IMG/VR virus record: IMGVR_UViG_3300034198_000840 | Coordinates: 1 to 26,445 of that record | Strand: one strand, 5' to 3' | Origin: a virus | DNA length: 26,445 nt | Shown: positions 1 through 26,445 of the stretch, piece by piece | Position numbering within the stretch: the stretch's first letter is position 1 | How the letters are laid out: each line of letters begins with the position of its first letter | Translations under genes and position numbers: made by a program | Notes under the pieces: model-generated | The model's input: the letters and a program-made list of their open reading frames with translations, nothing else | The model's database searches: none | Told to the model about the DNA's origin: nothing

Positions 1-237
1 GATCAGCAAGCGGCCACACACTGGACAGAAGTTGAGTATATGGTACATAAAAAGCAGCACAAGGTAGAGTTCCTGATTGGTGGTAATACGACAGGTGATA
101 GGTTTTGCACCAGCTGCCAGACTAAGCAGGATATTAAAGGTGGTGAGTTCTGTACGTTTAACGCTGGGAGGAATCAGAGATGGATCTGCGTTTCTTGCAA
201 AGACAGAAGAGCTGCCAGGCTTGCGTGCATTCAGTAG
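1..237 (+). CDS. Cysteine-rich small protein, 5' end outside window (zinc-ribbon-like)
   Basis: The frame is open from the first base to a TAG at 235-237, so the visible part is probably the C-terminal portion of a gene that starts upstream; an internal ATG at 40 would give a 65-residue product. The protein has two Cys-x2-Cys knuckles (CTSC and CVSC) with a lone Cys between them, and basic residues follow the second knuckle. This is the arrangement of a small zinc ribbon or zinc finger. That suggests nucleic-acid or protein binding, but no specific family is recognised. It overlaps the start of the next gene, as is usual in this cluster. Which start is used cannot be decided from this window. 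Confidence 0.55.
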   Translation, partial: DQQAATHWTEVEYMVHKKQHKVEFLIGGNTTGDRFCTSCQTKQDIKGGEFCTFNAGRNQRWICVSCKDRRAARLACIQ

Positions 238-362
238 CTCACTCTGAGGGATTGTGGTGCAAGTATTGGGATAGAAAGACTAAAGGTTTGTGTGATGCGT
301 ATCACCAGGCAGAAGCAGAGCTGTCTGATGCGTTAACGATCAAAGGAGAGAGCAATGAATAA
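180..362 (+). CDS. Small Cys-rich protein (putative zinc-binding), 60 aa
   Basis: A 60-residue product. The ATG at 180 is preceded by a good Shine-Dalgarno (GGGAGGA, about 6-8 bases upstream), which supports this start even though it lies inside the 3' end of the preceding gene. Cysteines form a CQAC pair near residue 12 followed by two more single Cys near residues 27 and 38, with nearby His and Trp residues, so four ligands for one metal ion are available. The C-terminal third is acidic and helical. No family is recognised. It ends at a TAA that overlaps the next ATG, which suggests translational coupling. Confidence 0.6.
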   Translation: MDLRFLQRQKSCQACVHSVAHSEGLWCKYWDRKTKGLCDAYHQAEAELSDALTIKGESNE

Positions 363-570
363 TATGAAGCTAGTGCCACAGATGGTGGAAGAGGAGCCCA
401 GGAAGCGCAGGGCAAAGAACCAGCTGGCCAGTGTTTGGAACCCAGACTTTAAGTATAAGCCTGGTGGCACTGCGATGGATCTAGCCAGGAAGTTTGAAAA
501 GATTCGCAGGGATATGCAGAAAGAGACTGCAGAAGAGGAAACCAAAGCTGTGCTGGGCAGGGTTAAATGA
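355..570 (+). CDS. Hypothetical charged small protein, 71 aa
   Basis: The ATG at 355 follows AGGAGAG with close spacing and overlaps the end of the previous gene. The protein is highly charged: an acidic patch (EEEPRKRRAK) sits near the N-terminus and the C-terminal half is probably helical with alternating Lys/Arg and Glu. It has no cysteines, membrane segment or recognisable domain. It ends in a TGA that overlaps the ATG of the next gene (ATGA). The position in an early-type cluster of small genes suggests a host-interaction or accessory DNA-metabolism role, but this is only context. Confidence 0.6.
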   Translation: MNNMKLVPQMVEEEPRKRRAKNQLASVWNPDFKYKPGGTAMDLARKFEKIRRDMQKETAEEETKAVLGRVK

Positions 571-827
571 AGATTGATTGCGAGTTATGCAGTGGCCATC
601 ATTTGCCGGCAAAGATGGTGACTGTGGATGGCAAAGAGACTTGCACATACTCGGAAGCCTGGCGGCATGAGTGTGAGATACAGCATGCAATGCGGCTGCC
701 GGACAAGGCGAGGAAACCAAAGGTAACCAAGCTGGATTACTTGGTGCTGGTTGAGAAAGAGCGCGGAAAGCCAGCCAGAAAACAGCTCAGATCAGCGATG
801 GTGGCTAGGTATAACAGGAGCAGATGA
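567..827 (+). CDS. Small Cys/His-rich protein with basic C-terminus, 86 aa
   Basis: It starts at an ATGA junction with the previous gene. The N-terminal 40 residues hold CELC, two His, then single Cys residues around positions 26 and 36 in a spacing compatible with one zinc site. The C-terminal half is rich in Lys and Arg and ends in RYNRSR, so nucleic-acid binding is plausible. No family is recognised. It is the third cysteine-rich product in the first 830 bases. The stop codon overlaps the start of a tiny membrane protein. Confidence 0.6.
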   Translation: MKIDCELCSGHHLPAKMVTVDGKETCTYSEAWRHECEIQHAMRLPDKARKPKVTKLDYLVLVEKERGKPARKQLRSAMVARYNRSR

Positions 828-937
828 TGGTGCAAGTATTGTCCATAAGTATCTTCTTAGCTGGTGTAATCATAGGTGCAATCCTGGGAGTAATGATAGG
901 CATGCTGCTATCCATGGATTGGTATGGGCATGAGTAA
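824..937 (+). CDS. Tiny single-span membrane protein, 36-37 aa
   Basis: This frame encodes about 37 residues and consists almost entirely of one hydrophobic helix (VLSISIFLAGVIIGAILG, then VMIGMLLS) with a short MDWYGHE tail. AGGAG lies 3 bases before the ATG at 824 and 6 bases before a second ATG at 827, so the second may be the better start. It overlaps the preceding stop and runs 14 bases into the next gene, matching the coupled layout around it. The small-xxx-small pattern (GxxxG-like) in the helix suggests oligomerisation. A holin-like or membrane-modulating role is possible but not shown. Confidence 0.45.
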   Translation: MMVQVLSISIFLAGVIIGAILGVMIGMLLSMDWYGHE

Positions 938-1679
938 GTTTGTACTGCCGACAAAACCAAAGAGTATTAGAAAAAAGCAAACACCACCTAGAAAGACTCC
1001 ATTTGCTGTGATCCCAACCAGGTCGCTGACAGACAAGACGATCACAGACAGGAACAGAACCATACTAGCGATGGTCAGCTCATTTGCAAGCAGAGCCGGG
1101 ATAACCTGGGTATCACAAGGCAGAGTAGCGCAAGAGCTGGGAGTAACCAGGCAAGCTATCAATAAGCAGATGAAGATCCTATCGAGAGCTGGGTACATTG
1201 AGAAGATCGGTAACAGTTACTCAGGTAAACCTGGCATTGCTGGATGTACATGGAGAGTGATCTACGATAAATCACTGTCAGCAGAGGATCAGATAGCGAT
1301 TGCTGGAAATGGCCATGAACTAGAAGTTGATAGCATGTATGTAACAGATGAACCAATTGCAGAGCCAACATTACCAATGGAGGAACCAATGAGGAAGCGT
1401 AAAGTGAGAGAGCTGGAGGTTGCACAAGAACGTGATGAGGTTAAGGCATATGACTATAGTCGGGAGTTTGTACATGCATGCAGGACGATATGCGGAGTTG
1501 ATCGAGTGCTAAATGAGCAAGATGCCAGAATTGCATCTGAGTTAGCAGATAAACAGTTATCAATTGAGAAATGGCGTCAGATCCTGCAGGATTCTATGCA
1601 TTGGCACCAGCAAACAGGCAGACAGCCACCATCTGGGCTCGGATACTACCGGCAGGTTGCATTATCCCAGCAGGGCTAA
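924..1679 (+). CDS. Winged-helix DNA-binding protein, candidate replication initiator or regulator
   Basis: A 251-residue protein. A basic N-terminal arm (residues 1-30, rich in Lys/Arg/Pro) precedes a winged helix-turn-helix at about residues 45-112. The recognition portion reads VAQELGVTRQAINKQMKIL at about 68-86, followed by a wing with AGYIEKI. The middle is acidic and probably disordered (about 135-170), and the C-terminus is a helical domain ending in an aromatic-rich tail. A wHTH followed by a linker and helical C-terminal domain is common in phage or plasmid replication initiators and in transcription regulators. The adjacent non-coding block at 1680-2253 fits an initiator next to its origin (inference). 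There is no strong Shine-Dalgarno; ATG at 930 is an alternative start. Confidence 0.75.
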   Translation: MGMSKFVLPTKPKSIRKKQTPPRKTPFAVIPTRSLTDKTITDRNRTILAMVSSFASRAGITWVSQGRVAQELGVTRQAINKQMKILSRAGYIEKIGNSYSGKPGIAGCTWRVIYDKSLSAEDQIAIAGNGHELEVDSMYVTDEPIAEPTLPMEEPMRKRKVRELEVAQERDEVKAYDYSREFVHACRTICGVDRVLNEQDARIASELADKQLSIEKWRQILQDSMHWHQQTGRQPPSGLGYYRQVALSQQG

Positions 1680-1782
1680 GCGCAAGGGGTGTGTGTATAA
1701 AGCCCAAACGAACATTTGAAGTCTGTACACATGCCAGTTTCGTTAGCAAAAGAATACGTAGCGTTAACAGAAAGGCACTATT

Positions 1783-1812
1783 GGGGGGGTGGGGTCGGTG
1801 TAGCGATGGGGG
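1783..1812 (+). other. G-rich tract with G-quadruplex potential
   Basis: A run of seven G, one T and four G, then after 13 bases a run of five G. The first run can supply two G-triplets, giving four tracts on the + strand with loops of about 1, 1 and 13 bases. No comparable G-run was noticed outside the glycine-rich adhesin gene. Formation of a quadruplex is not demonstrated. Confidence 0.35.
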
Positions 1813-1937
1813 TGACTGACACAATTTTTCCTGTGTTTTCTCTACAGATGCGTTTATTGCGTTTGTTTCGAGTGCAGCAACCTAACCCATATATATGGCT
1901 AAGCTATAAAAGCTGTCTGCTCTAGTTTATCTAAGCT

Positions 1938-1951
1938 CCTGCTACTGCAGG
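1938..1951 (+). repeat. Perfect 5-bp hairpin in the non-coding block
   Basis: CCTGC at 1938-1942 pairs with GCAGG at 1947-1951 across a four-base TACT loop. It is short and not followed by a T-run, so it is not a rho-independent terminator. It is the first of four hairpins in this gene-poor stretch. Confidence 0.4.
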
Positions 1952-1973
1952 TGGAGGTATTAGCCCCGATCTG

Positions 1974-2000
1974 TCTATGTGTATCCTATCCAGGCATAGA
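1974..2000 (+). repeat. Hairpin with internal bulge in the non-coding block
   Basis: TCTATG at 1974-1979 pairs with CATAGA at 1995-2000. Inside, after a five-base bulge, CCT pairs with AGG around an ATCC loop. No T-run follows. A purine-rich GAGAAGGAGA stretch lies immediately downstream. Confidence 0.4.
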
Positions 2001-2053
2001 GAGAAGGAGAGCTGCCCCATTAGCTACGTTTATTCCCTTGGTCGCAGACTACC

Positions 2054-2082
2054 GGCGGGAGGGCTGGGTAATGGCCCCTGCC
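2054..2082 (+). repeat. GC-rich hairpin, 9 bp with a two-base bulge
   Basis: GGCGGG at 2054-2059 pairs with CCTGCC at 2077-2082 (one G-T wobble). After an AG bulge, GGC at 2062-2064 pairs with GCC at 2074-2076 across a nine-base loop. It is the most stable fold in the block and has no downstream T-run. This favours a structured RNA or an origin element over a terminator. Confidence 0.45.
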
Positions 2083-2134
2083 CTAATACTAACAAACCCA
2101 CAGAGATACGCAATAAGGAAAACACTATCGCTTT

Positions 2135-2152
2135 ATAACTATCAATAGTTAT
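2135..2152 (+). repeat. 8-bp perfect inverted repeat, operator-like
   Basis: ATAACTAT at 2135-2142 and ATAGTTAT at 2145-2152 are exact inverted copies separated by CA. The AT-rich palindrome could be a protein-binding site or an easily melted cruciform about 100 bases upstream of the next gene. A binding protein is not identified; the adjacent winged-helix protein is one candidate. Confidence 0.45.
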
Positions 2153-2253
2153 TACTAATCACGCTCCTATATCAATTGGTTTAGTCTATGTATGGGGAAA
2201 GCGGATGCCGAAAGGTGCAGCGAGTACCCTACTTTATTTTTTACGGAGAAAAC

Positions 2254-2487
2254 ATGGATAAGCCTAAGTACGAACATAAGCCTGGTAACGGTAGTGCGTT
2301 TAAGAATAGCTTTAAAAAGCCTGGTGATGCTAAGCCAGATTGGAAAGGTGAGCTGAAGTTGGAGGATGGCACGCTGGTTAAGTTTGCTATGTGGGAAGGT
2401 GAGACTAAGAACGGTGCTCCTAAGTTTTCTATCAAGGTGGATCAAAACAAAGACGGTGGGCTGCCAAATGATGGGATACCTTTCTAA
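2254..2487 (+). CDS. Small protein with SSB-like acidic C-terminal tip, 77 aa
   Basis: Start chosen at the ATG at 2254, which has GGAGA 5-6 bases upstream; the frame extends further up but without a supported start. The N-terminal third is Lys/Gly/Pro-rich and probably flexible. The middle has alternating hydrophobic residues typical of beta strands (LKLEDGTLVKFAMWEG, then KFSIKV). The C-terminus ends NDGIPF, resembling the acidic DDIPF-type tip by which bacterial SSB recruits partners. The full OB fold of SSB is not visible and the protein is shorter than SSB, so this may be a mimic of the tip or a minimal single-strand-binding protein. Its stop overlaps the next ATG (TAATG). Confidence 0.55.
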   Translation: MDKPKYEHKPGNGSAFKNSFKKPGDAKPDWKGELKLEDGTLVKFAMWEGETKNGAPKFSIKVDQNKDGGLPNDGIPF

Positions 2488-2738
2488 TGTTAATTAAAAA
2501 GAAAACCAGAGGTGCTGACGTTAGGATGGGTGCTATGGCCGAGGTTGGCTTGTACCCTGCCTATATCTTGCGAGGTATTGTCTACCTGCCGCATTACCAG
2601 GACAGATTGTTTGTCTCTCCTGGCTATGGACTAACCCACTGGAATACCTACCAGGGTATTGAGTTGAAAGCCATGGGTGGGCAGTTGACTAAGTTGAGCT
2701 TGTTTAGGCGATCTTCTTTTGAGGAGTGTTCACAATGA
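2487..2738 (+). CDS. Hypothetical protein, 83 aa
   Basis: It begins at a TAATG junction with the SSB-tail-like gene, and its stop overlaps the start of the lipoprotein gene. The sequence is Tyr/Leu/Gly-rich with a basic N-terminus and probably forms a compact beta-rich domain. There is no membrane segment, cysteine cluster or known motif. I do not recognise a family. Coupled translation with both neighbours supports it as a real gene. Confidence 0.5.
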   Translation: MLIKKKTRGADVRMGAMAEVGLYPAYILRGIVYLPHYQDRLFVSPGYGLTHWNTYQGIELKAMGGQLTKLSLFRRSSFEECSQ

Positions 2739-2992
2739 GTAAAATGATACTATTCCTGCCGCTATTGTTAGCAGCCTGTGCCACTGAAAAGCAGGTTGCG
2801 GTTAGAGCGCCTGAGATTGAGCTGGTGATGGATAAGCAAATGCAGCCAATGACTAGGAATGAAGTAATCATGGCCATTAATGAGTGCGAGAAGAATGGCA
2901 CCAGAGCTGTGGTTATTAACTCCAGGCGCAAGATCAATGGGTACTCAGCTGAAGTGGTGGTAGATGTTACCTGTGCTCCGAGATATTATTGA
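2735..2992 (+). CDS. Small lipoprotein, 85 aa
   Basis: The start is the ATG at 2735, because GAGGAG at 2721-2726 is correctly spaced; a GTG at 2726 falls inside that ribosome-binding site. Residues 4-14 are hydrophobic and lead to a lipobox LAAC with the lipidated Cys at 15, so the protein is predicted to be exported, cut by signal peptidase II and membrane-anchored. The mature part has about 70 residues with two Cys (one near position 51, one near the end) that could form a disulfide. The position beside a small membrane protein fits an envelope role such as an outer-membrane spanin-like component, but it is not proline-rich like Rz1, so this stays open. Confidence 0.65.
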   Translation: MSKMILFLPLLLAACATEKQVAVRAPEIELVMDKQMQPMTRNEVIMAINECEKNGTRAVVINSRRKINGYSAEVVVDVTCAPRYY

Positions 2993-3429
2993 TGGCCACT
3001 AAAACAAAACATCCAAATCAAATACCTAGCCTGAAAAACTGGGGTGGTGTTCGCTTAATCCAGAAACGGATGGAGCGTTCTGCCACCCTAGAGTCCAACC
3101 GGGAAGCTGTTGCCTATGCTTTGCTGTCAATGGCAAACACCAAGATCACTGACATTATGGATTGGGACAGTGCCGGCAATGTGACGGTAAAAACTCCCAG
3201 CCAAATGCCAGAGCACGCACTGCATGCCATCAAAAAGATTACCAGCAGAGTAGATAAGGATGGCAATGCATTCTTAGAGATCGAGCTTTACGACAAAGTG
3301 CAGGTACTAAGGCTGCTGGCCAAGGCATCAGGACTGTTGGATAACCCAGAAGGTAGCGATAAACCTAGTGTGATTGGTATTAATATTAAGTCACCAGAGA
3401 TAATTGATGTGGAGGATAAAGATGACTAA
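2992..3429 (+). CDS. terS: Terminase small subunit
   Basis: Start at ATG 2992, overlapping the previous TGA; 145 residues. In tailed phages the small terminase binds the packaging site on phage DNA and regulates the large subunit. The C-terminal half matches the Terminase_2 (PF03592) style: a segment with PEHALHAIKKI, a short hydrophilic turn, an FLEIELYDKVQVLRLLAKA strand-helix and then GLLDN. The N-terminal part is a helix-rich region without a clear helix-turn-helix. The acidic tail (DVEDKDD) may contact the large subunit. Position two genes upstream of the large terminase supports the call. Confidence 0.75.
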   Translation: MATKTKHPNQIPSLKNWGGVRLIQKRMERSATLESNREAVAYALLSMANTKITDIMDWDSAGNVTVKTPSQMPEHALHAIKKITSRVDKDGNAFLEIELYDKVQVLRLLAKASGLLDNPEGSDKPSVIGINIKSPEIIDVEDKDD

Positions 3430-3613
3430 AGTAAAACCATTTGAGATTTTAGCGGTTGCGTTCTACATAACCATAGCCATGTTTTCTTTGTACTACAGCG
3501 TAAAAGTTATTTCAGGAGAGCGGCAGATCATGTGTGGCGTGGCAGAGATTAGTCCAGACTTTAGCGCAGAAGACCGCATGCGTTGCAGACAGATAAGAGG
3601 GCATAAGTTATGA
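3422..3613 (+). CDS. One-span membrane protein, 63 aa
   Basis: ATG at 3422 is chosen because GGAGG at 3411-3415 lies 6 bases upstream; it overlaps the terminase small subunit gene by 8 bases. A short basic N-terminus (MTKVK) precedes one transmembrane helix at about residues 8-30, so the C-terminal 30 residues are predicted to be outside the cytoplasm. That tail carries two Cys about 17 residues apart, which could form a disulfide. Insertion between the two terminase genes is unusual for a membrane protein. A lysis or superinfection role is possible but unproven. Confidence 0.6.
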   Translation: MTKVKPFEILAVAFYITIAMFSLYYSVKVISGERQIMCGVAEISPDFSAEDRMRCRQIRGHKL

Positions 3614-3657
3614 ACAGAGATAATGTAATCCGCGCAAAGGGATTAAGTGAAAACTAA
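3610..3657 (+). CDS. Possible 15-residue bridging ORF before the large terminase
   Basis: ATG at 3610 overlaps the preceding stop (ATGA) and reads MNRDNVIRAKGLSEN, stopping at 3655-3657, inside the large terminase gene whose GTG is at 3647. Ribosomes reading it would terminate just past that GTG, which could couple terminase translation to the upstream gene. The peptide need not have a function of its own. The evidence is positional only. Confidence 0.25.
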   Translation: MNRDNVIRAKGLSEN

Positions 3658-5194
3658 AGAAACCGGCAGCAAAGAAACCACTGGTCTAAATCTAGACTTC
3701 TCCACTAGTCCAGTGGTCTGGAAGTTTCTGCAGTCTAATAATTTTGTACGTGGATTAATGGGGCCAGTTGGATCCGGTAAGAGCTATGCGTGCGCAGCTG
3801 AGATTATGATGCGTGCCGTACAACAAAAACCTAGCCCAATTGATGGTATCAGGTACACCAGGTTTGCCATTGTGCGTAATAGCTACCCAATGCTAAAGAC
3901 CACCACCATCAAAACCTGGACAGATCTATTCCCAGAGAATACGTTTGGGCCACTGCTCTGGACTCCACCTATTACCCATCATATCCGCTTACCATCAAGA
4001 GGTGACGCAGCCGGTATTGATTGCGAAATCATATTCCTGGCGTTAGATCAACCCAAAGATGTGCGCAAATTACTTTCACTTGAACTGACAGGAGCCTGGG
4101 TAAATGAAGCCAGAGAACTTCCAAAAGCAGTTATTGATGGGCTTACTCATCGTGTTGGCCGCTATCCCACTAAGCGTGATGGCGGCGCTACTTGGCATGG
4201 CATTTGGATGGATACTAATCCTATGGACGATGACCACTGGTGGTTTAAGCTGGCAGAAAAAGAGAAAATGTCGGGCAAGTATGCGTGGCAATTTTTCAAG
4301 CAACCGGGAGGAATGGTCGAAGTCTCAGGTGCCGAACTACCAGATTACCCAGAAGCCAATGACCATATATTCGCTGGCGGCAAGTGGTGGAAAATTAACA
4401 ACAAAGCGGAGAATGTCGGGAACCTACCAGCCGGCTATTACCAGCAGATGCTACTCGGTAAAAACGCTGATTGGATCCGCTGTTACGCAGGTGGGTTGTA
4501 TACCTACGTCCAAGAAGGCCGGCCAGTTTGGCCTGAGTATGACGATAATCTGATGGTCGGGGATCCAGAACCGGATCCAACTCAGGCAATACAGGTCGGA
4601 TTAGACTTTGGTTTAACTCCTGCAGCCGTTATCGGTCAGCGTTTGGCCAATGGCAGGTGGCAGATCCTAGATGAGATAGTCACCGAGGATATGGGTTTGG
4701 AGCGTTTTGGTCAGCACTTGCTAGCAGATCTTAATTCCAAATACCCTGGCTACCAAGTACTGCCCTGGGGAGATCCCGCGGGTATGGCCAGAGATCAGAT
4801 CTATGAGGTCACCAGCTTTGATTACTTGCGCACACTTGGGTTGCGAGCTCAGCCGGCACCCAGCAATGATTTTAAAGTGCGACGAGAGTCAGCTGCTATG
4901 CCTATGCAACGACTAATTGAAGGCAAGCCTGGTCTAATTGTGGCCAGACGTTGCAAGCTGCTACGCAAATCACTGGCTGGTGGCTATCACTTTAAGCGGG
5001 TTGCGGTCGGTGCCGGCCACGAACGATTTAGGGACGCACCGAATAAGAATGAGCACTCCCACGTAGGTGACGCATTCGGATATCTGTTGCTGGGTGGCGG
5101 TGAATACAACCGGCTAACCAGGCAATCCAACCAACCAGGGCGTGCGCCTAGCCAGCAGGTAGTGGCCAAGATGGATTTTGATGTATTTTCATGA
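3647..5194 (+). CDS. terL: Terminase large subunit (packaging ATPase/nuclease)
   Basis: A 515-residue motor that pumps DNA into the prohead and cuts it. The GTG at 3647 is the first possible start, since an in-frame TAA immediately precedes it, and AAAGG lies 6 bases upstream. The ATPase domain has a Walker A GPVGSGKS at residues 39-46 and a Walker B/catalytic Glu in LTGAWVNEARE at 147-157. The RNase H-like nuclease domain has candidate metal ligands D320 (GLDFGLT), D376 (GDPAGMARD) and D475 (HVGDAFGYLL). Length and motif order are normal for the family. Its location upstream of the portal differs from T7, where the terminase follows the tail genes. Confidence 0.95.
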   Translation: MKTKETGSKETTGLNLDFSTSPVVWKFLQSNNFVRGLMGPVGSGKSYACAAEIMMRAVQQKPSPIDGIRYTRFAIVRNSYPMLKTTTIKTWTDLFPENTFGPLLWTPPITHHIRLPSRGDAAGIDCEIIFLALDQPKDVRKLLSLELTGAWVNEARELPKAVIDGLTHRVGRYPTKRDGGATWHGIWMDTNPMDDDHWWFKLAEKEKMSGKYAWQFFKQPGGMVEVSGAELPDYPEANDHIFAGGKWWKINNKAENVGNLPAGYYQQMLLGKNADWIRCYAGGLYTYVQEGRPVWPEYDDNLMVGDPEPDPTQAIQVGLDFGLTPAAVIGQRLANGRWQILDEIVTEDMGLERFGQHLLADLNSKYPGYQVLPWGDPAGMARDQIYEVTSFDYLRTLGLRAQPAPSNDFKVRRESAAMPMQRLIEGKPGLIVARRCKLLRKSLAGGYHFKRVAVGAGHERFRDAPNKNEHSHVGDAFGYLLLGGGEYNRLTRQSNQPGRAPSQQVVAKMDFDVFS

Positions 5195-5259
5195 GATATC
5201 GCACCATTGCAATTCCCACAAAACCCAATAGAATCCACGCATGGACAATTCAGAAGTAA
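5191..5259 (+). CDS. Possible 22-residue bridging ORF after the large terminase
   Basis: ATG at 5191 overlaps the terminase stop (ATGA) and opens a basic 22-residue frame ending at TAA 5257-5259, which is 19 bases inside the cupin gene. The cupin ATG at 5241 has no visible Shine-Dalgarno, so re-initiation from this short frame would explain how it is translated. The arrangement mirrors the short frame before the terminase. Support is positional only. Confidence 0.3.
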   Translation: MRYRTIAIPTKPNRIHAWTIQK

Positions 5260-5555
5260 ATATTTGGCATCATTTTGGTCATAACCTATATGCCAAGCAA
5301 ATGAATATTCCTAGAGGTATGTACGTTGTAAAGCATACCCACGATTACGATCATTTAAGCATTTTGGCATCTGGTTTTGTAACTGTAGAAATTGGAGAAG
5401 CAAAGACAGATTATGTCGCTCCATTTTGCATTACGATCAAAGCCGGCCAAGAACACAAAATTACTGCTCAAGAAGATTCTGTTTGGTTTTGCATACACTC
5501 AACTGATGAAGATAATCCAGACAAAGTTGATGATGTTTTGATAAGGGAGAATTAA
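5241..5555 (+). CDS. Cupin-fold protein, 104 aa
   Basis: A small single-domain cupin. The first cupin motif is visible as GMYVVKHTHDYDHLSILASG, with possible metal ligands H32, H34 and H38 (the usual Glu position is His). The second motif has a Pro/Gly turn and H72 in KAGQEHK, followed by beta strands. Many cupins bind a divalent metal; functions range from enzymes to sugar or ligand binding, so substrate cannot be assigned. It lies between the large terminase and virion genes with no ribosome-binding site of its own, and the next gene begins one base after its stop. A virion or capsid-associated role is possible from context. Confidence 0.7.
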   Translation: MDNSEVNIWHHFGHNLYAKQMNIPRGMYVVKHTHDYDHLSILASGFVTVEIGEAKTDYVAPFCITIKAGQEHKITAQEDSVWFCIHSTDEDNPDKVDDVLIREN

Positions 5556-5556
5556 C

Positions 5557-6003
5557 ATGCCATTTTTTGTTGCAGCGGCCATAGTTGGAACAGGTCTTTA
5601 TACGGCAAGTGAAGCTAGAGCTGCAAGATCTGAAGCTGAACGACAGCAAAAGAAAGCATTGGCCGCTCAAGAAATACAAGCAGCCGCTATGCGTGGTGAA
5701 GTTGCAAAACAAACTGCTGAGTTTTCAAAACAATCGGCATCATTGCAACAACAAGCTAACCTGGCTAAAGAACAGTTTGCGGCATCACAAGCGCAATACG
5801 CTGAAAACAAACTTTCTATGGAAAGCAAAGCTAGAGAAGTGCAAGCTGCAGCAGATGAAGAGCGCCGCAAGTCTGCAATGCAAGAAGCGTCTGCATTAAA
5901 GGCCAGAACTCGCGGTGGCCGTAGATCATTGCTTTCACAAGAACGTATAAATCCAGAACTCGGTATTACCGCAGGTCAACTCGGCACAGGGATGATGGTA
6001 TAA
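5557..6003 (+). CDS. Ala-rich coiled-coil virion-type protein, 148 aa
   Basis: Well-supported start: AAGGGAG about 10 bases upstream and only one base after the previous stop. The N-terminus is hydrophobic (MPFFVAAAIVGTGLY) and is followed by a long Ala/Gln/Glu-rich helix (about residues 17-112) with coiled-coil character. The C-terminus has a basic RGGRRSLL motif and a Gly/Met-rich end. This layout recalls gp14-type internal virion proteins, and the N-terminus resembles that of the protein encoded at 14907. Location among virion genes supports a structural or internal particle role. The exact family is not recognised. Confidence 0.6.
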   Translation: MPFFVAAAIVGTGLYTASEARAARSEAERQQKKALAAQEIQAAAMRGEVAKQTAEFSKQSASLQQQANLAKEQFAASQAQYAENKLSMESKAREVQAAADEERRKSAMQEASALKARTRGGRRSLLSQERINPELGITAGQLGTGMMV

Positions 6004-6005
6004 CT

Positions 6006-6671
6006 ATGGCATCTACTACCTCAAAATATCAGCAGACAATGTTTGCCAGACGCAAAACGTCTGATATCCAAAGACTTGCTAAACAATATCAAAGTCAATC
6101 AACAGGTTTAACTGGTGAGTATGAGACTGCTTATGCTGGATATCAAAAAAGTGCAGCAGAACAATTGGCACCATTTGAACAAGCAATGAAGCAATATCAA
6201 GAAGTTGATAATCCAGCATACGAAAGTGCTAAGTCTGCATATGAAGAAAAGCTAAAACAATTTAATGAGTCATTAACTAATTTTCAAGGAAAGACAAAAG
6301 TTGATGCTCCATTTACTTTGAAAGCAGATCTTCAAAAAGGCACAGCTGAACAAATATGGAATATTGATGGGCAAAAAATAAGTACCAAAAATTTACCATC
6401 TGGGTATTCTTATGAGGTTGCACCAAAAGGTACTAAGGATAGATTCTATGATTTGTACAAAGATAATCCAGTACCAACATTTACAGAAAAAGCGCCATCA
6501 GCACCAACAGCTCCAACGGCACCAAAAATAGATTCGTTTAATGAAGAACCATTTACACAAAAAAGACAAGAACTGCAGACAACATATCAACGTGAATTAG
6601 CAGAACGTAAGTCAGCCAGGCTGGGAGCCGCTAGGCGTGGATCAACTAGACCAATGTTGCAGGGGGAATAA
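6006..6671 (+). CDS. Hypothetical virion-region protein with coiled coil and Pro-rich linker, 221 aa
   Basis: The N-terminal half (to about residue 95) is helical with many Gln/Tyr/Glu residues (QYQSQSTGL and AYEEKLKQF), suggesting a coiled coil. A compact middle segment (about 100-160) contains IWNIDGQKI. It is followed by a Pro/Ala-rich linker (APSAPTAPTAP) and a C-terminal helix ending ARRGSTRPMLQGE. That basic Arg/Gly tail followed by Leu parallels RGGRRSLL in the preceding protein, so the two may interact or share an ancestor. Codon use is A-rich. No family is recognised; a structural role is inferred from context. The stop overlaps the next ATG. Confidence 0.55.
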   Translation: MASTTSKYQQTMFARRKTSDIQRLAKQYQSQSTGLTGEYETAYAGYQKSAAEQLAPFEQAMKQYQEVDNPAYESAKSAYEEKLKQFNESLTNFQGKTKVDAPFTLKADLQKGTAEQIWNIDGQKISTKNLPSGYSYEVAPKGTKDRFYDLYKDNPVPTFTEKAPSAPTAPTAPKIDSFNEEPFTQKRQELQTTYQRELAERKSARLGAARRGSTRPMLQGE

Positions 6672-6835
6672 TGGAACAGTCAGATAAAATGAAAGCAAAG
6701 GTTGCCAAAGTAATGCGCGAATACAAAGCCGGCAAACTTAAAAGTTCAAGCGGTGACAAAGTTAAATCTCATGACCAGGCAATAGCAATTGCTATGTCTG
6801 AGGCTGGCATCAAGCAGAAAAAAGAGTCAATGTAA
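6671..6835 (+). CDS. DUF6496-like small basic protein, 54 aa
   Basis: ATG at 6671 overlaps the TAA of the previous gene, and AGGGGGA lies just upstream. The product is a short basic protein with the pattern VMREYKAGKLKSSSG, then KVKSHDQAIAIAMSEAG. This matches the small DUF6496-type family (a KGKL-SGSG turn followed by QAIAIALSEA) found in phage and bacterial genomes; function is unknown. Two helices flanking a Gly/Ser turn are predicted. The TAA at 6833-6835 shares its last base with the next ATG. Confidence 0.7.
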   Translation: MEQSDKMKAKVAKVMREYKAGKLKSSSGDKVKSHDQAIAIAMSEAGIKQKKESM

Positions 6836-7302
6836 TGGCGAGATCAGAACGAACCATGCTGGCAGATGAGGCCATTAGCCAATCATCAGATATAAAATGT
6901 CCTGAAGTATTGATGGACAAAGAGATGAGCATTAAAAATCATCGCATATGTATTACTAAGGCTAATCTAGGACCAGCAAATCCGCGAGCACCAGAAACAA
7001 TCTACTGGATAATTAAGTCTACCAAGTGGAATGTTAGTGAGCGTGCAGCTAGAGAAATGTTGTGCTCAAACTGTGGCCACTATTGGAAAACAAAATTCAT
7101 TGATGACTGCATGAAAAAGTATGAGCAGGTCACACCACCAGAGGTTGATCCAGAATGGGTTGATACTGGTGATGCAGGTGGATATTGCGATGAGTGGGAT
7201 ATACCTTGCACCGCTAGCAGAACGTGCGATACCTGGGAGCCAGGTGGTCCTATAACTGCAGCACTGGTTGCAATGGGTGGCATTGAAGAAGAGGATGATT
7301 GA
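6835..7302 (+). CDS. Cysteine-rich protein with HiPIP-like ligand layout, 155 aa
   Basis: The product has a Cys-x2-Cys (C77, C80 in LCSNCGHYW), C92, then C118 in GGYCDEW, followed by C125 and C131 in a CDTWEPGGPI segment. The order CxxCxxY, single Cys, G-aromatic-CxxW is like the four cluster ligands of high-potential iron-sulfur proteins, although the last gap is longer here. Two more Cys (22 and 39) lie in the N-terminal part. A metal or Fe-S site is therefore plausible, as is a disulfide-stabilised virion protein. The acidic C-terminus overlaps the next gene start. It is flanked by virion genes. Confidence 0.55.
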   Translation: MARSERTMLADEAISQSSDIKCPEVLMDKEMSIKNHRICITKANLGPANPRAPETIYWIIKSTKWNVSERAAREMLCSNCGHYWKTKFIDDCMKKYEQVTPPEVDPEWVDTGDAGGYCDEWDIPCTASRTCDTWEPGGPITAALVAMGGIEEEDD

Positions 7303-7889
7303 TGGCGTTAACTTATGCCAATCTAGAATCTGGTGATGTTAAATCACGATTTGTAACTGTTGCACAGAAAAACAATTCTGGCAGTTATGTTGTTGCTGGC
7401 GCTGATGCGCCAATGATTTCTGTTGATGTAAATCATCAACGAAACCATGATGGAAGAGCTTGGTTTGCTTATAAGATATCACCAGATTCAGCACCATTGG
7501 GAGCTGGAGCAAGTATAGATATTGTCCTTGCATCAGCATCTGGAGTATCGCCACACGTAACTATTGATGCTTTATGTCTCGGAGATGCGGAGCTTTATAT
7601 ATATGAAGGAACGTCTGCTACTGGAGGCACGTATTTTACTCCTATCAATAGGAATCGCAATTATACGACTAGCAGCCAAGTTGCGATGATTATTAACCCA
7701 ACAGTAACATCATTAGGTACTCAACTTGATGCGCAAATATTACCAGGTGGTAGTGGTAAAAAATCTAGTGGTGGCGCTGCAGGATCATTGGAATACGTAT
7801 TAAAGCCATTAACAAATTATTTGTTTAGGCTTACAAATGTAAATGGAACAGCTCACGCAGCATCCTTACAATTAGAATGGTATGAATAA
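7302..7889 (+). CDS. Beta-rich virion structural protein, 195 aa
   Basis: Start at ATG 7302, overlapping the previous TGA. The product is rich in Ser, Thr, Ala and Gly with alternating hydrophobic residues, typical of phage beta-sandwich head or tail accessory proteins. The latter half includes a Gly/Ser loop (GGSGKKSSGGAAG) and ends in a strand with LQLEWYE. There are no enzyme motifs. It lies immediately upstream of, and overlaps, the portal gene. I infer a head-decoration or fibre-like role; the exact family is not recognised. Confidence 0.6.
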   Translation: MALTYANLESGDVKSRFVTVAQKNNSGSYVVAGADAPMISVDVNHQRNHDGRAWFAYKISPDSAPLGAGASIDIVLASASGVSPHVTIDALCLGDAELYIYEGTSATGGTYFTPINRNRNYTTSSQVAMIINPTVTSLGTQLDAQILPGGSGKKSSGGAAGSLEYVLKPLTNYLFRLTNVNGTAHAASLQLEWYE

Positions 7890-9508
7890 TGGAATACGAT
7901 AAATCTGCTCCTGGTGGTACTCGCTTAACACCAGAACAAATTATTAAACGTCAGGCAGCTGCTCAAACAAAGAAAGATGAGTTTCAGCAGTTGTATCAAG
8001 ATGCGTATGAGTTTGCTCTTCCACAACGTCAATTGTACGGTGTGTGGGATGGCGGTTCTGTTGGCAGCAAAAAGATGCAGCGTGTATTTGATTCCACTGC
8101 AATCAATAGTACACAGAGATTTGCAAATCGTTTGCAATCAGTAATATTCCCACCGCAACGCAAGTGGGCAACGCTTGAGCCAGGCTCAGATATTCCACTT
8201 GAAAAGCAGCAAATGGCTAGGAATATCTTTGAAGCCTATTGCGACAAAATGTTTACCGTCCTAAAGCAATCAAATTTTGATATTGCTATGGGTGAGTTTT
8301 TGCTGGATCTGTCTGTTGGTACTGCGTGCATGATGGTGCAGCCTGGCGATTCGGTTAACCCAATTAACTTTATACCTGTGCCACTATTCCTGGTCAGCTA
8401 TGAAGAAGGCGCTAATGGCCAGGTAGATAATGTGTATCGCAAGATCCGCATGAAAGGTGAAAGCATTATTCGTCAGTGGCCAGATGCCAATATACCTGAC
8501 GAGATGCAGCGCAGGATTGACCAAAAGCCTACTGATGATATCGAAATGCTGGAGGCCACAATCTATGACCATGGCCGAGGTGACTACTGTTATCACGTAA
8601 TTGACAAGGTATCTAAAGCTGAGCTGGTTTACCGCCGCCGCAAGTCGAGCCCATGGGTAATTAGCCGATACATGAAGGTGGCCGGCGAGATCTATGGTCG
8701 CGGCCCACTGATGACAGCATTGCCAGACATTAAGACATTAAACAAAACAATTGAGCTCTTACTAAAGAATGCCAGCATGGCCGTTAGTGGTGTGTATACA
8801 GCAGCTGATGATGGTGTATTAAATCCTAATACAGTTAAATTGGTGCCTGGTGCGATTATCCCGGTTGCGCGAAACGGTGGGCCACAAGGTCCAGCTCTCC
8901 AGGCATTGCCACGTTCTGGTGATTTCAATGTATCGCAGCTAGTGATTAACGATTTACGCACGAACATTAAGCGGATACTGTTAGACGAGTCTTTGCCACC
9001 TGAGAACATGAGCGCACGCTCTGCAACTGAAATTGTTGAGCGCATGAAGGAGCTGGCTCAGAATCTTGGATCTGCGTTTGGCCGCTTGATTAACGAAACC
9101 ATGATTCCGCTAACAGCGAAGATCTTGGAAGTCATGGACGAGCGTGGCTTAATCGATATGCCACTGCGCGTCAATGGGCTTGAAGTTAAGGTGGTGCCGG
9201 TGGCTCCGCTTGCCCAGGCTCAGAACCAGGAAGAGATTGGTGCCATATTAAATTATGCTCAGCTCATGCAGAATCTAGGACCAGATGGCCAGATTGCATT
9301 GAAGATGGATGCGCTGGTTGACTATCTGGGTGACAAAATGGGTGTGCCAATGTCGGTTAGAAACAATCGAGCTGAGCGTGCTGTAATGATGGAAGAGGCC
9401 AGAAACCAACAACAAATGGCAGCTATGGCTCAAGTGCAAATGATGCAGCAACAACAGCAGCAAGGACAGCCAGCACAACAGGCATTGCCAGCGCCGGAGG
9501 GTATGTAA
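7889..9508 (+). CDS. Portal / head-tail connector protein
   Basis: A 539-residue T7 gp8-type connector (Head-tail_con, PF12236 style). Twelve copies would form the ring through which DNA enters and to which the tail attaches. Recognisable features are the N-terminal helical part with DAYEFALPQRQLY, the conserved FPPQRKWATLEPG region, the stem/wing core with YGRGPLMTALPDIKTLN, and the LDESLPPENMSARSATEIV segment near residues 365-390. The C-terminus is a Gln/Met-rich tail containing a run of six Gln, probably disordered. Length is normal for the family. The ATG overlaps the previous TAA, and the stop overlaps the next ATG. Confidence 0.93.
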   Translation: MEYDKSAPGGTRLTPEQIIKRQAAAQTKKDEFQQLYQDAYEFALPQRQLYGVWDGGSVGSKKMQRVFDSTAINSTQRFANRLQSVIFPPQRKWATLEPGSDIPLEKQQMARNIFEAYCDKMFTVLKQSNFDIAMGEFLLDLSVGTACMMVQPGDSVNPINFIPVPLFLVSYEEGANGQVDNVYRKIRMKGESIIRQWPDANIPDEMQRRIDQKPTDDIEMLEATIYDHGRGDYCYHVIDKVSKAELVYRRRKSSPWVISRYMKVAGEIYGRGPLMTALPDIKTLNKTIELLLKNASMAVSGVYTAADDGVLNPNTVKLVPGAIIPVARNGGPQGPALQALPRSGDFNVSQLVINDLRTNIKRILLDESLPPENMSARSATEIVERMKELAQNLGSAFGRLINETMIPLTAKILEVMDERGLIDMPLRVNGLEVKVVPVAPLAQAQNQEEIGAILNYAQLMQNLGPDGQIALKMDALVDYLGDKMGVPMSVRNNRAERAVMMEEARNQQQMAAMAQVQMMQQQQQQGQPAQQALPAPEGM

Positions 9509-9834
9509 TGGATTATGGGAATAGAGCTGATGGCACTCCCAAAGGAACTGGATTTTTTGGTGAGATTAAGCGCCCTGATGGTAACGTCATGACAGAGATA
9601 AGTATTGGTGTTGGGTTAAATGGGAAAGAAACAGAGATCCCATTAATAGTGCCAAACTTAACCAAGCAGGAGTTTAATTACTTATTAAATAACGATCCTG
9701 CATCAAAGACATTTATGGACAAGATGCCACCAGGTATAGTGCAAAAAGCTGTGGATCATGCGGCTGCCAGGATCAAACAAGGTCGTTCACCGTTTGCAGA
9801 CAAGAATGATAAACCACTTGGGTATCCTAAATGA
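9508..9834 (+). CDS. Conserved phage protein of unknown function, 108 aa
   Basis: Strong start: GGAGGG sits 7-8 bases before the ATG, which overlaps the portal stop. The sequence has a Gly/Asp/Lys-rich N-terminus (NRADGTPKGTGFFGEIKR), a beta region (MTEISIGVGLNGKE, then IPLIVPNLT) and a C-terminal helix with AARIKQGRSPFAD. From memory, this pattern recurs as a stand-alone small gene or as a module inside large phage virion proteins, with no known function. Position between portal and Bbp19-like protein suggests a virion role. Confidence 0.6.
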   Translation: MDYGNRADGTPKGTGFFGEIKRPDGNVMTEISIGVGLNGKETEIPLIVPNLTKQEFNYLLNNDPASKTFMDKMPPGIVQKAVDHAAARIKQGRSPFADKNDKPLGYPK

Positions 9835-10094
9835 GCTGGGATGAACTAGAGGCCATTGGCCAGGCTAAAGATATACGCAATGTAGACCAGCACCGTAAAG
9901 ATACTGACCGTTTATACCTAAGAGTTTTTAATACAGAGGACGGTGCCAAGTTAATGAAGTACATGAGAGATACAATTTTGGAGCAGCCTGTTGCTGTGCC
10001 TGGCTCTCCAGCCGATTATGCTTTCTATCGAGAGGGACAGAACAGCATTATTCGTGAAATTGAGGCACGCATCTACCGAGCAAGGAACCCATGA
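9831..10094 (+). CDS. Bbp19-like phage protein, 87 aa
   Basis: It starts at an ATGA junction. The C-terminal part contains ADYAFYREGQNSIIREIEAR and the middle has LRVFNTEDGAKLMKYM, the recognisable core of Bbp19-like phage proteins, a small helical family encoded between portal and scaffold genes in many podoviruses. Its biochemical role is not established; the position suggests head assembly. The stop overlaps the start of the scaffold gene. Confidence 0.7.
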   Translation: MSWDELEAIGQAKDIRNVDQHRKDTDRLYLRVFNTEDGAKLMKYMRDTILEQPVAVPGSPADYAFYREGQNSIIREIEARIYRARNP

Positions 10095-10873
10095 ACACAG
10101 AAACCAACGTCGAACCCAGTGGCAGCACTGGCCTATTAGACAATGTTTCAGCGCACGAAGAAACAGCATCAAATCCGCAACACACAGAAATAGAACATAG
10201 ATCTAATCCAACTGACGTATCAGCAAGCCCGGATGATCCGCTTGAGCGCCCAGATTGGTGGCCAGAGAATTTCTGGAAAAAAGACAGTAACGAGCCAGAT
10301 CTTGAAGGTATGGCCAAAAGCTGGAAAGATCTAAGAGGCAAGATATCTAAAGGTCAGCATAACGCTCCAGCTGATGGCAAATATGATGTAACTGCATTTG
10401 GATCTCAAACAGTTGATGAAAATCCAATGGCTGCCAGCTTAGTTGGTTGGGCTGCAGAAAATGGATTAAGCCAGGCTCAGTTTGATGATCTAGCGTCTAA
10501 GCTGCGATCCACAGCAGAATCCGTTATGTCAGCAGATATGGTGGATCCTAAAGTTGAGATGGAAAAGCTAGGACCAAATGGCCAAGCTATGATTAAAGAT
10601 ATGGTTGATTGGGGCAGGGGTTTGGTTAAGAAGGGTATCTGGTCACCAGATGAATTCGAGGAGTTCAAGATTATGGGCGGTACTGCTACCGGCCTACGAG
10701 CTCTAATGAAGGTGCGTGAAACGTATGAAGGTCGCGTGCCAATTCAATCTGTACCAACTACCGGCATGCCTAGCAAAGAAGAGCTCCAGGCAATGGTTGG
10801 AGATCCTAAGTACCAAACAGATCCGGCATACCGCCAAAAGGTTGAGCGCTTATTTCACCAGGCTTTCGGATAA
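10091..10873 (+). CDS. Capsid assembly scaffolding protein
   Basis: A 260-residue T7 gp9-type scaffold. The N-terminal 70 residues are acidic, Asn/Ser/Thr-rich and probably disordered; then comes the characteristic PDWWPENFWKKDSNEPDLEG segment. The middle and C-terminal parts are helical with many charged residues, ending in a basic QKVERLFHQAFG helix that fits coat-protein binding. AAGGA precedes the ATG. The gene lies directly upstream of the capsid gene and is followed by a terminator. Scaffold guides prohead assembly and is later removed. Confidence 0.85.
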   Translation: MNTETNVEPSGSTGLLDNVSAHEETASNPQHTEIEHRSNPTDVSASPDDPLERPDWWPENFWKKDSNEPDLEGMAKSWKDLRGKISKGQHNAPADGKYDVTAFGSQTVDENPMAASLVGWAAENGLSQAQFDDLASKLRSTAESVMSADMVDPKVEMEKLGPNGQAMIKDMVDWGRGLVKKGIWSPDEFEEFKIMGGTATGLRALMKVRETYEGRVPIQSVPTTGMPSKEELQAMVGDPKYQTDPAYRQKVERLFHQAFG

Positions 10874-10917
10874 TCTGCTCCTCCTCGCAGATGCCCCGCT
10901 ACGGCGGGGTTTTTTTT
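10873..10917 (+). terminator. Tandem hairpins ending in a strong rho-independent terminator
   Basis: The first stem is ATCTGC (10873-10878) with GCAGAT (10887-10892) and an eight-base loop. One base later, CCCCGC (10894-10899) pairs perfectly with GCGGGG (10904-10909) around a TACG loop (UNCG class), followed by eight T. The second hairpin plus T-run is a textbook terminator directly after the scaffold stop codon. The first hairpin may stop ribosomes or strengthen termination. Confidence 0.9.
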
Positions 10918-10920
10918 GGC

Positions 10921-10949
10921 TTGCATTTTAAAAAGAACAAGAGTAAAAA
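10921..10949 (+). promoter_or_regulatory. Possible weak promoter upstream of the capsid gene
   Basis: TTGCAT at 10921-10926 and TAAAAA at 10944-10949 are separated by 17 bases and partly match the sigma-70 -35 and -10 boxes. They lie just downstream of the terminator, where a new start would be needed to express the capsid. The -10 match is poor in an AT-rich stretch, so this is tentative. Confidence 0.3.
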
Positions 10950-11060
10950 GCTATCAGGCTTATTCAATAGATATCTGTTGAACCCTGACCGCTGTGGCAT
11001 CAGACGTTTGGTTGACGTAATCAACAAGTAATCGGCCCAGAATCACTGGCATACCGGCGC

Positions 11061-11078
11061 GACAAATAATCTTTTGTC
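11061..11078 (+). promoter_or_regulatory. Leader hairpin and strong RBS of the capsid gene
   Basis: GACAAA (11061-11066) pairs with TTTGTC (11073-11078) across a six-base loop. It is followed by AGGAG at 11087-11091, seven bases before the capsid ATG. A hairpin just upstream of a strong Shine-Dalgarno can protect the message or keep the site open. About 180 bases of leader (10918-11098) hold no gene. Confidence 0.45.
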
Positions 11079-11098
11079 AATAAACTAGGAGTATCAAA

Positions 11099-11941
11099 AT
11101 GGCCGTTTCTTTATCAAACGCCTTTGTAACCCTGTTTGACGCTGAAGTAAAACAGGCTTATCAAGCATCAGCTGTTTTAGTTCCAGCAGTGCGTCAACGC
11201 CGTGGGGTCGAGGGCTCAACAGTAAAATTCCCTAAAGTTGGTAAGGGTGCCGCAACTTTGCGTGTAGCTCAAACTGACGTAACACCTTTGAATGTTGGCT
11301 TTAGTTCCGTTACCTGTACTCTGCAGGATTGGAATGCAGCTGAATATTCAGACATTTTCAGCCAGGCTAAAGTCAATTTCGACGAGCGTTCTGAGCTGGT
11401 TAAAGTGGTTGCATCTGCTATGGGCCGCCGCCAAGATCAATTGATTCTGGACGCACTTGCAGCATCTGGCACATCGCTTACAGTTTCGAACGACATTGGC
11501 GCTACCGACAGCAACATGAACATTGCTAAATTGCGTGAAGCTAAGCGTCTGATGGACAAAAACAATGTACCACCAGATAACCGCCACATCATCATCCACG
11601 CTAATGGCCTGTCTAACCTGTTGTCTGAGTCTACTGTTACATCGTCAGACTTCAACACAGTTAAGGCTCTGGTTCAGGGTGAATTGAATACCTATATGGG
11701 TTTCCAATTCCATATCCTGGGTGATCGTGCTGAAGGTGGTTTAGCTATTGACGGTTCGTTGGATCGTACATGCTTTGCTTTCCACCGCGATGCTCTTGGC
11801 TATGCTGAAGGTATCGGCATGCGTACTGAGATTAACTACATTGCCGAGAAAACCAGCTGGTTGGTTAACGAGGTATTCTCAGCCGGTGCCATCACCATTG
11901 ATGCGGAAGGTATCGTTTCGATTACCTGCCGCGAGTCTTAA
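11099..11941 (+). CDS. Major capsid protein (HK97 fold)
   Basis: A 280-residue coat protein that would form the icosahedral head. Starting with MAVSLSNAFVTLFDAEVKQA, it shows the features of the podovirus capsid family: an N-terminal helix, FPKVGKG in the extended arm region, long helix-rich segments with AMGRRQDQLILDALAASG, an LREAKRLMDKNNVPPD spine helix and a conserved strand with HIIIHANGLSNLL. The last third contains YMGFQFHILG and ends in a short beta strand. It has its own leader, strong ribosome-binding site and flanking terminators, as expected for the most abundant virion protein. Confidence 0.92.
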   Translation: MAVSLSNAFVTLFDAEVKQAYQASAVLVPAVRQRRGVEGSTVKFPKVGKGAATLRVAQTDVTPLNVGFSSVTCTLQDWNAAEYSDIFSQAKVNFDERSELVKVVASAMGRRQDQLILDALAASGTSLTVSNDIGATDSNMNIAKLREAKRLMDKNNVPPDNRHIIIHANGLSNLLSESTVTSSDFNTVKALVQGELNTYMGFQFHILGDRAEGGLAIDGSLDRTCFAFHRDALGYAEGIGMRTEINYIAEKTSWLVNEVFSAGAITIDAEGIVSITCRES

Positions 11942-11955
11942 TCTAGGGGGTTAAC

Positions 11956-12234
11956 ATGGCATATTCTTCAACCGGTTTTAATACCGCATCAGCTAACAAA
12001 GCTGGTAATGCACCATCAATTCACACCTATAGCACAACTGATGCTATTGCTACTGTGAACACTGAGGGTTATTTTAATACTATTGCATCGATCTTAAAGG
12101 TCGGCGATATTATTTTCTGCTATACCAGCACAGGCGGTACTCCTGCTATGACTGCTGTTTGGGTAAACTCAAACACAGGTACTGTTGTTGACGTTGTTGA
12201 CGGTCTGACCGTCACTGCTACCGACAGCCGTTAA
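11956..12234 (+). CDS. Capsid-associated small protein (decoration-like), 92 aa
   Basis: It follows the capsid gene by 14 bases, with AGGGGG five bases before the ATG. The sequence starts MAYSSTGFNTA and has a pattern of Thr/Val/Gly-rich beta strands, with one segment reading FNTIASILKVGDIIFCY. Small proteins with this N-terminus commonly lie next to the coat gene in podoviruses and related prophages; their exact role is not established. Decoration or stabilisation of the head is inferred. A terminator follows, so it probably shares the capsid transcript. Confidence 0.6.
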   Translation: MAYSSTGFNTASANKAGNAPSIHTYSTTDAIATVNTEGYFNTIASILKVGDIIFCYTSTGGTPAMTAVWVNSNTGTVVDVVDGLTVTATDSR

Positions 12235-12252
12235 TAGTAGGCAATGTAGCTT

Positions 12253-12286
12253 GGGGCTGGCCTCGGTTTTCCGAAGCCGGCCCTTT
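12253..12286 (+). terminator. Rho-independent terminator after the capsid operon
   Basis: An eight-pair GC-rich arm, GGGCTGGC (12254-12261) with GCCGGCCC (12276-12283, one G-T wobble), one C-A mismatch, then TCGG with CCGA around a TTTT loop. The T-tail after the stem is short (TTTAT), so termination may be partial. This would let some transcripts continue into the tail genes. Confidence 0.75.
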
Positions 12287-12305
12287 ATCACATTAAAGGT
12301 TTGAT

Positions 12306-12920
12306 ATGGCAGCTGGCGATACTGGTATTCGTATTTGTGCTGATGCGCTCCTAATGATTGGAGCCAAGGCAATTACATCATTTAATGATGGTACTGACGA
12401 GAGCTCGATCTGTGATCGACTCTATCCAAATATTAGGGACAGTACATTAGTCATGTATCCATGGTCATTCAACATGAAAAAGATCCAGCTGGCTCAGCTG
12501 GTGACTGCACCTGGTAGCGTTTGGAAGTATGCATACCAGTTGCCTGGTGACCGCATTGCTGGTCCTAGAGCCGTATATAACTCGGCATCCGTTGGCGCTC
12601 CAGTGCAAAAAGATTGGGAGATCCAGGGCGATCAAATGCTGACAAATCTGACCAGCGTTTATATTGACTATCAATATAGCGTTGCAGAATATGCAATGCC
12701 ACAATACTTTGTGCAACTGTTGAAATACATGGTTGCCTGGCATGTAGCAGAATCAATTACCGAGCAACAAGAAAAGTCTACTAAGTGGCGTAATGTTGCG
12801 CTGGGTGATCCATCTGAGAATGGCCGAGGTGGTTATTTTAGGCAGTGCATGCAGGTAGATGGCCAGAGTAACCCAATAAGAATCATTGAGGATTTCAGCT
12901 TAATTGCAGTGAGGAACTAA
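12306..12920 (+). CDS. Tail tubular protein A (gp11-like adaptor)
   Basis: A 204-residue protein with helical N-terminus ICADALLMIGAKAITSF, a conserved MYPWSFNMKKIQLAQL segment, a middle with YQLPGDRI and the WHVAESITEQQ helix; these are the hallmarks of T7 gp11-type adaptor proteins. In T7-like phages twelve copies sit below the portal and bind the nozzle. AAAGG precedes the ATG with 6-base spacing. The C-terminus overlaps the next gene. It lies in the canonical position after the capsid pair. Confidence 0.87.
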   Translation: MAAGDTGIRICADALLMIGAKAITSFNDGTDESSICDRLYPNIRDSTLVMYPWSFNMKKIQLAQLVTAPGSVWKYAYQLPGDRIAGPRAVYNSASVGAPVQKDWEIQGDQMLTNLTSVYIDYQYSVAEYAMPQYFVQLLKYMVAWHVAESITEQQEKSTKWRNVALGDPSENGRGGYFRQCMQVDGQSNPIRIIEDFSLIAVRN

Positions 12921-14905
12921 TGCCACGCTTTGTTGACATTCAGTCTAACTTTAGTACAGGCGAATTGGATCCTTTGCTGCGATCCAGGATAGAGCTCGAT
13001 CAATACAATAACGCACTAGCTAAAGCCACTAATGTGCTAATCCAGCCACAAGGCGGGTTAAGGCGTAGACCAGGCACCAAGCATATCTTGGAGCTCCCTA
13101 ATAGCAGCACACCGAGTGCCGGCAATGGCGTGCGTTTGGTGCCATTCCAGTTTTCAGTTACTGATAGCTATATGCTGTGCTTTACGCACCAGCGCATGTA
13201 CGTTATTAAAAATGGCGCTGTGATAACTGCTATTAATGCTGGTGCCAATAATTACCTGACCACTAGCATTACATCAGATATGGTTGATGATATGTGCTGG
13301 ACGCAATCCGCAGATACATTGATTGTGGTCCATCCAGATCTGCAGCCAGTAAAGATTGTGCGCGGTGCTACTGATGCTAGCTGGACAGCCACAACAATTA
13401 CGTTTGATAGCATACCGAAGTATGCATTCACTATTACTTATACAAACCCGGCTGGCACGCTTACTCCAAGCGCTGTATCTGGGAACATCACGTTGACTGC
13501 ATCATCTGGAGTATTTAGCGCAGGTGACGTTAATCAATACATTAATGCAACGCCACAAGGAAGAGCAAAGATTATTCAATATGTTAGCTCAACTGTTGTG
13601 AACGTAATTACTGAATATCCATTCTTTAATACAACAGCTATTGCTAATGGTAATTGGGAAAAAGAAAGTGGTTATGAGGATGTGTGGTCAAGCACTAAAG
13701 GCTGGCCAAGATCTGTAAGTTTCCACGAAGGCAGATTATATTTTGGTGGTTCTAAGTCTAGACCATCAACAATATGGGGAAGCAAGATTGGTTTGTTTTT
13801 TGATTTTGTTCCAACAGAATCTCTTGATGATGACTCAGTTGAAGCCACGCTAGATACTAACGAACTTAACGTAATTACTGATATTTTAAGTGCCAGAGAT
13901 TTCCAGGTATTTAGCACTGGTGGTGAATTCTATGTGCCGCAAAATGCTACTGATCCAATAACTCCATTGACGTTTATTTTTAAAAACGTATCAAGAAATG
14001 GTGTTAAGCCTGGAACTAGGGTGCAGTCTGTTGATACTGGTACTGTATACATTCAGCGCCAAGGTAAATCATTAAACGAGTTTGTGTTCTCTGATTCTCA
14101 ACTGACATATATCACGCAACGTATCTCATTAATGTCTGGTCATTTGCTGAAGTCTCCACAGCGCATTGCATTACGTAGAGCATCCAGCACAGAAGAAGCT
14201 GATTTGCTTTTGATGACAAATGATACCGATGGAAGTATGGCTGCGTTTTCAATCATGAGATCTCAGCAGATTACAGCGCCATCTGAGTTTACTACTGACG
14301 GTAGTTTTATTGATGTTGGTGTTGATATTACGTCCATATATACAGTTACAAAAAGAAGGTTTAATTTAGTCGATAGATATTTTGTCGAGTTATTTAGTTA
14401 CGATGTCTTTACAGATTGCTCTTTTACTGGTGGTGCTGCTGCTAGTGCTACAGGCTTACCACATATTGGTAAGGCTCTTAATGTAATTACTGATGGCATA
14501 CCTCAATCAAATGAAACTGTAAGCGGTGGTGGTTCAGTTACTTTTGATAGATCAAGCACAACCAGCTATGAAGTTGGTTTGCCAATGACCGTCTACATTA
14601 AAACAATGCCGGTAGACATTAAGTTGCAAACTGGTACTAGGTTATCTTTTAAAAAGCGCATTGTAGAAATCAGTGCTGTTTTAAAAGATACGCAACATAT
14701 GATTATTAATTCTCAGCCGATAGCATTTAGGTTATTTGATAATCCAATGCTTGATGCTGCCGAGCCTACATATACAGGCATTAAAAGGGTTAATGGTGTA
14801 CTTGGATATAGCCGAGAACAAGCAATTGAGGTATCTCAAAACCTGCCACTAAAAATGACATTGCTTGGTCTTGATTACCGAGTCGCAGTAAATTCAGGAA
14901 CTTGA
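12920..14905 (+). CDS. Tail tubular protein B (gp12-like nozzle)
   Basis: A 661-residue nozzle protein, typically a beta-rich hexamer at the tail tip. The N-terminus shows the family signature FSTGELDPLLRSR, then NVLIQPQGGLRRRPGTKH. The region around residues 260-330 has the repeated WP(R/K)SVSFHEGRLYFGG and SKSRPSTIWGSKIG motifs of a beta-propeller-like domain; further beta strands follow. Length fits gp12-type proteins. GAGGAA lies upstream, and the ATG overlaps the stop of the adaptor gene, so the two tail-tube proteins are co-translated. Confidence 0.88.
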   Translation: MPRFVDIQSNFSTGELDPLLRSRIELDQYNNALAKATNVLIQPQGGLRRRPGTKHILELPNSSTPSAGNGVRLVPFQFSVTDSYMLCFTHQRMYVIKNGAVITAINAGANNYLTTSITSDMVDDMCWTQSADTLIVVHPDLQPVKIVRGATDASWTATTITFDSIPKYAFTITYTNPAGTLTPSAVSGNITLTASSGVFSAGDVNQYINATPQGRAKIIQYVSSTVVNVITEYPFFNTTAIANGNWEKESGYEDVWSSTKGWPRSVSFHEGRLYFGGSKSRPSTIWGSKIGLFFDFVPTESLDDDSVEATLDTNELNVITDILSARDFQVFSTGGEFYVPQNATDPITPLTFIFKNVSRNGVKPGTRVQSVDTGTVYIQRQGKSLNEFVFSDSQLTYITQRISLMSGHLLKSPQRIALRRASSTEEADLLLMTNDTDGSMAAFSIMRSQQITAPSEFTTDGSFIDVGVDITSIYTVTKRRFNLVDRYFVELFSYDVFTDCSFTGGAAASATGLPHIGKALNVITDGIPQSNETVSGGGSVTFDRSSTTSYEVGLPMTVYIKTMPVDIKLQTGTRLSFKKRIVEISAVLKDTQHMIINSQPIAFRLFDNPMLDAAEPTYTGIKRVNGVLGYSREQAIEVSQNLPLKMTLLGLDYRVAVNSGT

Positions 14906-14906
14906 T

Positions 14907-15542
14907 ATGGCAATGACTCCAGGAATGTTAACTGCTGGTGCTGGCCTGATAACAGCGTATGGCGCTAGTCAGGCTAGACAAGCAGAGGCAATTAGCCAAC
15001 AAACTAGTTTTCTTTTGCAAGCCAGAAATTCGCTTGAGGTTGCTAATGTTCGCGCAGATCTTGATGCTGAGTATGGAGCTATCCAGGCTGGACGTCTTTT
15101 GCAAAAAGCAAAGACAGAGGAAATGAATTGGAAGATAGCTGGCAATACATTGTTGCGTAGAGAGCGTGAATCAAATGCTGCTGTGCGTGCTAGAGCTGCA
15201 GCTAATGGTATTGATTATGGCGGTGGAAGTGCGCTTGCTATTCAGCAACAAAACACAAGAGCAACAATGATGGATGTTGGTGTTGCAGATTTGAATGCAT
15301 TAGCTGCAAGGGTATTAGGATTTGAGGATGCCAGTGCAATGCTTGAATCTACTGCTGTTCAAAATATACTTAATAAGTATTCTGCTACAGCACAAGCTGG
15401 CCAATACGAACAGGCAGCAGCTGCATCTAAACGCACTGGTGGATTGATGAGCAATTATACGCTTGGCTCTGCTGCTATTAATTTTGGCACTACTGTTTAT
15501 GGCGAAACAGCTCCTAAAGCTGCACCACCAAAAACTAAATAA
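14907..15542 (+). CDS. Internal virion protein B (gp14-like)
   Basis: A 211-residue Ala/Gln-rich helical protein with hydrophobic N-terminus (GMLTAGAGLITAYGASQ), a long helix with ATMMDVGVADLNALAARVL and a Pro/Lys-rich tail. In T7 the corresponding gp14 is an ejected core protein that helps form a channel across the outer membrane. A GGGSALAIQQQN motif follows the RAAANGIDYGG turn, as in related proteins from memory. It starts one base after the nozzle stop, at the expected slot before the larger internal proteins. Confidence 0.78.
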   Translation: MAMTPGMLTAGAGLITAYGASQARQAEAISQQTSFLLQARNSLEVANVRADLDAEYGAIQAGRLLQKAKTEEMNWKIAGNTLLRRERESNAAVRARAAANGIDYGGGSALAIQQQNTRATMMDVGVADLNALAARVLGFEDASAMLESTAVQNILNKYSATAQAGQYEQAAAASKRTGGLMSNYTLGSAAINFGTTVYGETAPKAAPPKTK

Positions 15543-15553
15543 GGTAATTGAAT

Positions 15554-17329
15554 ATGGCCACTAGATTAGATCCGGGAAATATACAGCTACGTCAACCTGG
15601 CGGTGTTCCTATGCGTCAGGTAGAGCCTCGGCCTGTGCAGTATTTTGCTGGTCGCGTTGAAGCTGAATCTGGCCATGTTATGGCTCAAATCCTAGATAGA
15701 ATGAGCTCTGGATTATTTGAGTATGCAGGTAAATTACGCGCAGAAGAAGGTCTTAAATACGCAGCAGAAAACCCAATTACTCAAGAACAGTTAATTGATT
15801 CGCAGGGTGGCATAGATTTAAATATTGGTGGTGGAGTAAGCATTAAAGATGGCAAGGTGCAAAAAAATGCAGCAAGCATTTTGCCAAGTAAGTTTAATGA
15901 AGCAGTAATGAAAGCCAGAAGTGCTCAACTATCAAACTTGTTTGAGCAGCAAGGCACTGCTGAGCTAGTAAAAATGTTGGATGATATTCAGCAGGGTAAT
16001 CCTACTGCATCATCTAAAAATATAATTGAAAAAATAAATACGTTTACTAAAGCAAATAGTGAAGTGCTGGCAGAAATAGATCCAGCTGCAGCTATTCGTT
16101 TTAATGCAACCATGGCAGCTCATGGTAACTCTGTTTATAGGTCAGCGTTAGAAGCGGAATCAAAATTTAATAAGCGCGTAAGAGAAACAGAATTCGACTC
16201 TTTTTATAATAATGAAATAACATTATTGCAAAACCATGCAAAAAACAATCCTGCAGAGTTAGCAATAATTGGTGAAGCATCATTAGGTAGATTAAGACAG
16301 GCTGCTTTTACAAAAGGCATTGGCCTTGAAATGTCAAATAAGTACATCAATGATTTTCAAAAAGATTTTCGTGATGCGCAAATAAATGTAATCAAACAAG
16401 AATTACGTAAAGAAGATTACATGCGTGATGTTGCAAAAACAAGATCAGACATTCTTGCCGGCAATCTTGGCAAACTTAGTCCTGTATTGCAAAATTTACA
16501 GTTAGACTCAAAAGCTATTGAAGATATAAACAAGGAATTTAATACTCTTGTTTCTTATCGTAGACAAGATCAGCAAGATAAAGATAAAGAGCAAAAAGAT
16601 GCGGATCATAAAACAGCAAACAATATGCTGTTGACATATCATGATCCTAAAACATCTGCTCAACAAAAACGTCAAATAGCTGTTGAGTTAACAAAGATGG
16701 GTGTTTTATCTATTGAGCAGATTGAGCATTTTTTAAAACCAGAAACTAAAGAAGGTGATCCATATGCATATGCAGATTTGGAATCACGAATTGTATTTGG
16801 CGATATTACAGATGTTAACCAGCTAAAAAAAGCAGCTCAGCGTACTGGTATGAGTGGCACTCAGTTTGCCAGGTTAAACAGCCGTTTATTAGATGGCGTT
16901 AAAAAAGATGATACTGATGCTAGACGTTTGATTCGCAGATTTGCTGGAACTCCAGATGTTGTTAGTTCATTTGCCACAAAAGATGATGAGGCAAAAATTA
17001 ATAAAGAATTAACTATTGTTTCTTATTACGAAAACAATATTAAAGAGTTTAGGAAAACTAGTCCTGGAATTGAGATTCCATATAATCAATTGGCATTAAT
17101 GGCCAAAGAAAAATACGAGCAAATTGATAAAGCTGATGTAACAAAGAATGCTGCTAGAAAATCAATTGAAGGAATAACTTCAGATCTTATTCAGTCTAAA
17201 AGATTACCTACTGGTACAGTTATTGATGAATCAACAAATATTGATGATTTAAAAACAAAATATAAATTAAAAGATGCTGATGTTGATATCTTGAAAAAGA
17301 AACAAAACATACTAAAAGGTATTAAATAA
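15554..17329 (+). CDS. Internal virion protein C-like (gp15-region), 591 aa
   Basis: A 591-residue, mostly alpha-helical protein rich in Lys, Asp, Gln and Asn. The ATG at 15554 is used because AAGG at 15541-15544 is about nine bases upstream; a TTG at 15548 is less likely. The N-terminal segment (GNIQLRQPGGVPMRQ) is Pro/Gly-rich, followed by helices to the end; a charged linker (about residues 335-352) separates two halves. No catalytic motif is seen. The slot between gp14-like and a larger internal protein suggests an ejected core protein. The gene is A-rich, unlike the neighbouring nozzle. Confidence 0.68.
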   Translation: MATRLDPGNIQLRQPGGVPMRQVEPRPVQYFAGRVEAESGHVMAQILDRMSSGLFEYAGKLRAEEGLKYAAENPITQEQLIDSQGGIDLNIGGGVSIKDGKVQKNAASILPSKFNEAVMKARSAQLSNLFEQQGTAELVKMLDDIQQGNPTASSKNIIEKINTFTKANSEVLAEIDPAAAIRFNATMAAHGNSVYRSALEAESKFNKRVRETEFDSFYNNEITLLQNHAKNNPAELAIIGEASLGRLRQAAFTKGIGLEMSNKYINDFQKDFRDAQINVIKQELRKEDYMRDVAKTRSDILAGNLGKLSPVLQNLQLDSKAIEDINKEFNTLVSYRRQDQQDKDKEQKDADHKTANNMLLTYHDPKTSAQQKRQIAVELTKMGVLSIEQIEHFLKPETKEGDPYAYADLESRIVFGDITDVNQLKKAAQRTGMSGTQFARLNSRLLDGVKKDDTDARRLIRRFAGTPDVVSSFATKDDEAKINKELTIVSYYENNIKEFRKTSPGIEIPYNQLALMAKEKYEQIDKADVTKNAARKSIEGITSDLIQSKRLPTGTVIDESTNIDDLKTKYKLKDADVDILKKKQNILKGIK

Positions 17330-19347
17330 TGGCTTACTCAAAATTAGAGGATGCAATCGTCAATCATTACCTTGATGTTAACTATCTGCCTATAGATCAA
17401 GAAGAGCCAAGCCTGGAAGGTATGCAGTTGGCTGCTGGCCCATCATCAACAATGACTGATGCCGGCCCACGTTTTGGGCGTGGTGGTGTTACTAAGCAGC
17501 AATCTGCTGCAGCCGGTGGTTTGGAGAAACCATTAACTGGATTAGCAGATTTGTTTGCTGGATTTGCGCGTGGTGCCACAGCTCAGACTCTTGGTCTAGG
17601 TGGAGATCTTGAGCAGCTCTACAATGGTTTTGCATCTGTATTTAATCGCCCAGAAGATCAAGGAAGAATCGATGCTTTTCTAAAAGGCGTAGAGCAAAAA
17701 ACAAAGATGGCCACTACTGAGCAAGTAAAGAAAGAAGGATTCAGAATTCCTGGTACAGATATTAATGTACCTGCTTTGCCACCAACAATACCAGCTGGAG
17801 TTGCTGACCAAAAGAGTAGACAGGCAACCGCTAATGTTGGAGAAACATTTGGCGAGTTTGCTCCTCTACCTGGAGCTATAGAAGCTGGAACTGCTGGATT
17901 AAAGTATGGATTGCAAGCAACTAAAGGAATGCCTATTGGCATGAGCATAAAAAATGTTGGCCCTGATATTATTAGTACCAGGCTACCTACAGCCGTAAAA
18001 GCTACTGAGAATCCATTAGATCAAAACTTAATAATTGATCTTGATTCTGCGAAAAGAGATCCTGAAGCATTTAAACATAATATGAGTTTGGTGCAGCAGT
18101 ATCCAAACTTTAAATCTAAATCAAGAACTCCAGATAAACAAGCAGATGATTTTATTAATGAAGTTAAAAACAATCTGCTTTATCTTTATGACAAAGTGCC
18201 AGAAGATACTAGAGCAAGAAGCATGCTTTGGTATGACGGTGCTAGAAATATAGTTGATCGTTGGGGTAAAGAATATAACCAGCCAGACCAGGCATTAGCT
18301 GGTGTGCTTGCGGTTTTATCTCCGCAAAAGGATTGGTTTATGAATGTATCTCTTGGCCAGCGCGTGTTAGATGTTATGACGCAAAAGCAAGGATACAAGT
18401 GGGATGATGCAATGAGCCAGAAGGCTACAGAAATTTGGGCTAAAGAAAAATATGCTCCAATGCTTGAGGCCATTAAAGGAAAAACACTTCAAGAAATTGA
18501 TGATCCTGGTTTAAAGGCAATGTGGCTGCGCACCTATGATCAGGCACATATACCACGTGAACATCAGATAGTTACTCCAGAGGGAGACTTTGCTGGTGTG
18601 CGTTTGACAGATAAAGGTGTGCCATACAAAACAGGTTGGGGCTCATTAAATGAAATAGGTAAAGCAGTAGTTATTTTGCAAGATCCAAGCAAAGCAAATA
18701 TTAGTGCTAATCTTGGTGGCCAGCATAAAGTGCGTAGTTTTTACAGCAACATTTATGCACCATATGATCCATCTGGTAATGTCACAATTGATACTCATGC
18801 TGTTGCTGCCGGTTTGTTAAGACCGTTATCAGGCAATAGTAGAGAGGTATTACATAATTTTGGATCTGGCGTTAAAGGAGAAGGTGGCCCTGCTAATAGT
18901 TCAGTTACTGGCGTACAAGGTACCTATGGTTTATATGCTGAAGCATACCGACGAGCTGCAGAGGAACGTGGCGTATTGCCAAGACAAATGCAATCAATTA
19001 CTTGGGAGGCAGTAAGAGGTCTATTCCCAGATACATTTAAAACTGCAAAAAATTCTGAAGCCATTGACAATATCTGGTTACAATATCGGAAGGGAAAACT
19101 CTCATTAGACGAGGCAAGAAATGAAGTCTTTACAGCCGCAGGTGGAATCAATCCCCCAGAGTGGGAGCGAGCCGGATTACGTTCTCAATCTCCTCAAGAA
19201 ATTCAACCTGCCAATAACCAGGGAGAATTATCTGGGTCTAGCATACCCAGAGGGAGCTCCAGCGGATCTGGACGAGTCAAGCCTACCAAAGGAAATAGCA
19301 CAAGCATAATTGGGGGAAGTCAGTCTCCAATACCAGGAGCTGAATAA
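17329..19347 (+). CDS. Virion protein with HhH-glycosylase-like signature, 672 aa
   Basis: A 672-residue protein between gp15-like and gp16-like genes, with a flexible, Gly/Pro/Ala-rich first third. A conserved domain lies at about residues 295-520: ARNIVDRWGKEY, then GVLAVLSPQKDWFMN at 325-339, a long helical stretch, and then GGQHKVRSFYSNI and VTIDTHAVAAGLL (K467, D488). The Lys plus IDTH with about 20 residues between them resembles the HhH-GPD DNA glycosylase motif (Lys in the hairpin, Asp in VDTH). Similar segments recur in uncharacterised large phage and polyvalent-type proteins (from memory). The final 70 residues are Ser/Gly/Pro-rich and disordered. Whether it is enzymatic is unknown. 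Confidence 0.6.
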   Translation: MAYSKLEDAIVNHYLDVNYLPIDQEEPSLEGMQLAAGPSSTMTDAGPRFGRGGVTKQQSAAAGGLEKPLTGLADLFAGFARGATAQTLGLGGDLEQLYNGFASVFNRPEDQGRIDAFLKGVEQKTKMATTEQVKKEGFRIPGTDINVPALPPTIPAGVADQKSRQATANVGETFGEFAPLPGAIEAGTAGLKYGLQATKGMPIGMSIKNVGPDIISTRLPTAVKATENPLDQNLIIDLDSAKRDPEAFKHNMSLVQQYPNFKSKSRTPDKQADDFINEVKNNLLYLYDKVPEDTRARSMLWYDGARNIVDRWGKEYNQPDQALAGVLAVLSPQKDWFMNVSLGQRVLDVMTQKQGYKWDDAMSQKATEIWAKEKYAPMLEAIKGKTLQEIDDPGLKAMWLRTYDQAHIPREHQIVTPEGDFAGVRLTDKGVPYKTGWGSLNEIGKAVVILQDPSKANISANLGGQHKVRSFYSNIYAPYDPSGNVTIDTHAVAAGLLRPLSGNSREVLHNFGSGVKGEGGPANSSVTGVQGTYGLYAEAYRRAAEERGVLPRQMQSITWEAVRGLFPDTFKTAKNSEAIDNIWLQYRKGKLSLDEARNEVFTAAGGINPPEWERAGLRSQSPQEIQPANNQGELSGSSIPRGSSSGSGRVKPTKGNSTSIIGGSQSPIPGAE

Positions 19348-22300
19348 TGACACTTAAAGCATCCCTTGAAAACCGCTTGGATCTAATGCTGGGTGAGACT
19401 GCACCAGATAGTGTTGTGCCAGGCATTGAGCCGACAGATGTTGGTAATAATGAAACCATTCAGGTTGCTGGCCCCATAAATGCAATAACTGAAATGCTTA
19501 CCAAGGGTGGTAAAGCATACAAAGCTGGGCAAGATGCAAGAGCTGCCAAAGCGCTTAACTCTGCTAGTCCATCAATACCTAATGCTACGCCTCCTGGCGT
19601 TGTTGGTGCTCCACCAGTAGCGCCTATTCCTGCTGCTGCTCCTGTTGCTAAGCCAAAGGTTAAAGCGCAGCCAAAGACTGCAACCGAGCTCCAGCAATTG
19701 CCTGGCCAGCTTGAGAACATCGAGCAAACATTAACGGCTGCACCACCGGTACCAGGCACAGCTGTGCCAAAACCGTTGGTTAATATTGACCGTATTGATG
19801 GCCCAGAAGATTTTAAGCAGGTGGTTGATTCTCTGGCTCAATCAAGTGGCGTGCGAGTAGAAAAGGTTACCTTTGAAGAGCTGATTGCTGATGCTAAAGC
19901 TAAAGGTTTTAGCCGAGATGTATTGGCAGATCTTGAGTCAATGAAGCAGCAATATGCTGAGATGCCTACTGATGTTGTTAGGTCTAGGCTTGCTCTTGCT
20001 AAGAATGCTAAAGACTTTGAGCAGCTGGCAATTGATGCCTATACCAAAGGATTAACACCAGAGAATCAAGCGCAATTGCTTAGATCTTTGAGTATCCATA
20101 ATTCCATATTAGATACCTATATTGGTATGCGTACAGCTGGAGCCCAGGCTACCGCAGCCGGCAGGATTGATGTTAGTCCGGCCATGGCTCAAGATATCCT
20201 TAACGGTAAAAACGTAAAGATACCTGGCGTTAATGATGCTGAGATGAAAGCAATGCTTGCTGATCCTCAGATACCTGAAAACCTAAAGATACTTGTGGAT
20301 AAGTTTGTCACGCTAAGTGATGACGCAGCCAAAGAAGGATTGATTAACAAGGTATCTAAGTGGGGCATCATTCCAGATCTATGGGACAGAACATATAAGA
20401 ATGGACTGTTATCCGCATTAGGTACACACATAACTAACCTATCCAGTAACGTGACGTTTCTTGCCAGCTCTGTCGCTACAAGAGCAGCTGCTGAGGGTAT
20501 AGGTACAGCAAAAGGAGCTATTGGTTTAACAGCTGATATTGAGTTGGGAGAATCTGCAGCTATGCTGGCCGGCATTGTGCATTCTTTTAGAGAAGGTTTT
20601 GGATTAAGTTGGGAAGCATTAAAGACAGGCACTACCAGGGAAATGCGCGAAGGCATGGATATCATGAGCGATGCCGGCAAAAAACTGGAAGGACAGAATC
20701 AAATATTTGATGCTAGAAACTATGGGTTTGAGAATGAAACTTTAGTAAAAGGCATTAATGCTTATGCTAATTTTGTAACTCTGCTTGGTGGCCGGCCAAT
20801 TATGGCCATGGATGAGATGTTCAAAACCATGGGTTACAGAGCAGAGCTATATGCACAAGCATTTAGATCTAGTCAGCAAGCTAAAAAAGCTGCAATAGAA
20901 GGTGGTAAGACAGCTGATGAGGCAGATAAAATTGGCCTGGCAAAGATGGGTGAAATTCTTGGCGATCCTCCAAAAGAAATAGATGAGGCAGCTACTGATT
21001 TTTCTCAGATGATTACGTTTAGTCGTAAGCTAACTGGCGGTTCTGCTCAGTTTCAAAAGCTGGCACAGGATCATTTAATTGGCCGCATCATTATGCCATT
21101 CGTTAAAACTCCTGTATGGGTTGCATCAGAATCTATGCAGCATAGTCCATTTGCATTTGCATCTAAACAATGGCAATCAGATGTTCTTGCTGGTGGTGCT
21201 AAGCGTGAACTAGCCATAGCAAAGATGGGTATCGGCAGCATGATTATGATTGGTGCCGGCAGCTACGTTGCTGATGGCAGGATCACAGGCGGTGGCCCGG
21301 GCAATACAAATCTGAGAAATGAATACCTGGCCAGTGGCTGGAAGCCTTATTCATTTGTATTCCAAAATGGCGAATGGGATCAGGAATTTGTTAGCGATTT
21401 AAAGGCAATGCGTATTGATCCATCAATTGGACAAGATGGTAAATTATATGTTCCATTCAGAGGCATTGAGCCTATTGGTGGGCCATTGGCCATGGTTGCT
21501 GATGCCGTTGAATATGCCAGGTATGAAGATGACGAGGACGCATCTGCGCAGGTTTTGTTGGGTGCTGGCTGGGGACTGTACAACTACGTTGGCCAGATGC
21601 CATTCTTGCAGGGTATCAGTGCATTGGCTGGGTCATTCTCTCAAAGCATACCTAATCCAAAGGCTGCATTTAAAAGTGCCATTGATGGTATAGCATCAGG
21701 TGCTGCGCAGTATGCTGTGGAAGGATCTCCGGTAGGAATATTCTCAAGCTCTAGAGCTATGATTGAGCGTGGGTTTGATCCTGATAAACGCAATACATCA
21801 GCATCACCTAGCCTGGATACTGGCATCAAAGGTTTCTATGAGGGCCTTAATAAGTCTATAGCAAGAACTCCTATTCTTAGCGAGGATCTGCCACAGCAAT
21901 ATGACTATCTTGGCGAGAAAATGAATGATGTTGATCCATCATCCCCATGGTTAGCCGGCATGAGTGGTGTGCGTTTTAGCGAAAGCAAGCAGCGTCCAGC
22001 AGATAAAGTAATTATTAATCTAGGGATACCGCTTAAAAAGCCTGACATAAACCTGAGAGCTGGTGGCGTTAGCATAAAGCTGGAGCCTGAAGAGTATGAA
22101 TTTATGATGAAGAGACTTGGCACTATTACAGACAGTAATGGCAACAGGTTAAAAGATGCAATATGGGCAACATACATTAGCCCAGGTTTTGTTGACAATG
22201 ATCTGAACGTAAAGCAGGACAACATAAAAGATGTGTATGAGAGCTTTACCAAAGCAGCTCAGAATGAATTGTTAATGAATAGTAAATTCTCTGGCGCTAT

Positions 22301-22361
22301 TGAACAGCGAATTGAGCGTGCTCAAAACCGCTTGCCTCGCCTTGGTAATTATGCAAAATAG
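19347..22361 (+). CDS. Large internal virion protein D-like (gp16-region), 1004 aa
   Basis: The longest gene, 1004 residues; AGGAG is seven bases before the ATG. It has an N-terminal Pro/Ala-rich linker (about residues 75-115), then helical regions. A central hydrophobic and helical part (about 350-480) contains NGLLSALGTHITNLSSN, and a further segment has MPFVKTPVWVASESMQ. This pattern is common in large internal or polyvalent phage proteins. A lytic transglycosylase motif was looked for and not seen, so the T7 gp16 enzyme may be absent. Its last position before the fibres matches the gp16 slot. It would be ejected with DNA. Confidence 0.68.
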   Translation: MTLKASLENRLDLMLGETAPDSVVPGIEPTDVGNNETIQVAGPINAITEMLTKGGKAYKAGQDARAAKALNSASPSIPNATPPGVVGAPPVAPIPAAAPVAKPKVKAQPKTATELQQLPGQLENIEQTLTAAPPVPGTAVPKPLVNIDRIDGPEDFKQVVDSLAQSSGVRVEKVTFEELIADAKAKGFSRDVLADLESMKQQYAEMPTDVVRSRLALAKNAKDFEQLAIDAYTKGLTPENQAQLLRSLSIHNSILDTYIGMRTAGAQATAAGRIDVSPAMAQDILNGKNVKIPGVNDAEMKAMLADPQIPENLKILVDKFVTLSDDAAKEGLINKVSKWGIIPDLWDRTYKNGLLSALGTHITNLSSNVTFLASSVATRAAAEGIGTAKGAIGLTADIELGESAAMLAGIVHSFREGFGLSWEALKTGTTREMREGMDIMSDAGKKLEGQNQIFDARNYGFENETLVKGINAYANFVTLLGGRPIMAMDEMFKTMGYRAELYAQAFRSSQQAKKAAIEGGKTADEADKIGLAKMGEILGDPPKEIDEAATDFSQMITFSRKLTGGSAQFQKLAQDHLIGRIIMPFVKTPVWVASESMQHSPFAFASKQWQSDVLAGGAKRELAIAKMGIGSMIMIGAGSYVADGRITGGGPGNTNLRNEYLASGWKPYSFVFQNGEWDQEFVSDLKAMRIDPSIGQDGKLYVPFRGIEPIGGPLAMVADAVEYARYEDDEDASAQVLLGAGWGLYNYVGQMPFLQGISALAGSFSQSIPNPKAAFKSAIDGIASGAAQYAVEGSPVGIFSSSRAMIERGFDPDKRNTSASPSLDTGIKGFYEGLNKSIARTPILSEDLPQQYDYLGEKMNDVDPSSPWLAGMSGVRFSESKQRPADKVIINLGIPLKKPDINLRAGGVSIKLEPEEYEFMMKRLGTITDSNGNRLKDAIWATYISPGFVDNDLNVKQDNIKDVYESFTKAAQNELLMNSKFSGAIEQRIERAQNRLPRLGNYAK

Positions 22362-22388
22362 CAATAATTTTTATAGGAAGGGTTGACC

Positions 22389-23828
22389 ATGGGAGTACCC
22401 ATATCCAATGTGACCAGGCGTGTAGTTTATGCGGCTAGTGGAACTGGCCCATATAACTTTACGTTTGAGATCCTGACCGCTACGGATATCGCTGTCTATC
22501 GCGATAACACGTTGCTCACCCTAACTACAAACTACACCGTTACTATCAATAGTAATGGCACTGGTTTTGTTACGCTGACTGCTACACCTACTGGTGCAAC
22601 TCAGATTGCTATCGTTGGCAACCGAAGCATTCAGCGCACCACAGACTTTGTTACTGGCGGTGACTTCTTTGCCAACACAGTTAATGATGAGCTAGACCAG
22701 CAAACAATCTTTGCTCAGCAAAATGCTGAAGGTTTGCAGCGTGCGCTCCAGGCACCACAGACAGATCCAACATCTATCAACATGACATTACCTGGCAAGG
22801 CATCAAGAGCCGGTAAGTATCTTGCGTTTGATGTGGATGGTAATCCTACTCCTGGTCCAACTTCCACTGCTGTTGATGTTGTAGCGAACATTGCTGCTGA
22901 TGTTACTACTGTTGCTGGCATCAGCACCAAGGTAACTACAGTTGCTGGACAGTCGGCACAGATTAATACTCTGGCTCCTATATCAGCAAACATTACTACT
23001 GTTGCAAATATTGCTCCTAGCGTAGTAACTGTGGCCTCATTAAACTCTGCACAGCTAACAGCGCTTGCTGGTGCCACTGCCAATATGGCGGTGCTTGCTC
23101 CCATTGCTACACAGATTACAAATGTATCAAGCATTAGCACCCAGGTTGTACAGGTTGCTGCGCTTAGTTCTACAAACTTAAATGCTGTTGCTGGACAGAC
23201 TGCAAACATTGCCGCGCTTGGCGCTATCAGCCCACAGATAACTACAGTAGCAAGTCAGTCTACACAGATTAGCACAGTGGCAGGTCAGTCTACCCAGATT
23301 GGATTGCTGGCATTACGCACTGCTGACTTAGCTGCGCTTGGCCCTATTAGTGCTGACATTACCACCGTATCTGCAAACATTGGTGCAGTACAAAGCGCAA
23401 GTACAAACGCATTAACTGCTCAGTCTGCGGCTACATCTGCAAGCATTAGCGCACTATCTGCATCATCTAGTGCAACATCTGCCAGCGCATCTGCTACTGC
23501 TGCGGCTGCAAACTACGATAGTTTTGATGATCGATATCTTGGAGCTAAGTCTAGCGCACCATCTGTAGACAATGATGGCAATGCATTGCTAACAGGTGCG
23601 CTGTATTGGAACTCTACATCTAATCTACTTTTTATCTGGACAGGATCTAGTTGGGACCAGGCTGCATTTTCTGTTAGCGGTGCAGTCACAAGTTTTAATA
23701 CGCGAACAGGTGCAGTTACATTAAGCAGCACTGACGTTACAAATGCACTTACTTTTACACCGGCAACTGCCGCCTCTGTTTCTGCCATCCCAGATCCTGT
23801 TGCGATGGCCTTGGTTTTTGGGAGTTAA
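22389..23828 (+). CDS. Tail fibre with T7-type N-terminal domain, 479 aa
   Basis: The ATG at 22389 is preceded by AGGAAGGG; a TTG at 22383 is less likely. The first 110 residues carry the Phage_T7_tail (PF03906) attachment domain, with YNFTFEILTATDIAVYRDN and VGNRSIQRTTDF. Sixteen decapeptide-like repeats follow (residues 167-329), then a Ser/Ala-rich stretch, then DDRYLGAKSSAPSVDNDG and a WTGSSW segment, and a SFNTRTGAVTLSS motif; these are widespread in phage fibres. The C-terminus ends early, without an enzyme or chaperone domain. It joins the tail through the N-terminus and carries further receptor-binding proteins. Confidence 0.85.
   Translation: MGVPISNVTRRVVYAASGTGPYNFTFEILTATDIAVYRDNTLLTLTTNYTVTINSNGTGFVTLTATPTGATQIAIVGNRSIQRTTDFVTGGDFFANTVNDELDQQTIFAQQNAEGLQRALQAPQTDPTSINMTLPGKASRAGKYLAFDVDGNPTPGPTSTAVDVVANIAADVTTVAGISTKVTTVAGQSAQINTLAPISANITTVANIAPSVVTVASLNSAQLTALAGATANMAVLAPIATQITNVSSISTQVVQVAALSSTNLNAVAGQTANIAALGAISPQITTVASQSTQISTVAGQSTQIGLLALRTADLAALGPISADITTVSANIGAVQSASTNALTAQSAATSASISALSASSSATSASASATAAAANYDSFDDRYLGAKSSAPSVDNDGNALLTGALYWNSTSNLLFIWTGSSWDQAAFSVSGAVTSFNTRTGAVTLSSTDVTNALTFTPATAASVSAIPDPVAMALVFGS
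22887..23375 (+). repeat. 16-unit decapeptide repeat in the fibre shaft
   Basis: Consensus about I-S-x-x-I-T-T-V-A-G, 10 residues with three 11-residue variants. The units run contiguously in frame over 489 bases (163 codons, residues 167-329). Hydrophobic positions 1, 5 and 8 are kept while codons vary, so the repeat is protein-level and old rather than a recent DNA duplication. It probably forms a trimeric shaft. Confidence 0.8.
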
Positions 23829-23830
23829 TC

Positions 23831-24886
23831 ATGGCATTAAAAGGCAAGCCAATTGCGATTGGCACAAGCGATACCACAATCTATACCTGCCCATCTACAC
23901 TTGAAGCATCAGTGCATGGCCTGGTGTTTGCAAACAATACTGGCAGTGCTGTAACTATTACTCTGAAAATTTATATACAGAGTTTAGGCACAACTACTAC
24001 TGTGGCTACTGGCATATCTGTTGGAGCTAACACTACCTACACTTGGCCAAAACCAATTAATGTAAATGCTGGTGACTACATACAAGCTGCTGCATCTACT
24101 GGCTCAGCACTTGTCTGCTTCTATTCTGTGTATGAAGGATCGGCTGCTGCAGCTGCAGTTGGATTCACTCCGCGAGGTGCGTGGGGATCAGGTTCAACGT
24201 ATGCAGTTAATGATGTTGTTAGTTTAAGTGGCTCAAGTTACTTGGCTATTCAAGCAAGCACCAATCAAAACCCAGCAACACAAACTGCTTACTGGTTAGT
24301 GTTAGCAGCCAAAGGTGATACAGGCTCTGGTGACGTATCTGGCCCATCTGCTTCTGTTGATTCTGAGTTGGCATTGTTTAACAGCACAACAGGCAAGTTA
24401 ATTAAACGTGCGTCACTAACTGGTTTGGTTAAGGCTACATCAGGTGTTGCGTCTGCCGCTACGGCTGGTACAGACTACGTTGCACCTAGTGGTGCATTGG
24501 GTACACCATCATCAGGCACATTAACAAACTGTACTGCTGATGGCACTGATGCAGTTGGGTTTAGAAATGTACCTATTAGCAGCAAATCCGCTGCATACAC
24601 AACGGTGCTGGCAGACTCTGGAAAAGTTATATTCCACCCATCAACAGATGCAAACGCACGAACATTCACTATTGATAGTAATGCTAACGTAGCGTATCCA
24701 TTGGGTACTGTGCTGACGTTTATTAACATGACTAGCCAAGCTGTAACGATTGCAATCACAAGTGACACAATGTATTTGGCTGGAACAGGTACTACTGGAA
24801 GTAGAACATTAGCGCTGTATGGTATGGCAACTGCAATTAAGATGACTTCTACAACGTGGCTCATTTCAGGATCGGGGTTAACCTAA
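23831..24886 (+). CDS. Fibre-type receptor-binding protein with carbohydrate-binding module, 351 aa
   Basis: GGGAG is six bases before the ATG. The N-terminal 110 residues form a beta-rich domain (ATGISVGANTTYTWPKPINV) common in phage tail proteins. Around residues 113-155 is a CBM5/12 or ChiC-like segment (RGAWGSGSTYAVNDVVSLSG, then a NPATQTAYWLVL strand) with aromatic residues that would contact sugar. Next come the fibre motifs GDVSGPSASVDSELALF and LGTPSSGTLTNCT, then a C-terminal beta domain. It is consistent with surface polysaccharide binding. The stop overlaps the next ATG, as in a co-translated receptor-binding cassette. Confidence 0.72.
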   Translation: MALKGKPIAIGTSDTTIYTCPSTLEASVHGLVFANNTGSAVTITLKIYIQSLGTTTTVATGISVGANTTYTWPKPINVNAGDYIQAAASTGSALVCFYSVYEGSAAAAAVGFTPRGAWGSGSTYAVNDVVSLSGSSYLAIQASTNQNPATQTAYWLVLAAKGDTGSGDVSGPSASVDSELALFNSTTGKLIKRASLTGLVKATSGVASAATAGTDYVAPSGALGTPSSGTLTNCTADGTDAVGFRNVPISSKSAAYTTVLADSGKVIFHPSTDANARTFTIDSNANVAYPLGTVLTFINMTSQAVTIAITSDTMYLAGTGTTGSRTLALYGMATAIKMTSTTWLISGSGLT

Positions 24887-25791
24887 TGAGTGGAGTTTTA
24901 AATTTATTGTTAAGTAGAGGCGGCGCTGCTGCCCCATCATCAGTAAGTTATCTTGTTGTTGCTGGCGGCGGCTCTGGAGGCGGAGGCGTTAGTGGCGTTG
25001 GCGGCGCGGGTGGCGGAGGCGCGGGTGGATATAGAGAGTCAACATTATCTGTTTCAGCGGGATCAAATTACACTGTAACTATTGGCGGTGGTGGGCCGCA
25101 ACATGAAGGCGGCACTTCTGGTACTAATGGTTCTGATTCTGTATTTGGTTCTATTACTTCTACTGGCGGTGGTCGAGGAGGTAGTGCCACTTCTGTAACT
25201 GCGACTGCTGGCTCATCTGGCGGCTCCGGCGGCGGGGGTCAGCCAACTGGTGGAACCGGCGCGGCTGGGGGTTCTGGAACGTCAGGCCAAGGAAATGCCG
25301 GCGGATCAGGCAACCCATCAGGCCCGAATTATGGCGGCGGCGGGGGCGGGGGCTCTGCTGCTGTTGGCGATAATGGTACGACTTTGCTTGGCGGTAACGG
25401 TGGTAGCGGCTCAAGCTCATCAATTTCAGGCTCAAGCACAGGCTACGCTGGCGGCGGCGGTGCGGCTGTTTACGATACAACGGCTGGCGGTACTCCTGGT
25501 TCTGGCGGTTTTGGAGGCGGCGGCGCTGGAACTACGGCAACAGGCGCAACTGGCTTATATGGCGTAGCGGGATCCGTAAATACTGGAGGCGGCGGCGGAG
25601 CTGGCGGCACTAAAGACAACTCAAACCAAGCTGGCGGCGGTGCTGGGGGTAGCGGTATTGTGATTATCAGTTATCCATCTACTTATGCTAATTTAGCGTC
25701 AATTGGTGGTGGTTTAACTTATACAAAAACTACGTCAGGTGGCAATACCATCTATAAGTTTACTGCTGGTACTGGCAATATTTCATGGTGA
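24886..25791 (+). CDS. Glycine-rich tail adhesin, 301 aa
   Basis: ATG at 24886, overlapping the previous TAA; upstream in-frame starts are ignored because the junction is coupled. After about 22 residues the sequence reads YLVVAGGGSGGGG and continues with many GGG runs to about residue 255, ending GGSGIVIISYPS. Such glycine-rich phage proteins can fold as polyglycine-II helix bundles, as in the adhesin gp38 of Salmonella phage S16. Variable loops between Gly runs would bind the host. The C-terminal 45 residues (GGLTYTKTTSGGNTIYKF) form a conserved beta tail. The gene is unusually GGC-rich. Confidence 0.75.
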   Translation: MSGVLNLLLSRGGAAAPSSVSYLVVAGGGSGGGGVSGVGGAGGGGAGGYRESTLSVSAGSNYTVTIGGGGPQHEGGTSGTNGSDSVFGSITSTGGGRGGSATSVTATAGSSGGSGGGGQPTGGTGAAGGSGTSGQGNAGGSGNPSGPNYGGGGGGGSAAVGDNGTTLLGGNGGSGSSSSISGSSTGYAGGGGAAVYDTTAGGTPGSGGFGGGGAGTTATGATGLYGVAGSVNTGGGGGAGGTKDNSNQAGGGAGGSGIVIISYPSTYANLASIGGGLTYTKTTSGGNTIYKFTAGTGNISW

Positions 25792-25796
25792 TTGAT

Positions 25797-26171
25797 ATGG
25801 CTCATTACGCATTTTTAGATAGCAATAATGTAGTTACAGAAGTCATTCCCGGCAAAGATGAGGGTGAAGATGGTATTGATTGGGAGCAATGGTATGGAGA
25901 TTTTCGTGGCCAAGTATGTAAACGCACTAGCTATCATACTGTAGCAAATACTCATACAAATGGCGGTACTCCGTTTCGTGGAAACTATGCCGGTATTGGA
26001 TACACATACGATCAACAGCGTGATGTATTCCTTCCGATTAAACCTTATGAAAGCTGGGTATTGAATGAAAATACCTACCAATGGCAAGCACCAACAGCTA
26101 TGCCTACTGATGGAAAAATCTATTTATGGAATGAGGAAATTCTATCCTGGGTAGAAGTTACTACTAAATAA
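25797..26171 (+). CDS. Aromatic-rich phage protein of unknown function, 124 aa
   Basis: Start chosen at ATG 25797 (MAHYAFLDSNNVV); an in-frame ATG at 25785 overlaps the previous gene. It is rich in Tyr, Trp and Phe, with MAHYAFLD, then WEQWYGDFRGQVCKRTSYHT, PFRGNYAGIGYTYD and KPYESWVLNE. From memory this pattern occurs in fibre or virion-associated small proteins of marine and cyanophage-type viruses, function unknown. Adjacent fibre and adhesin genes suggest an adhesin partner or particle protein. Confidence 0.65.
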   Translation: MAHYAFLDSNNVVTEVIPGKDEGEDGIDWEQWYGDFRGQVCKRTSYHTVANTHTNGGTPFRGNYAGIGYTYDQQRDVFLPIKPYESWVLNENTYQWQAPTAMPTDGKIYLWNEEILSWVEVTTK

Positions 26172-26184
26172 TAGGGGATAGATT

Positions 26185-26340
26185 GTGGATGACCTTGCTT
26201 TTAAATTAAACACCCATGAAGAAGTTTGCGCTATTAGATACGCAGGTATCAACGCACGTTTAAAACGTCTTGAGCAAATATTAATTGGCAGTGCTGGTGC
26301 AATTATCATGCTGCTGCTGTCGATTGTCCTGAAGGGGTAA
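26185..26340 (+). CDS. Small C-terminally anchored membrane protein (holin/XhlA-like), 51 aa
   Basis: GTG start at 26185 with AGGGGA at 26173-26178. The N-terminal 30 residues are charged (LARLKRLEQ-type, with INARLKRLEQ), and a single helix follows (IGSAGAIIMLLLSIVL) with a Lys-Gly end. A charged N-terminal helix plus one C-terminal membrane span resembles XhlA-type or class III holin proteins, but the family is not certain. Position after the fibres suits a lysis-cassette gene. It ends in TAA just upstream of a gene with ATT start. Confidence 0.6.
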   Translation: MDDLAFKLNTHEEVCAIRYAGINARLKRLEQILIGSAGAIIMLLLSIVLKG

Positions 26341-26343
26341 GAG

Positions 26344-26445
26344 ATTGATCCTCTCACTTTACTTGCGTTAGCTAATGCTGCTGTAGCTGCAGTTAAGAAA
26401 GGCTGTCAGTTATACAAAGATATTAAAGGTGCGGCTGGTGATGTA
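26344..26445 (+). CDS. Conserved-looking gene with ATT start, truncated at window end
   Basis: The frame reads (M)DPLTLLALANAAVAAVKK, then GCQLYKDIKGAAGDV, and runs off the end. After the upstream TAA no ATG, GTG or TTG occurs in frame, and the only plausible start is ATT at 26344, with AAGGGG at 26332-26337 six bases upstream. The sequence begins with a short hydrophobic helix rich in Ala, then a basic helix; similar proteins (MDP-type start, from memory) occur near phage lysis or structural genes. Function unknown. Confidence 0.5.
   Translation, partial: MDPLTLLALANAAVAAVKKGCQLYKDIKGAAGDV

Follow-up and report, generated by a model that had tools for sequence, protein, structure and literature searches.

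A DUF7178 protein in the ejection cassette of a T7-organised podovirus is a candidate DNA glycosylase/AP lyase that may be delivered with the phage genome

Does the lysine-aspartate pattern of a 672-aa protein encoded among the ejection genes of a podovirus mark a DNA glycosylase that enters the cell with the phage genome? The protein is encoded at 17329..19347 (all coordinates are on the + strand) of the window, the whole stretch of 26,445 nucleotides that was analysed (IMG/VR record IMGVR_UViG_3300034198_000840). The original prediction had assigned to it a helix-hairpin-helix (HhH)-GPD glycosylase-like signature. The most far-reaching reading, with a probability of about 50%, is a virion-ejected DNA glycosylase/AP lyase of the DUF7178 branch, which would be delivered with the genome to repair incoming DNA or to damage DNA in the host, and which would be a component of ejection and polyvalent proteins not recorded before.

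The source phage is a T7-organised podovirus, and the enzyme-like core is carried on an ejection-cassette protein. The tail tubular protein B-like protein (661 aa, 12920..14905) matched phrog_376 (E 4e-116) and was followed by proteins of 211 aa (14907..15542) and 593 aa (15548..17329), which were named gp14-like and gp15-like by position and size only (sizes in PMC8954989), as neither had a convincing family match. Downstream, the gp16-like protein (1004 aa, 19347..22361) matched phrog_6651, "internal virion protein" (E 1.9e-22), and the tail fibre protein (481 aa, 22383..23828) matched phrog_38058 (E 4e-24). The proposed location between two internal virion genes was thus backed by a family match on the downstream side and not on the upstream side. 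The ORF shared a single base with each neighbouring gene (TAATG at either end), the cassette was placed after tail tube B as for ejection proteins, and the order tail tube B, gp14, gp15, 672-aa gene, gp16 and fibre recurred in many podovirus contigs. Relatives of the core were also found fused into giant polyvalent proteins with ART-PolyVal, LPD22, LPD38, PBECR5, RadC, GNAT and RNase domains, whereas DUF7178 was the single known domain of the 672-aa protein. Packaging and ejection are supported by this synteny together with the polyvalent-protein fusions, from which it is likely that the 672-aa protein is ejected from the virion.

The protein consisted of a variable N-terminal region, a core resembling 8-oxoguanine glycosylases (OGG-like) and a variable C-terminal tail. 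The N-terminal region (aa 1-209, 17329..17955) lay outside the enzyme-like core and showed no family match and no strong transmembrane segment; an N-terminal ejection signature common to proteins outside the family of the 672-aa protein was looked for and not found. The conserved core (aa 210-616, 17956..19176) was supported by the DUF7178 match, the AF2 model and an alignment of 54 sequences. K467 and D488, expected about 20 residues apart, were 21 apart, and the LSPQKDW motif, expected about 140 residues before K467, lay about 135-140 residues before it. The segment GGQHKVRSFY (aa 463-472) includes K467 (18727..18729), VTIDTHAVAAGLL (aa 485-497) includes D488, and GVLAVLSPQKDW (aa 325-336) forms part of the GVLAVLSPQKDWFMN motif (aa 325-339, 18301..18345).

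The meaning of the Lys-Asp pattern was assessed against shuffled sequences and relatives. A K-(17 to 22)-D spacing by itself was present in all of 20,000 shuffles of the 672-aa protein and carries no meaning, and Gly, then K, then [VI]D[TS][HW] appeared in 23 of 20,000. The motif is above chance because both residues were identical in 54/54 diverse core relatives, the most distant of which share about 36% identity, and their equivalents in 41/41 stand-alone DUF7178 proteins. Across these 95 relatives, S331, P332, W336 and N339 of the GVLAVLSPQKDWFMN motif were also invariant, the residue two after the Asp was His in 83 and Trp in 12, and the C-terminal helix kept a Gln (95/95) and a Trp (94/95) always four apart. 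Compared with the stand-alone proteins, the core contained an inserted segment of some 70-80 aa (approximately aa 360-440, 18406..18648), which included both short strands predicted by AF2; accordingly, the distance from P332 to K467 was 127-174 in cores and 48-61 in the stand-alone proteins.

In the AF2 model of the core (aa 210-616, pLDDT 94.7), a helix-hairpin-helix was formed by aa 455-462, 463-465 and 466-476 (18691..18756), with K467 opening its second helix and D488 capping the next helix, 489-496. A stand-alone DUF7178 protein was modelled with similar confidence (pLDDT 92.7) and had helices H107-113 and H117-127, with D135 directly before H136-143. The core model matched the stand-alone S-CBP42 protein with a TM of 0.78. 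In a Foldseek search of the PDB, OGG1, OGG2 and AGOG, glycosylases that excise 8-oxoguanine from DNA, accounted for 48 of the best 50 matches of the stand-alone model, with probability up to 0.99 and TM up to 0.58; the lowest E value among the PDB matches was 0.09, and none was below 0.001. The top match of the core model alone was Pa-AGOG (E 0.14, probability 0.66), with Tga-AGOG also listed, and the matches below rank 1 were weak and mixed, including trichodiene synthases. These mixed matches would suit an unrelated all-helical virion domain in which the Lys-Asp motif is coincidental, but that reading is very improbable given the 48 OGGs among the best 50 matches of the stand-alone homologue, the finding of OGG2 by independent sequence profiles, and the agreement of motif order and pocket positions. 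The models showed the HhH, the Gly/Pro-containing loop and the predicted catalytic Asp opening the next helix, as well as a fold in common with solved members of the HhH-GPD superfamily, so that the predicted signature was borne out in hairpin, Lys/Asp placement, invariance and fold. As modelled, the core very probably has an HhH-GPD/OGG-like fold.

A Pfam search reported only DUF7178 (PF23802), within aa 210-616 (E 5.4e-26), with no match to the HhH-GPD or AGOG models, and an NCBIfam search returned no match. DUF7178 is listed in Pfam as a family of unknown function. Sequence comparisons with known glycosylases gave no significant match, and PDB searches with the single sequence and with the core profile gave no matches. 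When profiles A3 and A4 were run against 177,635 PDB sequences, OGG2 glycosylase/lyases were among the few weak matches (best E 0.09, A4 to OGG2). Asp aligned with Asp and the C-terminal Trp with Trp, although in the HMMER alignment the catalytic Lys was off by one residue, anchored on Phe instead. The first A4 matches were de novo TIM barrels and were dismissed as repetitive artefacts. With hhalign, the Lys and the Asp each fell on their counterparts in bacterial endonuclease III-type proteins at a non-significant E of 0.11, and bacterial OGG gave only short matches, mostly out of register. A scan of 149 genomes with the AGOG model PF09171 gave no match, the phylum chosen being uninformative. 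Endonuclease III, with which the protein had originally been compared, was replaced by OGG2, OGG1 and AGOG as the nearest relatives; an endonuclease III-type [4Fe-4S] enzyme was rejected because the 672 aa contain no Cys and hence no Fe-S cluster. Since its fold matches OGGs and the OGG pocket positions are kept, the core is classified as a divergent OGG-like HhH-GPD branch, outside any one OGG subfamily because it has no significant sequence similarity to one.

The positions that form the pocket in OGG1, OGG2 and AGOG, a C-terminal Gln or Asp followed by Phe or Trp at +4 and a His or Trp two residues after the Asp, were present in the core. K467 is the predicted Schiff-base nucleophile, D488-T-H490 (18790..18798) would supply the catalytic Asp and the His at +2, and Q555 and W559 of the C-terminal helix (18991..19005) form the predicted base-pocket pair, equivalent to Q315/F319 of hOGG1 and D194/W198 of MjaOGG2 (PMC3397491). 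Conservation of these residues agrees with the roles described for OGGs and supports OGG-like catalysis; on the model, the core is probably a glycosylase/AP lyase, and there is good reason to expect it to be catalytically competent. Some stand-alone phage homologues already carry the annotation "N-glycosylase". A catalytically dead fold that only binds DNA, either in the capsid or while it is translocated, would draw on the sequence-independent binding of HhH motifs to the DNA backbone (PMC3397491) and on the DNA binding of T7 gp15 (PMC8954989), but it is improbable, as nearly all predicted catalytic and pocket residues are invariant over about 36-100% identity, which is unlikely for a pure scaffold. 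Slightly less probable still is a base-modifying or hypermodification enzyme that keeps the fold and the active-site residues. Phages do encode thymidine hypermodification pathways (PMC11955845), and some annotators label stand-alone relatives "glycosyltransferase". However, the core contained no modification-type Pfam domain, a scan of a small number of non-structural proteins from related contigs turned up no modification enzyme (the matches were resolvase, YqaJ, Sak, weak DUF2514 and GH19 chitinase), and the combination of K, D, His/Trp, Gln and Trp belongs to base excision.

In the proposed mechanism of the glycosylase/AP lyase, the 672-aa protein would share the capsid with the gp14/gp15/gp16-like core proteins and would exit through the tail together with DNA. 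The core would bind DNA non-specifically via the HhH and flip out a base that is oxidised or carries another modification, which W559/Q555 and H490 may hold in place. K467, activated by D488, would then attack C1', the base would be released, and beta-elimination would nick the DNA at the abasic site. Leaving the target aside, it is rather likely that the domain is OGG-like, is ejected and acts catalytically on DNA. The likeliest target would be damaged bases of the incoming phage genome before replication, although genome repair falls somewhat short of even odds. The main alternative, host or defence-related DNA, in which abasic sites and nicks would aid takeover or overcome defence, differs in target only and is rather unlikely. 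It would fit the fusion of the core to conflict domains, among them ADP-ribosyltransferase and RNase-like ones, and the proposal of Iyer et al. 2017 (PMC5512222) that polyvalent proteins exert their effect on the host at entry, but no sign of self/non-self discrimination was seen, and the stand-alone relatives are located outside virion genes. Ejection proteins are also few per virion, which counts against a host target.

The DUF7178 OGG-like branch is very widespread, with at least about 590 core and at least about 555 stand-alone matches in viral contigs, together more than a thousand. Among cultured phages, Roseobacter phage CRP-738 (gp40) carries the core. A literature search found no papers on DUF7178 and no published report of a virion-carried HhH-GPD glycosylase or of this domain in virion or ejection proteins; the main text of Iyer et al. 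2017 (PMC5512222) does not mention a glycosylase domain. The analysis gives DUF7178 a testable structure and active site. If the reading is true, base excision would join the activities that phages may inject with DNA. A concrete question is whether the enzyme that virions may carry would repair bases or damage DNA.

The source phage has the same gene order and sizes as the gp14/gp15/gp16 ejection cassette of T7, which is not known to have a fourth protein between gp15 and gp16, the position of the 672-aa gene. In phage polyvalent proteins (PMC5512222), which are giant and composed of many domains, the core is a single module, whereas here it is carried on a protein of 672 aa. Stand-alone DUF7178/phrog_3842 phage proteins (SIO1 gp9 and mycobacteriophage "N-glycosylase" genes) belong to the same family and share the invariant residues of the core, but are about 200 aa long, lack its insertion and, in the records viewed, lie outside virion genes with small hypothetical genes as neighbours. 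The archaeal 8-oxoguanine glycosylase AGOG (Pa-AGOG 1xqp, Tga-AGOG 7ou3) shares the catalytic Lys/Asp and the Trp pocket with the core; its Lys-Asp spacing is 32 (K140/D172) against 21, and its Pfam model PF09171 does not match. OGG1 (human/mouse, bacterial) likewise has a Gln with an aromatic residue at +4 in its C-terminal helix and the same Asp-x-His/Trp, although identity is low and the core lacks the OGG_N domain. OGG2 (MjOgg 3knt/3fhf, SsOgg 3fhg, TmOgg 3n0u) shares the predicted fold (TM up to 0.58), the HhH Lys, the Asp with His at +2 and the Trp in the C-terminal helix; like DUF7178, it lacks the N-terminal OGG1 A-domain, and its size is similar to that of the stand-alone relatives. 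The two differ in the hairpin, in the residue four before the Trp (Gln in DUF7178, Asp in OGG2) and in sequence, with only 11-13% identity in structural alignments, and the source-phage form is set apart from OGG2 by its insertion of 70-80 aa and its place within a virion-cassette protein.

The plus-strand ORF at 17329-19347 (P0001) encoded a 672-aa protein in which the motifs GVLAVLSPQKDW (aa 325-336), GGQHKVRSFY (aa 463-472, containing K467) and VTIDTHAVAAGLL (aa 485-497, containing D488) lay where the original prediction had placed them when it proposed an HhH-GPD-type Lys/Asp pair in a protein ejected with phage DNA. The K-D spacing alone was worthless as evidence because all 20,000 of 20,000 shuffles of the protein contained a pair at the K467-D488 spacing. 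The Gly-K-spacer-[VI]D[TS][HW] pattern was rare, appearing in 23 of 20,000 shuffles.

The core (aa 210-616) matched Pfam DUF7178 (PF23802, E 5.4e-26), an insertion splitting the match in two, as well as phrog_3842; both are families of unknown function. Alignment-based scans of IMG/VR recovered at least hundreds of core relatives and at least hundreds of stand-alone relatives. Conservation was analyzed in 95 proteins, comprising 54 core relatives that shared <85% identity with one another, plus 41 stand-alone proteins. Residues W301, Y302, S331, P332, W336, N339, K467, F471, D488, and Q555 were identical in all 95, and W559 was kept in 94. Positions 120-272 of phrog_2878, a larger profile of 631 positions and unknown function, weakly matched the DUF7178-type domain, and Mycobacterium phage Myrna B5LJA6 (636 aa) was a structural match; these may represent a further branch.

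The AlphaFold2 model of the core, built from a 54-sequence alignment, had a pLDDT of 94.7. Helices 455-462 and 466-476 were linked by a three-residue turn (G463-Q465), with K467 at position two of the latter helix and D488 directly before helix 489-496, so that the predicted layout is the HhH-GPD arrangement, as had been proposed. In Foldseek searches against the PDB, the top match of the core was Pa-AGOG (E 0.14, probability 0.66), followed by mixed lower matches. Among viral models the core matched phage proteins of the stand-alone type, S-CBP42 G8EYE9 being one (TM 0.78 on the target). This led to a separate model of the stand-alone family, built from 30 sequences (pLDDT 92.7). 8-Oxoguanine DNA glycosylases filled 48 of its best 50 PDB rows, among them SsOgg, MjOgg, TmOgg, Pa-AGOG, and mouse and human OGG1, with probabilities reaching 0.99 and TM values reaching 0.58. 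Since the best E-values were only near 0.1, the support for the fold rests on agreement among matches rather than on any single E-value. The HhH-GPD fold and family assignment was supported.

The gene lies downstream of the tail tube B gene and upstream of the tail fibre gene. Its proposed position between two internal virion genes held for the downstream neighbour (1004 aa), which matched 'internal virion protein', whereas the upstream neighbour (593 aa) was gp15-like by position only. One-base overlaps (TAATG) at 17329 and 19347 suggest translational coupling of the gp15-like, studied and gp16-like genes. Beyond the fibre gene, 23831-24886 and 24856-25791 showed a carbohydrate-binding match (CBM_5_12) that stayed below threshold and a Gly_rich_2 domain. 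A longer contig with an identical protein copy, L389 (G157:C1:17400-32795), encoded a recombinase of the resolvase type, a YqaJ exonuclease, and the single-strand annealing protein Sak; the related contig L391 (14628-15284) encoded a GH19 chitinase-type domain, possibly an endolysin.

Many contigs repeated the arrangement tail tube B-(gp14)-(gp15)-DUF7178-gp16-fibre, and T7-type cassettes carry gp14-gp15-gp16 at the equivalent location (PMC8954989). The core also occurred inside long proteins of other phages, up to 5,134 aa; the seven scanned carried varying combinations of ART-PolyVal, LPD22, LPD38, PBECR5, RadC or GNAT. These domains are the hallmark of polyvalent proteins, for which entry into the host together with DNA has been proposed (PMC5512222). 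Giant core-bearing ORFs of 2,700-5,100 aa were present in five viral contigs (L155:870-16271, L159:4581-16097, L142, L150, and L152), and in the four scanned (L159, L142, L150, and L152) the core was accompanied by ADP-ribosyltransferase, RadC, GGDEF, GNAT or LPD domains. In Roseobacter phage CRP-738 the core lay in gp40, preceded by the portal gene and then one small gene, and in LS06-2018-MD07 it lay in a giant ORF annotated 'methyltransferase', adjoining a hypothetical protein of 632 aa and a protein with the annotation internal virion protein. Given the cassette synteny, the polyvalent-protein fusions and these two contexts, packaging is plausible and ejection likely. The target would be either the phage genome, for repair, or host DNA. 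Some stand-alone relatives from actinophages already bear the annotation 'glycosylase' or 'N-glycosylase/DNA lyase', so for these a glycosylase role had been suggested before. Among the open-licence papers searched, none mentioned DUF7178, and none reported that virion, ejection or polyvalent proteins contain an HhH-GPD glycosylase.

Stand-alone DUF7178 profiles searched against 177,635 PDB sequences gave few matches, with OGG2 glycosylase/lyases prominent (9o00, 3n0u, 3knt, 3fhf; E 0.09 to 1.6). The profile alignments placed the catalytic Asp over Asp and the C-terminal Trp over Trp, and in the HMMER alignment the Lys was shifted by one residue, the following Phe being taken as anchor. Using hhalign against bacterial endonuclease III-type proteins, K fell on K and D on D, at a non-significant E of 0.11. 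An endonuclease III-type Fe-S cluster was ruled out because the 672 aa contain no Cys, and in lacking both the window protein differs from endonuclease III. The catalytic HhH Lys and Asp are K249/D268 in hOGG1 and K140/D172 in Pae-AGOG (PMC9638937). Base recognition falls to a residue pair in each enzyme: Gln315/Phe319 (OGG1), Asp194/Trp198 (OGG2), and Asp218/Trp222 (AGOG). The flipped nucleotide is in addition contacted at its phosphate by His or Trp (His270, Trp243, His148; PMC3397491 for both roles). Across the 95 relatives, the residue two after the D488 equivalent was His in 83 and Trp in 12, and Gln555 and Trp559 were exactly four apart in effectively all. DUF7178 would be a bifunctional glycosylase/AP lyase: it keeps the Lys, the Asp, the His/Trp at D+2, and a Gln/Trp pair four apart, and this conservation pattern is that of an OGG active site.
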